Below, piece by piece: positions 1 through 64,000 of a DNA stretch of 64,000 nt. The notes below the pieces were generated by a model, which saw only the letters and a program-made list of their open reading frames with translations, was not told the origin of the DNA and made no database searches. Origin of the DNA: an uncultured Lachnospiraceae bacterium (lineage in GTDB: Bacteria > Bacillota > Clostridia > Lachnospirales > Lachnospiraceae); the NCBI GenBank assembly GCA_947628225.1, contig CANQYY010000004.1, positions 62,001 through 126,000 of the forward strand, read 5' to 3'. The translations under genes were made by a program, and so were the position numbers. Numbering within the stretch: position 1 is the stretch's first letter; each line of letters opens with the position of its first letter.

Positions 1-1049
1 GTAGTAGCGCCGGAAAGCTCTGCCATAGCCTCTGCTACCGCTACGGTACCCTTTGCGAAATTCGGCATTTCAAAGCAGCCCATCGGCCCGTTCCATACAA
101 CAGTCTTAGCGCCCTTTACGGCATCGGCAAACAGTTTTGCTGTTTCCGGGCCAATATCAAGGCCTTCCATATCATCCGGAATCTCGCCGCGTCCCACTAC
201 TTTGTAATTGGCATCATTGGAAAAATCGTCTGCTACTACAGTATCGATTGGAATCAACAGCTTAACGCCCTTTTCTTCCGCTTTTTTCTCCATATCAAGA
301 GCGTACTGCTTATAATCCTCCTCCAAAAGGGATTTTCCTACCGGTTCGCCATGGGCCGCCATAAAGGTATACGCCATACCGCCTCCGATAATCAGGGTGT
401 CTACTTTATCTAACAGGTTATTGATAACAGAAATTTTAGAAGAAACCTTTGCTCCGCCTAATATGGCAACAAACGGTCTTTCAGGATTATTTACCGCATT
501 TCCCAAAAAATCAATTTCTTTCTGCATCAGATAGCCGACTACTGCCGTGTCTACATACTTCGTTACCCCGACATTGGAGCAGTGGGCTCTGTGGGCGGTG
601 CCAAAAGCATCGTTGACAAATACATCTGCCAGTGAAGCAAGGTCTTTTGAAAATGCCTCTTCATTTTTTGTTTCCTCTGCACGGTACCGGGTATTTTCAA
701 GCAGCACGACGTCCCCGTCATTCATAGCCTCTACCGCCGCCTTAGCATTGGCTCCGACTACATTTGCATCCGCAGCAAATTTTACTTCTTTGTTTAACAG
801 CTCGGAAAGGCGTTTTGCCACCGGCGCCAGAGAAAGCTCCGGCTTTGGCTCTCCTTTTGGCTTGCCAAGATGAGAGCAGAGGATTACCTTTCCCCCGTCG
901 CCAATTAATTTTTTTATCGTAGGAAGGGCTGCCACCAGACGGTTTTCATCTGTGATTTTCCCTTCCTGCAGCGGTACGTTAAAGTCACAGCGTACCAAGA
1001 CCCGTTTGCCTTTTACATTAATATCATCTACTGATTTTTTGTTTAACAT
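1..1049 (-). CDS. pgk: Phosphoglycerate kinase, 3' part beyond window edge
   Basis: Cytosolic glycolytic enzyme that transfers phosphate from 1,3-bisphosphoglycerate to ADP. The visible 349 residues begin [20 protein letters not shown]. The family signature RCDFNVP is at about residues 20-26, the substrate-binding stretch SHLGKPKG at 59-66, and the GGAKVSSK hinge motif at about 198-205. The usual length is near 395-400 residues, so about 50 C-terminal residues lie outside the window. The ATG at 1049 is preceded by a GGAGGT ribosome site. It lies about 100 bases downstream of gap on the same strand, so the two form the common gap-pgk glycolytic operon, with a hairpin between them. Confidence 0.97.
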
Positions 1050-1093
1050 AAGAAACCTCCGTTTTTTTATTTATGGCAAAAGCCAATATTGGA

Positions 1094-1124
1094 AAAGGGC
1101 CCGGTCCAACCGACCGGACCCTTT
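1094..1124 (-). other. Intergenic hairpin between gap and pgk
   Basis: A GC-rich inverted repeat (AAAGGG-CCGGTC arms around a short GGTT loop) sits between the gap stop and the pgk start. On the minus strand it is followed by only a few T residues, so it is not a strong intrinsic terminator. It may trim or stabilise the operon transcript or partly attenuate pgk. Confidence 0.45.
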
Positions 1125-1152
1125 AAGGTCAATACAAAAGAACTTTTCTTAT

Positions 1153-2169
1153 TTATGCTAACTCACTGAAGTATTTGATTGTACGAACCATCTGGCTTGT
1201 ATAAGAGTTCTCGTTATCGTACCAGGAAACAACCTGAACCTCGTAGGTGTCGTCATCTACCTTGCAAACCATTGTCTGCGTAGCATCGAAGAGAGAACCA
1301 TATCTCATTCCCACAATATCGGAAGATACGATTTCATCCTCATTGTAACCATAGGACTCGTTTGCTGCAGCTTTCATAGCTGCGTTGATTCCTTCTACTG
1401 TTACATCTTTTCCTTTTACTACGGCAGTAAGAATGGTAGTAGAACCGGTAGGTGTCGGCACACGCTGTGCAGAACCGATCAGTTTGCCATTTAACTCAGG
1501 GATAACCAGACCAATCGCTTTGGCAGCGCCGGTGCTGTTCGGAACAATATTTACGGCTGCGGCGCGGGATCTTCTCAAGTCGCCTTTTCTCTGCGGGCCG
1601 TCCAGAGTCATCTGGTCGCCGGTATAGGCATGGATAGTAACCATGATGCCGGACTGAATCGGAGCATATTTGTTTAAGGCGTCCGCCATAGGAGCCAGAC
1701 AGTTTGTCGTACAGGAAGCAGCGGAAATAATCGTATCGCTTGCTTTCAGGGTCGTGTGGTTTGTATTATATACAATAGTAGGAAGGTCATTTCCTGCCGG
1801 AGCAGATATAACGACTTTTCTCGCACCGGCATTGATATGAGCCTGTGCTTTTTCTTTGGATGTATAGAAGCCGGAGCACTCAAGCACTACGTCTACTCCC
1901 AGCTCACCCCACGGGCAGTTATTGGCATCCGGGAATGCATAAATCTTAATTTCTTTTCCATCTACCGTAATGGAATCATCACTGGCAGAAACCGTGTCTG
2001 CTTTTTCATATTTACCCTGGGAAGAATCATACTTCAACAGATGAGCAAGCATCTTCGGGCTTGTCAAATCGTTAATTGCTACTACTTCATAACCTTCTGC
2101 ACCAAACATCTGTCTGAATGCCAGACGTCCAATACGTCCAAAACCATTAATCGCTACTTTTACTGACAT
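1153..2169 (-). CDS. gap: Glyceraldehyde-3-phosphate dehydrogenase, type I
   Basis: NAD-dependent glycolytic dehydrogenase that converts glyceraldehyde 3-phosphate to 1,3-bisphosphoglycerate. The protein has 338 residues, normal for the family. The Rossmann fingerprint INGFGRIGR is at residues 7-15. The catalytic cysteine is Cys153 in [11 protein letters not shown] and its partner is His180 in TIHAYTG. The start is supported by an AGGAGG site in TTCAGGAGGAAATATC-ATG. It has its own vegetative-type promoter about 70 bases upstream and is followed by pgk, so this is a standard central glycolytic unit. Confidence 0.98.
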
Positions 2170-2234
2170 GATATTTCCTCCTGAATATTGTTAAAATTTT
2201 AGTTTGTTAAATTTTGCACAAACTTCTACAGTCT

Positions 2235-2263
2235 ATTCTACCCAATTCCTTATGAAAATTCAA
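2235..2263 (-). promoter_or_regulatory. Sigma-A-type promoter of gap-pgk
   Basis: On the minus strand TTGAAT and TAGAAT are separated by 17 bases, giving a transcription start about 60 bases before the gap ATG. Identified by eye from hexamers and spacing. Confidence 0.65.
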
Positions 2264-2342
2264 GGGTAAAATAAAGAATTTTTCATTTTCTTACATTTTT
2301 TCCTAATACTGGAAGGAGTTATCCCCATTACTTTTCCCGGGC

Positions 2343-3785
2343 TTACCCTAACATCCGGCGGTATAATTCCTCATATTTTCCTGCGGAATTGTTCCAGGAA
2401 AAATCTTTTGCCATGCCGCGGTCTATAATTTTGTTCCATTCCCGTTTCTTATTGTAATATACATCCCTGGCATAGCGGATAGTATCTAACATTTCATGGG
2501 CATTATAGTTGGCAAAGGAAAATCCGGTCCCCCTGCTTTCATATTCGTTGTAGGGCTCTACCGTATCCTTCAGCCCTCCTGTTTCCCGGACAATCGGCAC
2601 CGTACCGTACCGAAGGCTCATCAGCTGGCTCAGGCCGCACGGCTCAAACAGCGACGGCATAAGAAAAGCGTCGCAGGAAGCATATATTTTATGAGAACGT
2701 TCATTGGAATAGAAAATATTTGCCGATACTCTGTCGGGATACTTCCAGGCGTAGTGACGGAACAGATGCTCGTATTTTTCCTCTCCGGTTCCCAGAACTA
2801 CTAACTGGGTTCCCTCGTCGCAGATTTCCTCTATAACATAATCGATCAGATCAAAGCCTTTCTGGTCAGTCAGACGGGAAACAATGCCGATCATAAATTT
2901 TTTATCATCCTGTGCCAGTCCCAGCTCTTTTTGCAGCGCCCGCTTATTTTTTATTTTTTCCTTGCGGAAAGTTCTGGCATCATAATGGAATTCAATCATC
3001 GGATCGGTAGCCGGATTGTACTCGTCATAATCCAATCCGTTGACAATTCCCGTCAGGCAGTTGGCTCTGGCATTGATCAGACCGTCCAGCCCTTCTCCAT
3101 AAAACGGCATCTTAATTTCCTGGGCATAGGTGTCGCTGACCGTCGTAATCTGATCGGCATAAACAAGACCGCCTTTTAAGTAATTGGCATCGCCGTACGC
3201 CTCCAGCTTATCCGGCGTGAAATAGTAGGCGTCCAGTCCCGCCGTATCCATAACGGTCTTTTTATCCCAGATTCCCTGGAATTTCAAATTGTGAATCGTC
3301 ATAATGCTCTTGATTCCTCTATAAAAATCGCCCTGCTGGAAAGAATCCTGCAAATAAACCGGCAGAAGTCCGGTCTGCCAGTCATGGCAGTGGATAATGT
3401 CCGGCCGGAAATCAATCAGGGGAAGCGTGGACAGGGCCGCCTTATCGAAAAAGGCAAATTTTTCAATATCCTGATAAATCTCGCCGTACGGCTTTTCTCC
3501 GCTGAAATAAAACTCATTATCCAGAAAATAGAAAATAACTCCCTGATAATTCATCTGCAATACGCCCACATACTGCTTTCTCCATGCAAGTTCCAGATAA
3601 AAATGAGTGAGAAATTCCATCTGGTTTTTGTATTCATCAGGAATTGACGTATATTTGGGCAGCATAACCCGGACATCAAATTCATCTTTGTTAAAATATT
3701 TCGGCAGAGAACCTACTACGTCTGCCAGACCCCCGGTCTTAATAAACGGCACTGACTCAGAGGCAACAAATAATATTTTCTTCAC
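2343..3785 (-). CDS. glgA: Glycogen (starch) synthase, GT5
   Basis: Transfers glucose from ADP-glucose to the growing alpha-1,4-glucan in glycogen storage. The preferred start is the GTG at 3785, giving about 480 residues beginning VKKILFVASE. It is preceded by an AGGGGAG ribosome site, and this matches the family N-terminus. A longer in-frame reading back to 3869 has no good ribosome site and adds non-conserved residues. The ADP-glucose binding motif KTGGLADV is at about residues 16-23. GT-B C-terminal signatures SRLTDQKG and SLFEPCGLSQ are present. No other glycogen gene (glgB, glgC, glgD, glgP) lies beside it; it stands alone between spo0A and gap with its own promoter. Confidence 0.95.
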   Translation of the reverse strand: MKKILFVASESVPFIKTGGLADVVGSLPKYFNKDEFDVRVMLPKYTSIPDEYKNQMEFLTHFYLELAWRKQYVGVLQMNYQGVIFYFLDNEFYFSGEKPYGEIYQDIEKFAFFDKAALSTLPLIDFRPDIIHCHDWQTGLLPVYLQDSFQQGDFYRGIKSIMTIHNLKFQGIWDKKTVMDTAGLDAYYFTPDKLEAYGDANYLKGGLVYADQITTVSDTYAQEIKMPFYGEGLDGLINARANCLTGIVNGLDYDEYNPATDPMIEFHYDARTFRKEKIKNKRALQKELGLAQDDKKFMIGIVSRLTDQKGFDLIDYVIEEICDEGTQLVVLGTGEEKYEHLFRHYAWKYPDRVSANIFYSNERSHKIYASCDAFLMPSLFEPCGLSQLMSLRYGTVPIVRETGGLKDTVEPYNEYESRGTGFSFANYNAHEMLDTIRYARDVYYNKKREWNKIIDRGMAKDFSWNNSAGKYEELYRRMLG

Positions 3786-3827
3786 AGTACTTCTCCCCTT
3801 TCGGTTTTTAATCGCAAATACAAGATT

Positions 3828-3856
3828 ATTATACACTAAATTCCGGATAGTGAAAA
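3828..3856 (-). promoter_or_regulatory. Probable promoter of glgA
   Basis: Minus strand TTTTCA, 17 bases, TATAAT; the -10 is perfect and the -35 weak. Predicted start is about 35 bases before the GTG start codon. Confidence 0.55.
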
Positions 3857-3967
3857 GTGGAAATTTCATTCGGAAACAAATTCGTTTTCTCTGAAACCTC
3901 CACTTGCCTCTTTTTTATTTGCCAATGCCCGTAAAACCGGTTTTCCGCCTGTTTTGCACCGGCCCGG

Positions 3968-4762
3968 CTATACTCTCATTTTCTGCTCCAACCGGATTTT
4001 ATCGGCAATCAGCGCCACAAATTCCGAGTTGGTCGGTTTGCCCTTTCCGTTGTGGACCGTATAACCAAATAACTCGTCAATCGTATCCACCTTTCCTCTG
4101 CTCCATGCCACTTCAATGGCATGGCGGATAGCCCGCTCTACACGGCTCGGCGTAGTATTGTGCTGCTTGGCAATGGATGGGTATAATATTTTGGTAATGG
4201 AATTGAGCATTTCACTGTCATCCACCGACATCATAATCGCATCTCTCAAATACTGGTAGCCCTTAATGTGAGCCGGCACGCCAATTTCGTGAATTATGTT
4301 CGTTACATCCGATTCCAGATTATATCTTGCCGCCTGGTCGCTTCGGATACGCTCCTCCGGCGCCATAATAAATTTCGTTTTTGCTCCCGGCTTAAAATGC
4401 TGGACTCTTGACAGAATCACTTCCCGGTCAAAAGGCTTTAACACATAATAGGCAGCCCCTAACTCAAAAGCGGATTCTGTCACTCTCTCCTGCGCGATCG
4501 CTGAAATCACAATTACCTCCGGTCTTTTTGCGCCATTGCTGTCCTTGTGGATTTTTTCCAGAACACCCAGGCCGTCTAACTTTGGCATGATCAGATCCAG
4601 TAAAAGCACGTCCGGCTCTGTTTCTTCCACAAGGGCAAGCGCTTCCACTCCATCTTCTGCTTTTCCCGTCACTTCGATTTCCGAATCCTCCTGCAGGATA
4701 GATTCCAGCGTAGAAGCAATTCTCGGATTATCTTCTGCAATCAATACTTTTAATTTTTCCAT
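3968..4762 (-). CDS. spo0A: Stage 0 sporulation protein A, response regulator
   Basis: Master transcription regulator of sporulation entry. The 264-residue protein has an N-terminal receiver domain with acidic pocket Glu10-Asp11, phosphoacceptor Asp56 in LLLDLIMP, Ser87 and Lys109. The Spo0A C-terminal DNA-binding domain carries the conserved recognition helix [15 protein letters not shown] at about residues 206-220. The ATG at 4762 is preferred: the upstream in-frame ATG at 4777 overlaps the GGAGG ribosome site. It follows spoIVB and recN on the same strand, the conserved Bacillus/Clostridium order. Its own promoter region carries Spo0A-box-like sequences. Confidence 0.98.
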
Positions 4763-4819
4763 TTTGTCAACCTCCATCGTTTTATATTTATTAAATTTCT
4801 ATAAACTGACAGTAAAGCT

Positions 4820-4848
4820 AGTATATACTGAAATGTCGCACTTTTCAA
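4820..4848 (-). promoter_or_regulatory. Promoter of spo0A
   Basis: Minus strand TTGAAA, 17 bases, TATACT, placed about 50 bases before the spo0A ATG. This gives spo0A its own start separate from spoIVB. Confidence 0.65.
4834..4840 (+). promoter_or_regulatory. Spo0A-box-like site inside the spo0A promoter
   Basis: TGTCGCA on the plus strand matches the 0A box core TGTCGAA at six of seven bases and lies between the -35 and -10 hexamers, a position expected for repression. Confidence 0.4.
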
Positions 4849-4866
4849 GCATTATTTTTAAAAAAT

Positions 4867-4873
4867 ATCGACA
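4867..4873 (-). promoter_or_regulatory. Spo0A-box-like site upstream of the spo0A promoter
   Basis: TGTCGAT on the minus strand (six of seven with TGTCGAA) lies about 20 bases upstream of the -35, a position compatible with activation. Confidence 0.4.
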
Positions 4874-4943
4874 TTTATTTATATTTTATTTATAAACATT
4901 TTATATTTTTAGGTTTTTTGACAAAAGGCGGCAAAAAATTCCC

Positions 4944-6176
4944 CTACTCTGCCAACATATTTTCAATAAATACCCCATATCCCCGCGTGGGGTCGTCCAC
5001 CAGCACATGGGTAACCGCCCCGATTATTTTTCCGCCCTGCAGGAGCGGGCTGCCGCTCATCCCCTGTACGATTCCTCCGGTAAGAGAAAGCAGACGCTTA
5101 TCGGTAATTCGTATTATCATGCTTTTATTATCCGAACTGTTCAAATCGATATCTTCTATCTTAATTTCATATTTTTTTGCCTCCCCCTCCAGATTGGCAT
5201 ATATCCACGCTTTGCCTTTCCGGATATTCTGCTTCATTCCCACGGAAACATAATGATTACAGTAATTTGAAATACTGTCCTGTTTCATTTTCCCGAAAAC
5301 ACCCAGTCTGGTATTTTTCTTTATGTCGCCGATTTCATTTGTGGCTATCATATTAATATAGCCTTGCAGCTCTCCCGGTTCTCCGTTTACTCCCTTTTCA
5401 ATGCCGAGAATTTTTGTCCGGTAAAGCTCGCCGTCCTGCAAATTCAAGAGGGTTCCGGTATCGGCGTCGGTAATGCCATGTCCCAGCGTGCCAAAAAAAC
5501 CATCCTCCGTCACATAAGTAAGCGTGCCGATTCCCTGCGTATCCTCCCGCACCCATACTCCGATCTTATATCTCCGGTCAGTGGCAAGAATGGGACGTAT
5601 CGCCACTTCCAGTTTTTCCTTCCCCCGCCGTATTGTCACTGTTACCTTTTTCCTCCCGGTCTTTTGGATTTCCTGATTGAGCCGGGCTATCGTTGTCACC
5701 GGGCGGTGGTTCCACTGAAGGATGTAATCCCCGCTCTTTACCACATTTTTCCCCGGCTCATAGGTCAGCCCGTCCTCTCCCTCTATCTCCGCCGTGTCCA
5801 GTACAAGCAGCCCATTGGTTTCTACGTAGATGCCGATGGGCTCGCCGCTGGGCGCCACCTTCTTTTCTTCTATGACATGAACGTCTACATTTTTAACCGG
5901 CCAGACGCCGAACAGGCTTACCGGAACGCGATAGTTGCCCGCCTTTTCTGACAGGATAGAGAATCCGTTTCCTTTGTTTGTAACATGGAAGGTTTCCTGC
6001 GCCTGCATTTCCTCCGTGTGGAAAAACAGGGGAAGCGCCACATCCTCTGCATTTCCCACAAAAGCAAACAGGCGGTCCGGCACCGATGCCTCTACCAGCC
6101 GGAAACCCAGATACCCCGTCACACACAAATCTAACACCAAGAACACAATAAAAATGCGCCGAAGCTTTTTTTTCAT
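4944..6176 (-). CDS. spoIVB: Stage IV sporulation protein B, S55 signalling serine protease
   Basis: Secreted from the forespore into the intermembrane space, where it triggers the SpoIVF complex and pro-sigma-K processing. The 410-residue protein has one N-terminal membrane segment or signal anchor at about residues 8-28. A PDZ domain lies near 105-195 (containing SGDYILQWN). The S55 peptidase domain has the catalytic His233 in GTLGHGI and the serine at about 374-376 in GMSGSP, then GAVTHVLVDDPTRGYG. The ATG at 6176 has a GGGGTG ribosome site. It lies between recN and spo0A in the conserved order. Confidence 0.97.
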   Translation of the reverse strand: MKKKLRRIFIVFLVLDLCVTGYLGFRLVEASVPDRLFAFVGNAEDVALPLFFHTEEMQAQETFHVTNKGNGFSILSEKAGNYRVPVSLFGVWPVKNVDVHVIEEKKVAPSGEPIGIYVETNGLLVLDTAEIEGEDGLTYEPGKNVVKSGDYILQWNHRPVTTIARLNQEIQKTGRKKVTVTIRRGKEKLEVAIRPILATDRRYKIGVWVREDTQGIGTLTYVTEDGFFGTLGHGITDADTGTLLNLQDGELYRTKILGIEKGVNGEPGELQGYINMIATNEIGDIKKNTRLGVFGKMKQDSISNYCNHYVSVGMKQNIRKGKAWIYANLEGEAKKYEIKIEDIDLNSSDNKSMIIRITDKRLLSLTGGIVQGMSGSPLLQGGKIIGAVTHVLVDDPTRGYGVFIENMLAE

Positions 6177-6199
6177 GCTATCACCCCGAATATGAAAAT

Positions 6200-6232
6200 A
6201 GGAGTCTGGAAAATTTTGTTTTCCAAACTCCT
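6200..6232 (-). terminator. Stem-loop between recN and spoIVB, possible attenuator
   Basis: A nearly perfect inverted repeat (AGGAGT-TGGAAAA arms) begins about 35 bases after the recN stop and ends about 25 bases before the spoIVB start. On the minus strand it is followed by ATTTTC, a short T run, so termination may be partial. Confidence 0.5.
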
Positions 6233-6265
6233 GTTTAGTATAACCAGCTTTATGATTTTACATAC

Positions 6266-7942
6266 TTATAAAGAATACTGTTTTAGGCTGTCCGCCATCT
6301 CCTTCATTTCTCTGGCATTTTGTTCTACAGCCGGGGTAATTTCCACGCCGCCCAGTATCCTCGCCAGCTCCTTTTCCATTTCTTCTCTGGATAAAGGACG
6401 GATTTTCGTAGTGGATTTTTCCTTTTCTACTATTTTCTCTATGACAAAATGATAGTCTGCCATAGCGGCTATCTGTGCCAGATGCGTAATGCAGATAACC
6501 TGATGCCGCTTGCCTAACAGACTCAATTTTTCAGAAACTTTTTGAGCCGTCCGCCCGCTGATTCCTGTATCAATCTCATCAAAAATCAGGGTTTCGATGG
6601 CGTCGCTGTCGGCAAAAACAGATTTAATCGCCAACATAATGCGGGATAATTCGCCGCCGGATGCAATTTCCCCAAGGCTTCTCCTTGGCTCTCCCGGATT
6701 TGTGGCAATCAGAAACTCGACCTCATCCTTTCCCTCTCTTCCAACGCTCTCCCTCTGCGTTATCCGGATCTCAAAATCCACATGGGCAAAATTCAAATCA
6801 GAAAGAGCCTCGGAAATCTTTTGTCCCAGCTCCTCTGCGCTTTTCTTCCTCAGCGCCGTCAGCTCTTTACAGGCTTTTTCAAGTTCTTCCGTCCGTTCCG
6901 CCAGTTTTTCCTGCCTCTCCCGGCAGTCGTTTTCATAATTTTCATACTGCTTTAATTTTTCCTCTGCCGCGCTCCGATGCGCCATAATATCCTCGTAAGT
7001 ACTGCCGTATTTCGCCTGGAGAGAGTGGATGCAATCCAGTCTTTTTTCCAATTCCATCCGCTCTTTGCCATCAAAGGAAAAATCCGCCATAAATTCGGAA
7101 ACCGCCCTGTTAAAATCACTGAGCAGGCTCTCTATCTGAAGCAATTCCCCGGCAAACCCCTCCACCGTACGGTCAAATTCCGTAATCTCATTCAACCGGC
7201 GCAGGGCATGGCTGACAGCTGTTGCCGCCTCCTCGCTGCTTAAGTGATGCACCCCGTTAAGAACCTCCACGATGGTTCCGGCATGGGAAACTCTCCGGTA
7301 ATGCTCCTCGATGGATTCCATTTCCTCCGGCGAAAGGGCCGCTTCCTCAATTTCCTGCGTTTCATATCTCAAAAAATCTATCTGCCTTGCCCTCTCCTCC
7401 GGTGAGATGCTATCCTGTGAAATCTGCTGCCTGAGTGCATGATATTCCTCAAACAAGCGGATAACCTCCGCCTTTTTCTCAGCAAGGTCTTTCCCGCCGT
7501 ACTCGTCTACAATTTCTCTGTGTCGATCTTTTTTCAATAAGGACTGATGTTCATGCTGCCCGTGGATATCCAGGCAGAGCGCCGCCGCTTTTTTTATCAT
7601 CCCCGCCGATACGCTCTCGCCGTTTATTTTATTAATGCTGCGGTTTTGCGTAATCTTTCGGGAAATGACAAGCTGTCCCTGATCCGGCTCTATATCCATA
7701 TTGCGAAGCTGTTCCAGAGTTTCTTCGTTTTCAATCTGAAACACTACCTCCACCATGGCATAATCGCCGTTTTTCCCAATCATCTCCGGCGATACCCTGG
7801 CTCCCAGCGCCATGCTGAGCGAGCCTACCAGAATCGATTTTCCGGCGCCGGTTTCTCCCGTAAGAATATTTAAGTGTTTTCCAAAATCCACATCAATTTC
7901 ATCGATAATAGCGAAATTTTTCACATGTAAATTTACTAACAA
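6266..7942 (-). CDS. recN: DNA repair protein RecN, SMC-like ATPase
   Basis: Cytosolic SMC-family protein acting early in double-strand break repair. The 558-residue length is normal. Walker A is GETGAGKS at residues 29-36. The middle is coiled coil, with many Glu/Lys/Leu heptads. The ABC signature is in ASGGELSRIMLAIK and Walker B in TLIFDEIDTGISG near the C-terminus. The start is a TTG at 7942 with a GGGAGGAC site five bases upstream; no suitable ATG precedes the conserved MLVNLHVKNFAIID-type N-terminus. Only 22 bases separate it from the large Ig-repeat gene, so the two may share a transcript. Confidence 0.97.
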   Translation of the reverse strand: MLVNLHVKNFAIIDEIDVDFGKHLNILTGETGAGKSILVGSLSMALGARVSPEMIGKNGDYAMVEVVFQIENEETLEQLRNMDIEPDQGQLVISRKITQNRSINKINGESVSAGMIKKAAALCLDIHGQHEHQSLLKKDRHREIVDEYGGKDLAEKKAEVIRLFEEYHALRQQISQDSISPEERARQIDFLRYETQEIEEAALSPEEMESIEEHYRRVSHAGTIVEVLNGVHHLSSEEAATAVSHALRRLNEITEFDRTVEGFAGELLQIESLLSDFNRAVSEFMADFSFDGKERMELEKRLDCIHSLQAKYGSTYEDIMAHRSAAEEKLKQYENYENDCRERQEKLAERTEELEKACKELTALRKKSAEELGQKISEALSDLNFAHVDFEIRITQRESVGREGKDEVEFLIATNPGEPRRSLGEIASGGELSRIMLAIKSVFADSDAIETLIFDEIDTGISGRTAQKVSEKLSLLGKRHQVICITHLAQIAAMADYHFVIEKIVEKEKSTTKIRPLSREEMEKELARILGGVEITPAVEQNAREMKEMADSLKQYSL

Positions 7943-7964
7943 TATGTCCTCCCAGTGGCTTACT

Positions 7965-10900
7965 TTACTTTATTTTCTTTATGCGGACGCGGCATCCCAG
8001 TTTTACGCCGTTTACATTGGCATAAATGATAGTCGTCCCTTTCTTCCGCCCGGTTACCAGCCCGCTCGACGATACGGTGGCGATATTGATATTTTTTGAA
8101 TACCAGGTCACACCGTCCTTGATCAGGTTGACGGATAACTGCTCCGTATCATACTGCCGCATAACAAGTCCTTTTCGGTTCAGGTCTACTACCAGCACAT
8201 CGCAATAGCCAATCTTACCATTTGCCGTCTTTCCGTATATGGTTGCCTGACCGGCGCGCTTTGTCCTGATTTTTCCATATTTATCTACCGTTGCCACCTT
8301 CTTATTGTCAGAATGATATTTAATCTTCGTGGTAGCATTAGCCGGAGATACTTTAATGCCGGACTGAATTGACTTCCCTTTCGCCACTGTGATTTCACTG
8401 TTGGCAACATCAACGCCAGTGGCATCTACCGGCTCCATTACCCGGATGATACAGGTGCGGGACTTATTGGAACCGTCCGTCGTCTTTGCCTTTATCCTTA
8501 CCATGCCCTCGGAAAGCCCCATTACTCTTCCTCCGCTGACTGTGGCGACAGCCTTATCGCTGGTCGTCCACTTCAGCTTTTTCACCGTGGCATTCTTCGG
8601 TTTTATTTTCGCCTTTAATTTCATCGTGCTGCCCACTAACAGTCTGGCAGAATATTTATTTAATGACAGTTTTGTAATACGGCGGACAACCCTTACCTTG
8701 CATCTTGCATAGGCGCCGCTGCCATCCTTCGCCGTTGCCTTTATATAAGCAGTCCCGATTTTCTTTCCTTTTACCTTGCCGGAGGAGGAAACCGTCGCTA
8801 CCTTTTTCTTGCTGGTACTCCACTTTACTTTTTTATTTGAGCTGCCGGTAACGGTTGCCTTTACATAAAAGCTTTTCCCTTTCTTCAGATATTTTGTCCC
8901 CGGCGATACGCTTACCTTCGTATTATTTACTGACGGTTTATTTTTTACCGTGATCAGACACGATACAGAAAATCCGCCGTCTGTGGCAACTCCGGTTACC
9001 AGGGTAGTTCCCGCCTTAACGCCGGTCACTTTGACATTGGAAACCCCGGAAGCCGCCACGGAGGCAATTTTATTATTCACGGAACTCCATTTCACTTCTT
9101 TATTAAATGCCGTTACCGGATTGAAAATCGGCGCTATCGTAATGGAAGAGCCCACATATACTGTCTTCTCATAGGAATCCAGCGCTATGCCCTTCAATCC
9201 ATCCCGGACGACAACCTGAACTACCTTAACCGCCCTTGGCTCCTTTCCGTTATAGGCGTTTACCTGAATAAAGGTAGTGCCTGACTTGACGCCGGTTACC
9301 CTTCCGTTGGCATCCACCTTGGCAACAGAGGTATTGTAGCTGGAAAAGGTCAGGGTATCCGTGGAGTTTGCCGGCGTAAAGCTGACCTGCAGATTGGCGC
9401 TTTCCCCGGTCATAACAGTCAGGGATGCCGGCTGCACGGTAATATCCGTGGAGGGCTGTTTTACCGTTACCCGAATCGTAGAAGTCCCTGTCTGGGGAGA
9501 GGTAATGTTGATATAACTCTGCCCCGGAGCCTCTGCCGTAATTGTGGCAAGTCTGACTTTTTCATCCCAGGAAACTTTGACAATGCCCTCCGGCGTCGGC
9601 ATCCAGGTCAGATCCGCCGCCGCATTTTCCGATTCCTTTCCGCCAATCAGGTAGGTAACCGGAAGCGTCCGTATATCTCCTACATTCATGGTAATGTCCT
9701 TATCCTCTTCTTTAAAAGACAGGCCGTCCGCCGAGGCAATGACCGTCACAAGGCAGGAATCCATGACATTGTATGGATTATAGGTCGGATAAACGGTTAC
9801 AAGAGCCGTGCCCGGTCCTTTAAATTCAAGATAACCGTCCGCATCCACTGTCAGGACAGAGGTGTCGGAGCTTACCCACGTCAGGGATGTATCGGTCGCA
9901 TTGGCAGGAGTATATTTCACCTCATTTTTCATGTTATAGCCTTCCTTATAATATTCTACGGAAAGCTCAGATTGAAGAAAGTCTATCGTCTGGATGGCAG
10001 AACGCACCCTAATGCGAATCGACTGCCTGTCATCCGGATTTATCAGATTTTCCACTTCCAGATCTGCCCAGCCGGTGCGGAGAGCTGTGATAATCGCGCT
10101 CTTTCCGTCTGACGCCGGCTCCACGCTGAAGACCGGATTGTCAGCTAGGGAACATCTCCAGTTTAACGGCGCCACCGAAACGGTCTGCTTGATATTGGCG
10201 ACAACCGTTATATGCTCTCCCACTAACATCGTCTGTTCATCCGCCGGACTCAGGGTAAACCCATTGACCTGAGCCTCTACCTTGACGATACAGGTGGCGG
10301 TTTTGATCACGCCGTTGCCGACATCGACGCTGGCGGTAATCGTCACATCTTCCGTCGTAATTCTTAATCCCGTGATCAGACCGGTTTCGTTCACGGATAC
10401 ATCTCTATCGTTAGAGCTCTGCCAGGTTACTACTCCGGTATAGGTACTGTTCAGCACAAGGTTCAGCTGATAGGTCTGCCCAACGGAAATAGTTAGATTA
10501 CTCCGATCCAGATAAACCCGGTCTACGATACTGATCTTGGTCGTAAAAAATTCAGGCAGATCCCCGTCCGGCTCCAGCCCCATCAGTTTCTTTACATAGG
10601 ACACGCTCTCCTTGCGCACCTGGATTTTAGCCGATACGGTTCCTTCTGCCAGCGCCGTAAGAACTCCCTGTCCGGAGTTGTAAGAGGCATAATTGTCCGC
10701 GCTTCCGCCATTGCTCGCCGTAACGCTCACGGTAAAGGCTTTTTGGAAGTCTTCTTCCGTCATATTGTATGCCTTGGCAAAATCATAGCTGTCGCCAATA
10801 TGGAGGATTTCCTCCCAGTCCTTAATCGTACTCTTTAATGTCAATCTTACTACGGTAGGAGTATAAGCTTCCGTACAGTTATCTTCACTGAAATAACTGC

Positions 10901-11912
10901 CGTATGCATAGAAATAAATCATATACTCGCCTGCCATTCCCTCTATCCGCAGTTCATTACTCCGGCTGGCAGACGGCGTCACGCTGATTAAATCCGAAGT
11001 CTGTCCGAGGGAGTCGGCAATGACCGTGGAGTTTCCTCTCCCGTCATCCTTTTTTACTACCCATACTATTTTGCTTCGGACAACTTCCAGATTATTGGTA
11101 AATACCGTATCGGTATACAGAGTCCCGCCGGAGTCCATCACTACATCCTGCGCTTTTTCATAAGGAGGCCCGTTTTTTGCAGATACTTTGGGAACAACAT
11201 AAACATCCAAATATGCCGTATAGGTTTCGGTGCCTCCCGTAGTGCCGGGGGTATAGGTGGCGGTTATCTGTGTTTTCCCAGCTCCGACCGCCGTCACTTT
11301 TCCGGTTCTCTGCTCTACCTTAGCTACCTCATCATTGGCGCTGAGCCACTGGGTTTTTGAGGCATCGCCAAAGTTCAGCTCCAGATTTACATCCGAATCG
11401 CCCACATACATAACCAGCGAACGGTTTATATCATTTTCATTCACATACTTAAATTTATCATCATCTACGGAGGTATCCACGGAGAAGACAACCCGTATAT
11501 TACAGGTAGTGCTTCCAATTACGGCGCCCCCGTCCTGCGTATCCCTTACTGTTACCGTAATGGTTACATCACCCGGCGACAGGGCGCGGACAATACCAAT
11601 CATTTTGTTATTGCTGCTCTGCTCTATGGAGGCAATGACATCCCTCGCCTCGGTATCCTCGATCGTCCAGCTCACCCGGTATCTGTCGTCGTCATAAGGG
11701 GTGCCCGTAGTCCTCAGCATAAGCTCCATGCTTCTGGTATTCATCGTGACGGACTGCGCCGGATCCAGACGCTGTCCACCCGTTTCAATATAAATTTCAT
11801 CCGCAGCCTGGGAAGAATCTCCCATAAGCGAAAGGATTCCGGCTGACAAAATCAATACCAGCAGGGCCATATAGACGATTCTTATTTTCTTTTTGCTCTG
11901 TATATTCTTCAT
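7965..11912 (-). CDS. Secreted protein of about 13 tandem BIG2-type Ig-like domains
   Basis: About 1,315 residues from the ATG at 11912. The ATG at 11954 is less likely, because the GGAGGGG ribosome site lies between the two. The N-terminus is a signal peptide: basic KKKIR, a hydrophobic stretch, then probable cleavage near SSQAA at about residue 38. The rest is a chain of roughly 80-100-residue units, each ending in the bacterial Ig-like group 2 pattern, such as GRVTGVKSGTTFIQV or GKVKGKKIGTAYIKA. I count about 13 such ends. The last third is Lys-rich. No LPXTG motif or S-layer domain is visible. Probably an extracellular adhesive or structural protein; substrate unknown. It is placed directly before recN, which is unusual. 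Confidence 0.85.
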   Translation of the reverse strand: MKNIQSKKKIRIVYMALLVLILSAGILSLMGDSSQAADEIYIETGGQRLDPAQSVTMNTRSMELMLRTTGTPYDDDRYRVSWTIEDTEARDVIASIEQSSNNKMIGIVRALSPGDVTITVTVRDTQDGGAVIGSTTCNIRVVFSVDTSVDDDKFKYVNENDINRSLVMYVGDSDVNLELNFGDASKTQWLSANDEVAKVEQRTGKVTAVGAGKTQITATYTPGTTGGTETYTAYLDVYVVPKVSAKNGPPYEKAQDVVMDSGGTLYTDTVFTNNLEVVRSKIVWVVKKDDGRGNSTVIADSLGQTSDLISVTPSASRSNELRIEGMAGEYMIYFYAYGSYFSEDNCTEAYTPTVVRLTLKSTIKDWEEILHIGDSYDFAKAYNMTEEDFQKAFTVSVTASNGGSADNYASYNSGQGVLTALAEGTVSAKIQVRKESVSYVKKLMGLEPDGDLPEFFTTKISIVDRVYLDRSNLTISVGQTYQLNLVLNSTYTGVVTWQSSNDRDVSVNETGLITGLRITTEDVTITASVDVGNGVIKTATCIVKVEAQVNGFTLSPADEQTMLVGEHITVVANIKQTVSVAPLNWRCSLADNPVFSVEPASDGKSAIITALRTGWADLEVENLINPDDRQSIRIRVRSAIQTIDFLQSELSVEYYKEGYNMKNEVKYTPANATDTSLTWVSSDTSVLTVDADGYLEFKGPGTALVTVYPTYNPYNVMDSCLVTVIASADGLSFKEEDKDITMNVGDIRTLPVTYLIGGKESENAAADLTWMPTPEGIVKVSWDEKVRLATITAEAPGQSYINITSPQTGTSTIRVTVKQPSTDITVQPASLTVMTGESANLQVSFTPANSTDTLTFSSYNTSVAKVDANGRVTGVKSGTTFIQVNAYNGKEPRAVKVVQVVVRDGLKGIALDSYEKTVYVGSSITIAPIFNPVTAFNKEVKWSSVNNKIASVAASGVSNVKVTGVKAGTTLVTGVATDGGFSVSCLITVKNKPSVNNTKVSVSPGTKYLKKGKSFYVKATVTGSSNKKVKWSTSKKKVATVSSSGKVKGKKIGTAYIKATAKDGSGAYARCKVRVVRRITKLSLNKYSARLLVGSTMKLKAKIKPKNATVKKLKWTTSDKAVATVSGGRVMGLSEGMVRIKAKTTDGSNKSRTCIIRVMEPVDATGVDVANSEITVAKGKSIQSGIKVSPANATTKIKYHSDNKKVATVDKYGKIRTKRAGQATIYGKTANGKIGYCDVLVVDLNRKGLVMRQYDTEQLSVNLIKDGVTWYSKNINIATVSSSGLVTGRKKGTTIIYANVNGVKLGCRVRIKKIK

Positions 11913-12004
11913 CCTAATCAAACCTTTCCCCTCCGTACAGACATTATATACCATTTATTATATCGGCTTTTTCATTTCTCATATTAATTTCAACTTCATT
12001 TTTT

Positions 12005-12032
12005 ATTATAGCACATTTGGGGCAAGTTTCAA
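12005..12032 (-). promoter_or_regulatory. Promoter of the Ig-repeat gene
   Basis: Minus strand TTGAAA, 16 bases, TATAAT. The predicted start gives a leader of about 85 bases before the ATG at 11912. It is back to back with the typA promoter. Confidence 0.65.
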
Positions 12033-12052
12033 GCAGGAAGCATCGGCAAAAC

Positions 12053-12081
12053 TTGCAAGCCTTTTTTAATCGTGATATAAT
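12053..12081 (+). promoter_or_regulatory. Promoter of typA
   Basis: TTGCAA, 17 bases, TATAAT on the plus strand, about 30 bases before the ribosome site CGGAGGAG. Confidence 0.7.
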
Positions 12082-12118
12082 CTGTTTTTGTGTAAAATAA
12101 ACATAACGGAGGAGCCAT

Positions 12119-13969
12119 ATGAAAACCAAACGGGAGGATATACGGAATATTGCCATTATTGCTCATGTAGACCACGGGAAAACGACCCTGGTGGACGAAC
12201 TGCTAAAGCAGAGCGGAGTATTCCGGGAAAATCAGGAAGTAGCAGAACGGGTCATGGATTCTAATGATCTGGAAAGGGAGCGCGGCATTACGATCCTTTC
12301 CAAAAATACTGCCATTACTTATAAGGGAATTAAAATTAATATTATAGATACGCCGGGACACGCTGATTTCGGCGGCGAAGTAGAACGCGTCCTGAAAATG
12401 GTCAACGGCGTCATTTTGGTAGTGGATGCGTTTGAGGGAGCCATGCCACAGACAAAATTCGTGCTGAAAAAAGCTCTGGAGCTCTCCCTGCCCGTCGTAG
12501 TCTGCGTCAATAAAATTGACCGCCCGGAGGCAAGGCCGGAAGAAGTGGTAGACGAGATTCTGGAGCTGTTTATCGATCTGGACGCCGATGAGTCGCAGCT
12601 GGACTGTCCGTTTATCTTTGCCTCGGCAAAGGAGGGCATTGCCAAAAAAGAAATGTCGGAGGAGGGGAAGGATATGAAACCTCTTTTTGACGCCATTCTT
12701 GATTATATCCCGGCGCCGGAAGGCGACCCTGAAGCGGCTCCCCAGGTACTTATCAGCACCATCGACTATAACGAGTATGTGGGACGGATCGGAATCGGGA
12801 AAGTGGACAACGGATCCATCCATATCAATCAGGAGGCTGTGATCGTCAATCATCACGACCCGGATAAATGCGACCGGGTAAAGATCTCCAAACTGTATGA
12901 ATTCGAGGGCTTAGACCGGGTAGAGGTAGAGCAGGCGAACATCGGCTCTATTGTCGCTATCTCCGGCATTTCGGATATTCATATCGGGGATACCCTCTGC
13001 AGCCCGGAGGCGCCGGAGGCAATCCCTTTCCAGAAAATTTCGGAGCCAACCATCGCCATGCACTTTATGGTAAATGACAGCCCCTTAGCCGGACAGGAGG
13101 GAAAATACGTAACCTCCCGCCACCTTCGGGACCGCCTGTACCGTATGCTGAATACCGATGTTTCGCTCAGGGTGGAGGATACGGATACTACAGAGGCCTA
13201 TAAGGTATCCGGCAGAGGCGAACTCCATCTGTCTGTCCTGATTGAAACCATGCGCAGGGAGGGCTATGAATTTGCCGTCAGCAAGGCGGAGGTATTATAC
13301 AGGGAAGATGAAAACGGAAAGCGTTTAGAGCCTATGGAACATGCTTTTGTGGATGTGCCGGAGGAATTCAGCGGAACGGTAATTGATAAACTCAGTCAGA
13401 GAAAAGGGGAGCTTCAGGGCATGAATCCGTTAAATGCCGGAACCATCCGCCTGGAATTTCTCATCCCCTCCCGGGGGCTTATCGGCTACCGGGGAGAATT
13501 TATGACGGATACAAAGGGAAACGGGATCATCAATACCGAATACGCCGGCTACGGCCCCTATAAGGGCGAGATCGCCTACCGCAAGCAGGGTTCCCTTATC
13601 GCTTATGAATCCGGAGAAACGATTACCTATGGACTTTTTAACGCCCAGGAGCGGGGCACTCTTTTTGTAGGTCCCGGCGAGAGGGTATACGGCGGCATGA
13701 TTGTCGGCGAGCATGCCAAATCCGATGATATTGAGGTCAATGTATGCAAGAAGAAAAATCTTACAAATACCCGTTCTTCCGGAGCAGACGAGGCGCTGCG
13801 CCTGACTCCGAAAAAAGAATTGAGCTTAGAGCAGGCGCTGGACTATATCGATACGGATGAACTGTTGGAGGTAACGCCGAAAAATCTCCGGATGCGAAAG
13901 AAAATCCTGGACGGCACAGAACGTTACCGCGCCAAACGAAATGCAGCCAATGCGGAGAAAGGACGTTAA
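12119..13969 (+). CDS. typA: Ribosome-associated GTPase TypA/BipA
   Basis: Translational GTPase related to EF-G that acts on ribosome assembly and stress adaptation. The 616 residues match the family. G1 is AHVDHGKT at residues 15-22, the switch I region is RERGITI, and G3 is DTPGHADF. G4 is NKID. EF-G-like domains follow, then the TypA-specific C-terminal domain (PSRGLIGYRGEFMTDT). The start has a strong GGAGGAG site. The DUF2156 gene follows after three bases and is probably cotranscribed. Confidence 0.97.
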   Translation: MKTKREDIRNIAIIAHVDHGKTTLVDELLKQSGVFRENQEVAERVMDSNDLERERGITILSKNTAITYKGIKINIIDTPGHADFGGEVERVLKMVNGVILVVDAFEGAMPQTKFVLKKALELSLPVVVCVNKIDRPEARPEEVVDEILELFIDLDADESQLDCPFIFASAKEGIAKKEMSEEGKDMKPLFDAILDYIPAPEGDPEAAPQVLISTIDYNEYVGRIGIGKVDNGSIHINQEAVIVNHHDPDKCDRVKISKLYEFEGLDRVEVEQANIGSIVAISGISDIHIGDTLCSPEAPEAIPFQKISEPTIAMHFMVNDSPLAGQEGKYVTSRHLRDRLYRMLNTDVSLRVEDTDTTEAYKVSGRGELHLSVLIETMRREGYEFAVSKAEVLYREDENGKRLEPMEHAFVDVPEEFSGTVIDKLSQRKGELQGMNPLNAGTIRLEFLIPSRGLIGYRGEFMTDTKGNGIINTEYAGYGPYKGEIAYRKQGSLIAYESGETITYGLFNAQERGTLFVGPGERVYGGMIVGEHAKSDDIEVNVCKKKNLTNTRSSGADEALRLTPKKELSLEQALDYIDTDELLEVTPKNLRMRKKILDGTERYRAKRNAANAEKGR

Positions 13970-13972
13970 ATT

Positions 13973-14887
13973 ATGAAATTAAAACCTATCTCTCCCTTTG
14001 TTCAGAAGGAATTTGCCGAATATGAAAGGCTTCGCCCGATGTATATCAGCGAGGGGCATTTTATCAACCAGTTTCTCTGGGAGCATTATTACTCAACCCG
14101 ATATGCCGTCGATGAGCTGGCGCTTTATCTTTTTATATCCAGAAACGGCATGGAAGCTTCCCTCGCCCCGCTGTGCAAAGAGAAAGACCTGCCGGAAGTC
14201 TTTGCCCGAATAGAAGCCTGTTTTTATGATAAGAAGAACGCTTCTCCCACTCTATATCTGGCTGATAAGAAGATGGTGGAAATCCTTACGGATGCCGGCG
14301 CCCTCGATAATTACGAGGTGACGGAGGATAGGGACAGCTTCGACTATATTTATGAAGCGGATAAGCTTCGGACACTGAGCGGACGCGCCCTGCACAAAAA
14401 GAAAAATCTGCTGAATGGTTTTTTGCGGGAGTATGAGGGACGTTTCCAATACGAAACGCTCTCCTGGAACAATATAGGGGAGATTGAGGATTTTCACAAA
14501 AAATGGCTGGATGAACGGCGAATCTATGACAAATACAACTGCATCGATGCGGAGGAGGAGGGAGTTTACCGCCTTTTTGGCAACTGCCGTTCCATCCGGT
14601 GCAAAGTAGGCGGCGTCCGTATTGACGGCGAGTTAAAGGCATATACCATCGGCTCCTATGCGCCGGATATCCAATGCGCCTTTGTCCACATCGAAAAAGC
14701 GGATGTAAACTATCACGGACTTTATAATTACATTAACCAGCAGTTTATTTTACATGAGTTTCCCGAGGCAAAATTTGTAAACCGGGAAGATGATCTGGGA
14801 CAGGAAAATCTCCGGCAGGCCAAGCTCTCCTACCGCCCTCTGCGGCTGGAAGAGAAATTTACGATTCGCCCAAAGTCTTCCCTGTGA
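13973..14887 (+). CDS. DUF2156 / LPG-synthase C-terminal-like protein
   Basis: A 304-residue soluble protein resembling the DUF2156 family (C-terminal domain of phosphatidylglycerol lysyltransferase, a double GNAT fold), without the membrane domain of MprF. Visible family-like stretches are FINQFLWEHYYSTRY near residues 28-42 and, near the C-terminus, FVNREDDLGQENLRQAKLSY. Its substrate is unknown; aminoacyl-tRNA-dependent transfer is only a family-level inference. It starts three bases after the typA stop with an AGAAAGGA site inside typA, so it depends on the typA promoter. Its last 29 bases overlap the convergent acyltransferase gene. Confidence 0.75.
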   Translation: MKLKPISPFVQKEFAEYERLRPMYISEGHFINQFLWEHYYSTRYAVDELALYLFISRNGMEASLAPLCKEKDLPEVFARIEACFYDKKNASPTLYLADKKMVEILTDAGALDNYEVTEDRDSFDYIYEADKLRTLSGRALHKKKNLLNGFLREYEGRFQYETLSWNNIGEIEDFHKKWLDERRIYDKYNCIDAEEEGVYRLFGNCRSIRCKVGGVRIDGELKAYTIGSYAPDIQCAFVHIEKADVNYHGLYNYINQQFILHEFPEAKFVNREDDLGQENLRQAKLSYRPLRLEEKFTIRPKSSL

Positions 14888-15842
14888 AACACTGCTCCAT
14901 TTTTTGCATAAGAAAATGGTACCCCGCCGCCATTATCAGCGTAAGCGCCAGACAAAGAAGAAAATATCCGATCAAAACAGCCGGTTCCGCTAAGGACAGG
15001 GAAAGCGCCGCAAAACCTCTTTTCAAAATTATCATGGGTATTCTCATCAGAATATAAATCTCAAACAAATGATTTCCAAGCCACCACAGTATCGGATGAT
15101 AGACCGGTACTTTTTTTGTTACGGCAAGGATAAAGATGCAGTAACTCACGGTCATGCACAGATGCGCCGGGACATACCGGGAAACTGTCCGGAGAAGAAC
15201 TGTCACAGCAAGGGACGAAATCAGGATGATACCGTAGGATACCGGCTGCTCCAGCCACTTTTCCCACCGTTTTTTTGTTAGGGAAAAGAGAAGTCCGAAC
15301 GGATAAGCCGTCAGGGTATTGTACCACCAGCTCACTTTTTTTTCCTGAAGAAACAAAAACAAGAGGGCCGTAAGAAGACAGATTACGGCAAAGGACTTCC
15401 AGGGACTTTTCGGAAACAGGAGAAAGCCAAGCCAGGTAAAAAGATACAGGCATAATATTACAAAAATATACCAGTTACTGTTACCGAGATTTTTCCACCC
15501 GACCAGAGAGAGGAAAAATTGGGATGGCGTAAAGCCAATGCCTAAAATGACATCGACGAGCGCGAACAAAAGGACTGCCAGGGCAAACTCAGATAACACC
15601 TTCCCCACCCGCTTAACGGGTATGCTTTTTACATAAGCCATTCCCTTTTTCTGAATCGATTCGCCAACCCCGTAACCGGAATAGAAAAGAAACATTGCCA
15701 CCATTAACTGCCCGATTCCCAGGATAAACCAGCGGTATATTTTCGGCACAGCCACATAGGATTGAAAGTGGTTAAGAAATACAATAAGAATAAAAATGCC
15801 GTTGACAGAAGTTGTATTTTCCTTTGCCAGATAATCTCTCAT
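14859..15842 (-). CDS. Membrane acyltransferase, acyltransferase-3 family
   Basis: A 327-residue integral membrane protein with about nine or ten hydrophobic segments. The N-terminus (NGIFILIVFLNHFQSY) carries the conserved histidine of acyltransferase-3 / OafA-type O-acetyltransferases at about residue 25, and a long C-terminal membrane region follows. Such enzymes move acetyl or other acyl groups across the membrane onto extracellular glycans. It overlaps the upstream dehydratase gene by four bases (ATGA-type coupling), which ties it to envelope glycan modification. The acyl group and acceptor cannot be told from sequence. Confidence 0.8.
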   Translation of the reverse strand: MRDYLAKENTTSVNGIFILIVFLNHFQSYVAVPKIYRWFILGIGQLMVAMFLFYSGYGVGESIQKKGMAYVKSIPVKRVGKVLSEFALAVLLFALVDVILGIGFTPSQFFLSLVGWKNLGNSNWYIFVILCLYLFTWLGFLLFPKSPWKSFAVICLLTALLFLFLQEKKVSWWYNTLTAYPFGLLFSLTKKRWEKWLEQPVSYGIILISSLAVTVLLRTVSRYVPAHLCMTVSYCIFILAVTKKVPVYHPILWWLGNHLFEIYILMRIPMIILKRGFAALSLSLAEPAVLIGYFLLCLALTLIMAAGYHFLMQKMEQCFTGKTLGES

Positions 15843-17839
15843 TGTGTTCCTCCTAAATTTTCCTTGTCCGAGGCATATACATGCCGGTATTTTTCATCAA
15901 GCTTATGGCGGTCTCTTTCTCTGTCTGCCTCCCGGATATGATAGGTAGGCACCATATCCGCCACCATTTTCTTAATATCCCCGGTTTCTGCATATGCTTC
16001 ATCATATAGACGGTTCAAGTTCTCGAAAAAAGCTTCGCCGTCAAATACCAGAGGACGCCCGATATGAATCAGGGCATTTTCCGTTTCCTGCAGCCCTTCC
16101 TCGTCCATCAGCATTTCTTCATAGAGCTTTTCTCCCGGACGAAGGCCGGTATATTCGATTTTAATATCCCGGTCCGGCACATAGCCCGACAGCTTAATCA
16201 GCTTTCTCGCCAGATCATCTATTTTTACCGGATCGCCCATATCCAGGACAAAGATTTCCCCCCCTTTTGCCAGCACTCCTGCCTGAATCACAAGGGAAAC
16301 CGCTTCTGGTATCGTCATAAAATAACGGATAATCCGCTTGTCTGTTACGGTAACCGGGCCTCCCGCCTCAATCTGCTTTTTAAAAAGAGGAATCACACTG
16401 CCGTTGCTCCCCAGTACATTTCCGAAACGGACTGCCACAAAGTCAGTGGCGGAACGATTATTTAACTCCTGGATGATCATTTCACAAATACGTTTGGAGG
16501 CTCCCATAATATTCGTCGGGTTCACTGCCTTATCCGTAGAAATCAGGACAAATTTTTCCGTACCGTATTTATCTGCCGCCAACGCTGTTTTATAAGTACC
16601 GAATACATTATTTTTAATTGCCTCGTTCGGACTGTCCTCCATCAGCGGCACATGCTTGTGGGCTGCCGCGTGATAGACAATGTCCGGACGGTAATCGGCA
16701 AATACCCTGTCGATGCGGCTCGTATTCCGCACCGAGCCAATCAGTACCTCCAGATGAAGATAGGGGTATCTGCTTTTTAATTCCTGCTGAATATCATACG
16801 CATTATTTTCATAAATATCAAATATAATCAAAGTCTTTGGCTGATTGGCGGCAATCTGGCGGCACAGCTCGCTCCCGATGGAACCGCCCCCTCCGGTTAC
16901 CAGCACAACCTTTCCCCGCACATAATTGATGATGGAGTCCAGATTGGTACGGACCGGCTCCCTTCCCAGTAAGTCCTCAATCTGTACCGGACGGATCTTC
17001 TCCACAGCCGCTTCGCCATTTACAAACTGATATACCCCCGGCACGATCTTTAATTCACTTTCCGTCTGCTGGCAGATTTCCAATATGTCCCGCACTTTCT
17101 TTTTCGGAGCGCTTGGCATCGCCACAATAATTTCATTTACACCGTATTTTTCTGACACGGGGACGATTTCCTCCCGTCCTCCCAGCACCTTAATCCCCTG
17201 AATATAAGTGCCATGCTTTGCTTTATCATCATCAATGATGCCGCAAATCCGGCTATCCAGATTATCACTCATCTTCAGCTCCTGGATCACCACGTTGCAT
17301 GCCTCTCCGGCGCCAATTATCAAAGTGGTGCGCATGCCCTTTCCATGAACATTGGATTTATAAAGCATCCGGATAATGCGATAGGAAAATCGCACGGTAA
17401 GCGTCGCCACAAATAAAAACAGGACGTACATAACAAAATAGGAGCGGGGCAGACGACGGTAGGTTCCAAATACAGAAAGAAAATGTATGATCCCCGATAC
17501 CCCGCTCGCCAGAGCAATATTTAACACTTCGCCGATGCCGGCATAGCGCCACAGGCTGTTATACAGCCGAAACAGGGCAAATATTAACAGGGTCACCAGC
17601 GTATTAAAAATCATCATCTCCTGCAGTGTCCCAACATAACCCTGAGGATACTCCGGCGTGATCCCGCTTGCCAGAAAACGCTCTTTGTTTAAATCATACC
17701 GCATCAGCAATGCCAGAAAGGAACAGGCATTGATGCAGACAGCATCCCATATTAAAAGCAAAATGCGGTATATAAAAGACAAACGCCCGCTCTCAATATA
17801 TCTTCTCCAACGGATCATGGCTTTTCTTCCTCGATGCAT
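15839..17839 (-). CDS. Membrane UDP-HexNAc 4,6-dehydratase, CapD/PglF type
   Basis: A 666-residue nucleotide-sugar dehydratase of the extended SDR family. Four membrane segments occupy about residues 22-155, followed by a CoA-binding-like Rossmann domain at about 165-280. The SDR domain has the NAD fingerprint VTGGGGSIG at 314-322. The active site shows STDK at 434-437 and a methionine in place of the usual tyrosine (NIMGASK, Met445 and Lys449), as in PglF/FlaA1-type inverting or retaining 4,6-dehydratases. It would produce UDP-4-keto-6-deoxy-HexNAc, a substrate for the aminotransferase at 45.8-47.1 kb. The start at 17839 has a GAGGGGGG site. The promoter overlaps that of the divergent polymerase gene. 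Confidence 0.9.
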   Translation of the reverse strand: MHRGRKAMIRWRRYIESGRLSFIYRILLLIWDAVCINACSFLALLMRYDLNKERFLASGITPEYPQGYVGTLQEMMIFNTLVTLLIFALFRLYNSLWRYAGIGEVLNIALASGVSGIIHFLSVFGTYRRLPRSYFVMYVLFLFVATLTVRFSYRIIRMLYKSNVHGKGMRTTLIIGAGEACNVVIQELKMSDNLDSRICGIIDDDKAKHGTYIQGIKVLGGREEIVPVSEKYGVNEIIVAMPSAPKKKVRDILEICQQTESELKIVPGVYQFVNGEAAVEKIRPVQIEDLLGREPVRTNLDSIINYVRGKVVLVTGGGGSIGSELCRQIAANQPKTLIIFDIYENNAYDIQQELKSRYPYLHLEVLIGSVRNTSRIDRVFADYRPDIVYHAAAHKHVPLMEDSPNEAIKNNVFGTYKTALAADKYGTEKFVLISTDKAVNPTNIMGASKRICEMIIQELNNRSATDFVAVRFGNVLGSNGSVIPLFKKQIEAGGPVTVTDKRIIRYFMTIPEAVSLVIQAGVLAKGGEIFVLDMGDPVKIDDLARKLIKLSGYVPDRDIKIEYTGLRPGEKLYEEMLMDEEGLQETENALIHIGRPLVFDGEAFFENLNRLYDEAYAETGDIKKMVADMVPTYHIREADRERDRHKLDEKYRHVYASDKENLGGTQ

Positions 17840-17910
17840 AGTTTTCCCCCCTCGTCATACTTTTTCTTTCTTTATTTCATCCTGTAAGGCTGTTCTCCCC
17901 TCAGGCGTCC

Positions 17911-17939
17911 ATTATACAAAAACATATTGAAAAAATCAA
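17911..17939 (-). promoter_or_regulatory. Promoter of the 4,6-dehydratase gene
   Basis: Minus strand TTGATT, 17 bases, TATAAT. The -35 lies inside the spacer of the opposite-strand promoter, so the two overlap physically. Confidence 0.65.
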
Positions 17940-17955
17940 GTTAATATAGTATAAT
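17927..17955 (+). promoter_or_regulatory. Promoter of the polymerase/ligase gene at 17,995
   Basis: Plus strand TTGAAA, 17 bases, TATAAT, about 40 bases before the ATG; it overlaps the divergent promoter. Confidence 0.65.
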
Positions 17956-17994
17956 GTAGCCTCGTAATTGTTTATACATACAGGGAGGAACGAT

Positions 17995-19398
17995 ATGAAT
18001 ATCACATTACTTCAGAAACGGCTGACAACGGTTTATCTCGTGTTGTTTGTACTTTACAGTCTGGCGGCCCGGTTTACCTTAACTTCTTCTTTTATGGACG
18101 GTCCGATAAATAATACCCTTTATCGCCTGCTCCTTATCGGCGGCTGTCTGCTTGCCCTGTGGCAGTTATTTTATGTCCGAAAACGATTACGCACCCGTGA
18201 TACCGCTCTTCTCTTTCTTTTTCTTCTTCTTATGTGCATCGGCATTTTTCTCAATCAGGACTATGGCCTATTGGATAATATATATGGCTTTTTTACCTTT
18301 GCGTTTCAACTAATCTTATTCTATTACCTGAGCTGCCTTATGTCGGAGCCGGAGCTGACGGGACTGTTTAAACGGCTGATATTACTGGGCAGCTTTCTCT
18401 GGAATATTGCGTGCGCCGGCTCAATCGTCCAGTATTTATGCAATGTTCATTACTTATGCCGGTATGCGGCGGACAAGGGGATTGTCCGTCAGGGTATTAC
18501 AGACGGGCGGCTTTTCGGTCTGTTTACAGACCCCAACTTTGCCGCTTTCACTTCCCTGCTCCTCCTGTTCGGGCTGTGGTATGTAATGCGCCGGACATCG
18601 GTTCGTCTGATCCGCCTGTACGCCCGGATTAGTATTGTCATCCACGCCCTTTATCTTATCATGTCGAATTCCCGTACCGTCTACCTCTCCGTTACCGGTT
18701 CGGTTCTGTTTTTTGTTTTATTCCGTTTTTATAAAGAAAAACAGGATACCTGGGAAAAGGCTTCCACTATGGCGGGACATCTCCTTTTGAGAGGGATTTG
18801 TACCCTGCTTTGTCTGGCTGCCGTTTATTGCGGCATCCTCTTTTCCCTGCAGACAGTAGCGCGCCTGATCGTGCCGGAACGGGATACGGCAACCGAAATG
18901 ATCCGCAATGACGTAGACAGCCAAAATATATCGAATAACCGCTTTACAATATGGAATGCCTATTGGGAACTGTACCGGGAAAAACCGATATTCGGCTTTT
19001 CCTTCCGAAGCGCGCTTCCCTATGCGACCCAAAAAAATCCGGAAGGATACCTGGCGCAGACCCAATATGTTACGCATAACGGCTATCTCTCCCTGCTGGT
19101 GGAAACGGGTATAACCGGTTTTCTCGTTATGGCTGTTTTTCTCCTCTCTCTTCTTGTCCGGGTCATCCGGTACAGCCGCCGTAGAGCTCCGGTATCGGAT
19201 ACTTTCGTCCTGGCGGCCGTCTGGCTCCTGTCCATTCTTATCTTTTGCCTTTGCTTTCACGATATTTTCTTTACGATGAACCTGGAAACCTTTTTATTCT
19301 GGTGGGGACTTGGCTATCTGAAAAAAGAATCCGGCGCTTTTGACAACAAAAAAGCGGCGGCTTGGGAACGCGCCGCCCTGAAAAACGCATCAGCCTAA
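17995..19398 (+). CDS. Wzy/O-antigen-ligase family membrane protein
   Basis: A 467-residue polytopic membrane protein with about ten to twelve hydrophobic segments. The Wzy_C-type region has a large extracellular loop (RFTIWNAYWELYREKPIFGF, then THNGYLSLLVETGITGF), typical of polysaccharide polymerases or ligases that use lipid-linked glycans. The ATG at 17995 is chosen for its GGGAGGA site; an in-frame ATG at 17968 lacks one. Polymerase and ligase roles cannot be separated by sequence alone. It is alone on the plus strand here and its last nine bases overlap the convergent GT4 gene. Confidence 0.85.
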   Translation: MNITLLQKRLTTVYLVLFVLYSLAARFTLTSSFMDGPINNTLYRLLLIGGCLLALWQLFYVRKRLRTRDTALLFLFLLLMCIGIFLNQDYGLLDNIYGFFTFAFQLILFYYLSCLMSEPELTGLFKRLILLGSFLWNIACAGSIVQYLCNVHYLCRYAADKGIVRQGITDGRLFGLFTDPNFAAFTSLLLLFGLWYVMRRTSVRLIRLYARISIVIHALYLIMSNSRTVYLSVTGSVLFFVLFRFYKEKQDTWEKASTMAGHLLLRGICTLLCLAAVYCGILFSLQTVARLIVPERDTATEMIRNDVDSQNISNNRFTIWNAYWELYREKPIFGFSFRSALPYATQKNPEGYLAQTQYVTHNGYLSLLVETGITGFLVMAVFLLSLLVRVIRYSRRRAPVSDTFVLAAVWLLSILIFCLCFHDIFFTMNLETFLFWWGLGYLKKESGAFDNKKAAAWERAALKNASA

Positions 19399-20487
19399 AA
19401 GTTCCCGGATCAAGCTTTTCCACTGTTTCAGAATGGTTTCTTTCCGGAATCGCTCCATCCGGTTCCCGCTTTTTTGCGACATTTCCATCCGTCTTTTATC
19501 ATCGAATAACAGGGCGGCGATTTCTTCTGCCATTTTCCCGGTATCATAAGGCGGGATTAAGATCCCATCCTCTTTGTCGGTCACGATCTCAGCCGGACCG
19601 GTAACAATGTCAAAGCTCACAACCGGCAGATGGTTCGCCTTTGCCTCCAGAAGCACTAAGGGCAGCCCCTCCCGGTAAGAGGTCAGCACATATATCGCAT
19701 GATGGCGGTAACACAGGCTCATCCGGTCGGTGGCCCCGAGCAGATGAAGGTGTTCCTCCAGCCCCATTTCCTTCACTCTCTCCCTGATTTCTTCCAGCAT
19801 ATCCCCTTCGCCGTATATATCCCATTCCCAGTCCTCTGTTCTTTCCCGGAGAGCCTGCGCGGTAAGAAGCAGCAAATCATAGCCCTTCTCATGGGAAAAA
19901 CGCCCGGCGGTAAGAAGCCGTTTCGATTCTCCGTCATACTCTCCGGCGTCCCGCAATATCGTATCGTCAATCCAGTTCGGGATAGTAATCACGCGCCCTT
20001 TTTCATAATGGAATTTCTCATAATATGCCTGCTCGCTTTGCCCGGTCAGCACTACCGTCCGGTGGGAAAAACGGGAACCCACCATGCGCATCAGCCGGGC
20101 CGGCATCTCTCCCCACTGGTTCATCAGGGCGCCGTGGTCGCAGAATACCTTTTGGCGCTTCTGCCGCCTCGCCATCCAGCCGGCGCAGAGTCCCGCATAG
20201 GCGCCCACATAAAAGAGAAGCTCAATCCGGTTCTCTTCCAGATAGCGGAGAAATTTTTTCTTTCCCAGACGGATGCTCTGGCGGATCCGCGCCTTATAGG
20301 GAAGGATGGTCGCGCAGGCCACCCGTTCCGAAAAAGAATAGGCCCACTCCGGATTTTCTGAGATCAGGCTGATCACATGAAATTCATAGTCCCTATCCAT
20401 GCTGTTTACCATATTGGCCAGTACCTGCTGGGAACCGCCCCGGGTAGACATGTCAAAGTTTATCATGGCAATTTTATGCAGCTTCAT
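19390..20487 (-). CDS. Family 4 glycosyltransferase
   Basis: A 365-residue GT-B enzyme for envelope glycan assembly at the inner membrane face. The N-terminal STRGGSQQVLANM glycine-rich loop at about residues 14-26 binds the nucleotide sugar or acceptor. The C-terminal GT4 domain shows TAGRFSHEKGYDLLL and the nucleotide-sugar ExxxxxxE motif in SYREGLPLVLLEA. The donor sugar is unknown. It follows the GT2 gene at 20,513 by 25 bases and belongs to the minus-strand run 24,301 to 19,390 (GT2, LicD, LicD, GT2, GT4). Confidence 0.88.
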   Translation of the reverse strand: MKLHKIAMINFDMSTRGGSQQVLANMVNSMDRDYEFHVISLISENPEWAYSFSERVACATILPYKARIRQSIRLGKKKFLRYLEENRIELLFYVGAYAGLCAGWMARRQKRQKVFCDHGALMNQWGEMPARLMRMVGSRFSHRTVVLTGQSEQAYYEKFHYEKGRVITIPNWIDDTILRDAGEYDGESKRLLTAGRFSHEKGYDLLLLTAQALRERTEDWEWDIYGEGDMLEEIRERVKEMGLEEHLHLLGATDRMSLCYRHHAIYVLTSYREGLPLVLLEAKANHLPVVSFDIVTGPAEIVTDKEDGILIPPYDTGKMAEEIAALLFDDKRRMEMSQKSGNRMERFRKETILKQWKSLIRELLG

Positions 20488-20512
20488 TTTTTACCTCCCT
20501 CTTATCCGGCGG

Positions 20513-21499
20513 CTACGCCATCCATCGATAGTACCAGTACAATCCCCTCTTCATATGGCGCCGCAGCATAAACAGTAAAATCTTATCTTTTTTCCCAAAC
20601 CCCTGCGGATTCCCCGCCAGCTCCCGCAGCGTCTGCTGCTCTGTCCAGCCCCGGATTTTCTTTTGGCACTCAGAGGGGGACAGGCCGGATTTATGCACGA
20701 GCGCCGTGAGCTTGCTCTTTATGCCAAAGAGATAATTGCCGCGCAGCACCTCCGGACAGTTTCCGCCGTGGTCTGTAACAAATTCCGTTACCTTCCGGTA
20801 CAGCATCGTTTCAATCTCAAATCCGTCCTCCCGGTAGCGGTACGCCAGGGACTCCTCATTCCGGTTATTGTACTCATAAACCAAATCGGGAATAAAGGCA
20901 ATCCGTCCCGCGCTGCCAAAAACCTGCAGATTAAACAATAGATCCTCCCCCATGGACAATCCCTCCGGAAATCTTGCCGTGAGCCCCGCCAGACGGTACA
21001 TCTTGTTCCAGGGGACATTGATACAATTTTTCTTATAGGTATAATATTTCCCAAATTCTCCGGCAAAGGCATCCGGCCCATCGTATACCGCCTTTACGGG
21101 ACGTCTTTCCTCCCCGTTTTTGAGAGAAACGAAACCGGCCGTTACCACATCCGCCCCGGTTTCCTCCATTGCCTTTACTAATGTTTCACAGGCATTCGGC
21201 AAAAGAAAATCGTCGCTGTCCACAAATTCCAGATATTTTCCTCTTGCCGCCTCCATTCCCCGGTTGCGAGAGGAGGATACGCCCTCGTTTTCCTTATAGA
21301 TACAGCGGATAACATCATATTTCTTTTCAAATTTCTCCAGAATCTCCGCCGTGCCGTCTGTGGAACCGCCGTCCACTACAATAACCTCGATGTTCGGATA
21401 GTTCTGCCCGACAATACATTCCAGGCATCTCTCCAGATATTTCTCGGAGTTATAAACCGGCACCACCAGAGATACCAGAGCCCTCTTACTCTCACTCAT
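20513..21499 (-). CDS. Family 2 glycosyltransferase
   Basis: A 328-residue GT-A enzyme. The nucleotide-binding strand is SLVVPVYNSEKYLERCL and the acidic motifs are VDGGSTDGT and EFVDSDDFL (DxD-type). The ATG at 21499 is preferred because it has a GGAGAG site and gives the canonical N-terminus. The ORF extends further upstream but that part overlaps the licD gene. It overlaps the licD stop by eight bases, implying translational coupling. It probably adds one sugar to the repeat unit built by this subcluster. Confidence 0.88.
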   Translation of the reverse strand: MSESKRALVSLVVPVYNSEKYLERCLECIVGQNYPNIEVIVVDGGSTDGTAEILEKFEKKYDVIRCIYKENEGVSSSRNRGMEAARGKYLEFVDSDDFLLPNACETLVKAMEETGADVVTAGFVSLKNGEERRPVKAVYDGPDAFAGEFGKYYTYKKNCINVPWNKMYRLAGLTARFPEGLSMGEDLLFNLQVFGSAGRIAFIPDLVYEYNNRNEESLAYRYREDGFEIETMLYRKVTEFVTDHGGNCPEVLRGNYLFGIKSKLTALVHKSGLSPSECQKKIRGWTEQQTLRELAGNPQGFGKKDKILLFMLRRHMKRGLYWYYRWMA

Positions 21500-22370
21500 G
21501 GCTGTTTCTCTCCTTTGGGTAATAGACTCCCCGGTAAATTTTATAGCTGTTTTCCAAATCAACGCAGATTCCGTCATGGGAAGGCGCCTGCTGTTCCTTC
21601 GGCGGCAGTTTCATATAATCCCCAAAAGCCATTTTTAAGTAAGTATCATACCCGACCGGCAGGGGAAGCAAAACGCCTTCAAATTCCTTATAGACCGCCG
21701 AGGCAAAAATCTCCTTCGGATATTCGTTTACCATGTAGTTATAGCGCACGCACAGCTCGGTAACGTAATCGCACCGGGAAATAGGATAACGGGACATTCT
21801 CTTTTCCGCCAGTCTGGCCACTCTGTAGCGGCGTTTCCAGCCCGGCACCAGAAATAACATCCCGCGCCCAATCCATTCCAGCAGCTTTCCCTTACTGGTG
21901 GGAGGCTCCTGATTCACATAAATCTGATATATCAGCCCCCAAAGAAGCTGTCTTTTCCTCTTCCATCTGCCCGATGGACAGCCATCCAGAGGCAGTACCT
22001 CCAGCCGGACGCCGTGAGCCACCAATAAATCCATCTGACGCTCTTTGATAAAGGTGGTTTCCTCATCGGTAATGGCGGTAAGCTGTGAACGCTCAAAATG
22101 AGTTTCATCCGAACGGCTTAACCGGTATTTGTCCTCGTCCATCTCCTGCGGCCAAAGGCGGCACAGCTCCTCATAATCCTCCCGCGGCATAAATACGTCA
22201 ATATCATCATCCCAGGGAATAAAGCCCTTATGCCGGATGGCGCCAATACAGCCCCCGCCGCACAGATAAAAGGTAAGTCCATGCCTTTCACAAAAATCCT
22301 TAAATACCAGAGTAATTTCCAGACATTTTTTCTGAAGGCTCTTTAGATCAACCGCCGGTGTCTGTTCCAT
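21492..22370 (-). CDS. LicD family phosphotransferase, second copy
   Basis: A 292-residue LicD/FKRP-type protein. LicD enzymes transfer phosphocholine, or in related systems phospho-polyols, from a CDP donor to sugars on teichoic acid or LPS. The core motif GGGCIGAIRHKGFIPWDDD at about residues 38-56 carries the acidic metal-binding residues. No licA, licB or licC (choline uptake and activation) is seen in the window, so the group transferred may be ribitol or glycerol phosphate rather than choline. It overlaps the adjacent paralogue by 23 bases. Confidence 0.9.
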   Translation of the reverse strand: MEQTPAVDLKSLQKKCLEITLVFKDFCERHGLTFYLCGGGCIGAIRHKGFIPWDDDIDVFMPREDYEELCRLWPQEMDEDKYRLSRSDETHFERSQLTAITDEETTFIKERQMDLLVAHGVRLEVLPLDGCPSGRWKRKRQLLWGLIYQIYVNQEPPTSKGKLLEWIGRGMLFLVPGWKRRYRVARLAEKRMSRYPISRCDYVTELCVRYNYMVNEYPKEIFASAVYKEFEGVLLPLPVGYDTYLKMAFGDYMKLPPKEQQAPSHDGICVDLENSYKIYRGVYYPKERNSHE

Positions 22371-23262
22371 CCTTATCCTCCTTTTCTTTCCCCGTCAAAT
22401 AATAGATGCCCCTGTAAGCAGTATAAGGAGTATCCAGATCTACAAAAACACAGTCGTGATGCGCCCTCCTCTGCTCTTTTTCCGGGAGTTTTGTATAATC
22501 GCCAAAGGCTGTCCGTAAATAGGCGTCATATCCTACCGGAATCGGCAGCCTTTGATCTTCAAAGTCTACCTCGGTATAGGAGGCAAACCATTCCTTATCA
22601 TACCAATTTTTCATATAACCGGGCCCGGAGCAAAGCTCCGTAATCCCCTTACAGTCCTGTATCCGGTATTTTGTCATATGGCGTTTAGCCAGCGCCCAGA
22701 TCCGGTACCGGAGCTTCTTCCCGCGGATAACCCCCAGTAACAGCCGGCTGCCAAGCGCCATAAGCCCTCCGTGCTTTTCCGGTATTACCTGCGCGCAGAA
22801 CAGGGAATATATTAACGCCCAAAAGCATTGCAGCCTCCGTTGCAGACGCGAATCCGGATAACCGTCCAGAGGAATGATATCCAGCGCAACCCCATGGACT
22901 AAGTCCAGATTTTTCTGATAGGGTCTGATACTGGTAGTTTCTCTGTTTCTCAGGGTGGCAAAAAGATTGTGGTCAAGATACTCCCTGTTGGATACAGATA
23001 AAGCCAGCTTTTGCCCCGGCTCATAATCCTTCCATTTTTTTATGAAAATTTCGTAGTCCTCCCTTGGCATAAAAAAATCCAAATCATCATCCCAGGGAAT
23101 AAAGCCCTTATGCCGGAGAGCCCCGATGCAGCCGCCGCCGCATAAATATGCCGTCAACTGATTTTCCCGGCAGAACTTATAAAATAAAACTGCCATGGAC
23201 AGACTTATCTGCTGCAGCTTCTTCAACTGCTCCTTCGTGTACTCATGCCGTTTTTCTTCCAT
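22348..23262 (-). CDS. LicD family phosphotransferase, first copy
   Basis: A 304-residue paralogue of the next gene. The LicD core GGGCIGALRHKGFIPWDDD is at about residues 41-59, with PREDYE next, followed by YLDHN- and PYQKNLDLVHGVALDIIPLDGY-type stretches that are also present in the neighbour. The two genes share the whole domain layout, so they are probably a tandem duplication that diverged to act on different acceptors or positions. The start overlaps the end of the upstream GT2 gene by 20 bases. Confidence 0.9.
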   Translation of the reverse strand: MEEKRHEYTKEQLKKLQQISLSMAVLFYKFCRENQLTAYLCGGGCIGALRHKGFIPWDDDLDFFMPREDYEIFIKKWKDYEPGQKLALSVSNREYLDHNLFATLRNRETTSIRPYQKNLDLVHGVALDIIPLDGYPDSRLQRRLQCFWALIYSLFCAQVIPEKHGGLMALGSRLLLGVIRGKKLRYRIWALAKRHMTKYRIQDCKGITELCSGPGYMKNWYDKEWFASYTEVDFEDQRLPIPVGYDAYLRTAFGDYTKLPEKEQRRAHHDCVFVDLDTPYTAYRGIYYLTGKEKEDKDGTDTGG

Positions 23263-24301
23263 GCTTCATCTGCTCCTTTACCTGCTGCACCGACGGACAT
23301 GTACGGTGTCTGCGCCGCCAAAACGGCATTTTAATAAGTCCCAGCCAGGTGCCGGCTCCATAGCTGATATGTAAAAGAAAAAATAATACCGGCAGCAACA
23401 GCAAAAAAATACTTTTCTTCTTTTTCCGCGCCGAACACACTGCCATAAGAACGGCAAGCAGCCAATAGGCGCCCCATAGAATAAGGGCTGGCTGGCGCAA
23501 GCCAAGTAACGCCGCAATTGACGTAAGTAAAATCCCCCCTATAAATGCTCCCGGGACAAAATGATAAAGGGAAAGGCAGCCCGGGCATACTCCTGACGTC
23601 AGCCCGATCCAGTAACCGTTCCCAAACTTTTGGCCGCACATCTTCCGCAGCGTTGGACGGATATACTGGAAGGAATGAATATCGGGGGACATGCACAGCC
23701 GGTATCCCGCCTTGCGGATCCGGTAATGTATTTCATTGTCCTCGGTTCTCCCCAAATCCTCCCGGAATCCCCCTACGGTTTCAAAAACCTCTCTCCGATA
23801 GGCGCCATGAAAAAGAGAGTTGACATAGCCTTTTTCCCCTTTTCGCCGAAAAGAGGAAATACTGCTGCCAAAAAGGGATTCCTCTGCCAGCAAAAGAGTA
23901 TTTGACCAGCCGTCCTCTTTGTCACAGACAACCGGCCTCGCCCCGCCGGACACCATCTCGCCTGCCTGTAAATTCTCCGCGTTTCTTTGTACAAAATCCT
24001 CCGGAATCCTGCCATGGGCGTCTACCCGGACAATGACGTCCCCGGTAAAATGAACCAGCGCCGTATTCCAGCCGCAGCTTTGTATTTTCCCCGGATTATC
24101 CAATACCAGAACGTCGCTGTACCTATCCTTATAGTCTTTTGCAAACTGCTCCATCTGCTGTCTTGTCCCATCTGTCGAACCGCCGTCGATAAGAAGTATT
24201 TCCAGCTTTTCCTTCGGGTAACTCTGCCCGAGGATGTCCTGTAACAGAGCGGGAAGGTACTGTTTTTCATTGTATGCCACCACGCACAGGGATATTTTCA
24301 T
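23243..24301 (-). CDS. Family 2 glycosyltransferase with C-terminal membrane segments
   Basis: A 352-residue GT2 of the succinoglycan ExoA type. The N-terminus is MKISLCVVAYNEKQYLPALL. Acidic motifs are LIDGGSTDGT and VRVDAHGRIP, and the product-binding region is GRTEDNEIHYRIRKAGY. After about residue 245 come three hydrophobic segments that anchor it to the membrane. The ATG at 24301 has a TGGAGGT site, whereas the longer ORF start at 24352 has none. First gene of the minus-strand run that ends with the GT4 gene. Confidence 0.88.
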   Translation of the reverse strand: MKISLCVVAYNEKQYLPALLQDILGQSYPKEKLEILLIDGGSTDGTRQQMEQFAKDYKDRYSDVLVLDNPGKIQSCGWNTALVHFTGDVIVRVDAHGRIPEDFVQRNAENLQAGEMVSGGARPVVCDKEDGWSNTLLLAEESLFGSSISSFRRKGEKGYVNSLFHGAYRREVFETVGGFREDLGRTEDNEIHYRIRKAGYRLCMSPDIHSFQYIRPTLRKMCGQKFGNGYWIGLTSGVCPGCLSLYHFVPGAFIGGILLTSIAALLGLRQPALILWGAYWLLAVLMAVCSARKKKKSIFLLLLPVLFFLLHISYGAGTWLGLIKMPFWRRRHRTCPSVQQVKEQMKHGRKTA

Positions 24302-24362
24302 TGATACCTCCATTCCGGATTTTGTGACAGACCGGCACAAATTCCAATCCAACCTATCTTGT

Positions 24363-24391
24363 ATTATACTCTATCCCAATAGGTGACGCAA
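24363..24391 (-). promoter_or_regulatory. Promoter of the GT2-LicD-LicD-GT2-GT4 run
   Basis: Minus strand TTGCGT, 17 bases, TATAAT, about 55 bases before the first gene of the run. Confidence 0.6.
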
Positions 24392-24400
24392 GAAAAACAC

Positions 24401-24429
24401 TTGAACTGGCGGGAAAAAGCGATTATACT
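24401..24429 (+). promoter_or_regulatory. Promoter of the GT2-GtrA fusion gene
   Basis: Plus strand TTGAAC, 17 bases, TATACT, back to back with the minus-strand promoter and about 50 bases before the TTG start. Confidence 0.6.
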
Positions 24430-24481
24430 AAGGATAGCTTTTTTCTAAAAAAAGCGGTTATCAAACGGGGGAGGAAATGTT

Positions 24482-25570
24482 TTGGGCAGTTACAAGGAAA
24501 ACATCGCTATTATTATTCCGGCGCTTGACCCGGATGAGCGCATGACGGCTCTTGTCAGCGAGCTGCATCGCTTCGGCTTTCAAACTATAATTCTGGTGGA
24601 TGACGGCAGCGCCCTGCCAAACCGGATTTACTTTCAGCAGTGTAAAGAGCAATATGGATGTAAGATAATCCGCCACGTTGTCAATCTGGGCAAGGGGATC
24701 GCTTTAAAATCTGCCTTTAATTATATTCTGGAGAATCGTCCGGATATTCACGGCGCCGTGACGGTGGACTGTGACGGCCAGCATATTTTACAGGATATCG
24801 ATACCTGCGCCAGATTGACGGAGAAAAACCCGGACAAGCTGATTTTGGGCTGCCGCCGGTTTGGCGGGGAAAATATTCCGTGGAGAAGCCGGTTTGGCAA
24901 CAAGCTTACCCGATATGTTATCCGTATGCTGTGCGGGATCCATGTGTCCGATACCCAGACCGGGCTGAGGGGACTTCCGACCCCTCTTATCCGAAATTAC
25001 TTCGCCAACACGAAGGGGGAGCGTTTTGAATATGAGATGAATATGCTGATTGCCGCAAAAGAGAACCTTATCCCGATTCGGGAATTCCCGATTGAAACAA
25101 TTTATCTTGAAAATAATGAGAGTTCACATTTTAATCCCTTCCGGGATTCCATCCGGATTTATAAGGTGTTTTTAAAATTTATGCTGAGCTCTTTTTCCAG
25201 TTTTGTCATAGACATTTTTTTGTTCTGGCTGTTTGGGCTCATACTAAGACCGGTAATACCGGCGGATCTTTCTATTTTCGGAATTTCCCTTTTTATCCTT
25301 GCGAGAACAGTACTGTCCCGTCTGCTGAGTTCGCTATATAACTTTTTTATCAATAAAAATCAGGTATTTAAAAATGATTCCAAATCGCCGCTTATTATCG
25401 TGAAGTACTACATACTCTGTGTGGTTCAGCTTCTGCTGTCCGCTTTTTTCGTCAACCACCTGCTGCGTTTTATTACCTACTCCACCGTGCGCAAGTGCAT
25501 TATCGATACGGTTCTTTTTGCCGTCAGTTTCCAGATACAAAGGGAATGGGTATTCCGAAAGAAAAAGTAA
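24482..25570 (+). CDS. GT2 glycosyltransferase fused to a GtrA-like membrane domain
   Basis: A 362-residue two-domain protein. The GT2 domain (about residues 1-225) has IAIIIPALDPDERM, VDDGSALP and VDCDGQH motifs, like polyprenyl-phosphate glycosyltransferases. The C-terminal 135 residues have four membrane segments with the GtrA pattern, including NFFINKNQVFK. The fusion suggests one protein that loads a sugar on undecaprenyl phosphate and helps flip it. The start is a TTG with a GGGGGAGG site; the nearby ATG at 24478 is in another frame. It ends seven bases before the convergent GT2 gene. Confidence 0.88.
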   Translation: MGSYKENIAIIIPALDPDERMTALVSELHRFGFQTIILVDDGSALPNRIYFQQCKEQYGCKIIRHVVNLGKGIALKSAFNYILENRPDIHGAVTVDCDGQHILQDIDTCARLTEKNPDKLILGCRRFGGENIPWRSRFGNKLTRYVIRMLCGIHVSDTQTGLRGLPTPLIRNYFANTKGERFEYEMNMLIAAKENLIPIREFPIETIYLENNESSHFNPFRDSIRIYKVFLKFMLSSFSSFVIDIFLFWLFGLILRPVIPADLSIFGISLFILARTVLSRLLSSLYNFFINKNQVFKNDSKSPLIIVKYYILCVVQLLLSAFFVNHLLRFITYSTVRKCIIDTVLFAVSFQIQREWVFRKKK

Positions 25571-25577
25571 CCAGGAC

Positions 25578-26546
25578 CTATTTCTTATCCGGCTTTGCAT
25601 CATCCAGTATCTCCTGGATGGCAAACCGGGGCCTTGCCTTCGTTTCCAGATACATTTTTCCAATGTATTCGCCAATCAGCCCAATGGCAAAGAGCTGTAA
25701 TCCGCCCAACGCCCAGATAGACACCATAAGGCTGCTCCAGCCCAGAACCGTCGCACCCAGGTAATGGCGGACAATAGAATAAATGAGAATCCCCACGCTG
25801 ATAAGGAAAATCACCATGCCGAGAGATAAAATAAACCGGATGGGCTTTACACTGAACGATGTGATTCCATCGAAGGCAAAGGACAGCATTTTTTTCAACG
25901 GATATTTGCTTTCTCCGGCAAACCTCTCCTGCCTCTCATAGTAAACGGTATCCGAAGGATACCCAATAAGCGGCACTATGCCCCGTAAAAACAGATTGAC
26001 CTCCTTATACTGCTCCATCTGCTGTAACACCCGCTTACTCATCAGGCGGTAGTCCGCATGGTTAAATACAATATCTACCCCCATCCACTTCATAATTTTA
26101 TAAAATCCCTCAGCGGTAAATTTTTTAAAAAAAGAATCCTTCTTCCGGCTGCTGCGCACCCCATACACCACATCGATCCCGGCATTAAATTTATCTACCA
26201 TCTCATCTATGGCATGAATGTCATCCTGCAGGTCCGCATCCATGGAAATGGCGGCGTCGCAATGGTCTTTGGCATACATCAGTCCTGCCAGCACCGCATT
26301 TTGATGCCCGCGGTTTCTGGAGAGGTTTATTCCGCTCACGCAATCATATTCTTTATGAAATCCGGCAATCAGCTCCCAGGTCCGGTCTTTGGAACCGTCA
26401 TTGACATATAGGATGCGGCTTTTTTTACTGATTTCTCCCCGCTCCATCAGCCCATGGAGCTTCGGCACAAGCTGTCTGGTCGTTTCCTCCAGTACCTCCT
26501 CTTCATTATAACAGGGTATTACCATATATAGTATCTTCTTTCCCAT
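25578..26546 (-). CDS. Polyprenyl-phosphate glycosyltransferase, GT2 (DPM1/GtrB type)
   Basis: A 322-residue GT2 with N-terminus ILYMVIPCYNEEEVLEET, metal-binding ISMDADLQDD and a conserved RSSRKKDSFFKKF stretch, as in bactoprenol glucosyl- or mannosyltransferases. Two membrane segments lie near the C-terminus (about residues 228-250 and 262-285). It would make a lipid-linked monosaccharide on the cytosolic side for transfer outside. It is a single-gene unit with its own promoter. The convergent GT2-GtrA fusion may share the same lipid-linked sugar pathway. Confidence 0.9.
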   Translation of the reverse strand: MGKKILYMVIPCYNEEEVLEETTRQLVPKLHGLMERGEISKKSRILYVNDGSKDRTWELIAGFHKEYDCVSGINLSRNRGHQNAVLAGLMYAKDHCDAAISMDADLQDDIHAIDEMVDKFNAGIDVVYGVRSSRKKDSFFKKFTAEGFYKIMKWMGVDIVFNHADYRLMSKRVLQQMEQYKEVNLFLRGIVPLIGYPSDTVYYERQERFAGESKYPLKKMLSFAFDGITSFSVKPIRFILSLGMVIFLISVGILIYSIVRHYLGATVLGWSSLMVSIWALGGLQLFAIGLIGEYIGKMYLETKARPRFAIQEILDDAKPDKK

Positions 26547-26577
26547 ACCGTTCTCCTTTTTTGTTTATTATAAACAT

Positions 26578-26606
26578 ATTGTAGCGTCTGACATCTTTCA
26601 TGTCAA
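26578..26606 (-). promoter_or_regulatory. Promoter of the GT2 gene at 25,578-26,546
   Basis: Minus strand TTGACA, 17 bases, TACAAT, about 32 bases before the ATG. Confidence 0.65.
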
Positions 26607-26660
26607 TGTTTTGCCTGTCATCGTCTGATAAATAAAAGTATGGCCCGGGAAGAAATCAAT

Positions 26661-26689
26661 TTGACTTTTCGCCCCGGAATCAGTATAGT
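26661..26689 (+). promoter_or_regulatory. Promoter of the CMP-ulosonate-type operon
   Basis: Plus strand TTGACT, 17 bases, TATAGT, about 67 bases before the TTG start at 26,756. It is the only promoter-like sequence I see before the four-gene plus-strand island. Confidence 0.65.
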
Positions 26690-26755
26690 ATAAAGTAGAT
26701 AATTGTGCATAGGAAATAGGTCCGATAACATGAAAATGGGGGAGGGAATTCTTCT

Positions 26756-28003
26756 TTGAAAAATAAAAGGCATTACAATCGTTATCAACATACGCTGGCA
26801 GTAGATGACCATATTATTATTTTTGAGTCGGAAAGCGGACAGGGATATACCGGCGGCGTCCGCGCCGTCTATAAAGCCTTACTGGACGATGAGGCATTCC
26901 GTCCCTTTTATTTTGTGTGGGCGTTTTCCGTCCCGGAGGATTTTAAATCTCTTTTAGCCAACCGCCATACCATTCTCGTGCGGAAGGGCTCTCCGGAATA
27001 TAAGAAATATTATGCCACAGCCCGCTACTGGGTGTTGGACGGCGCGGAGGGAGGGTTTCGCCCCGCCAAAAGCCAGAGGGTCATAAACGCCTCTTCGGAC
27101 GCAGACGTGGAAACCCTTATCGAAACCAGCTTTTCCACGACGCCCCACCGGATCCCGAAGTCGGAAAGACTGGTCCGCTATATCAGAAAAACATTAAACC
27201 GGATTCGTCTGGTCTACCTGATGGGCCGGTATAATCTTCTCGGGTTTTTCCGCTCCCGCGGCATGTTTCACAATAATAACAGCCTTCGTCTGGAGCGGCT
27301 GAAAAATTCCCATAAGGGAGAGCGCTGTTTCCTGATTGGAAACGGGCCAAGCCTTACCGGCGAGGATTTACATCTTCTGAATAATGAATATACTTTCGGC
27401 ACAAACATGGTTTATAAAATATTTGATAAAACAGACTGGCGCCCTACCTTCCACTGCGTATCTGATACGATTTACGCTTCGAAGCTGGGCTCTGAGCTTT
27501 CCAAAATGGTAAAGGCGCCTTTGTTTACTACAGAACGCACTTACCGGAGAATGAAGAAAAAACCGGTAGATACCACCTACGTCCACACGCTGCAGAGTGA
27601 GCGCTACCGGGTAAAGGGAAATATTCAGGCGTACTGCATGGTAAAGGCTACGGTGCTGTCTTTGGCTGCGGAAGTGGCATTCCATATGGGCTTTACCGAA
27701 ATTTATCTGTTAGGAGTGGATTGTACAAATCCCCATGATAAGGGAGGGCATTTTACCGACAATTATACGACAAAAGAAGTAGCAGAAACCGATATTAACC
27801 GAATTAAAACCCGTATGAATGCGCAATCCCTGACAACAGAGCAAATTGGCACGCACATTATTGACCGCTCGCTGGAGGTATATTCCCTGCTCAATAAATT
27901 CGCCGCCAAACATGGTATCCGTGTTTATAATGCGACACGGGGAGGGAATCTGGAGCTGTTCCCGCGGGTGAAGCTGGAGGATATTGTCAACAACAAAAAT
28001 TAA
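26756..28003 (+). CDS. TagF-like N-terminal region fused to DUF115/Maf-like domain
   Basis: A 415-residue protein starting at TTG (GGGGGAGGG site nine bases upstream). Residues about 19-97 resemble the N-terminal part of CDP-glycerol glycerophosphotransferases (IIFESESGQGYTGGVRAVYK, then ARYWVLDG), but the catalytic C-terminal half of that family is absent. From about 188 on it has a Rossmann-like domain with GERCFLIGNGPSL (GNGPSL at 195-200), then FHCVSD and LLGVDC at about 318-323. This pattern is shared by DUF115/MptE-like proteins, Maf flagellin glycosyltransferases and GT42 sialyltransferases. Being first in an operon with a CMP-ulosonate synthetase, it is a candidate CMP-sugar transferase. 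This role is inference. Confidence 0.75.
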   Translation: MKNKRHYNRYQHTLAVDDHIIIFESESGQGYTGGVRAVYKALLDDEAFRPFYFVWAFSVPEDFKSLLANRHTILVRKGSPEYKKYYATARYWVLDGAEGGFRPAKSQRVINASSDADVETLIETSFSTTPHRIPKSERLVRYIRKTLNRIRLVYLMGRYNLLGFFRSRGMFHNNNSLRLERLKNSHKGERCFLIGNGPSLTGEDLHLLNNEYTFGTNMVYKIFDKTDWRPTFHCVSDTIYASKLGSELSKMVKAPLFTTERTYRRMKKKPVDTTYVHTLQSERYRVKGNIQAYCMVKATVLSLAAEVAFHMGFTEIYLLGVDCTNPHDKGGHFTDNYTTKEVAETDINRIKTRMNAQSLTTEQIGTHIIDRSLEVYSLLNKFAAKHGIRVYNATRGGNLELFPRVKLEDIVNNKN

Positions 28004-28014
28004 CGGAGGCTTTT

Positions 28015-28758
28015 ATGAAGATTATTGGTGTAATCCCCGCCCGCTATAAATCCAGTCGTTTTCCCGGGAAACCGTTGGTTCCCATTTGCGGAAAACCTAT
28101 GATATACTGGGTTTACCGGCAGGCTGAGAAGGTAAAAGAATTTCATGCCGTATATGTGGCAACGGATGATGAACGCATCCGGGAGGTCTGCCTGCAATAT
28201 GACATGAACGTAATAATGACCTCGGACAAGCATGAAACCGGCTCCGACCGGGTGGCAGAGGTGGCATCCAGAGTGGACGGCGACTTGTTTGTCAATGTTC
28301 AGGGAGATGAGCCGGTCATTCAACCGGAGATGATCCGTCAGGTTATTTCTATTTTTTTGGAGGATGATTCCGTTTCTTTCGGCAGTCTGAAAAAAGAGAT
28401 CACTGACCCGGAGGAAATCCGGGCGGCCAGCACAGTAAAGGTTGTAACGGACGATAAGGGAGATGCCATGTATTTCTCCCGCTCCATTATCCCCTCCAAT
28501 CTCAAGGACGGAAAACAGGCAAAGGTTTTTCGCCATGTAGGAATTTATGCTTATAAAAAAGACTTTCTCCTGGCGTTCTCCAAAATGCCCCAAACCGAGC
28601 TGGAGCTGGGCGAAGGCATCGAACCCCTGCGCGCCATGCAGAGGGGCTATAAGATAAGGCTGAAGGAAACGCAATACTCTTCTATCGGAGTTGACCTGCC
28701 GGAGCATATTGAACGGGTGGAACGGGTGTTGAGGGGAGAGGAAACTCTGGATTCATAA
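28015..28758 (+). CDS. kdsB: CMP-3-deoxy-ulosonate cytidylyltransferase, KdsB-like
   Basis: A 247-residue nucleotidyltransferase that couples CTP to a 2-keto-3-deoxy sugar acid. The nucleotide-binding motif IPARYKSSRFPGKPL is at residues 7-21. The KdsB-type HETGSDRVAE is at 73-82 and VNVQGDEP at 93-100. These match KdsB (CMP-Kdo synthetase) better than NeuA-type enzymes. In Gram-negatives the product feeds LPS, but no lipid A or Kdo transferase gene is present and the rest of the window is Gram-positive. The actual acid may be Kdo or a relative. It starts 11 bases after the DUF115 gene with a GGAGG site and is followed after 16 bases by the aldolase. Confidence 0.88.
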   Translation: MKIIGVIPARYKSSRFPGKPLVPICGKPMIYWVYRQAEKVKEFHAVYVATDDERIREVCLQYDMNVIMTSDKHETGSDRVAEVASRVDGDLFVNVQGDEPVIQPEMIRQVISIFLEDDSVSFGSLKKEITDPEEIRAASTVKVVTDDKGDAMYFSRSIIPSNLKDGKQAKVFRHVGIYAYKKDFLLAFSKMPQTELELGEGIEPLRAMQRGYKIRLKETQYSSIGVDLPEHIERVERVLRGEETLDS

Positions 28759-28774
28759 ATTAGGAGATGAAAAA

Positions 28775-30403
28775 ATGAAACGAGTAAATATATTAGACTG
28801 TACTCTGAGAGATGGAGGCTATCTGGTGGACAGCCAGTTTGGCAATACCGCTATCAAGGGTATTCTCCGGGGGCTGACAGAAAGCGGCGTGGATGTTATC
28901 GAATGCGGTTTTTTGAAGGATGAACCGCACAAAAACGGCAGCACCTCCTTTAATCATGCCTCCCAGATCCGCCGTTATCTTCCGGAAGACAGGAAGAACG
29001 CTTCCTATGTCTGCCTTGCGGATTATAGCCGCTATACTATTGATAATCTGGAGCCCTTTGACGGCACTTCCATTGACGGGGTCCGAGCCTGTTTTTTTAA
29101 GAATGAACGGTATAAGGTAATCGATTTCTGCCGCGGCATCACGGAACGCGGCTATAAGCTTTATGTACAGCCGGTAGATATACTCGGTTATACGGACGCC
29201 GAGCTCTTAGAACTGATTGATATGGTAAATGAGCTGGAGCCCTATGCCTTTTCTATTGTGGATACTTTTGGCTCCATGTATAAGGAGGATCTGCAGCGGG
29301 TATTTTTCTTAATCCATCACAATTTATGCGCCGGCGCCAAGATCGGTTTTCACTCCCACAACAATCTGCAGATGTCCTTTGCCCTTTCCCAGGAATTTAT
29401 CGAAATGACACAGGGGCTCCGCCATGTTGTCATCGATACCGCAATGGCAGGTATGGGCCGGGGCGCGGGCAATACCAATACCGAATTAGTCATGCAGTAT
29501 ATGAACCGCAAGCACAACAGCGGATACGATATTGACAGTCTGCTGGATTTGATCGATAACTATGTGGACGGCTTCCGCAGCCAGTCGGAATGGGGATACT
29601 CCATTCCCTATTTTCTCGCCGGCTCTTACAGCGCCCATGTAAACAATATTTCTTACCTATCCACGAAGGCAGGCATTGCCAGCCGGGATATTAATTATCT
29701 GCTGAACCGCCTTGGTTCCGTGGACAGAAAACGCTATGATTATGACCTGCTGGAAAAAATTTATATGGAATATCTCGGCTCTATCTGCGACGATAAAGAG
29801 CAGATGAACCATTTACAAGAACTTTTGGGCGGAAAGGATATTCTGATATTGCTTCCGGGACATTCTATTGTCACTCACAAGACGGAGATTGATGAATATT
29901 ACCGCGAAAAGAAACCGGTTGTTATCAGCGTCAACCTTCTCTCCCATGATTATCCGATTAATTATGCCTATTTCAGTAATAAAAACCGTTACCGCTATTG
30001 GAAGAGCGCCACTCACTTTAAGGAGTACAAAAAAATCGTGACTTCCAATGTGACGACGGAAACAGATAAGGATCAGTTTGTGATAGACTTTACCCGCCTG
30101 ATAAAATGCGGCTGGGAGCAGTTGGATAACTCCGGTATCCTACTTTTACGCCTGTTGGATCTGCTGAAGGTAAAAAGTATTGCCATTGCCGGTTTTGACG
30201 GCTATAACCATAATGCCGGCCACCAGAACTATGTACAAAAGGATATGGAGAAACAGAGGAATACCTTAAATGCGGCGGAGGCAAACCAGGATATTTCCAG
30301 TATGCTGAAAGACTATATGAATACGAGAAAATCCCATTGTCCGGTAACCTTTATTACGCCGTCTTTATTTGAATCGATTGTCACGGGAGGAGAAAATGAG
30401 TAA
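28775..30403 (+). CDS. HMGL-like aldolase fused to a DUF115-like C-terminal domain
   Basis: A 542-residue protein. Residues about 1-300 form a DRE-TIM metallolyase domain like 4-hydroxy-2-oxovalerate aldolase: LDCTLRDGG at 7-15, metal ligands in GFHSHNN (His193, His195) and the GMGRGAGN glycine loop at about 226-233. Such aldolases join or split pyruvate and an aldehyde. Residues about 350-540 form a second domain with ILILLPGHSI (PGHS at 361-364), YAYFSNKNRY and IAGFDGYNHN. These line up by eye with GNGPSL, FHCVSD and LLGVDC of the gene two places upstream. The protein could make the 2-keto-3-deoxy acid that KdsB activates. The fusion and role are inference. Confidence 0.78.
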   Translation: MKRVNILDCTLRDGGYLVDSQFGNTAIKGILRGLTESGVDVIECGFLKDEPHKNGSTSFNHASQIRRYLPEDRKNASYVCLADYSRYTIDNLEPFDGTSIDGVRACFFKNERYKVIDFCRGITERGYKLYVQPVDILGYTDAELLELIDMVNELEPYAFSIVDTFGSMYKEDLQRVFFLIHHNLCAGAKIGFHSHNNLQMSFALSQEFIEMTQGLRHVVIDTAMAGMGRGAGNTNTELVMQYMNRKHNSGYDIDSLLDLIDNYVDGFRSQSEWGYSIPYFLAGSYSAHVNNISYLSTKAGIASRDINYLLNRLGSVDRKRYDYDLLEKIYMEYLGSICDDKEQMNHLQELLGGKDILILLPGHSIVTHKTEIDEYYREKKPVVISVNLLSHDYPINYAYFSNKNRYRYWKSATHFKEYKKIVTSNVTTETDKDQFVIDFTRLIKCGWEQLDNSGILLLRLLDLLKVKSIAIAGFDGYNHNAGHQNYVQKDMEKQRNTLNAAEANQDISSMLKDYMNTRKSHCPVTFITPSLFESIVTGGENE

Positions 30404-30902
30404 GGATTTAACAAAAATCCGTCTTTTTGCCATGGACGTAGACGGAACGCTGACAGACGGAAAAATTTATATAGGAGAAAACGGCGAGGTAATGAAAGCC
30501 TTTGACCCGAAGGACGGTCTGGGCATTAAGCTTCTTATGAAGTATAATATCCTGCCGGTCATCATTACCGGCAGAACTTCCCGGATTGTCACAAACCGCT
30601 GCCGGGAAATCGGCATTACGGAAATTCATCAGGGGATTAAGGACAAAGGATTAAAATTAGAAGAGCTGATAAAGCAATATCAGCTCTCGAAAGAAGAAGT
30701 CGCCTATATCGGCGATGATGTTAATGATTTGGGCGCCATGCAGCATGCCGGCATCACCTTTGCTCCGGCTGACTGCGCCAGACAGATACTGCCCTATGTG
30801 GACATTCTTTTGACCAGACGCGCCGGAGAGTCGCCGGTACGGGAAGCGGTTGATATGATTTTGGAAAACCGGTTTTTAGCGGAGGATTTTGCGGACTGGT
30901 AA
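30396..30902 (+). CDS. kdsC: KdsC-like HAD phosphatase
   Basis: A 168-residue small HAD-superfamily phosphatase. DVDGTLTDG at residues 14-22 is the KdsC/NeuC-linked variant of the HAD motif I, ITGR lies at about 57-60, and GDDVND at 106-111 is motif IV. The length equals KdsC, which removes the 8-phosphate from Kdo-8-P and works as a cap-less tetramer. The ATG at 30396 has a GGGAGGAG site and overlaps the aldolase stop by eight bases, showing tight coupling. Its presence hints that the aldolase product, or its aldehyde precursor, is phosphorylated. It ends 15 bases from the convergent cytidylyltransferase gene. Confidence 0.88.
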   Translation: MSKDLTKIRLFAMDVDGTLTDGKIYIGENGEVMKAFDPKDGLGIKLLMKYNILPVIITGRTSRIVTNRCREIGITEIHQGIKDKGLKLEELIKQYQLSKEEVAYIGDDVNDLGAMQHAGITFAPADCARQILPYVDILLTRRAGESPVREAVDMILENRFLAEDFADW

Positions 30903-30917
30903 CAAAGAGAAGCTTTC

Positions 30918-31628
30918 CTACTCCTCTTTCTCCAGCAAAAACGCCTCTGCCACCCGCAAATCATACGGGTATGTAATTTTAATATTAAATACTTCCCCCT
31001 CTACAATGTGTACTTTTTCCCCTTTCATCACAAAGATTTTTGCCGCATCGGTGAGAAGATTCTTCTCTTCTTCTGAGAGCGACTCATACAGCTTTTTCAG
31101 CTTCAGCGCCTGAAAGCTCTGAGGGGTCTGCCCCTGATACATCTTTTTCCGCTCCGGAATATCATGGATAAGTACCGCATCATTGCTGCATACGATCGTA
31201 TCGGTAGCCGCTACAGCGGTATCGCAGGCGCCGTACTCCTTTGCATATTTTATATTCTCTTTTATTATACGCTCTGTCACAAAAGGGCGCACGGAATCAT
31301 GGGTCACAATAATCGTATCTTCCTTCAACCCGTAATTTTGTTCAATATAAGAAATGGAATTCATGATCGTTTCATTTCTGGTCGCGCCCCCTTCCAAAAC
31401 GACAACCCGCTCGGAATCCTCCATATATTTTTTGACCAGATTTTTTGTGTGGGCAATCCACTCTTTCGGACAAAGCACAAGGACCTTTTCAAATTCCTTT
31501 TCATCATAAAATTTTTTCAACGTATGGATCAGAATCGGCTTATCCCCTACCAGCAAATATTGCTTCGGTTTTCCCACATTTCCCATACGGCTTCCGATTC
31601 CTCCTGCTAAAACAACTCCAAAAATCAT
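30918..31628 (-). CDS. IspD/TarI-type cytidylyltransferase, extra copy
   Basis: A 236-residue cytidylyltransferase with LAGGIGSRMG at residues 8-17, the THDSVRPFV stretch and the C-terminal IKITYPYDLRVAE. It is closely similar along its whole length to the TarI-like protein at 40,151-40,867, more than either is likely to be to IspD (methylerythritol route). It would activate ribitol 5-phosphate or a similar polyol phosphate with CTP. It is the last gene of a minus-strand run starting with the TarL-like gene. It has no adjacent TarJ reductase, so a different polyol phosphate is possible. Confidence 0.85.
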   Translation of the reverse strand: MIFGVVLAGGIGSRMGNVGKPKQYLLVGDKPILIHTLKKFYDEKEFEKVLVLCPKEWIAHTKNLVKKYMEDSERVVVLEGGATRNETIMNSISYIEQNYGLKEDTIIVTHDSVRPFVTERIIKENIKYAKEYGACDTAVAATDTIVCSNDAVLIHDIPERKKMYQGQTPQSFQALKLKKLYESLSEEEKNLLTDAAKIFVMKGEKVHIVEGEVFNIKITYPYDLRVAEAFLLEKEE

Positions 31629-31666
31629 AATAAACCTCCAGTTTTAAGCGCTCTGCGCATTTGCTA

Positions 31667-32173
31667 TTATTCGTTTTTCTTGTTCCCGGCACTGCGAAAT
31701 GCCCAAAATTTATTCATAACAAAGTTGATCGGGGTGGTTATGACCAGATTGATAACCGGCCCCAAAAGCTTAGGTAACCCCAGCACATTGATTTCCACAT
31801 ACAAAAGTATTTCCGTCAGAATCAGTCCGGAAAAGGCATAAGACAGATAAGTCTTTAACAGCGCCCTCCACCAGACGCGCTTTCCCTCTCCCTTTTCCTG
31901 TTTGAAAACAAAGCGGTTATTCCAAAAGAAGGCGTTCAGTACGCTGATTAAAAAAGCGGCAATATTAGATACATGATAATTACAGCCCAGGCTGATAAAC
32001 AGGGCATAGGTTCCGTAGGAAACTAAAAAATTAGACACTCCTACCATAGCAAAGCCCACAAACTGAAGCCATACTTTCCAGCGCTCCTCGCTCAATTCTT
32101 TTCCAAACAGCCGATACACTTTTTTCAGTATTGTCTTAATGAGCATCTCAATCCCATTTTTTATTTTATTCAT
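31667..32173 (-). CDS. GtrA-family small membrane protein
   Basis: A 168-residue protein with four membrane segments and the GtrA pattern (FVGFAMVGVSNFLVSY, NRFVFKQ, PINFVMNKFWAFR). GtrA proteins are thought to flip polyprenyl-phosphate monosaccharides. The start at 32173 overlaps the acetyltransferase stop; an in-frame ATG nine codons downstream is an alternative. Together with the GT2 at 33,849 and the YfhO-like protein at 34,844 it completes the known three-component pattern (GT2, GtrA flippase, GT-C YfhO) used to glycosylate teichoic acids in Bacillus and Listeria. Confidence 0.88.
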   Translation of the reverse strand: MNKIKNGIEMLIKTILKKVYRLFGKELSEERWKVWLQFVGFAMVGVSNFLVSYGTYALFISLGCNYHVSNIAAFLISVLNAFFWNNRFVFKQEKGEGKRVWWRALLKTYLSYAFSGLILTEILLYVEINVLGLPKLLGPVINLVITTPINFVMNKFWAFRSAGNKKNE

Positions 32174-32741
32174 GTCCCTGTATCTCTTTCTTCATTTTCT
32201 CTGCGTATTCCAAAAGCTTCCGGCTGCGCTCTTTGATTTTCCGGCACGGGATCCCGACATTCATCGTCCAGGGCTCCACATCCCTGCTGATCAGCGACAT
32301 AGCGCCGACAGAAGCACCTTCGCCGACTGTCACGGCGGGAAGGACGGTACAACCGGTCCCCAGAATAGAATACCTGCCCAGATGCACGATTCCGCTCTCG
32401 ACCTGACGGTATTGCTCCGGCACGGTGGGATTTGTCATGGCATTCCCGGAATAGTCGTCGCTGATGGCATATATGGCGTTTCGGGAGGAAACGGTGCAAA
32501 AATCCTCCAGAAAAATCCCCGCCGTTCCCCCATACAGACCGCAAAAAGCAGAAATGTGGACATACTCTCCAATCGTAATGTCGCCGCTCAAAATGCAAAA
32601 ATCATCAATGCGGGTGTGGTTCCCGATTGAAATATTTTCCGCTCCATATATGCTTGCCTTTCTGCTGAGCAGTATATCCCTGCCGCCCAGAAATTTAAAG
32701 CCAAGCTCCTTTAGCTCCTCCCAGGAATAAAAGCTGTTCAT
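32166..32741 (-). CDS. Left-handed beta-helix acetyltransferase
   Basis: A 191-residue hexapeptide-repeat transferase with imperfect [LIV]GxxxX repeats between about residues 35 and 150 (ENISIGNHTRIDDFCIL, ITIGEYVHISAF, HLGRYSILGTGCTV, VTVGEGASVGAMSLI). Such enzymes acetylate or formylate sugar or amino groups using acyl-CoA. It overlaps the PLP aminotransferase gene by four bases, so it probably N-acylates the amino sugar made by that enzyme, as VioB does after VioA or FdtC after FdtB. The acceptor sugar is unknown. Confidence 0.85.
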   Translation of the reverse strand: MNSFYSWEELKELGFKFLGGRDILLSRKASIYGAENISIGNHTRIDDFCILSGDITIGEYVHISAFCGLYGGTAGIFLEDFCTVSSRNAIYAISDDYSGNAMTNPTVPEQYRQVESGIVHLGRYSILGTGCTVLPAVTVGEGASVGAMSLISRDVEPWTMNVGIPCRKIKERSRKLLEYAEKMKKEIQGHE

Positions 32742-33856
32742 GAGTTTTCGCCTCCTGCATTTATGATCACATCACATATCCGATCGACCTCTTCTACAGT
32801 GAGCTGCGCATATAAAGGCAGCGTCAATACCCTCTTGGACACCTTCAGGGCTGCCGGCGTTTCATATACATCAAATTGGTGGTTATAGCATTCAAAGGTA
32901 TTGGTGAGCGGATAAAAATATTTTCTCGGAAAAATCGAATGCTGTTTCAGCAGCTCCGCTATTTCATTTCTGGATTTTCCAAATTCCTTTTCATCAAACA
33001 ATACCGGAAAATATGCATAATTGGATTCCACATTCTCCTGTTGGATATTAAGGCGGAGCCCCTTTACCCCGGACAGCCTCTCCCTATAATGCCCGACAAC
33101 TTTTTTTCTCTTTTCGATTTCCTCCCGGATATGGCGGAGATTGCAAATCCCCATTGCGGCCTGGAACTCATTCATTTTGGCATTTGCCCCGATTCCGTCG
33201 ACGATCTCCTCGCTGCGGATGCCAAAGTTTTTCAACCGCAACAGTTTTCCTCCAAATTTTTCGTCCCCAAAGCATACTGCGCCGCCCTCAATCGTATTAT
33301 AAACTTTGGTTGCGTGAAAACTGAACATAGAGGCATCCCCAAAATTGCCTATGCCTGTGCCTTTATACGTTTCCCCAAAGGCATGGGCGGCATCATAGAT
33401 CACCTTCAGATCATATTTCCGGGCAATCTTCTCAATTTTTTCCACATGGCATATATTTCCGTAAACATGCACCGGCACAATGGCTACCGTCCGATCGGTA
33501 ATAAGATCTTCTATCTTATCCGCATCTATCGTGTAATCTGTTTCATTAATATCACAGAAAACGGGGGTAAAGCCGTTTCGGACAATCGCATGCGTGGTGC
33601 TGGCGAATGTAAACGGAGTGGTTATTACCTCGCCCTCCTGCAGATCCATGGCCTGAAGAGCTAACTCCAATGCCATATGGCCGTTGGAGAACAATGAAAT
33701 ATGGGGCACTCCGAGATATTCCCTCAGCTCGTCCGTAAGTTCTTCATGCTTCTTTCCCATATTGGTCAGCCAGTGGCTGTCCCATATTTCCCGGATTTCC
33801 TCTATGTACTCCTCCATGGGAGGCATAGAAGATTTTGTAACAAATATCTTATTCAT
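32738..33856 (-). CDS. DegT/DnrJ/EryC1 sugar aminotransferase
   Basis: A 372-residue PLP enzyme that converts a keto nucleotide sugar into an amino sugar. The PLP lysine is in SFHATKVYNTIEGGA at about residue 180, and the cofactor Asp is in IYDAAHAFG. The N-terminal TKSSMPPMEEYIEEI region resembles VioA/FdtB-type dTDP-sugar aminotransferases rather than PglE. It has an AAGGAGG site and overlaps the GT2 gene upstream by eight bases. No dTDP-sugar genes (rmlA, rmlB) are visible in the window, so the substrate must come from elsewhere. Confidence 0.88.
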   Translation of the reverse strand: MNKIFVTKSSMPPMEEYIEEIREIWDSHWLTNMGKKHEELTDELREYLGVPHISLFSNGHMALELALQAMDLQEGEVITTPFTFASTTHAIVRNGFTPVFCDINETDYTIDADKIEDLITDRTVAIVPVHVYGNICHVEKIEKIARKYDLKVIYDAAHAFGETYKGTGIGNFGDASMFSFHATKVYNTIEGGAVCFGDEKFGGKLLRLKNFGIRSEEIVDGIGANAKMNEFQAAMGICNLRHIREEIEKRKKVVGHYRERLSGVKGLRLNIQQENVESNYAYFPVLFDEKEFGKSRNEIAELLKQHSIFPRKYFYPLTNTFECYNHQFDVYETPAALKVSKRVLTLPLYAQLTVEEVDRICDVIINAGGENS

Positions 33857-34847
33857 TTTTATCCTCCTGAAAATCCATTCCTCTTGATTCCTCAGTTTCC
33901 GAATCCGGCGATGTCTTACCGCAATTTATCGTTTCCCGGACGGTAGCTCTCGGCAAACTGCTGCTCGACAGGTACAATCTTCCTATATATTCTCCCAGTA
34001 CACCGATAAAAATAAGCTGAATCCCTGAGAAAAAGATAATCGTTACCATAATCGACGTCCAGCCTACCGCCTGCGTCGGCCCCAGCAGGCGCTGAATGAT
34101 CAGGATCAGCATAGCAATAAATCCCAGCGCCGTAATCGTCAGTCCCAACTGGATAGCAATCCGCAAAGGCTGTACGGAAAAATTTAAAAATCCATTCAGC
34201 CACAGCCCAAATAATTTTTTAAATGTGTAATTTGACTTCCCATTGGTTCTTTCCCGGTGGGCAACGTCTACATTTGCGACATTTTTGGTGGCGGCAAAGA
34301 TGATCCCATACAAATAGGGATAATTATTAGAATACTCAATAATTTTATCTTTAATGAATCTTCTCATCACAAAGAAGCTGTTGACGCGGATTCCCTTTGG
34401 CTTCCCAACCATAAGCTCTGTCATTTTATTATTTACCATACTGCCAAAGCGGCGGAAAGCGCTCTCCTTCTGCTCCTGATATTTAGCGAAAACTACGTCA
34501 TAATCGCCCTCCTCCAGCGTGGAGAGCATATGCAGTATCTCCTCTGCCGGCATCTGCAGGTCATCATCCATTTCTACAATATAATCGCCCGATGCATATC
34601 GATATCCCTCGATAACCGCATTGGTCTGCCCCGCGTTTTTTGAAAGATGAACTACCTTTATCCTTTTGTCCTTTGCCGCCAGCTTTTTTACCAACCCATA
34701 AACGCCGTCAGGACTGTAATCATCCACAAGAATGACTTCATAGGCGTACTTTCTGTTTTCGGAAAAAGCGCTGTCAATTTCTTTCAAAACAGCTTCAATC
34801 GTTTTTTCCGAATTATAAAGCCCGATTACAATAGATACTTTTTTCAT
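33849..34847 (-). CDS. Polyprenyl-phosphate GT2, CsbB/GtlA type
   Basis: A 332-residue GT2 with MKKVSIVIGLYNSEKTIEAV, VDDYSPDGV and VEMDDDLQMP motifs. Two C-terminal membrane segments follow at about residues 230-295, the layout of CsbB-type enzymes that make undecaprenyl-phosphate sugars. The ATG at 34847 has an AGGAGGT site and overlaps the YfhO stop by four bases; the longer ORF start at 34877 is inside yfhO. It is the sugar-loading part of the three-component glycosylation set with YfhO (34,844) and GtrA (31,667). Confidence 0.9.
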   Translation of the reverse strand: MKKVSIVIGLYNSEKTIEAVLKEIDSAFSENRKYAYEVILVDDYSPDGVYGLVKKLAAKDKRIKVVHLSKNAGQTNAVIEGYRYASGDYIVEMDDDLQMPAEEILHMLSTLEEGDYDVVFAKYQEQKESAFRRFGSMVNNKMTELMVGKPKGIRVNSFFVMRRFIKDKIIEYSNNYPYLYGIIFAATKNVANVDVAHRERTNGKSNYTFKKLFGLWLNGFLNFSVQPLRIAIQLGLTITALGFIAMLILIIQRLLGPTQAVGWTSIMVTIIFFSGIQLIFIGVLGEYIGRLYLSSSSLPRATVRETINCGKTSPDSETEESRGMDFQEDKNE

Positions 34848-37702
34848 GCTGACCTCCTGCGTTTTCTTCGATTCCAAAATACAAGGAATGCGGCGGCAAT
34901 CGCGCCGACTGCCGACATAAGCAAGCTTTCCCGGAACAAAACCGGCCGGTAAACCAAACTTACCTTATGCTTTCCCGCCGACACCTCAACTCCCGTAAAC
35001 GCCGTATTTACCCGGTATACCTTTTCTGCTTCCTTTCCATCCACATAAACACGCCAGCCGTCATGGTACGGGATGCTTAAATATAGTATGCCTCCTTTTT
35101 CCGTATCAATGCTGCCCTTTACCCGGTTGTCCCCGTATTCCTCTACCTGCAGCCGGTTCTGCTCCAGTTTTTTTGCCTGAGCGTCAAAACCGGTCTGCGG
35201 GACGGCAATGACCTCTATGCTGTCAAATGTATAGACTCCCTGCGTTTCAAAGGTGCAGCATATATCGCCGGCATGTGTTTCCTGATACCCCATATTTACC
35301 ATGTAATCCCCTATATCCCGGATTGCCTGCGCCTCTCCTTCCGCATTTAAAAGCCTCTTTTTTACCTTATCCTTCTCTACCTTGATTGATAAATCGCCAT
35401 AGGGTTTATGGAATAAAAAGCCGGCGTAAAACTTCGCTTTCGACAGGGCGTCTATCTCCCTGCTGCTTTCTGCCTGGTTTTTCTTCTCTTCCCACAATTC
35501 TCCCGGGGACATCTCCCGTTTTTTCAGGTTGCGGAATACCAGATAGATTTCGCTGTTTTTTACCGCTTCTTCCAGCGTCACGGTTACTTTGGCGTATGCC
35601 CTGCCAATCATCATTTTCCCCGGGGAAATTTTTACCCCTTCACTGCCGGTAATCTTGATTGGGACATTCTTTTTCTCCAGAAAAAGCCGGGAAACGTCTA
35701 TTTTCGGAACCGATACTCCCCCTGCTGCATCGGCGTCCTCCAGTTCGGCTCCCTGCATCAGGAGCTGCTCCCTTTCCAGGGCGGAATATTTCATAAAATC
35801 GGACTCCGGTATTATCTGATCGTATACATAACCCAGACTGGTATTATATTTTGATTTTAAAACCGATATTCCTTTTTGCTTTCCCGCCGGGGCATAGCCG
35901 TATCCCGCATACTGGGAATTTTCCTTCCCGCCTTTTCTCGTCCCCATAAAATACTTTACGCCAAGCAGGAAATCCATACGCGAGCGGTTATCGTTGGAAA
36001 ATACGCACATCCGCCGGAAATATCCGCTATTATTCCCCAATTTTTTGTTAAAATCCAACCAGCCTTTATCCAGGGTGGACAGATACTCGGAAAGCGTCGG
36101 CACTTCCCAGTAAATGGCAGCGTTGGCCGGCGTGTGGGTACAACCGCTATTGACTCCGTTATTGCCGGGGTTGTCCACCGTGTCAACACGGAAAAACTCT
36201 TTGTCCCCGATTTCCTTCGCCGCCTTTAGATTGTTTGCCTCATAAATTTCGTAACATTGTCCCTGCGTCATATAAATATTCAGGCCGGAGCCTATATTCG
36301 GATTGAGGTACAGCACAGGGATCACAATGATATTGATAAATGCCACTCCCAGCATATATCCTGGTTTTTTCCGCCTTGTTATTCTCTCGCTGGCAATAAT
36401 GGAATAAAGGAAAAAACCAAACAAAAGGTTTACCATGACAAAGGTAAGCTCCGTCACCGTCAGGAAGTTAAAAAATATCTGCGGGAGAACTGCCGTTCCG
36501 GCTAAGATGCACAGCCATATCCACAAACCCCGTTTATACTCTTTCAGGGCGAGCAGGGACGGCTTGAAGCATTCTATTGCGGCGCAGGCAAAGAAAAAGC
36601 TGAAAATATAGCACCATCGCCCGGAGGAATAGCTAAAGCCGTTCAGGACACTTTGAATTCCCGGCAGGATAACAATGGCGGCAGAAATAAAAAACATCCA
36701 TATGGATACCTTTTTCTTTTTCCGCATAAGAAACATGGCGGGTATCATCGCCACAAACAGCATATTCGCCCCCACATAGGAAGAGTTTGCATTTACATCA
36801 TAGACGCCGGCAAATGCCGGCACATACCGAAACAGCTGTTTCAGGGACGGAAGCAGCTGTATATCCAAACCGGAGCCGGTACTTGTATGCAACAGCGCAT
36901 AGAGCGCCGACAGCAAAACCGGCGCCGCCAAAAGCACGCCGCCCACAATGGCATAGGCAATATAGCACAATATTTTTTTTAAAAATTTTACCACTGTTTT
37001 TTCCCCGTCCGATAAAAAATAGCGGATAATAATATAAAGGGCTACAAAGATTGCGGACATATAGGAAAAATACAGGCTTGTGACCACCGATAAAAAGACG
37101 CCGGCGATCAGAAGAAGCGGAGATTTTTTATCTTCTATCTTATCGACGCCCAATATGAGCAGGGGGAATAATATAATCTGGGTAATAAAAAAATCATGCC
37201 GCATCCCCATCAGGACCCAGCTGCAGAAAATATAGCCCAGCGCGCCGATGATGCAGGAGAGCTGCGGTTTTTTATGATAGCGCAGAAAAGAGAGCATGGC
37301 GATACCCGCCGCATACAGCTTGGCAATAATGATCACAGAATAAGCAATATCCATGTTCTCCTTTGAAAACAGCAGAGAGATATAATTAAAGGGGTCGCAC
37401 AATACAATGGCATAATTGCCGATCGAATCGCCGCCCAGACCGGTATCCCAGCTCCAAAAGGAAAAACCGTTCCCGGCAAAAAAATCGGTAATGATAGACT
37501 TCATTTTTACCAGAAGCGGATACCACTGCAGATATCCGTCCGTTTCCCACACGAGAGTCTTGCCAAAGAGGATAAAAGGCAGGAATATTATGAAACTGAC
37601 AAGTAAAAAAACTGCTGTATAACAAACATATAGCTGCGTCTTTTTTTTGGGAGTTTTTAACGCTGTATGCCCTCTCTCATTCTGATTCGTCATTTGATTC
37701 AT
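34844..37702 (-). CDS. yfhO: YfhO-family GT-C membrane glycosyltransferase
   Basis: A 952-residue protein with about a dozen membrane segments, then a large extracellular C-terminal region (about residues 480-920) and a last membrane segment. The first outside loop WETDGYLQWYPLL carries an acidic residue typical of GT-C enzymes. The C-terminal stretch YLSIPYHDGWRVYVDGK is characteristic of YfhO. In Bacillus subtilis YfhO moves a sugar from the lipid carrier onto lipoteichoic acid. The neighbours are the GT2 (four-base overlap) and, further down, GtrA. It overlaps the upstream GT2 gene by 26 bases. Confidence 0.9.
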   Translation of the reverse strand: MNQMTNQNERGHTALKTPKKKTQLYVCYTAVFLLVSFIIFLPFILFGKTLVWETDGYLQWYPLLVKMKSIITDFFAGNGFSFWSWDTGLGGDSIGNYAIVLCDPFNYISLLFSKENMDIAYSVIIIAKLYAAGIAMLSFLRYHKKPQLSCIIGALGYIFCSWVLMGMRHDFFITQIILFPLLILGVDKIEDKKSPLLLIAGVFLSVVTSLYFSYMSAIFVALYIIIRYFLSDGEKTVVKFLKKILCYIAYAIVGGVLLAAPVLLSALYALLHTSTGSGLDIQLLPSLKQLFRYVPAFAGVYDVNANSSYVGANMLFVAMIPAMFLMRKKKKVSIWMFFISAAIVILPGIQSVLNGFSYSSGRWCYIFSFFFACAAIECFKPSLLALKEYKRGLWIWLCILAGTAVLPQIFFNFLTVTELTFVMVNLLFGFFLYSIIASERITRRKKPGYMLGVAFINIIVIPVLYLNPNIGSGLNIYMTQGQCYEIYEANNLKAAKEIGDKEFFRVDTVDNPGNNGVNSGCTHTPANAAIYWEVPTLSEYLSTLDKGWLDFNKKLGNNSGYFRRMCVFSNDNRSRMDFLLGVKYFMGTRKGGKENSQYAGYGYAPAGKQKGISVLKSKYNTSLGYVYDQIIPESDFMKYSALEREQLLMQGAELEDADAAGGVSVPKIDVSRLFLEKKNVPIKITGSEGVKISPGKMMIGRAYAKVTVTLEEAVKNSEIYLVFRNLKKREMSPGELWEEKKNQAESSREIDALSKAKFYAGFLFHKPYGDLSIKVEKDKVKKRLLNAEGEAQAIRDIGDYMVNMGYQETHAGDICCTFETQGVYTFDSIEVIAVPQTGFDAQAKKLEQNRLQVEEYGDNRVKGSIDTEKGGILYLSIPYHDGWRVYVDGKEAEKVYRVNTAFTGVEVSAGKHKVSLVYRPVLFRESLLMSAVGAIAAAFLVFWNRRKRRRSA

Positions 37703-39086
37703 TTTCCCTTCTCTTTTCTTTTATCCTTGCTGCCTCTTCTTCAAATATAACCTCATTCAGCAGGATATCGATCCCATTCGTATGGATGCCGAATACGGCC
37801 CTGTCCCATTGCTTTGGCACTTCTAAGGCAAAACCGGCATACCGGTAATTTCTCATCTTATCGCCCAGCACATAGATTTTTTTCCGGCATGGGCGCCGGA
37901 TGGCATCCACCCGTTCTTTCCCCCGGACGGCAAAGATAGAATCCTCTTCTGTCATCTGGTAGATCGGGGTATCAAATCTTCCCCGCCACATTCCCTCGGA
38001 GTCCGGACTGTCCGGACTGGCAACCAGACGCACCTTTCTCTGGGACATCCGGGTCAGCTCATATCCCCGGAATGAAAAAATACAGTCGTCTTCCGTATAG
38101 GTCCGTCTTGCCCGGACCTTCCTGCCGCTCCGGATGGACAGCATAGCCTCCAATACCGGCAGGGTAGTCGGTACCCGAATAATGACGGATACCCGGATCT
38201 TCTTTAAAATTTTCTTTATCTTCTTCCGGAATCCCGCCAGTTCTTCCTGAGATACCATCTCATTGACCGTTTCTTCGTTACCCGGAAGCATAAAAAGACG
38301 GAGATGGTACGCCACGACAAACTGAATGTAAGGGATTACTCTTAACTTCTTTTTCCGGCAATCGTTCATTAATTTCAAATACCCGTCTTCCAGAAAAGCG
38401 GCATATCGTTTTTTATCATGCCATGCCCTGTCTACCAGCGAGGATTCGTCCTGCCTTTTCCGGTACCAGTATACCGCTCCTTTTACCAGGCCGTACTTCC
38501 CCTCCTGCAATATGAGGCGGTTGATCGCCATGGCGTCCTCCCAAAATGCCATATCTTCGTCAAAGTGCAGCATTTTCAATGCTCTTTTCTGAAAAAAAAC
38601 GCCTCCGATATAGTACTGCGGGTACATATAATCTTTGGAAATATCTACTACTTCCCTTTCCCGGAAGCGCCAGTTCATTTTATTTTCGCCCTGCGCGGCT
38701 TCAAAATAATGGATTTCCGTAGAGGCGATGCAAAGGGAGGGATGCGCCCGGAAATAATCCCTTACCTTCTCTAATACGTCCGGCGCCAGCCTGTCGTCGG
38801 AATCTACAAATCCCACGACTGCCCCCGGCTCTTTGGCGCACAGGGAAAGTCCGTAATTCCTTACCCGCGATACCCCCCGGTTGTTTTCAAAATGAATGAC
38901 CCGAATCTTGTCCGGATACTGTTTCTCGTATTTTTTACAAATCGCCAGGGAACCGTCCCTGCTGGCGTCATCCAGTAATAATAGCCGGATATCGTCTTGA
39001 TAAAATATCGTCTGGCCCAAAATACTTTCAATAGCTTCTTCTAAGTATTTTTCGGTATTATACACAGGCATAATAATCCAAATCAT
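37677..39086 (-). CDS. Family 2 glycosyltransferase with C-terminal extension
   Basis: A 469-residue protein starting MIWIIMPVYNTEKYLEEAIE. The ATG at 39086 follows a GAGGAG site; the ATG at 39101 lies in front of it. GT-A motifs LDDASRDGS and GFVDSDDRL are at about 40-50 and 90-100. After about residue 300 comes a roughly 170-residue beta-rich, basic region (DDCIFSFRGYEL, SIFAVRGKERV). It resembles the accessory domain seen in teichoic acid GT2 and TarL-type proteins, so the enzyme probably works on polyol-phosphate chains. Donor unknown. Confidence 0.85.
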   Translation of the reverse strand: MIWIIMPVYNTEKYLEEAIESILGQTIFYQDDIRLLLLDDASRDGSLAICKKYEKQYPDKIRVIHFENNRGVSRVRNYGLSLCAKEPGAVVGFVDSDDRLAPDVLEKVRDYFRAHPSLCIASTEIHYFEAAQGENKMNWRFREREVVDISKDYMYPQYYIGGVFFQKRALKMLHFDEDMAFWEDAMAINRLILQEGKYGLVKGAVYWYRKRQDESSLVDRAWHDKKRYAAFLEDGYLKLMNDCRKKKLRVIPYIQFVVAYHLRLFMLPGNEETVNEMVSQEELAGFRKKIKKILKKIRVSVIIRVPTTLPVLEAMLSIRSGRKVRARRTYTEDDCIFSFRGYELTRMSQRKVRLVASPDSPDSEGMWRGRFDTPIYQMTEEDSIFAVRGKERVDAIRRPCRKKIYVLGDKMRNYRYAGFALEVPKQWDRAVFGIHTNGIDILLNEVIFEEEAARIKEKRRENESNDESE

Positions 39087-39119
39087 AGGTCCACTCCTCA
39101 TTCCTATTCAGCCCGGCAT

Positions 39120-40145
39120 TTATTTTTCCCAAATCATAATGGTCTTTCCAAATGCCTTCTGTATATCCAGTTCAAACGCTTTCTTCATATCGTCAATTGT
39201 CCTGACGGTTACCAGTGTACCAACGATGTTTGACAAATAATTGACAACCTCAGGGTTATTCCGGTAGATTTCCACCGTTTTCACAAAATCATCCCGTCCG
39301 CTGCGGCTGCTGCCAAAAATGCGCAGGCCTTTTTCCAAAACCATTCTGGTATAGATTGGAACCGGATACTCGGATACTCCTAAAATCGATATGGTGCCTT
39401 CCGGTTCAATTCTGTCAATAATCTGTTCAATCGCCTTTCCGGAGCCGGCTCCTCCCACGCATTCAAAGGCGTGGTCTATTTTCAGATCCGCCGGAATCTG
39501 CTCCACCGTGTAAATGCCGTCGGCAAAGGTAAAGTCTGACAGCTTGTCCCGGCTCATGCCAAAAATATACAGTTTGGTATCCGGAAACATCGTCTTAAAA
39601 AAGACAGCCGTAATATAGCCGAGATTACCATCTCCCCATATTCCTACCGCTCTCCTTCTCTTATGCGCTATCGCATCAAAGCGTCCAATGGCATGGACGC
39701 TCACGCTGACAATTTCAGTAAAGGCGGCCACTGTCTTATCTATCCCTTCCGGCAGGCGGACCAGCCTGTCCTGCCGGATGTTTACATATTCCTGCATAAA
39801 ACCGTCAAAGCCGCTGGCGCGGAACTTGCTGGAGCGGCGGTAATTTTCGGCGATGATCTCATCTTCCTCTACCGGCGTATTCGGTATCATAACAACGGTT
39901 TCTCCCGGGCGGAATTCGCCGGAAGGATCCCGGATTACTTCTCCGATCGCCTCATGGATCAGCGCCATCGGCAGTTTCTTCTGCAGCACTGCCGCCTCCC
40001 GCAGTCCCTGATAATATCGCTGGTCCGCATTGCAAATAGAAAGATGCGTGGGACGGACCAGTGCCTCGTTGCTGTCCAGACGGATATTTCCATATATGAT
40101 TTCAAATTTTCTTGGGGCTACCAACTGATAGATCGTATTCAGCAT
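39120..40145 (-). CDS. tarJ: Ribulose-5-phosphate reductase, TarJ-like
   Basis: A 341-residue zinc-type medium-chain dehydrogenase that reduces ribulose 5-phosphate to ribitol 5-phosphate for CDP-ribitol synthesis. TarJ-type features are the N-terminal MLNTIYQLVAPRKFE, the LSICNADQRYY stretch and a nucleotide-binding WGDGNLGYITA at about residues 170-180 (GxGxxG type). It starts six bases after the tarI stop, with its GGAGGAG ribosome site inside tarI. The tarI-tarJ pair and the TarL-like gene next to it define a ribitol-phosphate teichoic acid unit. Confidence 0.92.
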   Translation of the reverse strand: MLNTIYQLVAPRKFEIIYGNIRLDSNEALVRPTHLSICNADQRYYQGLREAAVLQKKLPMALIHEAIGEVIRDPSGEFRPGETVVMIPNTPVEEDEIIAENYRRSSKFRASGFDGFMQEYVNIRQDRLVRLPEGIDKTVAAFTEIVSVSVHAIGRFDAIAHKRRRAVGIWGDGNLGYITAVFFKTMFPDTKLYIFGMSRDKLSDFTFADGIYTVEQIPADLKIDHAFECVGGAGSGKAIEQIIDRIEPEGTISILGVSEYPVPIYTRMVLEKGLRIFGSSRSGRDDFVKTVEIYRNNPEVVNYLSNIVGTLVTVRTIDDMKKAFELDIQKAFGKTIMIWEK

Positions 40146-40150
40146 ATCCT

Positions 40151-40867
40151 CTACTCCTCCGACTGTCTGCTCCGGATCAATGACTCTGCCACGCGCAGAT
40201 CGTAAGGGTATGTTATCTTAATATTAGATACCTCCCCTTCTGCCAGGCAGACGTTTTCCCCTTTCATCACAAATATTTTTGCCGCATCGGTCAAAAACTC
40301 CTTTTCCGACTCGGATAAAGTATCATACAGGCGTTTCAGCTTTTTAATCTGAAAAGTCTGGGGCGTCTGTCCCTGATACATCCGGCTCCTTTTGGGGATA
40401 GCCGAAATATTCTGACGGTCTTCGCTCTCCACAATAGTATCGGTTGCCGGGATTACCGTATCGCAGGCGCCGTATTTTGTTGCATATTTTATATTTTCCT
40501 CTATGATCCGGTGGGTCACAAAGGGACGCACGGAATCATGGGTTATGATAAGGTCTTCCTCCGACAATTCATAGCGGCTTTCCAGCCAGCGGATGGCGTT
40601 CATAATCGTATCGTTTCTGCTGGAACCTCCTTCGCAAACTGCAACCCGGTCTGTTTCTCCGATATACCGGCACACCAGATCCTTTGTATATTCCAGCCAT
40701 TCCTTCGGACACAGCACAAGGATTTTTTCCAACTGGTAATGGATATAAAATTTTTCCAGCGTATGGATCAGAATCGGTGTGCCCGCAAGCTCCAGATACT
40801 GCTTCGGCTTTTCTTTATTTCCCATCCGGCTTCCGCTGCCGCCGGCCAATACTGCTGCAAATACCAT
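40151..40867 (-). CDS. tarI: Ribitol-5-phosphate cytidylyltransferase, TarI-like
   Basis: A 238-residue cytidylyltransferase that makes CDP-ribitol from CTP and ribitol 5-phosphate. The CTP motif LAGGSGSRMG is at residues 8-17, with the lysine-rich KPKQYLELAG next. THDSVRPFVTHRIIEENI and IKITYPYDLRVAES follow. It is paired with tarJ and lies 14 bases after the TarL-like gene. It is clearly paralogous to the protein at 30,918-31,628. Confidence 0.92.
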   Translation of the reverse strand: MVFAAVLAGGSGSRMGNKEKPKQYLELAGTPILIHTLEKFYIHYQLEKILVLCPKEWLEYTKDLVCRYIGETDRVAVCEGGSSRNDTIMNAIRWLESRYELSEEDLIITHDSVRPFVTHRIIEENIKYATKYGACDTVIPATDTIVESEDRQNISAIPKRSRMYQGQTPQTFQIKKLKRLYDTLSESEKEFLTDAAKIFVMKGENVCLAEGEVSNIKITYPYDLRVAESLIRSRQSEE

Positions 40868-40881
40868 ATCCGTTTTCCTTT

Positions 40882-43533
40882 CTAATCCTCGATCAACGCC
40901 TGATATAAACGTTCCGTCTGTTTATTATCCTTATAGAAAAAGAAATCTTTCATCCTGTCGGCATATTTTTTCTCCGGCTGACAGCCATTTTTCATAATCC
41001 GATCCAGCGCGTCCACTGCTTCTTCGGCGGTAAGCGCCAAATCGCCAAACGCATCCTCGAAGGGGATGTCGATTTCCCGGTAGTCGTTCATGCCCGCGCG
41101 GAACATTTCCTCGTCCGGCAGAAAATAGATAATCGGGCGTTCCAGATAAACAAAATCAAATACGAAGGATGAAAAATCCGTCATAAAGACTTTATACTGC
41201 GTTTCTGATATTTTGCTTTCCGCCATGGTCACACGGCTGTTCGTAATATGATACAGATGCTTATACCGCTCTAAGATCGGATGAAGCTTAAAATCCAGGT
41301 AAAAATCCTTGTCCTCCAAAATCTTTTGCAGCTTCTCACTGTTCAGGAAGCGGCTTGTTTCTTCATAAAAGGCGGAATCCAAAAATTTCCCTTCGGTTGT
41401 CACCCACTCGCTTCCCACCATTCCCACCAGATATTTCCGCCAGGAAGGCGCAAATAAAATCCGGTTTACTGATTTTTCCTTTACATCTATATAATCATAT
41501 CTCGGCATACCGCACGGAATCAGTGCATCTTCGGTAAAGCAGTAGTTGTTTATCAAATTTTCTTTCTCATAGTGAGTTGAGATAACTTCCTTGTCCACGC
41601 ACAGACGATCCAGGGAATACTTCCACGGCACATGGGCATGCAATACGCCGTGCTGAAGATAAATCAGTTCCGGCTGATTGCTTACGTCAATAAATTTCGG
41701 CAGCCGCTTATGCGGAATCGGCGCATAATTATTAGGCTCGATAAATGCCGTAATGATTTTACGGGCTTTTAAATACAGATATTTATGAAGCCAGCCGCCA
41801 AACCGTATCATATGTTTCCTGTACTTTTTCGGGAATTTCTTTTTTGCCTGACGGAACTGTTCCTCATTAATCACATAATATCTTCTTACCCCGTCTTTTT
41901 TCTCAGTATCGTGGACAAACTGATAATACCCGTTGTCCTGTTTTACTCCTTTACAGTCATGGTAAAGCCATACATTATCGTACCGCTTTATCCTGTGCAT
42001 GCATAAATTCCGGAACAGCCACATTTTCCGGTTGGATTTTTTGTAGCGGTTACGGATCACCTTACGGTTTTCTGCTAGCTTACCGGGCTTTGCCTTACTG
42101 ATAGTAAATCTCCCCGGATTGGTGATAAACTGGTATTCCTTCCCATCCTGATAGTATTCATACCGCTTGAAAGCATGGCTGAAAATTACCCGGGGCATGA
42201 AATAATAGGAGCACTCATACAGCCGTCCCGCCGCCTTAACCTGAAATTCAAAGCTGAATACTTTTTTTGTGTCAATTTCCAAATCAAACAGCCAGAAATT
42301 ATTGGTCTTTGTCTTAGCGCGGTAATAGCTCCAGGAAGACAGGCGCAGATCAATTTGTTTCGGATTCCCATAATTGCCGTTTTCAATCATGTAGAGCTCC
42401 GGTTTGTCCAGATAATTGAACAGAGCCGCCTTGATAAAAGCAAGAAATTGTATTTTATTTCCTTTTACCTTGAATTTAAGCAGGATAATCTCAATTTTCT
42501 TTGTTTCATATACCACCTGGTCGTGGTTGGTAACTACAATTTCATTCGGACCGGTTATTACCTTTATATCCGTGTCATCCTTCATGCTGATATAATACTG
42601 GCGGTGGAACCCATCGACGCTGGGATGCCGCAATATTACCTCGTCGTCTACCTTGTTCAAAAGATTTCTTATCCGGCTCTTTGCCTTTTCCAGTTCTTCT
42701 TTCTTATAATGATACGGCAGGAGAATATCGCTGCAGGTCTTCCAGCTGATGTCGTTTAAATACATCGCCTGAATATAGTATGGAACATCTTTTCCATCAT
42801 AATACGCAAAAATATCCTCCCAGAATTTCATTGTCTTCTCAAAGATATAATAAGCGTAAAAGAAGGTTCTCACAATACTCTGCGGCTGATGCACATAATA
42901 ATAGACGCCTTTGTCGCAATAACCGATTTTCATTTTTTCCCGTACCACTTCAATACAGTATTTCTGGTCTTCATGCCGGAAATTGCGGTCCGGGTCAAAT
43001 AATATATTATCCTTGCCCAGATTTTTTACACAAACGTTCACTCTTGTCTGGGAAATAAAGGCATTTTTTTCCAGTGTCAAATCATATACCCCGGAATGGG
43101 TCAGCGTTTGGAAACGGTAATGAGGAGTTCCTTCTTTTCCTGCAATTAAGGGAATTTCTTTATAAGTGACCAAATCTACCTCATCGTAGTGCTTGTCAAA
43201 GAAATCCGTCACGCTCTTTACGGTTTCCGGGGACAGGGTATCATCCGCATCAATATACATAATATACTTTCCCTTTGCCCGTTTGATACCGTAATTTCGG
43301 GTAGGAGATAAGCCTTCGTTTTCTTTGCGGTAAATGGTTATATTGGAATGCTTCGCTGCATATTTTTCCATAATTTCAATAGAATTATCCGGCGAACCGT
43401 CATCAATCAGCATGATTTCCATTTCCTCCGGAGAAATGGTCTGGTTTACCAGAGAATCCAGACATCCGGCAAGAAATTCCTCCATGTTATATATGGGAAC
43501 AATCATCGTGACTTTATACTCAAAACTGTCCAT
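40882..43533 (-). CDS. GT2 fused to CDP-polyol phosphotransferase, TarL/TagF-like
   Basis: An 883-residue two-enzyme protein. Residues about 1-320 are a GT2 domain (TMIVPIYNMEEFLAG, IDDGSPDNS, IDADDTLS). A middle beta-rich part follows. The C-terminal 380 residues are a CDP-glycerol/ribitol phosphotransferase domain with LIYLQHGVLHAH near residue 620, SWRKYLVG and TDFSSFVFDFVYLERPI. It probably polymerises ribitol phosphate and adds a sugar to it. The ATG at 43533 has a GGAGG site; the longer ORF start is not needed. It heads the tarI-tarJ run. Confidence 0.9.
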   Translation of the reverse strand: MDSFEYKVTMIVPIYNMEEFLAGCLDSLVNQTISPEEMEIMLIDDGSPDNSIEIMEKYAAKHSNITIYRKENEGLSPTRNYGIKRAKGKYIMYIDADDTLSPETVKSVTDFFDKHYDEVDLVTYKEIPLIAGKEGTPHYRFQTLTHSGVYDLTLEKNAFISQTRVNVCVKNLGKDNILFDPDRNFRHEDQKYCIEVVREKMKIGYCDKGVYYYVHQPQSIVRTFFYAYYIFEKTMKFWEDIFAYYDGKDVPYYIQAMYLNDISWKTCSDILLPYHYKKEELEKAKSRIRNLLNKVDDEVILRHPSVDGFHRQYYISMKDDTDIKVITGPNEIVVTNHDQVVYETKKIEIILLKFKVKGNKIQFLAFIKAALFNYLDKPELYMIENGNYGNPKQIDLRLSSWSYYRAKTKTNNFWLFDLEIDTKKVFSFEFQVKAAGRLYECSYYFMPRVIFSHAFKRYEYYQDGKEYQFITNPGRFTISKAKPGKLAENRKVIRNRYKKSNRKMWLFRNLCMHRIKRYDNVWLYHDCKGVKQDNGYYQFVHDTEKKDGVRRYYVINEEQFRQAKKKFPKKYRKHMIRFGGWLHKYLYLKARKIITAFIEPNNYAPIPHKRLPKFIDVSNQPELIYLQHGVLHAHVPWKYSLDRLCVDKEVISTHYEKENLINNYCFTEDALIPCGMPRYDYIDVKEKSVNRILFAPSWRKYLVGMVGSEWVTTEGKFLDSAFYEETSRFLNSEKLQKILEDKDFYLDFKLHPILERYKHLYHITNSRVTMAESKISETQYKVFMTDFSSFVFDFVYLERPIIYFLPDEEMFRAGMNDYREIDIPFEDAFGDLALTAEEAVDALDRIMKNGCQPEKKYADRMKDFFFYKDNKQTERLYQALIED

Positions 43534-43580
43534 AGTAACCTCCGTAATTACCAAAAATTACATTTTTACATACTCTTTAA

Positions 43581-43609
43581 AATATATCATACCTGATATG
43601 TTGTGTCAA
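43581..43609 (-). promoter_or_regulatory. Promoter of the tarL-tarI-tarJ run, within the 3' end of the polymerase gene
   Basis: Minus strand TTGACA, 17 bases, TATATT. The -35 lies inside the last codons of the upstream gene. It gives a leader of about 40 bases before the GGAGG site of the TarL-like gene. Confidence 0.65.
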
Positions 43610-45125
43610 GCCATGAGGACGGCGGGGCTCCCTCGGTTTCCCGCTCCTCTAACTCCTGTAAAAATTTGTTTTTCGGCACCTTTTTCACAAACAGATCTTC
43701 AAAGGCAAACCAGAAGGCAAATGCCGGAAATACCTCAAAGGGCAAAAACAGGCATTCCGCCATGGTCGCCACCACAAAACCAAGGCAGATTGCCGGGATC
43801 AGAAAAGCATAGGTGGCGTTCTTCCGGCGGTTTTTTAAGTAAAACTTCAAAGAAAAGCCAACGGATAAGACCGTAATGATCCCATAAAAAAACATTCCAA
43901 AGATACCATAAGTATATCCAAATTGAAGCCAGTTATTGTGAGCATGGTTCTTTTTCTTGCCGTCAATTACCAATGATACATTTTTGTGCCCCCGGTAATT
44001 TAATTTTTTGGCATATCCCTTGTAGATATCGATCCGCCCGGTTGTCAGGGCATTGAGCCCCTTCGTGTTTTCCAAAACATAGAAAAAGCGTTCAATGGCA
44101 TTCTCCGGGATTCCTGCCTCGGACTCTCCCTCCGCGCCGGACGGAGCCTGTCCGCTCTCAGTTCCCACAGATTCCACCCCTACCGATTCCGGCACGACAA
44201 CTTCCCCATAGCCCGGAATCTTACTGCCGTTCGCCAGGTACAGCGTTTCCCCCGGAAAAGTAATAGGATGTCCGATTGCTTTGGGAATATACGATATCCC
44301 GGCAAAAAATACGGGATAAAAAATGATACAGGCGGCGCAGACAATCAGTAAGTTTTTCAAAAATGCCTTCCACGCATGGTTCTTCCGCCCAAAATAGAGC
44401 CGGAAGGCAATCCATAGGAGAAAGATAACGCCAATGGCAATCAGGGAGGTCCTCGCCTGCGTCATGGCGAGATAGAATACCACTAATGCCAGGCTGACAT
44501 AGGTGGGAATACATTTTTTCCAGGGCTTCCCCGTTTCTACTATCCAGTCCAGATCGGACATATATACGGCAAAAATAATATACAGATACAAAGCAAACGT
44601 ATTGGGATTTGTAAAGATGCCGGCATATCTCCCCCCCTCATATAACGGGCGGAATAAAAAGGAGATAACTGCCATTAGCCAGAAGGAATATTTTATGGCA
44701 TCCTTAAAGCACTTCCACAGCAGATCCTTCCTCGTATGATTCTGCCAGACAAAGAAAACGGCGGTAAACACAAAGGCTAACACAATCCCCAGACCGCAGA
44801 CCTTTTTGGGCACCCAAAGGTCAGATACCGTAAAGGAAATACACATGCCAAACCAGGCAAGCCACATGGAGCGCCGCCAATGAATCCTTACCAGGGAGCG
44901 GTCAAGGGAAAACAGGGCAATGACAAGCATCAGAATAATGCCGCATACCGTATTATAAAAATAACTTTCCTTATGTAAGACATATCGGACAATACAAAAT
45001 AAGACCAGGTCGGCAATAAAACAACCTGTTATTATCCGGTATTTTATTTTATCACTGAACCTGCCCACCACGGGAATCCATGGCTGGAACAAATCAATAA
45101 ACAAATCCTGAAGTTTCCCTATCAC
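43587..45125 (-). CDS. Wzy/O-antigen-ligase family membrane protein
   Basis: A 512-residue polytopic protein with about eleven membrane segments, starting at GTG (AAGG site). It carries the family's large loop with TGRIDIYKGYAKKLNYRG and NHAHNNWLQFGYTYGIFG, in which the conserved His-Asn pair is typical of ligases. An extracellular stretch at about residues 290-345 is rich in Val, Glu, Gly and Ser (SVGVESVGTESGQ). It is the second such protein in the window. It follows the sugar transferase gene by five bases and likely polymerises or transfers the product started by it. Confidence 0.85.
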   Translation of the reverse strand: MIGKLQDLFIDLFQPWIPVVGRFSDKIKYRIITGCFIADLVLFCIVRYVLHKESYFYNTVCGIILMLVIALFSLDRSLVRIHWRRSMWLAWFGMCISFTVSDLWVPKKVCGLGIVLAFVFTAVFFVWQNHTRKDLLWKCFKDAIKYSFWLMAVISFLFRPLYEGGRYAGIFTNPNTFALYLYIIFAVYMSDLDWIVETGKPWKKCIPTYVSLALVVFYLAMTQARTSLIAIGVIFLLWIAFRLYFGRKNHAWKAFLKNLLIVCAACIIFYPVFFAGISYIPKAIGHPITFPGETLYLANGSKIPGYGEVVVPESVGVESVGTESGQAPSGAEGESEAGIPENAIERFFYVLENTKGLNALTTGRIDIYKGYAKKLNYRGHKNVSLVIDGKKKNHAHNNWLQFGYTYGIFGMFFYGIITVLSVGFSLKFYLKNRRKNATYAFLIPAICLGFVVATMAECLFLPFEVFPAFAFWFAFEDLFVKKVPKNKFLQELEERETEGAPPSSWLDTTYQV

Positions 45126-45130
45126 CCTTA

Positions 45131-45811
45131 TTACCTCCAGACTGCCAGCACCGTCTGCAGCATCAGCAGTAAATCCTTTCTGAGGGAGTATTCTGACAGA
45201 TACTCCAAATTATATTTCATCTTTTCCGGTAAAACCTGCTCTATGTAAATCCTGTCGATATCCGTCCCCTGCTTGAGCAGACGTTCCTCATCCTTATACT
45301 CAATGCTTGCCCTTGAGGTGACCCCCGCCGGCAAAAGCAGGGTGGCAAGCATCTCCGGCGTATAGCAGTCTACATAGCGGGGCACTTCCGGTCGGGTTCC
45401 CACAATGGACATATCGCCCTTTATAATATTGATTAGCTGCGGAAGCTCATCCAGCCTTACCTTGCGCAGAAAACGCCCGATTTTCGTTACCCGGCTATCT
45501 CCCGAGGAGGTTACCTGGCTTCCTTTTTGCTCCGCGCCTGCTACCATGGTGCGAAACTTAATAATGCGGAAATGCCGCCCATAGGCAGTTACTCTCTCCT
45601 GTAAAAAAAATATCCCGCCCCGCGAGGTGCTCCCTACCAAAATTCCGATTATAAGCATAAAAGGAAATAAGATCACAAATAAAATACAGGAAAGAAAAAT
45701 ATCCAATATTCTTTTTCCCAGCAAAGCGACGCGGTGTTTCGCCAGATAATCATAATAAGGACGCACCTTATCTGTTCTCATATTTTCCGGTAATGCTTCC
45801 CATTTTAACAT
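45131..45811 (-). CDS. Polyprenyl-phosphate sugar-1-phosphate transferase, PglC/WcaJ type
   Basis: A 226-residue initiating enzyme with one N-terminal reentrant membrane segment (about residues 35-60). The catalytic domain shows KFRTMVAGAE, RLDELPQLINIIKGDMS and GTRPEVPRYVDCY. It moves a sugar 1-phosphate from a UDP-sugar to undecaprenyl phosphate, the first membrane step of glycan synthesis. The ATG at 45811 has a GGGGGGA site. With the PglE-like aminotransferase just upstream and the PglF-like dehydratase at 15,839 it resembles the PglF-PglE-PglC logic; the actual UDP-sugar is inference. Confidence 0.92.
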   Translation of the reverse strand: MLKWEALPENMRTDKVRPYYDYLAKHRVALLGKRILDIFLSCILFVILFPFMLIIGILVGSTSRGGIFFLQERVTAYGRHFRIIKFRTMVAGAEQKGSQVTSSGDSRVTKIGRFLRKVRLDELPQLINIIKGDMSIVGTRPEVPRYVDCYTPEMLATLLLPAGVTSRASIEYKDEERLLKQGTDIDRIYIEQVLPEKMKYNLEYLSEYSLRKDLLLMLQTVLAVWR

Positions 45812-45824
45812 AGATTCCCCCCAT

Positions 45825-47087
45825 TTATTCCAGGACTTCTTCCAAACATTTCAAAACATAGGATATATCTTCGTCACTCAGCTTCGTATGTAATGGCAGG
45901 GTAATCTCATTTTCGTACATGGCATAGGCATTCGGGTAATTATTTATATCAAAGCCCATCTGCCGGTACGCTGTCAGAAGCGGCAGCGGTTTGTAATGTA
46001 CATTGGTTGCCACACCTTTTTGCGCCAGCTTTTCAATTATCTCTCCCCGCTCTTTTTCCCCGGCTCCCTGCAGACGCATCAAAAACAGGTGTCCGCTGGA
46101 GGCAGCCGTTTCGTTATAATGGCTCAGATATGTCAGTCCGTACTTTTTCTGCCGGCAGTTTATGGCTTCCAGCCCCTGTTCATATCTTGTTATCATCTGT
46201 TTCCTGCGCGCCAGTAAATCCGGGTAACGTTTCATCTGGATAAGTCCGATGGACGCCATAATATCCGTCATATTACATTTATATGCCGGAAAAAGGACAT
46301 CATACTCCCACGATCCCGGTTTTGTTTTTGCCAGGGCATCCTTGGATTGCCCATGCAGGGATAAAAGCATAAATTCCCGGTAGATTTCCTCCGGGTCAAT
46401 CCCCGGTATCTCCCTCCAGGTAACCGCCCCGCCTTCTCCTGTTGTAAAATTCTTTACCGCATGGAAAGAAAATGAGGTAAAATCGGCCACCTCGCCGCTG
46501 CGCTCCCCACCGCGCTCCGCGCCGAAGCCGTGGGCGGAATCCGCCAGAACCAGAATGCGCCCCAGCGCTTTTTGATATTTATTTTCTCCGGGCGAAAACA
46601 TGCCGGACGCTTCACATGCCAGCCGGCGCACGGCAGCATAATCACACATGACGCCGGCTATATCTACCGGCATAATCGCCTTTGTGCGGGGAGTAATGGC
46701 TCTTTTTACCGCCTCATAGTCCATTTCATAACTGTTTTTCCTTACGTCCACCAGTACCGGGACGGCTCCGGTGTGGCAGATAGCGCTCGCCGTCGCCGTA
46801 TAGGTATAAGCAGAGGTAATGACCTCATCCCCCGGCCCAATTCCGAAAAGCCGCAGTGTCATTTCCATACACGCCGTAGCGGAGCCGAGGCAGACAGCGC
46901 GCTTTGTATGGCAGAAATCCGCTATTTCCCGCTCCAGCCGTTTTGTTTTCGGCCCCGTAGTAATCCAACCCGAGCGCAGCGTATCTGCCACCTCACGGAT
47001 TTCCTCCTCCGTAATATCGGGAGGCGAAAACGCTATCGTGCGGGAAGGCTCCCCGGATTCCTTTTGTTGTTTTTTCTGAAATTCCAT
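45825..47087 (-). CDS. DegT/DnrJ/EryC1 aminotransferase, PglE-like
   Basis: A 420-residue PLP enzyme. The lysine that binds PLP is in SFHAVKNFTTGEGGA at about residue 232; the cofactor Asp is in VLADSAHGFG and the substrate strand is GSATACMEM near residue 58. Compared with the other aminotransferase in the window it has extra residues around 170-180. It probably converts UDP-4-keto-6-deoxy-HexNAc (from the CapD/PglF-like enzyme) to a 4-amino sugar. The ATG at 47087 has a TGGAGGGA site. It starts the run aminotransferase, sugar transferase, polymerase. Confidence 0.9.
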   Translation of the reverse strand: MEFQKKQQKESGEPSRTIAFSPPDITEEEIREVADTLRSGWITTGPKTKRLEREIADFCHTKRAVCLGSATACMEMTLRLFGIGPGDEVITSAYTYTATASAICHTGAVPVLVDVRKNSYEMDYEAVKRAITPRTKAIMPVDIAGVMCDYAAVRRLACEASGMFSPGENKYQKALGRILVLADSAHGFGAERGGERSGEVADFTSFSFHAVKNFTTGEGGAVTWREIPGIDPEEIYREFMLLSLHGQSKDALAKTKPGSWEYDVLFPAYKCNMTDIMASIGLIQMKRYPDLLARRKQMITRYEQGLEAINCRQKKYGLTYLSHYNETAASSGHLFLMRLQGAGEKERGEIIEKLAQKGVATNVHYKPLPLLTAYRQMGFDINNYPNAYAMYENEITLPLHTKLSDEDISYVLKCLEEVLE

Positions 47088-47122
47088 GCTCCCTCCATTG
47101 TCCTGTCTGCTTATTTTACAAC

Positions 47123-47147
47123 AAACGACCGCAAATTGCGGCCGTTT
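47123..47147 (-). terminator. Hairpin downstream of the LCP gene
   Basis: An 11-bp inverted repeat (AAACGGCCGCA and TGCGGTCGTTT with one G-T pair, loop of three) begins 18 bases after the LCP stop and is followed on the minus strand by GTTGTAAAAT, a modest T tract. It probably separates the LCP gene from the aminotransferase run. Confidence 0.5.
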
Positions 47148-47164
47148 ATCATTCCGTTCCGGTT

Positions 47165-48682
47165 TTATGAAGCAGTATCCTGGTTATCTTTCTTTTTTTC
47201 GTCTTCTTTTTTGATATCCTCTTCCGTTTCACTCATCAGCTTTTTAATCTTTTTGGATATTTTGCTGACAGAGGCGCTGTTTGGCTCGCACACATACAGT
47301 CTGGTAGACGGTATGGAATAGGTGGCTTTCTTAGCTCCTGTGCCTTCTGCGTTAGCATAAGAAATTTTCCAATGAGCCATATCATTTAACTGCATGTTGC
47401 ACAGAGAAACAATTTTCTTCGTCGACATGCTGGTCTGGAACATTTTTTTAGATTCCTTTAACAGCTTGGAAAAGTCTTTCAGCACTGACGGGGACATAAC
47501 TTTATTTAAAAGCGCCTCAATCATATGCTGGTGGTTCCTTCCCCTCTGGTGGTCGCCATTCCCGAAATGATGGCGTTCGCGGCAAAAAGCAAGCGCTTTC
47601 TTTCCGTTGACCTTGTTATAGCCTTTTTTAAACTGATAATGCGTTCCGGCGCCGTTCGGCCCCCAGTCAGAGATAAAGTCATAATCAGAATAAACCTTGA
47701 CGCCGCCAAGTAAATCTACGATCTCCCTCACGCTGGTAAAGTTTACTCTTACATAATAATCTATATCCGTATCATACAGTTTTTCCAACGTATTAATAGA
47801 ACAGTCTATACCGTATATCCCGGCGTGGGTCAGCTTATCCGGCATACCCCCGGAAACAGATTTCCCTTTCTCCCCGTACAACGGCACATAATAGTCCCTC
47901 GGCGTCGTCGTCAGGAGAATTTTCTTGGTAATCGGATTCACTGTCGCAATAACATTTACATCGCTCCGGCTGGTGGTAGAAATTTTTCCATAAACATCGA
48001 TACCGCTGAGATAGACATTAAACGGCTTTGTCGTAACATCGGTATCCGTTACCTCCTGTTCCACCTTTGTTTCAATTTCATGCTTTACTAACTCTCTTGT
48101 ATCGGTCTTAAAGGTTTTATACTGCTCTGTGACAGAATTGAGAAATGCCTGGTTAAATACGATAGCCTGCACCTCCTTCGCATAGAGGGCGTCTACTAAC
48201 GTAGCCGTATCAACATATTCCCTTATTGCCAGAGTCTTTTTGGTTTCTTTTCCGGCGTCCGTCAGCGCCTTGTTCGTATTATCCCTGTCCAGAACCGAAA
48301 GAATGCCGAAGGTATAATCCTTTGCATCTACGATATCCTGCGCCTTGTCATCCTTTAACACATAAAAGCTGATGACATCTACCTTGGTTTCTGCTCCCCC
48401 GATTTCATCTACCGCTGCGTTGATGTCGTAAAGATAATAGCTCCCCCCGATAAAGAAGGCGCAGAAAAAAATACACAGCACGCGCCCGATGACGTAACTG
48501 GAATTTGCAATCTGTCCAAAGAGCTGATATACGAGTAACACAATGCAGACAGCAAAAATCGCTATAATATATTTGGTGGGCACAAAGCCCACATATATTG
48601 ACATGCCGCACAATACTGCTGACACAAGCAACTGCAAAATTAAAAATATAAAACTGCTTTTTCTTTCTAATAGTACTTTCAC
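47165..48682 (-). CDS. LytR-CpsA-Psr (LCP) family glycopolymer ligase
   Basis: A 505-residue membrane protein that moves lipid-linked teichoic acid or polysaccharide to peptidoglycan. Three N-terminal hydrophobic segments (about residues 10-100) are followed by an accessory domain. The LCP core has DVNVIATVNPITKKILLTT near 230-250, with the catalytic arginine and acidic residues in TTPRDYYVPL and ARERHH-like FCRERHHFGNGDHQR near 375. The C-terminus is Lys/Glu-rich. The start is GTG at 48682 with a GGAGG site. It has its own promoter inside the 3' end of the upstream gene. Confidence 0.93.
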   Translation of the reverse strand: MKVLLERKSSFIFLILQLLVSAVLCGMSIYVGFVPTKYIIAIFAVCIVLLVYQLFGQIANSSYVIGRVLCIFFCAFFIGGSYYLYDINAAVDEIGGAETKVDVISFYVLKDDKAQDIVDAKDYTFGILSVLDRDNTNKALTDAGKETKKTLAIREYVDTATLVDALYAKEVQAIVFNQAFLNSVTEQYKTFKTDTRELVKHEIETKVEQEVTDTDVTTKPFNVYLSGIDVYGKISTTSRSDVNVIATVNPITKKILLTTTPRDYYVPLYGEKGKSVSGGMPDKLTHAGIYGIDCSINTLEKLYDTDIDYYVRVNFTSVREIVDLLGGVKVYSDYDFISDWGPNGAGTHYQFKKGYNKVNGKKALAFCRERHHFGNGDHQRGRNHQHMIEALLNKVMSPSVLKDFSKLLKESKKMFQTSMSTKKIVSLCNMQLNDMAHWKISYANAEGTGAKKATYSIPSTRLYVCEPNSASVSKISKKIKKLMSETEEDIKKEDEKKKDNQDTAS

Positions 48683-48732
48683 ATTTAACCTCCATTTTAC
48701 CTTTGTATTCGCCCTATAGACGCGTTCAGGTT

Positions 48733-48761
48733 ATTATATAACATTTTTATGCAAAAATCAA
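48733..48761 (-). promoter_or_regulatory. Promoter of the LCP gene
   Basis: Minus strand TTGATT, 17 bases, TATAAT. The -35 lies in the last codons of the CDP-glycerol transferase gene. Predicted leader about 45 bases. Confidence 0.65.
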
Positions 48762-49859
48762 TTTAAAAAGCCTTCCGATGGCATTTTTATCTAAAAATTC
48801 ATATGCCTCCTCCCGAAAAGCCGCTATTCTTTTTTCATACGCAAACCCCCGTTCCCATAACTGCTCCAGTTCCTCCTGCTTTTTTACTACCGGTCCCGGC
48901 ACAAAGGAAGGATAATCGTCATAAAAATTCCTTCCGTCCTTCTCAAACTTTTCCAAATCATAAGCATAAAAAATCATCGGCCTGTCAAAAAGGCAATATT
49001 CAAACACGATAGAAGAATAATCGGTAATCAGGCAGTCCGATACCGCCAAAAGCGTTGTGACTCCCGGATAATCAGACATATTCATTATCTTTCCCGCATA
49101 CTCTTTTCCTATTTCTCCGGAAAATTTTTCCGCCACATGAGGATGTAGCCGGAGAAGAAGCACATCCTTTTCCCCCATTTTCTTAGCAAAAGACGCCAAA
49201 TCCAGCGCCAGACGGGGATTTTCCACCTCATCATCCCGGAAGGTCGGCGCGTACAGGGTACATCGTTTTCCCTTTAACGCCGGATATTGCTCATAAAATT
49301 TCTGCTTTTTTATTTCCATTTTCCCGGAGTCCAGAATCAGATCCGTCCGCGGCATTCCCAGAATATATGCCTTGTCCGGAGAAATCCCGAATGCCTTTGC
49401 ATACTGCCGCCTGGTTTTTTCGGAATTTACGATCAAATGGGTAATCCTCTGATTTGCCTTTTTTGCCAGCCTTGCCACCTCGCCGGTTTCGCTGTCCAGT
49501 CCAAAGCGCTTGATAGTCCCGGTTCCATGCCAGAGCTGAACCACCTTCGCTTTGGGGGAAATCGGCGCGTACGCCATGGGCATAAAAATATTATCCATTA
49601 ATATCGTTCCCGCTGTTGCCATATGATATGCCTTGCCAAGGAAAAAAGAAAAAGGATGCCGGATTCCATCCCGTTTTGTCAGAAAATATAACTTTTTTTC
49701 CGGCATTTCTTTTTGGATCGCATCGGCAATGAGCCCCATGTTTCCCTCATCGCTATCGTCGTGGGTAGCTACCAGAAAAACCTTTTTCGCTTGCAGGGGG
49801 AAACAGCGGAATACGGCAAAAAAAGCGGCGAATATATAATATCCTAATTTCTTTCCCAT
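48747..49859 (-). CDS. CDP-glycerol glycerophosphotransferase, TagB/TarF-like
   Basis: A 370-residue peripheral membrane enzyme that adds glycerol phosphate from CDP-glycerol to the lipid-linked sugar or chain. Family motifs are VVQLWHGTGTIKRFG near residues 106-120 (catalytic histidine), YAPTFRDDE at about 205, LRLHPHV and TDYSSIVFEYCLFDRPMIF near 285-305. The length fits single-addition TagB/TarF enzymes more than long polymerases. It starts after a three-base gap from tagD, so the pair supplies and uses CDP-glycerol. Confidence 0.92.
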   Translation of the reverse strand: MGKKLGYYIFAAFFAVFRCFPLQAKKVFLVATHDDSDEGNMGLIADAIQKEMPEKKLYFLTKRDGIRHPFSFFLGKAYHMATAGTILMDNIFMPMAYAPISPKAKVVQLWHGTGTIKRFGLDSETGEVARLAKKANQRITHLIVNSEKTRRQYAKAFGISPDKAYILGMPRTDLILDSGKMEIKKQKFYEQYPALKGKRCTLYAPTFRDDEVENPRLALDLASFAKKMGEKDVLLLRLHPHVAEKFSGEIGKEYAGKIMNMSDYPGVTTLLAVSDCLITDYSSIVFEYCLFDRPMIFYAYDLEKFEKDGRNFYDDYPSFVPGPVVKKQEELEQLWERGFAYEKRIAAFREEAYEFLDKNAIGRLFKLIFA

Positions 49860-49862
49860 GCT

Positions 49863-50258
49863 TTATCCCTGTTTCATATTTAAGTCGTTTTTAATTTTCG
49901 TAGTGGAGATCCCTTCCGTCCGCGGCAGATATACCACCTCGCAGTATTCCTTTAAAAAGTCGAATTTCCCCTCCCAGTCATCTCCCATGACAAAGACATC
50001 TACCTGATTATTCACAACATCATCCACCTTCTGCTCCCAAGTATATTCCGGCAAAACCTCATCCACATAGCGGATGGCTTCCAAAATCTGTTTTCTGTCC
50101 TCGAAGGAATGATATGCTTTTTTCCCTTTCCCGGCATTAAATTCATCCGAAGACACTACAACAATAAGATAATCCCCCAACGCTTTTGCGCGCCGGAGTA
50201 AATTAATATGTCCCACATGCAGTAAATCAAATGTACCATAAGTAATGACCTTTTTCAT
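49863..50258 (-). CDS. tagD: Glycerol-3-phosphate cytidylyltransferase
   Basis: A 131-residue cytosolic enzyme that makes CDP-glycerol from CTP and glycerol 3-phosphate. The nucleotidylyltransferase motif HVGH is at residues 14-17 (in TYGTFDLLHVGH) and RTEGISTT is at about 114-121; both are diagnostic. Length matches TagD/TarD. It lies between TagH and the CDP-glycerol transferase, the usual teichoic acid setting. Confidence 0.97.
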   Translation of the reverse strand: MKKVITYGTFDLLHVGHINLLRRAKALGDYLIVVVSSDEFNAGKGKKAYHSFEDRKQILEAIRYVDEVLPEYTWEQKVDDVVNNQVDVFVMGDDWEGKFDFLKEYCEVVYLPRTEGISTTKIKNDLNMKQG

Positions 50259-50287
50259 TCCCTTTTCCTCCTGTCTGTAACAGATTA

Positions 50288-51046
50288 TTATCTACTCTCG
50301 TTTTCCGACATCTTTGCTTCATAAAAACTTACAACATCCTCTGCCGTTCCCTTGGCAATCAGCCGCCCGTGTTCCAAAAGAATCCCACGGTTGCACATCC
50401 TCAGCACCTGACTGGTGGAGTGGGATACAAACAGCACCGTCACCCCTTTATCAAACATGCTCTGAATCCGCTGCTCGCATTTTTTCCGGAATTTAGCATC
50501 TCCTACACTGAGAACCTCATCCAGTATCAGAATATCCGGCTCCACGATCGTTGCCACGGAAAATCCCAGCCTCGCCTTCATTCCGGAGGAATAATTTTTC
50601 ACCGGCACGTCAATAAAACTTCCCAGCTCCGAAAATTTCACGATTTCATCATATTTTTCCTGTAAAAATTCCCGGCTGTAGCCAAGCATGGCTCCGTATA
50701 AAAAAATATTCTCACTGCCGGTATACTGCCTGTCAAAACCGGCGCCAAGCTCCAAAAGCGGCGCGATTTTCCCATTGGTAGTTACCGTACCCTCGGTCGC
50801 TTTCAAAACGCCGGACACGATTTTCAGCAGGGTACTTTTTCCGGCGCCGTTTAATCCCATGATGCCTAACCTGTCGCCCTTGCGGACATTAAAGTTAATA
50901 TCCCGCAGCGCCCAGAACTCCTGGAACATCAGCTCCTTTTTCAGCATTTTTATGATATACTCCTTAATATTGTCAACCTTTTCGGAGCTAAGATTAAATT
51001 TCATGCTTACATGGTCTACTTTCATCGCCAGCGGCTTCTTTGCCAT
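50288..51046 (-). CDS. tagH: Teichoic acid/polysaccharide ABC exporter ATPase
   Basis: A 252-residue ATP-binding subunit. Walker A is GLNGAGKST at about residues 69-77. The signature is YSSGMKARLGFS and Walker B LILDEVLSVGD, followed by the H-loop VSHS. It lacks the long C-terminal carbohydrate-binding extension of some TagH and Wzt proteins. It energises export of lipid-linked teichoic acid with the permease encoded just upstream (15-base gap). Confidence 0.95.
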   Translation of the reverse strand: MAKKPLAMKVDHVSMKFNLSSEKVDNIKEYIIKMLKKELMFQEFWALRDINFNVRKGDRLGIMGLNGAGKSTLLKIVSGVLKATEGTVTTNGKIAPLLELGAGFDRQYTGSENIFLYGAMLGYSREFLQEKYDEIVKFSELGSFIDVPVKNYSSGMKARLGFSVATIVEPDILILDEVLSVGDAKFRKKCEQRIQSMFDKGVTVLFVSHSTSQVLRMCNRGILLEHGRLIAKGTAEDVVSFYEAKMSENESR

Positions 51047-51061
51047 GATACATTTCCTCCT

Positions 51062-51874
51062 CTAAATATTCAGGATAAAAGAATCCTGTTTCTTGTAAAA
51101 GACAATTAATCCAAATAATAATGCGGCGCCTGCAAATACCGTCGTATAAATGAGCAGATTCATATCAAAGGGTTGTCCAAAAAATGTACGGCGGAAATTG
51201 TGTATTATTCCAAACAGAGGATTGAATTTTACCATCTTCTGCGTATCTTCCCCCAGACGGCCGACAAAATAGAAAATGGCGCTGCAGTACATTATCAGCA
51301 TCAGCATAACGCTCCAAAGATATTCAATATCCCGGAAAAAAACACACAACGTAGCCAATACCATGCCAATCCCCAGCGATAGCACAAACAGATTCAAAAG
51401 AGGGATTATGGATAACAGCATATAGGCGTTCATCGGAGCCTTATAATCATTCGTAATAAGAAAGAACACCATAACCCCAAACAGGACAATCAAGGAAATC
51501 AGGAAAATGATAAAATTGGCAAGGATGCCGGAAAAAGGATAAATATATTTTGGCACATATACTTTTTTTATCATGGCTCCGTTGGCGCGGATGGATTTCA
51601 TGGCACTGTTGGTTGCCGATGAAAAAAAGGAGTACAAAAGACGCCCTGTCAGGACATAAACCGGAAACGGGACTCCGGCAAAGGCGGGATCCTGTCCATT
51701 CCTTCCCAGCATGCCGCCAAAGACAACGGATAAAACAATCATCGTCAGCAAAGGTTCAATTAAAGTCCACAGCATTCCCAGATAGGAACGGCGGTAACGC
51801 AATTTAATATTCTTTTTTACAAGCTGTCCCAGCAAATAGGTGTATTTGCGAAAATTATTGACAAACTGTTTCAT
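51062..51874 (-). CDS. tagG: Teichoic acid/polysaccharide ABC exporter permease
   Basis: A 270-residue membrane protein of the ABC-2 type with six membrane segments (about residues 35-265). The family stretch KNIKLRYRRSYLGMLWTLIEPLL is at about 22-45. The ATG at 51874 is preferred because AAAAGGACGG lies in front of it; an in-frame ATG at 51907 sits in the leader without a ribosome site. First gene of the run tagG, tagH, tagD, CDP-glycerol transferase. Confidence 0.95.
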   Translation of the reverse strand: MKQFVNNFRKYTYLLGQLVKKNIKLRYRRSYLGMLWTLIEPLLTMIVLSVVFGGMLGRNGQDPAFAGVPFPVYVLTGRLLYSFFSSATNSAMKSIRANGAMIKKVYVPKYIYPFSGILANFIIFLISLIVLFGVMVFFLITNDYKAPMNAYMLLSIIPLLNLFVLSLGIGMVLATLCVFFRDIEYLWSVMLMLIMYCSAIFYFVGRLGEDTQKMVKFNPLFGIIHNFRRTFFGQPFDMNLLIYTTVFAGAALLFGLIVFYKKQDSFILNI

Positions 51875-51910
51875 TGATTTAACCGTCCTTTTTATTTTTT
51901 CAATCATTTG

Positions 51911-51939
51911 ATTATATCATTATCTACTATATTTTTCAA
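51911..51939 (-). promoter_or_regulatory. Promoter of tagG-tagH-tagD
   Basis: Minus strand TTGAAA, 17 bases, TATAAT. Transcription would start about 30 bases before the ATG at 51874, which supports the shorter tagG start. Confidence 0.7.
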
Positions 51940-51966
51940 CTGTCCTGTGATTTTTTTAACACATGA

Positions 51967-51994
51967 TTGACATATTTCTCCCATGTGGTATCAT
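51967..51994 (+). promoter_or_regulatory. Promoter of the carboxyltransferase gene
   Basis: Plus strand TTGACA, 16 bases, TATCAT, with a second TATAAT-like sequence a few bases later. The leader of about 105 bases has short inverted repeats near 52,022-52,075 but no riboswitch I recognise. Confidence 0.55.
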
Positions 51995-52104
51995 TATAAT
52001 TAGAAATTTCCGTAAGAATTTATCCTAGTAGGATATCCGATATCCGGTCTATTATTCCTGTTTCTGAAGAAACGGATACCAACTGAAAGAATGGAGAATT
52101 AAAA

Positions 52105-53619
52105 ATGCATGATTATAATATGGAAAAGCAGCACAAGCTGGGAAAACTCCACGCTCTGGAGCGTATCTGTATGCTCCTTGACGAGGATTCGTTCCGGGAA
52201 ATCGGTTCCGGCATAACAAACTTAGAGGATGCCTTTAATATTAAAAAGGGACAATTCCCCTATGACGGGGTAATTACCGGTTACGGAACCATCGGCGGCC
52301 AGAAAGTGGTGATTTACTCTGAGGACTTTACCGTCATTGGCGGCACCCTGGGCAAACAGCACGGTTTTAAGATTGCCAACGCCATAAAAATGGCGATTGA
52401 AAGCCGCTGTCCGGTTATCGGCATTAACGATTCCGGCGGCGCCCGTATTCAGGAGGGCGTCAACGCTCTGGCAGGATACGGGGAAATCTTTTATTATAAT
52501 ACGATGGCTTCCGGCTACATCCCGCAGATTTCGATTATTGCCGGAAACTGCGCCGGAGGAGCCGTATACTCTCCCGGTATTACCGATTTTATTTTTGTCA
52601 TCGATGACATCAGTCAGATGTTTGTCACGGGCCCAAAGGTTATCAAGAGCGTAACCAATGAAGATATTACGGCAGACGCTCTCGGCGGCGCCAGCGTCCA
52701 CGCTTCCCAAAGCGGCGTAGCCCATTTTCATATGCCGGGGGAAAGGGAATGCTTTAAAAAGGTAAGGGAATTGATTTCCATTATCCCCCCCTGTTATCAG
52801 GACGGATATATTCACACCTCCTCGCCGGAGCTCGTAAAATATAATGATGATTTAACATTTAACGAAGACCTTGCCCATATTATTCCGGAGCAGAGTAACC
52901 AGAGTTATGATATCCATGACGTTATAGCTGGGATTGTAGATGAAGGCTCTTTCCTTGAGGTGCAGGAAGAATTTGCCCGCAATGTCGTAGTGGGCTTTGG
53001 GCGGATCAAGGGAGTCGCTATCGGCATAATTGCCGACCAGCCGAAATTTATGGCAGGAGTTTTGGACTGTGATTCTTCGGACAAGGCGGCGCGGTTTATC
53101 CGTTATTGCGACGCTTTTAACCTCCCGATTCTTACTCTCACCGACGTACCGGGCTTTTTACCGGGAAAGGAGCAGGAATATAAGGGTATTATCCGCCACG
53201 GGGCAAAACTTCTCTATGCGTATTCCGAGGCGACTACGATTAAAATTAATATTATCCTGAGAAAGGCGTATGGCGGCGCTTATATCGCCATGAGCAGCAA
53301 ACACCTGCGGGCTGATTTTGTATACGCCTGGCCAACGGCGGAAATTGCCGTTATGGGGGCGGAGGGAGCCGCCGATATCCTTTATGGCAAGAAAATGAAG
53401 GATATGTCCCCGGAAGAAAAAGCCGCTTTCCGTCAGGAAAAAATTGAGGAATACAATGAAAAATTTATGAATCCAAGTATTGCCGCCATGAACGGCTATG
53501 TGGATGAGATTATCAAGCCCGAGGCAACAAGAGAACGCATTTATGGCGACATTTTAATTCTCTCTGACAAGCGGGCTCTGGATGGCGTCCATAAAAAACA
53601 CGGAAATATTCCGCTGTAG
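52105..53619 (+). CDS. Acyl-CoA carboxylase / decarboxylase carboxyltransferase subunit
   Basis: A 504-residue enzyme of the propionyl-CoA carboxylase beta / methylmalonyl-CoA decarboxylase alpha family. It transfers carboxyl between a CoA thioester and biotin. Two crotonase-like halves are seen. The first has NDSGGARIQEGVNALAGYG and GNCAGGAVYSP, and the second has DVPGFLPGKEQEYKGIIRHGAK and RKAYGGAYIAMSS, the acyl-CoA and carboxybiotin oxyanion sites. The start has a GGAGAA site. No biotin carrier, biotin carboxylase or membrane decarboxylase subunit is adjacent, so its partners are elsewhere and the substrate stays open. Confidence 0.92.
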   Translation: MHDYNMEKQHKLGKLHALERICMLLDEDSFREIGSGITNLEDAFNIKKGQFPYDGVITGYGTIGGQKVVIYSEDFTVIGGTLGKQHGFKIANAIKMAIESRCPVIGINDSGGARIQEGVNALAGYGEIFYYNTMASGYIPQISIIAGNCAGGAVYSPGITDFIFVIDDISQMFVTGPKVIKSVTNEDITADALGGASVHASQSGVAHFHMPGERECFKKVRELISIIPPCYQDGYIHTSSPELVKYNDDLTFNEDLAHIIPEQSNQSYDIHDVIAGIVDEGSFLEVQEEFARNVVVGFGRIKGVAIGIIADQPKFMAGVLDCDSSDKAARFIRYCDAFNLPILTLTDVPGFLPGKEQEYKGIIRHGAKLLYAYSEATTIKINIILRKAYGGAYIAMSSKHLRADFVYAWPTAEIAVMGAEGAADILYGKKMKDMSPEEKAAFRQEKIEEYNEKFMNPSIAAMNGYVDEIIKPEATRERIYGDILILSDKRALDGVHKKHGNIPL

Positions 53620-53662
53620 GCGCAGTCAATCATTTCCCCTTATGAGCATCAAAGAAATCATT

Positions 53663-53695
53663 AAAAAAGAGAACCCCGGATGGTTCTCTTTTTTT
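53663..53695. terminator. Bidirectional intrinsic terminator
   Basis: A 13-bp stem (core AAGAGAACC/GGTTCTCTT, loop about six bases) with T runs on both sides. It ends the carboxyltransferase on the plus strand and leuA on the minus strand. Confidence 0.85.
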
Positions 53696-53730
53696 CGTCT
53701 GCTATGAATTTATGAGATCCTATCCGGCTC

Positions 53731-55404
53731 CTACTCTTCAACCAATCGGTTTACCGCGCTGAAAAGGGCGCGGATCGAGGCGCGGGTAATATTGGAGCTG
53801 ATACCTACTCCGTAAGTAACCCTGCCCTGTTTTTCCTCCAGCAGATGGATATACGCGGCCGCCTGCGCATTGGAGCCCTGCTGCAGGGCATGCTCTGAAT
53901 AATCTAACACCTTTAATGACATTCCCAACTCCTGCTGCAATCCGCGCTGCACCGCATCGATCGGCCCGTTTCCGTCAACCTCAAACGTCTTTTCCACACC
54001 GTGATCCGTATAGACCACATGAACTCTTGTGTCAAATTCATCGTCCACTTCCTCCGGCAAATCCTCTGCCTTCAGCTTTCTGAAGTGGTAGGGCTCCTTT
54101 TTATCAATATAATGCGCCTTAAATTCTTTCATAATCTGCTCCGGCGCCACTTCGCCCTGCCGTTCGCTGATAACCTGAATCACATCGGCAAACTCCTTGT
54201 GCATCCCCTTGGGCAGCTTAAAACCATAATAGGTATCCAGTACAAATGCCACGCCGCCCTTACCGGACTGGCTGTTAATACGGACAATAGGCTCATACTC
54301 TCTTCCCACATCGCCCGGATCAATCGGCAGATACGGCACTTCCCAGTAAGACTGGTTTCTCTCTGCCATGGCATGAATCCCCTTGTTAATGGCATCCTGA
54401 TGAGAACCGGAAAAAGCAGTAAAAACCAGTTTCCCCGCATAAGGATGACGCATATCCAGTTTCATTTTATTGCAGCGTTCCCACACATCAATAATTTCAT
54501 TCACATTTTCCAGGTTCAGATTAGGATTAATCCCCTGAGAAAACATATTATAGGCTATATTTAAGACATCGACATTTCCGGTACGTTCCCCATTCCCAAA
54601 CAGGGTTCCCTCCACCCGGTCGCAGCCGGCAAGCATCGCCAGCTCCGAAGCGGCCACCGCCGTTCCCCTGTCGTTATGGGGATGAATGCTGACAATTACC
54701 CGCTCTCTGTCGGTAAAGTTCCGAACCATCCACTCGATCTGATCCGCATATACATTCGGCGTCGTCATTTCCACTGTGGAAGGCAGGTTAATAATAACCG
54801 GCTTTTCTTTTGAAGCGCCCCACTCATCCATTACTGCCTCGCAAACCTCCAATGCGTATGGCAGCTCCGTTCCGGTAAAACTCTCCGGAGAGTACTCCAG
54901 AATAACTTCTCCGGGGAAATCCTTCTGGTACTTCTTTACCATTTTAGTGCCTTCAATAGCAATCTGCTTGATTTCCTCCTTCGACATATGGAAAACCACA
55001 TCCCTTTGCAGAGTAGAGGTGGAATTGTAAATATGCACGATTGCCCTTTTTATTCCTTTCAGGGATTCAAAAGTCCGTTCAATCAAATGATCCCGGCACT
55101 GGGTCAGTACCTGGACAGTCACATCATCCGGAATCATATTTCTCTCTGCCAACTGCCGTAAAAAGTCATATTCCAACTGGGAGGCGCTGGGAAATCCAAT
55201 CTCTATTTCCTTAAATCCTAATTTAACTAACAAGTTGAAAAATTCAATTTTCTCCTCTACTACCATCGGCTCAATCAGCGCCTGATTTCCATCCCGCAAA
55301 TCCACGCTGCACCAGATTGGCGCCTTCTTAATCTCCTTATCCGGCCAGGTGCGGTCCGGCAGATCCACTACCGGCACTCTGTGATATCTTTTATAATTCA
55401 GCAT
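53731..55404 (-). CDS. leuA: 2-Isopropylmalate synthase, long form
   Basis: A 557-residue enzyme for the first committed step of leucine synthesis (acetyl-CoA plus 2-oxoisovalerate). The DRE-TIM domain has SVDLRDGNQAL near residues 33-43, the metal motif HPHNDRGTA near 240-248 and GNGERTGN. The C-terminal LeuA dimer/regulatory domain ends in SSNITRASIRALFSAVNRL. The length and the N-terminal RYHRVPVVDLPDRTWPD mark the long (LeuA type 2) branch. It has an AGGAGG site and follows ybbR by 37 bases with no leader, so leucine attenuation by a T-box is not visible here. Confidence 0.95.
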   Translation of the reverse strand: MLNYKRYHRVPVVDLPDRTWPDKEIKKAPIWCSVDLRDGNQALIEPMVVEEKIEFFNLLVKLGFKEIEIGFPSASQLEYDFLRQLAERNMIPDDVTVQVLTQCRDHLIERTFESLKGIKRAIVHIYNSTSTLQRDVVFHMSKEEIKQIAIEGTKMVKKYQKDFPGEVILEYSPESFTGTELPYALEVCEAVMDEWGASKEKPVIINLPSTVEMTTPNVYADQIEWMVRNFTDRERVIVSIHPHNDRGTAVAASELAMLAGCDRVEGTLFGNGERTGNVDVLNIAYNMFSQGINPNLNLENVNEIIDVWERCNKMKLDMRHPYAGKLVFTAFSGSHQDAINKGIHAMAERNQSYWEVPYLPIDPGDVGREYEPIVRINSQSGKGGVAFVLDTYYGFKLPKGMHKEFADVIQVISERQGEVAPEQIMKEFKAHYIDKKEPYHFRKLKAEDLPEEVDDEFDTRVHVVYTDHGVEKTFEVDGNGPIDAVQRGLQQELGMSLKVLDYSEHALQQGSNAQAAAYIHLLEEKQGRVTYGVGISSNITRASIRALFSAVNRLVEE

Positions 55405-55441
55405 CTCTTTTCCTCCTGATCTTTCTATCTCTTTTGTCCCG

Positions 55442-56743
55442 TTACTCTAAAGCCCCGCCGGTCGGTTTTGGCGTCGCCGCCGGAGTTTCAGCCGGCTCGG
55501 CAGTATTACTCCCTCCCGGTTCCTGAGATTTCAAAATAACTTTAATCTTGATTTTATTTTTTAATTTTACCGAAGCCGGCAGGCTGAAATGAACATCCAG
55601 CAAATGAGTGCCCGCTCCCAGACCCGACAGGTCGACATAGGCTCCCAAATCAGGAAGCGATATATCGGTAAGTTTTTCTTCCTCTCCTAACAGGGTAACC
55701 GGGAATATTGTATAAGTATCTTCAAATTCCATCGTATAGTTCGGCGGTAAATTTCTGACCGCAATATCCGTAGCAGTCACCGCAAAGGTTCGCCTGCCGT
55801 TTTTCTCAATTTCACATCGGACAGAAACGGTATCCACATCATCCACAATGGTAAGATCCGGCGGAAGATATTCCGACAGCGCGATCTCTTTTTCCACATT
55901 CTTTTTTGCTCCCGCTATATTAATGGGGATCCGGATGGAAATTTCCTTATCCAGCGCCTCGGCAGAACCGGAAACCCGTATTTTCTCCGGCTTATAATCG
56001 GTCTGTACCAGACGGTATCCTGCCGCCGGGGTCCCTTCCGTTTCCACATGGACCGGTACCAGCTTGGTGGCAAGCACCTCCGTAGAAACCCGGATCCGAT
56101 TATTACTGAAAGTAACATTGGCGCTGTCCAGCGCTTCGCCCTCCTCGTCATATAAAATCGGGCTGTATTCATTTTCAAAATCTTCGCTTTCGCCATTCAG
56201 GATAACCATAACTCCCACATGGTCAATTTGTTTAAACTTGGATTCTCCGCAGGACACCTCCACAATATTCGGACGCGCCACCATTTCTCCCAGCACATAA
56301 TTTTCGCTCAGTTCCCCCTGATACTGAACCTCCACCTTGAATTTCCGGGTCACGCGCTTTTCCAGTTTTACCTTCAGGACAGCATTCCCGCAGTCCAGCT
56401 CGACATTGGATTTGGAAGTTTTGTTCAGCTTGACATCAATACTTACGGCATTGACCTTGGACAACTGGCTGAGATCTGCCGTCGCCGTAAAGTCCCCTTC
56501 CGTAAGCCTCTCCACAAAACTTCTCTTCCCCTTTACCGTAACATCGACCTTATCGCCGTCCTCTATCTCATACACCTGGTTGGCAGAGGTAATAACATTT
56601 TCATTCAAAATCTGTACCGGTATATCATAAAAAGTCATAGAGGTAATCGGGTCTGTCAGATTAATAATAACCAGCCAGAACAGAAAGGCTGCAATCAGCG
56701 ATATAATTTTTAAAACAAGATTACTCAATATCTTATTTTTCAT
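55442..56743 (-). CDS. ybbR: YbbR-domain protein, CdaA partner
   Basis: A 433-residue protein with one N-terminal membrane segment (about residues 10-28) and three or four YbbR beta-domains of about 85 residues outside the membrane, seen as repeats such as VPVQILNEN, VPVHVETEGTPAAGY and IRIPINIAG. A low-complexity Pro/Thr/Ala tail follows. YbbR (CdaR) binds and tunes the diadenylate cyclase CdaA. It overlaps cdaA by coupling at its start (ATG at 56743). Confidence 0.93.
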   Translation of the reverse strand: MKNKILSNLVLKIISLIAAFLFWLVIINLTDPITSMTFYDIPVQILNENVITSANQVYEIEDGDKVDVTVKGKRSFVERLTEGDFTATADLSQLSKVNAVSIDVKLNKTSKSNVELDCGNAVLKVKLEKRVTRKFKVEVQYQGELSENYVLGEMVARPNIVEVSCGESKFKQIDHVGVMVILNGESEDFENEYSPILYDEEGEALDSANVTFSNNRIRVSTEVLATKLVPVHVETEGTPAAGYRLVQTDYKPEKIRVSGSAEALDKEISIRIPINIAGAKKNVEKEIALSEYLPPDLTIVDDVDTVSVRCEIEKNGRRTFAVTATDIAVRNLPPNYTMEFEDTYTIFPVTLLGEEEKLTDISLPDLGAYVDLSGLGAGTHLLDVHFSLPASVKLKNKIKIKVILKSQEPGGSNTAEPAETPAATPKPTGGALE

Positions 56744-57602
56744 GTTTCCGCCTTCCCTTCCACCATTTTTTTCTCCTGTCGTCCGGATTTCTCTTCGCCG
56801 CCTCCATCAAACGAATCAGCAGCGTATCGGCATCAATCTTCCGATATAGCTTTCCGTCGCACGCCAACGATACAAAACCGGTTTCCTCCGACACGATAAC
56901 CGTCAGCGAATCCGAAACCTCACTGATCCCCATCCCCGCACGGTGTCTGGTGCCCAATTCCTTACTGACCTCTAAATTATTGGACAGCGGCAGATAACAG
57001 GTCGCCGCCACAATCCGGTTGTCACGGAGTAAAACAGCGCCGTCATGGAGCGGGGTATTATGTTCAAAAATATTAATTAACAGCTGGCTGCTGATTTCCG
57101 AGTCGATCGGAATGCCGGTGCGCTCATATTCCCGGCACTGGATATTGCGCTCGATGACGATCAAGGCGCCGGTTTTTACCTTCGCCATATCATACACGGC
57201 TTTGATAATTGCCTGTATGCTCTTCTCGGAATACCGCTCATTCCTTGCCTTCTGATTATCAAAGGCGGTCAGGCTTCCCAATATATTTTTCCGTCCGAGC
57301 TGTTCCAATGCCCCCCGTAATTCCGGCTGGAATATTACGATTAACGCCATAATTCCTACCACCATTGCATTCCGGAACACCCATAGGACTACATTCATTT
57401 CCAAAATCACAGCCGCTAAAAATATCAGCCCAAGCAGCGTCATACCCTTTAGCAGCATCCAGGCTCTTGTGTCCTTGATCCATAGGATAATATGATAAAA
57501 GGCATAGGCAATGATAATGATTTCCAAAATATCGGTAATGGTAAATTCCGGTATGGAAAGCCATACCACATAATTTTTAAAAAAACTTATAATAGTATCC
57601 AT
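56733..57602 (-). CDS. cdaA: Membrane diadenylate cyclase CdaA
   Basis: A 289-residue membrane enzyme that makes cyclic di-AMP from two ATP, a signal for potassium and wall balance. Three membrane segments fill residues about 25-95. The DAC domain has DGAVLL with DGA at 187-189 and GTRHRAG with RHR at 219-221; both motifs are intact. The ATG at 57602 is favoured because ATGGAGAATCGT gives it a GGAG site; the ATG at 57614 overlaps that site. The next gene is ybbR, as in most Firmicutes, but glmM does not follow. Confidence 0.95.
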   Translation of the reverse strand: MDTIISFFKNYVVWLSIPEFTITDILEIIIIAYAFYHIILWIKDTRAWMLLKGMTLLGLIFLAAVILEMNVVLWVFRNAMVVGIMALIVIFQPELRGALEQLGRKNILGSLTAFDNQKARNERYSEKSIQAIIKAVYDMAKVKTGALIVIERNIQCREYERTGIPIDSEISSQLLINIFEHNTPLHDGAVLLRDNRIVAATCYLPLSNNLEVSKELGTRHRAGMGISEVSDSLTVIVSEETGFVSLACDGKLYRKIDADTLLIRLMEAAKRNPDDRRKKWWKGRRKHEK

Positions 57603-57623
57603 ACGATTCTCCATCCTTGCTAT

Positions 57624-58646
57624 TTACTGGGAAATATCCGATTCTGCTTCCTTTTCTTCCTGTTCCTCCTTCAGGGCCTTCTCTAATTCCTCTCTTAAAT
57701 CAAAGCTGTCCTCTTCTTCCTCCGGTACGATTTGCGTTACCGTCCGGTCGCCGGCTGTCACCTTAAACTTAGGGATTGCCGTCACATAGTAATAATACTC
57801 GGCATCCTCAAATTGCAGCTTTCTTGTTCCATGATAATCTAATGTCATATGGAAAAATTGGATGACATAGGCAAGCAGCATGGAAACCATCACCTGTAAA
57901 AGCAGCAAAAGAAGATTTAATTCCAACTCCCAAATAATATTACTTAAAAGCTCCACCGCCATCAAAAAAATCGCGCCCACGAGAATTGCCGTCTGAGCCC
58001 CATGCTTAAACCGGCTCCTCCGAATGACATAAATACAGAAAAAACAAAGGCAAAAGGACACTAACGTAACAGGCAGTAAAGGATTTTTTATACAATAATC
58101 AATCAGATACCGCAGCGGTTCAAGGACATTTTCCACATTTCCGCTTTTCGTGACCGCCATGGCATACTCCTGTACGCCGCTTATCATAAACTGGAGAAGA
58201 ATACCCATAATAAGCGCCGGCAGCAATATCGGAGAAACAAACAGGGCGGCCACGATGGGAACTGCATAACCAATATGCACCGCCGTCAGCAGCGGAACCG
58301 CAAATATCAGAACATATTGCTTTTGTCCCAGTCTTCCAAACAGCAGAAAATATATAAGGATCGTAAGCAAAATAACAAAAGCGAGAATCGGGGAAACCTG
58401 CGCCGCCTCCACGCAAATGACAAACAGAATGCCAATAGCCGAAATGACATCCGGTGTCACAGCGCAAACAAGAGAAATAGCGAGCAGCATCCAAAAATTT
58501 TCAAGCCCCGGAGCATAGTCTAACTGCCCGGTTATGACCAAAAGAGCCGCCAGCGCGACAAACAGCTTGAGAACCCCTCTTACCGTACGGTAATACTTTT
58601 CGTAAAAATTCTTGATCCTGTTCTTCAAAACAAGCAGTGTCATCAT
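57624..58646 (-). CDS. Uncharacterised polytopic membrane protein, cdaA neighbour
   Basis: A 340-residue protein of unknown function with about nine hydrophobic segments between residues 25 and 260, then a cytosolic tail. The tail has YYYYVTAIPKFKV near 280 and ends in a highly acidic coiled-coil-like stretch (EEEEDSF, then EELEKALKEEQEEKEAE). No catalytic motif is recognised. The ATG overlaps the stop of the small upstream gene by four bases and it ends about 20 bases before cdaA, so it sits in the cdaA operon. A link to c-di-AMP or envelope homeostasis is only an inference from position. Confidence 0.75.
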   Translation of the reverse strand: MMTLLVLKNRIKNFYEKYYRTVRGVLKLFVALAALLVITGQLDYAPGLENFWMLLAISLVCAVTPDVISAIGILFVICVEAAQVSPILAFVILLTILIYFLLFGRLGQKQYVLIFAVPLLTAVHIGYAVPIVAALFVSPILLPALIMGILLQFMISGVQEYAMAVTKSGNVENVLEPLRYLIDYCIKNPLLPVTLVSFCLCFFCIYVIRRSRFKHGAQTAILVGAIFLMAVELLSNIIWELELNLLLLLLQVMVSMLLAYVIQFFHMTLDYHGTRKLQFEDAEYYYYVTAIPKFKVTAGDRTVTQIVPEEEEDSFDLREELEKALKEEQEEKEAESDISQ

Positions 58647-59059
58647 AGGGCATTATCCTCCTGTCCCTGTTCTTCCCTCTCATACAAATCCAGCAATTCA
58701 TTCAGCGTCACAAAATACTCTTTTACCCGTATTTTTGACTCCTCATATTTTTGCGAGGAGATTCGGCAGGTAATAAAAACAGCCAGAGCCTCCAATGCCA
58801 AAAAAACAGCTCCGCCCACAAGGGCATAGGTGCGGTATGGCAATATGAGGGCGTTTGTCATCACATACTCCAGATGATATAAAATCACAAGGCATAAAGC
58901 CAGACCGCTCGAAACAGCAACAGAGAGTGTCGTCCGGATCACCTGAAGGCGCACATAATCCATTTTCATAAATTTTGTCCGCTCCAAATCTATGCTGCCC
59001 TGACCCTTTTCATAATCCGACAGACGAATCATTTTTTTTATTTTCTCTTCACTCAGCAA
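58643..59059 (-). CDS. Small uncharacterised membrane protein, first gene of the cdaA operon
   Basis: About 138 residues. The start is a TTG at 59059, six bases after GGAGGT; the ORF could be read further up to 59128, but that part covers the promoter. Two hydrophobic segments lie near residues 48-68 and 82-103, between charged ends; the C-terminus looks helical (KYEESKIRVKEYF). No family recognised. Its coupled position ahead of the polytopic protein and cdaA suggests joint expression. Confidence 0.7.
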   Translation of the reverse strand: MLSEEKIKKMIRLSDYEKGQGSIDLERTKFMKMDYVRLQVIRTTLSVAVSSGLALCLVILYHLEYVMTNALILPYRTYALVGGAVFLALEALAVFITCRISSQKYEESKIRVKEYFVTLNELLDLYEREEQGQEDNAL

Positions 59060-59081
59060 AGCAGCACCTCCCATTATTTTT

Positions 59082-59110
59082 AGTATAACACAAACAAAAC
59101 GCAATATCAA
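59082..59110 (-). promoter_or_regulatory. Promoter of the cdaA-ybbR operon
   Basis: Minus strand TTGATA, 17 bases, TATACT, about 22 bases before the TTG start at 59059. It supports the short N-terminus of the small membrane protein. Confidence 0.65.
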
Positions 59111-59139
59111 AGTAAAATCCAATCGCATTTATGCCGGAT

Positions 59140-59171
59140 AAAAAGACGCCGATCGTTTAAAACCGGCGCCT
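59140..59171 (-). terminator. Intrinsic terminator of the cysteine-repeat surface protein gene
   Basis: An inverted repeat AGGCGCCG/CGGCGTCT (one G-T pair) with a loop of about 12 bases is followed on the minus strand by TTTTT. It lies about 55 bases after the surface protein stop and just upstream of the cdaA operon promoter. Confidence 0.7.
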
Positions 59172-59226
59172 TTCTTTCTGCAATATATTTTTCCTCATTA
59201 CTCAATGAGTTCTTTCTGTTTCCTTT

Positions 59227-61599
59227 TTACGGTTCAGGCTCATATTTAGCCTCGATTAGCATACGCTCATACTGCCAGCCAAACCCGTAGGTTTTTTCTG
59301 TTGTGATAATATGTCCGGTACCGGCATTAGCCCAGCCGACAAATTTATACCCGCTTCTCGGTTCCGGAGCGGTCATCACATACTTATAATCCGCATCAAT
59401 GACCATATGCGTATCCGCATATTTGGCGCCCTGAAAACCAACGCTCATAGTCAGATCCGCCCTGAACCAAACGCCCCAGGCAACGCGGGGCCTGTAGTTT
59501 TCACCGGCTGCCTTATATTCAGGGAGCAGATCGTATGGCGGCTCAGTCTGGCAATGGGTTGCCGCCCACTGATTTGTCCAGTATGGCGCATGGATATGGC
59601 AATCCAGACATACGGCAGTCATATAATCGGACGTAGACCAGTTATGTCCCTTACCGGCAGGGGATTCCAAATATTCTTTCTTACCGCAGTCCCTACATTC
59701 TCTATAGTTGAGATACCCCAGACAAGCATTCTGATACTGCTCTACTACTTCTCCGAAATTATGGGCAGTGCTGGCAGGAATCGTCCTGGTCCTCCGCTCA
59801 TGGCAGACGCTGCATTCTACCGTTTCTTTCCCATCCTCTTCGCAACTAGCCTCTTTAATGACAGCAATCCGCTCATATTTGTGTCCGGTATACATAATCG
59901 CCCTGCTCTTGCGGGTTTCTGTACAGCCCTCCCTCTTGCAGTGGATGGATTCCCAGCCGACCGTTGTACAGGTGACAGGTATATCTACCGTATACTCTGT
60001 ATCAAAGATATGGCCGCCTAAGGAATTAATCGGCTTCGTTTCCCTCTTGCCGCAGTAGTGACAGGTTCTGGCTTCATAGCCCGGCATAGTACAGGCAGGC
60101 TGTCTTTCTGTTTTCCATTCGCTCCAGCTGTGCCCCGTCATCGGAATCACAGTTACCCCTTCTCTGGCGGAACACCCTTCATTCCGGCAATGCTTGGACT
60201 TGAAGCCGTTTTTGGTACAGGTTGCCGGCTCATCTATGATATAGTCCTCCGTAAAATCGTGTCCCAGCGCCTGTTCTGTGTAGTGGAAGAATACCTGACC
60301 GCACACAGAGCAATGAAAATACTGCTGCCCTCTTTGCGTACAGGTTGCCTTTACCTCTTCATCTTTGACTAATGTATGTTCCAGCGCTTTGATCTGTTTG
60401 GTTTCCTTCTTGCCGCATTTCATGCAGATTCTTTCTTCCATTCCTCCGGCGCGGCAGGAAGTCTGGTATTTCACATACCATCCTCCAAAAGCATGGTCCT
60501 CCGTTTTGGCAATAATCTGCGTTTCCCTTTCTCCGCATACGGTACAGCTTCTCTCTTGCAGGCCGGTTTCGGCGCAGCTTGCTTCTCTGGTCACTTTCCA
60601 TTCATTCATCTTATGCGGCAGCATCCTGCCCGTCGCGCGGGTATCGGTTTCTTCGCAGCGGTCGCATTTTGCTGTTTCTGTGCCTTCTGCCGTACAGGTG
60701 GCGTCCTGATTATCGATATACTTGGTAAAAGAATGTCCCTTCGCCGGAATAACGCTCGTCTTTTCCTCGCCACAGGAACAAGTGGCTTTTCGGGTGCCTG
60801 CTTTTGTACAGGTCGCTTCCTCTGTCGTTTCCCAGTTCGTGTAGCTGTGTTGGTGCACCTGCGGCGCCGGTTCCTCTGTCGGTGCTGCTGTCTGCTCCGG
60901 CGCTTCTGTCTGCTCCGGCGCTTCTGTCTGTTTCGGTGTTTCTGTCTGCTCCGGCGCTTCTGTCAGTTCCGGCGCTTCCATTTTCTCTTTTACCGAAACA
61001 GTTTTTACCTTCTTTACTTCCTGAAGCGAAGCTATCGTTACCAAAGTCCCATCCTGGGTCTGGATCTTTACAGCAGCGTTCTGCCCCTTGCTGCTCAGCA
61101 GCTTTGCATAAGCAGGACCGGAATCTTTTGGCACTTCGATCACTGCCTTTTTATTAATTCCTTTCAGGGCATTTTTCCCTACGCTTTTCAATTTTTTCGA
61201 GGAAATCTTAATTTTATTTAACTTACTGCATCCGGAAAACGCATTGTTCCCAATGGTTGTTAATTCGGAATTCGTAGTTACCTTCTTTAGCTTTTTATCA
61301 TTCTTAAATGCCTTGTTCCCGATGCCGGTTACTGTCAGGGTATATCCTTTGCTCTTTATTTTCTTCGGCATTTTTACTGATTTTACCTTTTTCTTCTTCG
61401 CGCCTATAAGAGTAACGGCGCCCTTTTTCCCCTTTACGGAAACAACCTTATAACGGTAACTTCCGCTGGTAATCACCTTTCCCAGAATGTTCGCCTTAGA
61501 CGCCGATGCCTGGGTCAGCTCCGATGCCGTGCCCATTCCCGTGCTGATTACCATGGCAAATGCCACAAGTAAGCAGATAAATTTTCTCCGGATTTTCAT
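59227..61599 (-). CDS. Secreted protein with LRR-like region and ten Cys-rich repeats
   Basis: About 790 residues from the ATG at 61599 (GAGGAGAA site; the longer ORF start would lie in the riboswitch leader). A signal peptide is at residues 1-35 (LLVAFAMVISTGMG, cleavage near ASA). A BspA-like leucine-rich part is at about 90-160 (TGIGNKAFKN, TTIGNNAFSGCSKL). A Pro/Glu/Thr linker with EAPEQT repeats is at about 205-250. From about 260 to 700 come ten units of about 40-45 residues with the pattern CTxxGxxxxxCxxCG, ending in GH, likely zinc-ribbon or disulfide modules. A C-terminal domain (YKFVGWANAGTGH) resembles InlB-type repeats. Probably a surface adhesin; expression is under a c-di-GMP-I riboswitch. 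Confidence 0.85.
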   Translation of the reverse strand: MKIRRKFICLLVAFAMVISTGMGTASELTQASASKANILGKVITSGSYRYKVVSVKGKKGAVTLIGAKKKKVKSVKMPKKIKSKGYTLTVTGIGNKAFKNDKKLKKVTTNSELTTIGNNAFSGCSKLNKIKISSKKLKSVGKNALKGINKKAVIEVPKDSGPAYAKLLSSKGQNAAVKIQTQDGTLVTIASLQEVKKVKTVSVKEKMEAPELTEAPEQTETPKQTEAPEQTEAPEQTAAPTEEPAPQVHQHSYTNWETTEEATCTKAGTRKATCSCGEEKTSVIPAKGHSFTKYIDNQDATCTAEGTETAKCDRCEETDTRATGRMLPHKMNEWKVTREASCAETGLQERSCTVCGERETQIIAKTEDHAFGGWYVKYQTSCRAGGMEERICMKCGKKETKQIKALEHTLVKDEEVKATCTQRGQQYFHCSVCGQVFFHYTEQALGHDFTEDYIIDEPATCTKNGFKSKHCRNEGCSAREGVTVIPMTGHSWSEWKTERQPACTMPGYEARTCHYCGKRETKPINSLGGHIFDTEYTVDIPVTCTTVGWESIHCKREGCTETRKSRAIMYTGHKYERIAVIKEASCEEDGKETVECSVCHERRTRTIPASTAHNFGEVVEQYQNACLGYLNYRECRDCGKKEYLESPAGKGHNWSTSDYMTAVCLDCHIHAPYWTNQWAATHCQTEPPYDLLPEYKAAGENYRPRVAWGVWFRADLTMSVGFQGAKYADTHMVIDADYKYVMTAPEPRSGYKFVGWANAGTGHIITTEKTYGFGWQYERMLIEAKYEPEP
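60884..60979. repeat. 18-bp tandem repeat encoding the EAPEQT linker
   Basis: About five imperfect copies of an 18-base unit (GCTTCTGTCTGCTCCGGC and variants) lie in frame inside the surface protein gene. Each unit encodes six residues such as PEQTEA, so copy-number change would lengthen or shorten the linker without a frameshift. Confidence 0.75.
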
Positions 61600-61640
61600 A
61601 TGACATTCTCCTCTCATAATTTTATAGGGAAACGACAAAC

Positions 61641-61675
61641 AAAAAATGCTGCCGATTTCCAACGAATACGGCAAC
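61641..61675 (-). terminator. Intrinsic terminator of the c-di-GMP-I riboswitch
   Basis: In the RNA sense GUUGCCG pairs with CGGCAGC, with an inner AUU/AAU extension, followed by AUUUUUUG. It lies between the aptamer and the surface protein start, about 45 bases before the ATG. Confidence 0.8.
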
Positions 61676-61697
61676 AACAAAAAAACTACGGAATACA

Positions 61698-61766
61698 CTG
61701 CAACTGGCTGCCATTTGAAAGGCCCTGTAGTTTTGCGTCACAAGCTTTCGCCTGCTTTGCCGATTC
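61698..61766 (-). ncRNA. Cyclic di-GMP-I (GEMM) riboswitch aptamer
   Basis: The minus-strand RNA has the GEMM-I core in order. GGCAAAGC comes first, then a six-pair stem capped by a GAAA tetraloop (GCAGGC-GAAA-GCUUGU), then GACGCAAA. The P3 arm CUACAGGGCC follows, with its partner GGCAGCCAG closing a loop of about eight bases. The tetraloop, the GACGCAAA linker and the ACAGG bulge correspond to the ligand site and tertiary contact of known class I c-di-GMP aptamers. A consensus promoter lies just upstream and a terminator downstream. Confidence 0.88.
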
Positions 61767-61799
61767 GTACTCATATTATTCTTTATTCTATCTAACCAC

Positions 61800-61828
61800 A
61801 TTATATGGCAGGACCATAAGAATGTCAA
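61800..61828 (-). promoter_or_regulatory. Consensus promoter of the riboswitch-surface protein unit
   Basis: Minus strand TTGACA, 17 bases, TATAAT, a perfect match in both hexamers. Transcription would begin about 30 bases before the aptamer. Confidence 0.8.
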
Positions 61829-61869
61829 CAAATAAAAGCCATTCTATCCGTGGTATTATTTTCCAGTTT

Positions 61870-62766
61870 TTATCTGTCCTTGATCTTATATAAAATATAA
61901 CCGCATGGCACAAAAAGAAGGGTGACTATTTTCCTTCCCATATTATTTACAGGAGCGATCATTTCCCTGACCTTCATTTTCCGGCAGAAACCGGTCATGG
62001 AAATACCGATAAAAGATTTAATGAATTCCTTAGGGGCATAACGGAAATAATCCATATTATCATTTATATTATGTACCCATAAATAATAATTTTCTTTATT
62101 TATCCCCGTCTTGGTAATGGCATTTCCCGCATCCTTATAATATCCGCGTAAGGGAATATCAATATAGCGCTCTAAATATTTTCTTGCGCATTCATCCTGC
62201 AGAATAGTTTCCGGATAAAATCTGCCTTCAATCTCTTTTGACCTGTATTGGATTGCCACCTCGGTTCTTGTCAATCCCCAGCGTTCGTAATTCATATTAT
62301 ATTTATAACGGGCATCCAGCGACGAACAGTCTAATACTCCGCCCTTTATCGGTTCCCCGATGATTTCCTTGCTCGCCGGATCATAACATTTCGCCGTTAC
62401 GCTTTTAAATCGGCTCCGCTCTTTTGGCGGAATTTTATGCCATTCATTGATAAGAATTTCAAACGCCTCTGCCTTCACTTCATCATCCGAATCAATAATG
62501 GTCATATATTCTCCGGTAATATAATCCAATCCCCTGTTTACTGCCACATGCTTTCCCTGATTTTCCTGATAAAAGTATCTGATATAATCCGCCTTTTCTT
62601 TCCAGCTCTCAACCAACTCTCTTGTATTATCCGTAGAGCCGTCATCTATGAGGATCCACTCAAATTGCCTGTAGGTCTGGTTTTGCAGGCTGTCAAAGAC
62701 CCGGTGGAGTTTATCCGCGCGATTGTAGGTTGCCGTTATAATTGATATTTTATTTTCCTGATACAT
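61870..62766 (-). CDS. Family 2 glycosyltransferase
   Basis: A 298-residue GT-A enzyme. The N-terminal SIITATYNRADKLHRVFDSL, the acidic LIDDGSTDNT and the DxD-type TIIDSDDEV are intact. A weak hydrophobic end (VTLLFVPCGYILYKI) may attach it to the membrane. The ATG at 62766 is preferred: the AAGGAG site is one base from the ATG at 62772 but seven from this one. The preceding gene encodes a PIG-L deacetylase, so the two may act on the same glycan. Confidence 0.88.
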   Translation of the reverse strand: MYQENKISIITATYNRADKLHRVFDSLQNQTYRQFEWILIDDGSTDNTRELVESWKEKADYIRYFYQENQGKHVAVNRGLDYITGEYMTIIDSDDEVKAEAFEILINEWHKIPPKERSRFKSVTAKCYDPASKEIIGEPIKGGVLDCSSLDARYKYNMNYERWGLTRTEVAIQYRSKEIEGRFYPETILQDECARKYLERYIDIPLRGYYKDAGNAITKTGINKENYYLWVHNINDNMDYFRYAPKEFIKSFIGISMTGFCRKMKVREMIAPVNNMGRKIVTLLFVPCGYILYKIKDR

Positions 62767-62828
62767 GGCCATACTCCTTTATTCTTATTAATTCTTACAC
62801 CGGAACTGCCGGATTTTCCTCCGGGCTG

Positions 62829-64000
62829 TCAGGATCTCCTGCGTCTTTTATTTATTTCATCCTTTATTATAAAGGTAAAGAAGAAAAGAACTCTAAACCA
62901 AAAGCGTTCTACCTTCTGTCCCAGGGATAACCTTCCTTTTTCCGCGCTAACGCCGGCATATTCCTCCAGGGGAAACCCCAACTGTCTAAAATCCTGTACC
63001 TCTGAAAAAATCTCTATCTCGCTTATTCCCGGAGAGCCTGTCCACTCTCTGATCTGTAATTCCAAAACATCTGTTTTCAGCTCTTGTTCCAATACGATCC
63101 TGGTATTGGCGCCGTCATTGCAGGGCTCGCAGTAAATAACCTGTTCCCCAATCCGTATGCCAAGATTTTTTATGTGATTCTGCACATGGCAGTCCTCGTA
63201 AATATTAATTTCCTTTATCCGGGCCTCCCCGTCAAAATGTATTCGCAGCGTCTTACTATCATCCGTCGGCCGCCAGCAAAATTCTTTTTTTTCAAACGGT
63301 TCTTCCTGCTCTAAAACATCGCCGGAATCATACATTTTAAAATCATTCACATAAGCGGCGTCGCCGGAGGACGCTTCCAAATCTGCATTGAATATCAGAT
63401 TTTCCGTCGGCCGCCACCAGTATACGGCATCCGCATTTATCGCTCCCTGTACCATATACCACGCCGTCGTAGACTTATGCTTTCTGGCAGCCTTATACAG
63501 TATATTCCTTCTCAGCAGGGTGGTTCGTGTTTCTTTCGGCGTTTCAAAAGAAAGCCGCTCTTTCCATAAAAAATTCGGACTCTCTAATTCATGAACCGTC
63601 CCCGCATATTCAAACTTCCCCCTATTCCGGGTCGGTTGGAAAGGAATACGATGGTAATCCTTTTCGCCTCCCCATACGCCATTATAAGCGTACTTTTTTA
63701 ACACAACCGGTCTATAATCCGAATTTTCTTTTAATATTTCGCCCATCACTTCTTCAAAAATCAGGGAAGCGGCCCTATGATCCGGATGCCTGTCATAATC
63801 CACGCATACGAGCAAATCCGCCCTGATTTCCTCCAGCGCCGCTTTCATGTCCGATTTAAAATTGTATCGGGTAAAGGCATGGTGGATGCCTTTTTTTAAA
63901 AAACAATACTCTGCGCATTCTTCCGTTCCATTGGTTTTTGTTTTTCCCAGACGCGAGCAAATTTCCTCCTGCTCCCCACAGTTATAAAGGTGACGGTTTC
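62829..64000 (-). CDS. PIG-L family deacetylase with C-terminal beta-sandwich, 5' end beyond window
   Basis: The reading frame stays open to the window end, so the first part, including the usual PHPDDE motif, is missing. About 390 codons are visible. DYDRHPDHRAAS carries the second PIG-L zinc/catalytic motif (HPDH). PIG-L enzymes remove acetyl groups from GlcNAc or related amides. After about 170 residues a beta-rich region (SKTLRIHFDGEARIKEINIYED, VLELQIREWTGSPGISEIEIF) resembles an F5/8 or discoidin-like carbohydrate-binding domain. The end FWFRVLFFFTFIIKDEINKRRRR looks like a membrane anchor. Confidence 0.82.
   Translation of the reverse strand, partial: NRHLYNCGEQEEICSRLGKTKTNGTEECAEYCFLKKGIHHAFTRYNFKSDMKAALEEIRADLLVCVDYDRHPDHRAASLIFEEVMGEILKENSDYRPVVLKKYAYNGVWGGEKDYHRIPFQPTRNRGKFEYAGTVHELESPNFLWKERLSFETPKETRTTLLRRNILYKAARKHKSTTAWYMVQGAINADAVYWWRPTENLIFNADLEASSGDAAYVNDFKMYDSGDVLEQEEPFEKKEFCWRPTDDSKTLRIHFDGEARIKEINIYEDCHVQNHIKNLGIRIGEQVIYCEPCNDGANTRIVLEQELKTDVLELQIREWTGSPGISEIEIFSEVQDFRQLGFPLEEYAGVSAEKGRLSLGQKVERFWFRVLFFFTFIIKDEINKRRRRS

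Follow-up and report, generated by a model that had tools for sequence, protein, structure and literature searches.

The window analysed here, a 64,000-nucleotide stretch of DNA from an uncultured Lachnospiraceae bacterium, includes a ribitol-phosphate wall-polymer locus, in which a cassette of four intact open reading frames (ORFs) spans positions 26756-30902 on the plus strand. The first gene (26756-28003) encodes a DUF115 protein of 415 aa, a putative CMP-ulosonate transferase; the second (28015-28758), a KdsB-type CMP-ulosonate synthetase of 247 aa; the third (28775-30403), a putative HMGL/DmpG-type class II pyruvate aldolase of 542 aa; and the fourth (30369-30902), a KdsC-type HAD phosphatase listed at 177 aa, for which an internal in-frame ATG at 30396 is the more likely true start. 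The genes are separated by gaps of 11 bp and 16 bp, the aldolase and KdsC ORFs overlap, and the genes on either side (25578-26546 and 30918-31628) are both on the minus strand. A sigma-70-like promoter (TTGACT-17-TATAGT) was found by a consensus scan at 26661-26689 on the plus strand. The original prediction had described four tightly spaced plus-strand genes of these families behind one promoter and among minus-strand neighbours; the ORF check and the Pfam and TIGR profile matches agree with this description, and the promoter stands as a candidate by its consensus match.

The wall-polymer genes around the cassette, all on the minus strand, include a TarI-like D-ribitol-5-phosphate cytidylyltransferase on its flank (30918-31628; NF001183, 363.8 bits, cut-off 166), a second such enzyme (40151-40867; 363 bits, same cut-off), a medium-chain dehydrogenase (39120-40145; ADH_N, 42 bits) that is called TarJ-like from its position and length, and a polymerase that combines glycosyltransferase-2 and Glyphos_transf domains (40882-43554; PF00535, PF04464). 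The four-gene block is conserved in more than ten related species, and the TarJ-like dehydrogenase is kept beside it in the relatives L006-L017.

The KdsB-type protein scores 189.7 bits with TIGR00466, above the equivalog cut-off of 155.2, also matches CTP_transf_3, and conserves the equivalents of the catalytic K19, D100 and D239. Among the Kdo-site residues, the numbers of which follow Table 2 of a secondary source (PMC12058783) and one of which, K74 (1/6), was off the numbering used, Q98, R157, H185, Y189 and E214 are kept, and the equivalent of the Kdo-contacting Gln215 is Pro204. This glutamine is lost in all 34 aldolase-linked KdsBs and in all 23 readable KdsBs that are fused to an aldolase, and is kept in 3/3 kdsA-linked KdsBs and 4/4 structures. 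The phosphatase exceeds the TIGR01670 cut-off (156.6 against 106.95 bits) and contains the DxDGxLT motif.

The N-terminal domain of the aldolase (residues ~1-330) is HMGL-like (PF00682, 71 bits), and has the fold and the Arg-Asp and His-x-His metal site of the DmpG/BphI 4-hydroxy-2-oxovalerate aldolases; R12, D13, H193 and H195 are conserved in 75-76 of 76 aldolases. Its best sequence match in the PDB is BVU_2661 of Bacteroides vulgatus (3dxi, E=7.5e-24), a 'putative aldolase' that is the closest solved structure and covers the N-domain only, followed by DmpG-type aldolases. A Foldseek comparison of the AF2 model, which is of low confidence at 224-329 and was interpreted in its well-modelled parts alone, also matched DmpG-type enzymes (E about 1e-10). 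However, the protein misses the cut-off of TIGR03217, the model for 4-hydroxy-2-oxovalerate aldolase DmpG (76.5 against 286 bits), lies below the DmpG/BphI family cut-off (89 against 229 bits), and differs from these enzymes in having no dehydrogenase partner, an extra C-terminal domain, and a direction that is predicted to be synthetic rather than degradative. The catalytic base of DmpG is His21; its equivalent in the cassette aldolase family is Tyr, and the chemistry of this family could therefore differ.

The first gene product carries an MptE-like/DUF115 domain at its C-terminus (PF01973, 43.5 bits). The profile of the DUF115 family, which has a GNGPSL motif and a conserved Asp/His, matched CstII (1ro7) with E=1.7e-8 and 5mu5, which we take to be a Maf protein, with E=8e-5. 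Judging from these matches, DUF115 is homologous to the GT42 (CstII) sialyltransferases and belongs to the same superfamily as Maf, which lends support to the earlier proposal that this protein is a putative transferase of the acid. Sister loci also contain polysialyltransferase homologues.

The source genome, which is 99.9% complete, has no match to TIGR01362 (KdsA), its sole protein of the DAHP-synthase family PF00793 being AroFGH, and nothing over the cut-off of TIGR00393 (KdsD). It does contain one NeuB, on contig C12 and unlinked to the cassette, and one flagellin-linked PseF-like transferase. Among the relatives, TIGR00393 is exceeded in three kdsA genomes only and in none of the 39 genomes that have both an aldolase and a CMP transferase, 16 of which have neither a KdsA over the cut-off nor a true NeuB. 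Low-scoring matches to PF00793/TIGR01362 and to PF03102 in the relatives were considered as KdsA or NeuB and rejected, being consistent with DAHP synthases. NeuB is near 0/88 aldolases. The original prediction had taken a neuB with conserved linkage to these genes as a point that would count against it; the single NeuB is unlinked and some sister genomes with the cassette are NeuB-free, so that the prediction is not refuted on this point.

Among 397 Lachnospiraceae genomes, 36 encode KdsB, which lies beside kdsA in four of them, and canonical kdsA clusters occur in nine. The aldolase is present in 31 of the 32 genomes whose KdsB is not kdsA-linked, and within about 8 kb of KdsB in 30 of those 31; the co-occurrence has P about 1e-20, with genomes counted regardless of kinship. 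One genome with KdsB, G631, lacks kdsA and the aldolase alike, which counts against the aldolase route. In 72 of 76 two-domain aldolase loci there is exactly one partner that would use a 2-oxo acid (KdsB in 32, a NeuA-type transferase in 16 and a ThDP enzyme in 24), two partner types occur together in none of the 76, and in three of the four partnerless loci a KdsB lies 6-8 kb off. At least nine partner changes are seen on the tree, and in roughly half of the loci the cassette genes directly adjoin each other (-1/+1). Furthermore, in the canonical Lachnospiraceae Kdo clusters it is kdsA and kdsD that occupy the same setting beside KdsB/KdsC, and some two dozen viral ORFs, 537-589 aa long, fuse the aldolase and KdsB in one chain. 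With the pairing present on viral contigs as well, the putative route is not restricted to Gram-positives, the setting given in the original prediction.

Taken on sequence evidence, the cassette most likely encodes a CMP-ulosonate biosynthesis in which the synthase step has been swapped for a class II pyruvate aldolase, and we give a probability of about 0.8 to its serving the synthesis and attachment of a 3-deoxy-2-ulosonic acid, a sugar of the Kdo or sialic-acid kind, without a PEP-dependent synthase. In the proposed pathway, the metal-dependent HMGL domain of the aldolase would condense pyruvate with a phosphorylated aldose supplied by central metabolism, yielding the phosphate of a 3-deoxy-2-ulosonic acid, the KdsC-type phosphatase would strip the phosphate, the KdsB-type enzyme would activate the acid with CTP, and the DUF115/GT42-like protein would move it from CMP to a ribitol-phosphate-type wall polymer or a polysaccharide. 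The reversible aldol step would be pulled forward by the dephosphorylation and the CMP activation. This order of steps had been put forward before, and it is strongly supported by the absence of KdsA and KdsD, the fusions, the phylogenetic profile, the conserved neighbourhoods and the GT42 homology; as to the product, it is probably not simply Kdo. Arabinose 5-phosphate made by KdsD is an unlikely aldehyde substrate, and a Kdo relative is therefore a likelier product than Kdo itself. The loss of the Kdo-pocket glutamine from aldolase-linked KdsBs, together with the lack of KdsD, points the same way. The differing pocket residues also count against the ulosonate reading itself, as the acid could be unlike the usual ulosonic acids.

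An ordinary Kdo or nonulosonate pathway, in which the acid comes from a KdsA or NeuB elsewhere in the genome and the linked aldolase has a degradative or unrelated function, could draw on the NeuB of contig C12, on the PseF-like transferase beside flagellin and on the canonical kdsA clusters of the family, but it is improbable given a source genome without KdsA and KdsD, 16 sister genomes with aldolase and CMP transferase and no KdsA over the cut-off or true NeuB, the lack of NeuB near the aldolases, and the existence of aldolase-KdsB fusions. A narrower case of the aldolase reading is that Kdo 8-phosphate itself is the product, with pyruvate and arabinose 5-phosphate as substrates and the enzyme as a non-homologous replacement of KdsA in a Kdo pathway that is normal in all else. 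The equivalog-level KdsB score with five retained Kdo-site residues and the retained KdsC motif would fit this, yet we regard it as a minority possibility, because KdsD is over the cut-off in 0/39 aldolase/CMP genomes, Gln215 is lost throughout the linked and readable fused KdsBs, and a NeuA-type transferase stands in for KdsB in other members.

It is also quite improbable that the HMGL protein acts as a Claisen-type synthase that uses acetyl-CoA (isopropylmalate/homocitrate-like) or as a phosphonomethylmalate-like synthase, with CMP placed on a non-sugar acid or a phosphonate. Such synthases do exist in the HMGL superfamily, and CMP-activated phosphonates are known (PMC6697681); however, DmpG-type aldolases match best (89 against 37 bits), ulosonic acids are the substrates of KdsB/NeuA and GT42-like partners, and the phosphonate route was rejected because the source genome has no PEP mutase over the cut-off. 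Finally, many modules are mixed in glycan loci, and the aldolase, KdsB and KdsC might be neighbours without a common pathway. Chance crowding as the sole explanation is already refuted, and its probability is negligible, by the conserved cassette order, the -1/+1 adjacency, the fusion proteins and the co-occurrence.

The cassette thus read as an aldolase-based CMP-ulosonate pathway shares the KdsC-type phosphatase and the KdsB-type synthetase with the canonical KdsD-KdsA-KdsC-KdsB pathway, and within two Lachnospiraceae kdsA clusters an MptE/DUF115 transferase likewise adjoins these two genes; it differs in having, in place of KdsA/KdsD, an HMGL aldolase that carries a further domain, and a KdsB without Gln215. 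A Gram-positive kdsA island has been described in Bacillus coahuilensis (PMC4744853). With the nonulosonate pathways (NeuB/LegI/PseI, NeuA/PseF) the cassette would share the predicted CMP activation of a 2-ulosonic acid and a GT42/Maf-related transferase, and some of its relatives have a NeuA-type transferase; it differs in having no linked NeuB-type synthase, in its predicted aldolase chemistry and, because KdsC is present, in a probable phosphorylated intermediate. The literature searched, with most subscription journals outside its scope, yielded no description of this gene set.

To our knowledge, every CMP-activated ulosonic acid depends for its synthesis on a PEP-dependent synthase (KdsA, NeuB, PseI, LegI). 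The aldolase route, if true, would therefore reach this class of surface sugar by another chemistry, would account for the occurrence of KdsB without kdsA in many gut Firmicutes, and would lead one to expect undescribed acidic sugars in the wall polymers of gut bacteria that are abundant. Many other bacteria and viruses have the aldolase-KdsB pairing too; its fused form offers both enzymes in one protein for testing, and the aldolase family could become a biocatalyst that uses pyruvate instead of PEP. It is somewhat more probable than the contrary that the family is a second general route to activated 2-ulosonic acids, with modular KdsB, NeuA or ThDP partners, which makes acidic or branched sugars from pyruvate and sugar phosphates in Gram-positives and viruses and yields undescribed sugar acids.

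One third of the aldolase family adjoins a YerE-type ThDP carboligase, absent from the window, without a CMP transferase, which counts against the aldolase route; RfbF and RfbH can occur in the same clusters. From this gene content, members of the family also work in another pathway, together with a ThDP enzyme and genes for CDP-dideoxy sugars. YerE as known acts on pyruvate directly, with no aldolase. The C-terminal domain of the aldolase (residues ~347-542, about 195 aa) had escaped the original prediction. Its profile matched SteA alone among PDB sequences (E=0.046), and its fold in the AF2 model weakly matches SteA and HPPK by Foldseek; on this model it belongs to the HPPK/DUF115 superfamily as an accessory, non-GT domain. 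A role as a second CMP-sugar transferase was rejected, since the domain is retained in ThDP-type loci without a CMP transferase. Likewise new is a shortened TagF/TarF-type half-domain at the N-terminus of the DUF115 protein, a partial Glyphos_transf match (PF04464, model positions 3-102 of 367) that is full-length in L007 and L011-L015.

The four plus-strand genes of the cassette, encoding a DUF115 transferase (26756-28003), KdsB (28015-28758), an HMGL aldolase (28775-30403) and KdsC (30369-30902), are intact ORFs, tightly spaced and flanked by minus-strand genes, as the original prediction had described, and the single promoter proposed before them corresponds to a predicted, consensus-like site located exactly at 26661. 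Family scans also agreed with the families proposed, i.e. DUF115/MptE-like with an additional partial Glyphos_transf domain, KdsB (exceeding the equivalog cut-off), HMGL-like aldolase and KdsC-type HAD phosphatase. The surrounding glycan genes make up a wall-polymer or capsule locus, with two D-ribitol-5-phosphate cytidylyltransferases, a TarJ-like dehydrogenase, a GT2-Glyphos_transf protein, a LicD protein, a Bac_transf initiating enzyme and YfhO; the two cytidylyltransferases (30918-31628 and 40151-40867) are paralogues within one locus. The comparison covered 15 loci in public genomes, together with some 70 regions of other Firmicutes. Relatives retrieved with the aldolase as the query were almost all from Lachnospiraceae, and the nearest species retain the gene order transferase-KdsB-aldolase-KdsC; a NeuA/PseF-type transferase takes the place of KdsB in one locus (L019).

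The central idea that the aldolase acts in place of KdsA or NeuB is well supported at the level of comparative genomics by gene absence, co-occurrence and gene fusions, and we rate the cassette as a putative new variant of CMP-ulosonate biosynthesis. The window's genome (2.28 Mb, 99.9% complete) encodes neither KdsA nor KdsD, its sole PF00793 type being an AroFGH-type DAHP synthase; its one NeuB lies on another contig (C12), unlinked to the cassette, and its PseF-like transferase adjoins an apparent flagellin gene. Among 39 genomes with the aldolase and a CMP transferase, KdsA exceeded the cut-off in one (G742) and KdsD in none, while 16 have no true NeuB. Across 397 Lachnospiraceae genomes, the aldolase was found in 94, KdsB in 36 and KdsA in 9. 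kdsA adjoins KdsB in four of the 36, and 31 of the remaining 32 possess the aldolase (hypergeometric P ~1e-20, uncorrected for kinship), within about 8 kb of KdsB in 30 of these and on a separate contig in G526. The one genome left, G631, encodes a KdsB homologue (C23:58545-59228) and, at the cut-offs applied, lacks both kdsA and this aldolase. Canonical clusters (L191-L195), in which KdsB or KdsC is accompanied by kdsA and in most cases also by kdsD, occur in Lachnospiraceae and one more distant Firmicute.

In viral contigs, the aldolase N-domain and a KdsB-type cytidylyltransferase are joined in single ORFs of 537-589 aa (24 aligned by domain), and in three tested fusions NCBIfam models for KdsB and 4-hydroxy-2-oxovalerate aldolase matched opposite halves. 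As Rosetta-stone evidence, we therefore infer that both enzymes act in sequence. In other viral contigs the two genes are direct, unfused neighbours. Fusion ORFs are carried by most of the virus-assigned loci L141-L149, L151-L160, L163-L165, L168, L169, L171-L175 and L178.

The aldolase N-domain is closest to the putative Bacteroides aldolase 3dxi, followed by DmpG-type aldolases, with Claisen synthases clearly lower. R12, D13, H193, H195, E43, N197, D221 and H288 are conserved in 75-76 of 76 aldolases. Tyr16 occupies the position of the DmpG catalytic base, His21. The C-terminal domain, modelled alone with a pTM of 0.84, is HPPK/SteA-like, and profile comparison indicates kinship to DUF115 (93%); as most viral members either lack it or have KdsB in its place, it is accessory. 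A second, single-domain HMGL aldolase paralogue (L070, C1:230783-231475 of the window's genome) stands alone amid opposite-strand genes.

The catalytic residues R10, K19, D100, R157 and D239 are conserved in all 34 KdsBs from aldolase loci; K19 and both aspartates are discussed in PMC3149649. Gln215, listed as a Kdo-site residue in PMC12058783 (template 3DUV), is Gln in 4/4 structures and 3/3 kdsA-linked KdsBs, and in 0/34 aldolase-linked and 0/23 readable fused KdsBs; the window's KdsB retains all other tested Kdo-site residues. Loss of Gln215, together with the absence of KdsD, suggests that the acid may be a relative of Kdo rather than Kdo itself.

A DUF115 profile built from the cassette loci matches CstII (E=1.7e-8), CstI and 5mu5, presumably a Maf protein, and polysialyltransferase-like proteins occur in sister loci; because of these two observations, the natural reading of the DUF115 protein is a putative CMP-ulosonate transferase. 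Its gene is much longer in L007 and L011-L015, and the L007 product, when scanned, showed a complete TagF/TarF-like domain plus DUF115; the 415 aa protein of the window is therefore a truncated version in which DUF115 is retained. Proteins with the complete TagF domain might be bifunctional polymerases that alternate between adding polyol phosphate and adding ulosonate. In the window and four relatives most of the TagF/TarF-like domain is missing in-frame, and in L018 DUF115 is a separate protein. Aldolase/KdsB loci (L090, L112, L114-L117, L119, L123, L124 and L126) repeatedly carry PF07388 polysialyltransferase-like proteins and members of a family, some 700 aa long, that shows a small HAD-like match.

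At 24 of 76 two-domain aldolase loci, an acetolactate-synthase-like ThDP enzyme is found instead of a CMP transferase, in clusters that can include RfbF (glucose-1-phosphate cytidylyltransferase) and RfbH. The KdsB, NeuA and ThDP contexts are mutually exclusive with zero overlap (chance 5e-16, kinship ignored), and a quick tree implies at least nine partner changes, including three switches between CMP and ThDP. Both types of partner would use up a 2-oxo acid, the product of a pyruvate aldolase. In the ThDP clusters the acid would be decarboxylated and coupled to a CDP-4-keto sugar, giving a branched sugar. These clusters may represent an unreported way of making branched CDP-sugars of higher carbon number. 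The ThDP enzyme adjoins the two-domain aldolase in most of L078-L082, L094-L100, L102-L110, L122 and L130, which can also hold RfbF, RfbH and epimerases. In the viral contigs L132-L139, a 341 aa aldolase adjoins two genes, one of about 600 aa and one of about 450 aa, which by size are possible homologues of the ThDP enzyme and RfbH; the aldolase-ThDP pairing may extend to viral contigs, the neighbour of about 600 aa being judged by its size.
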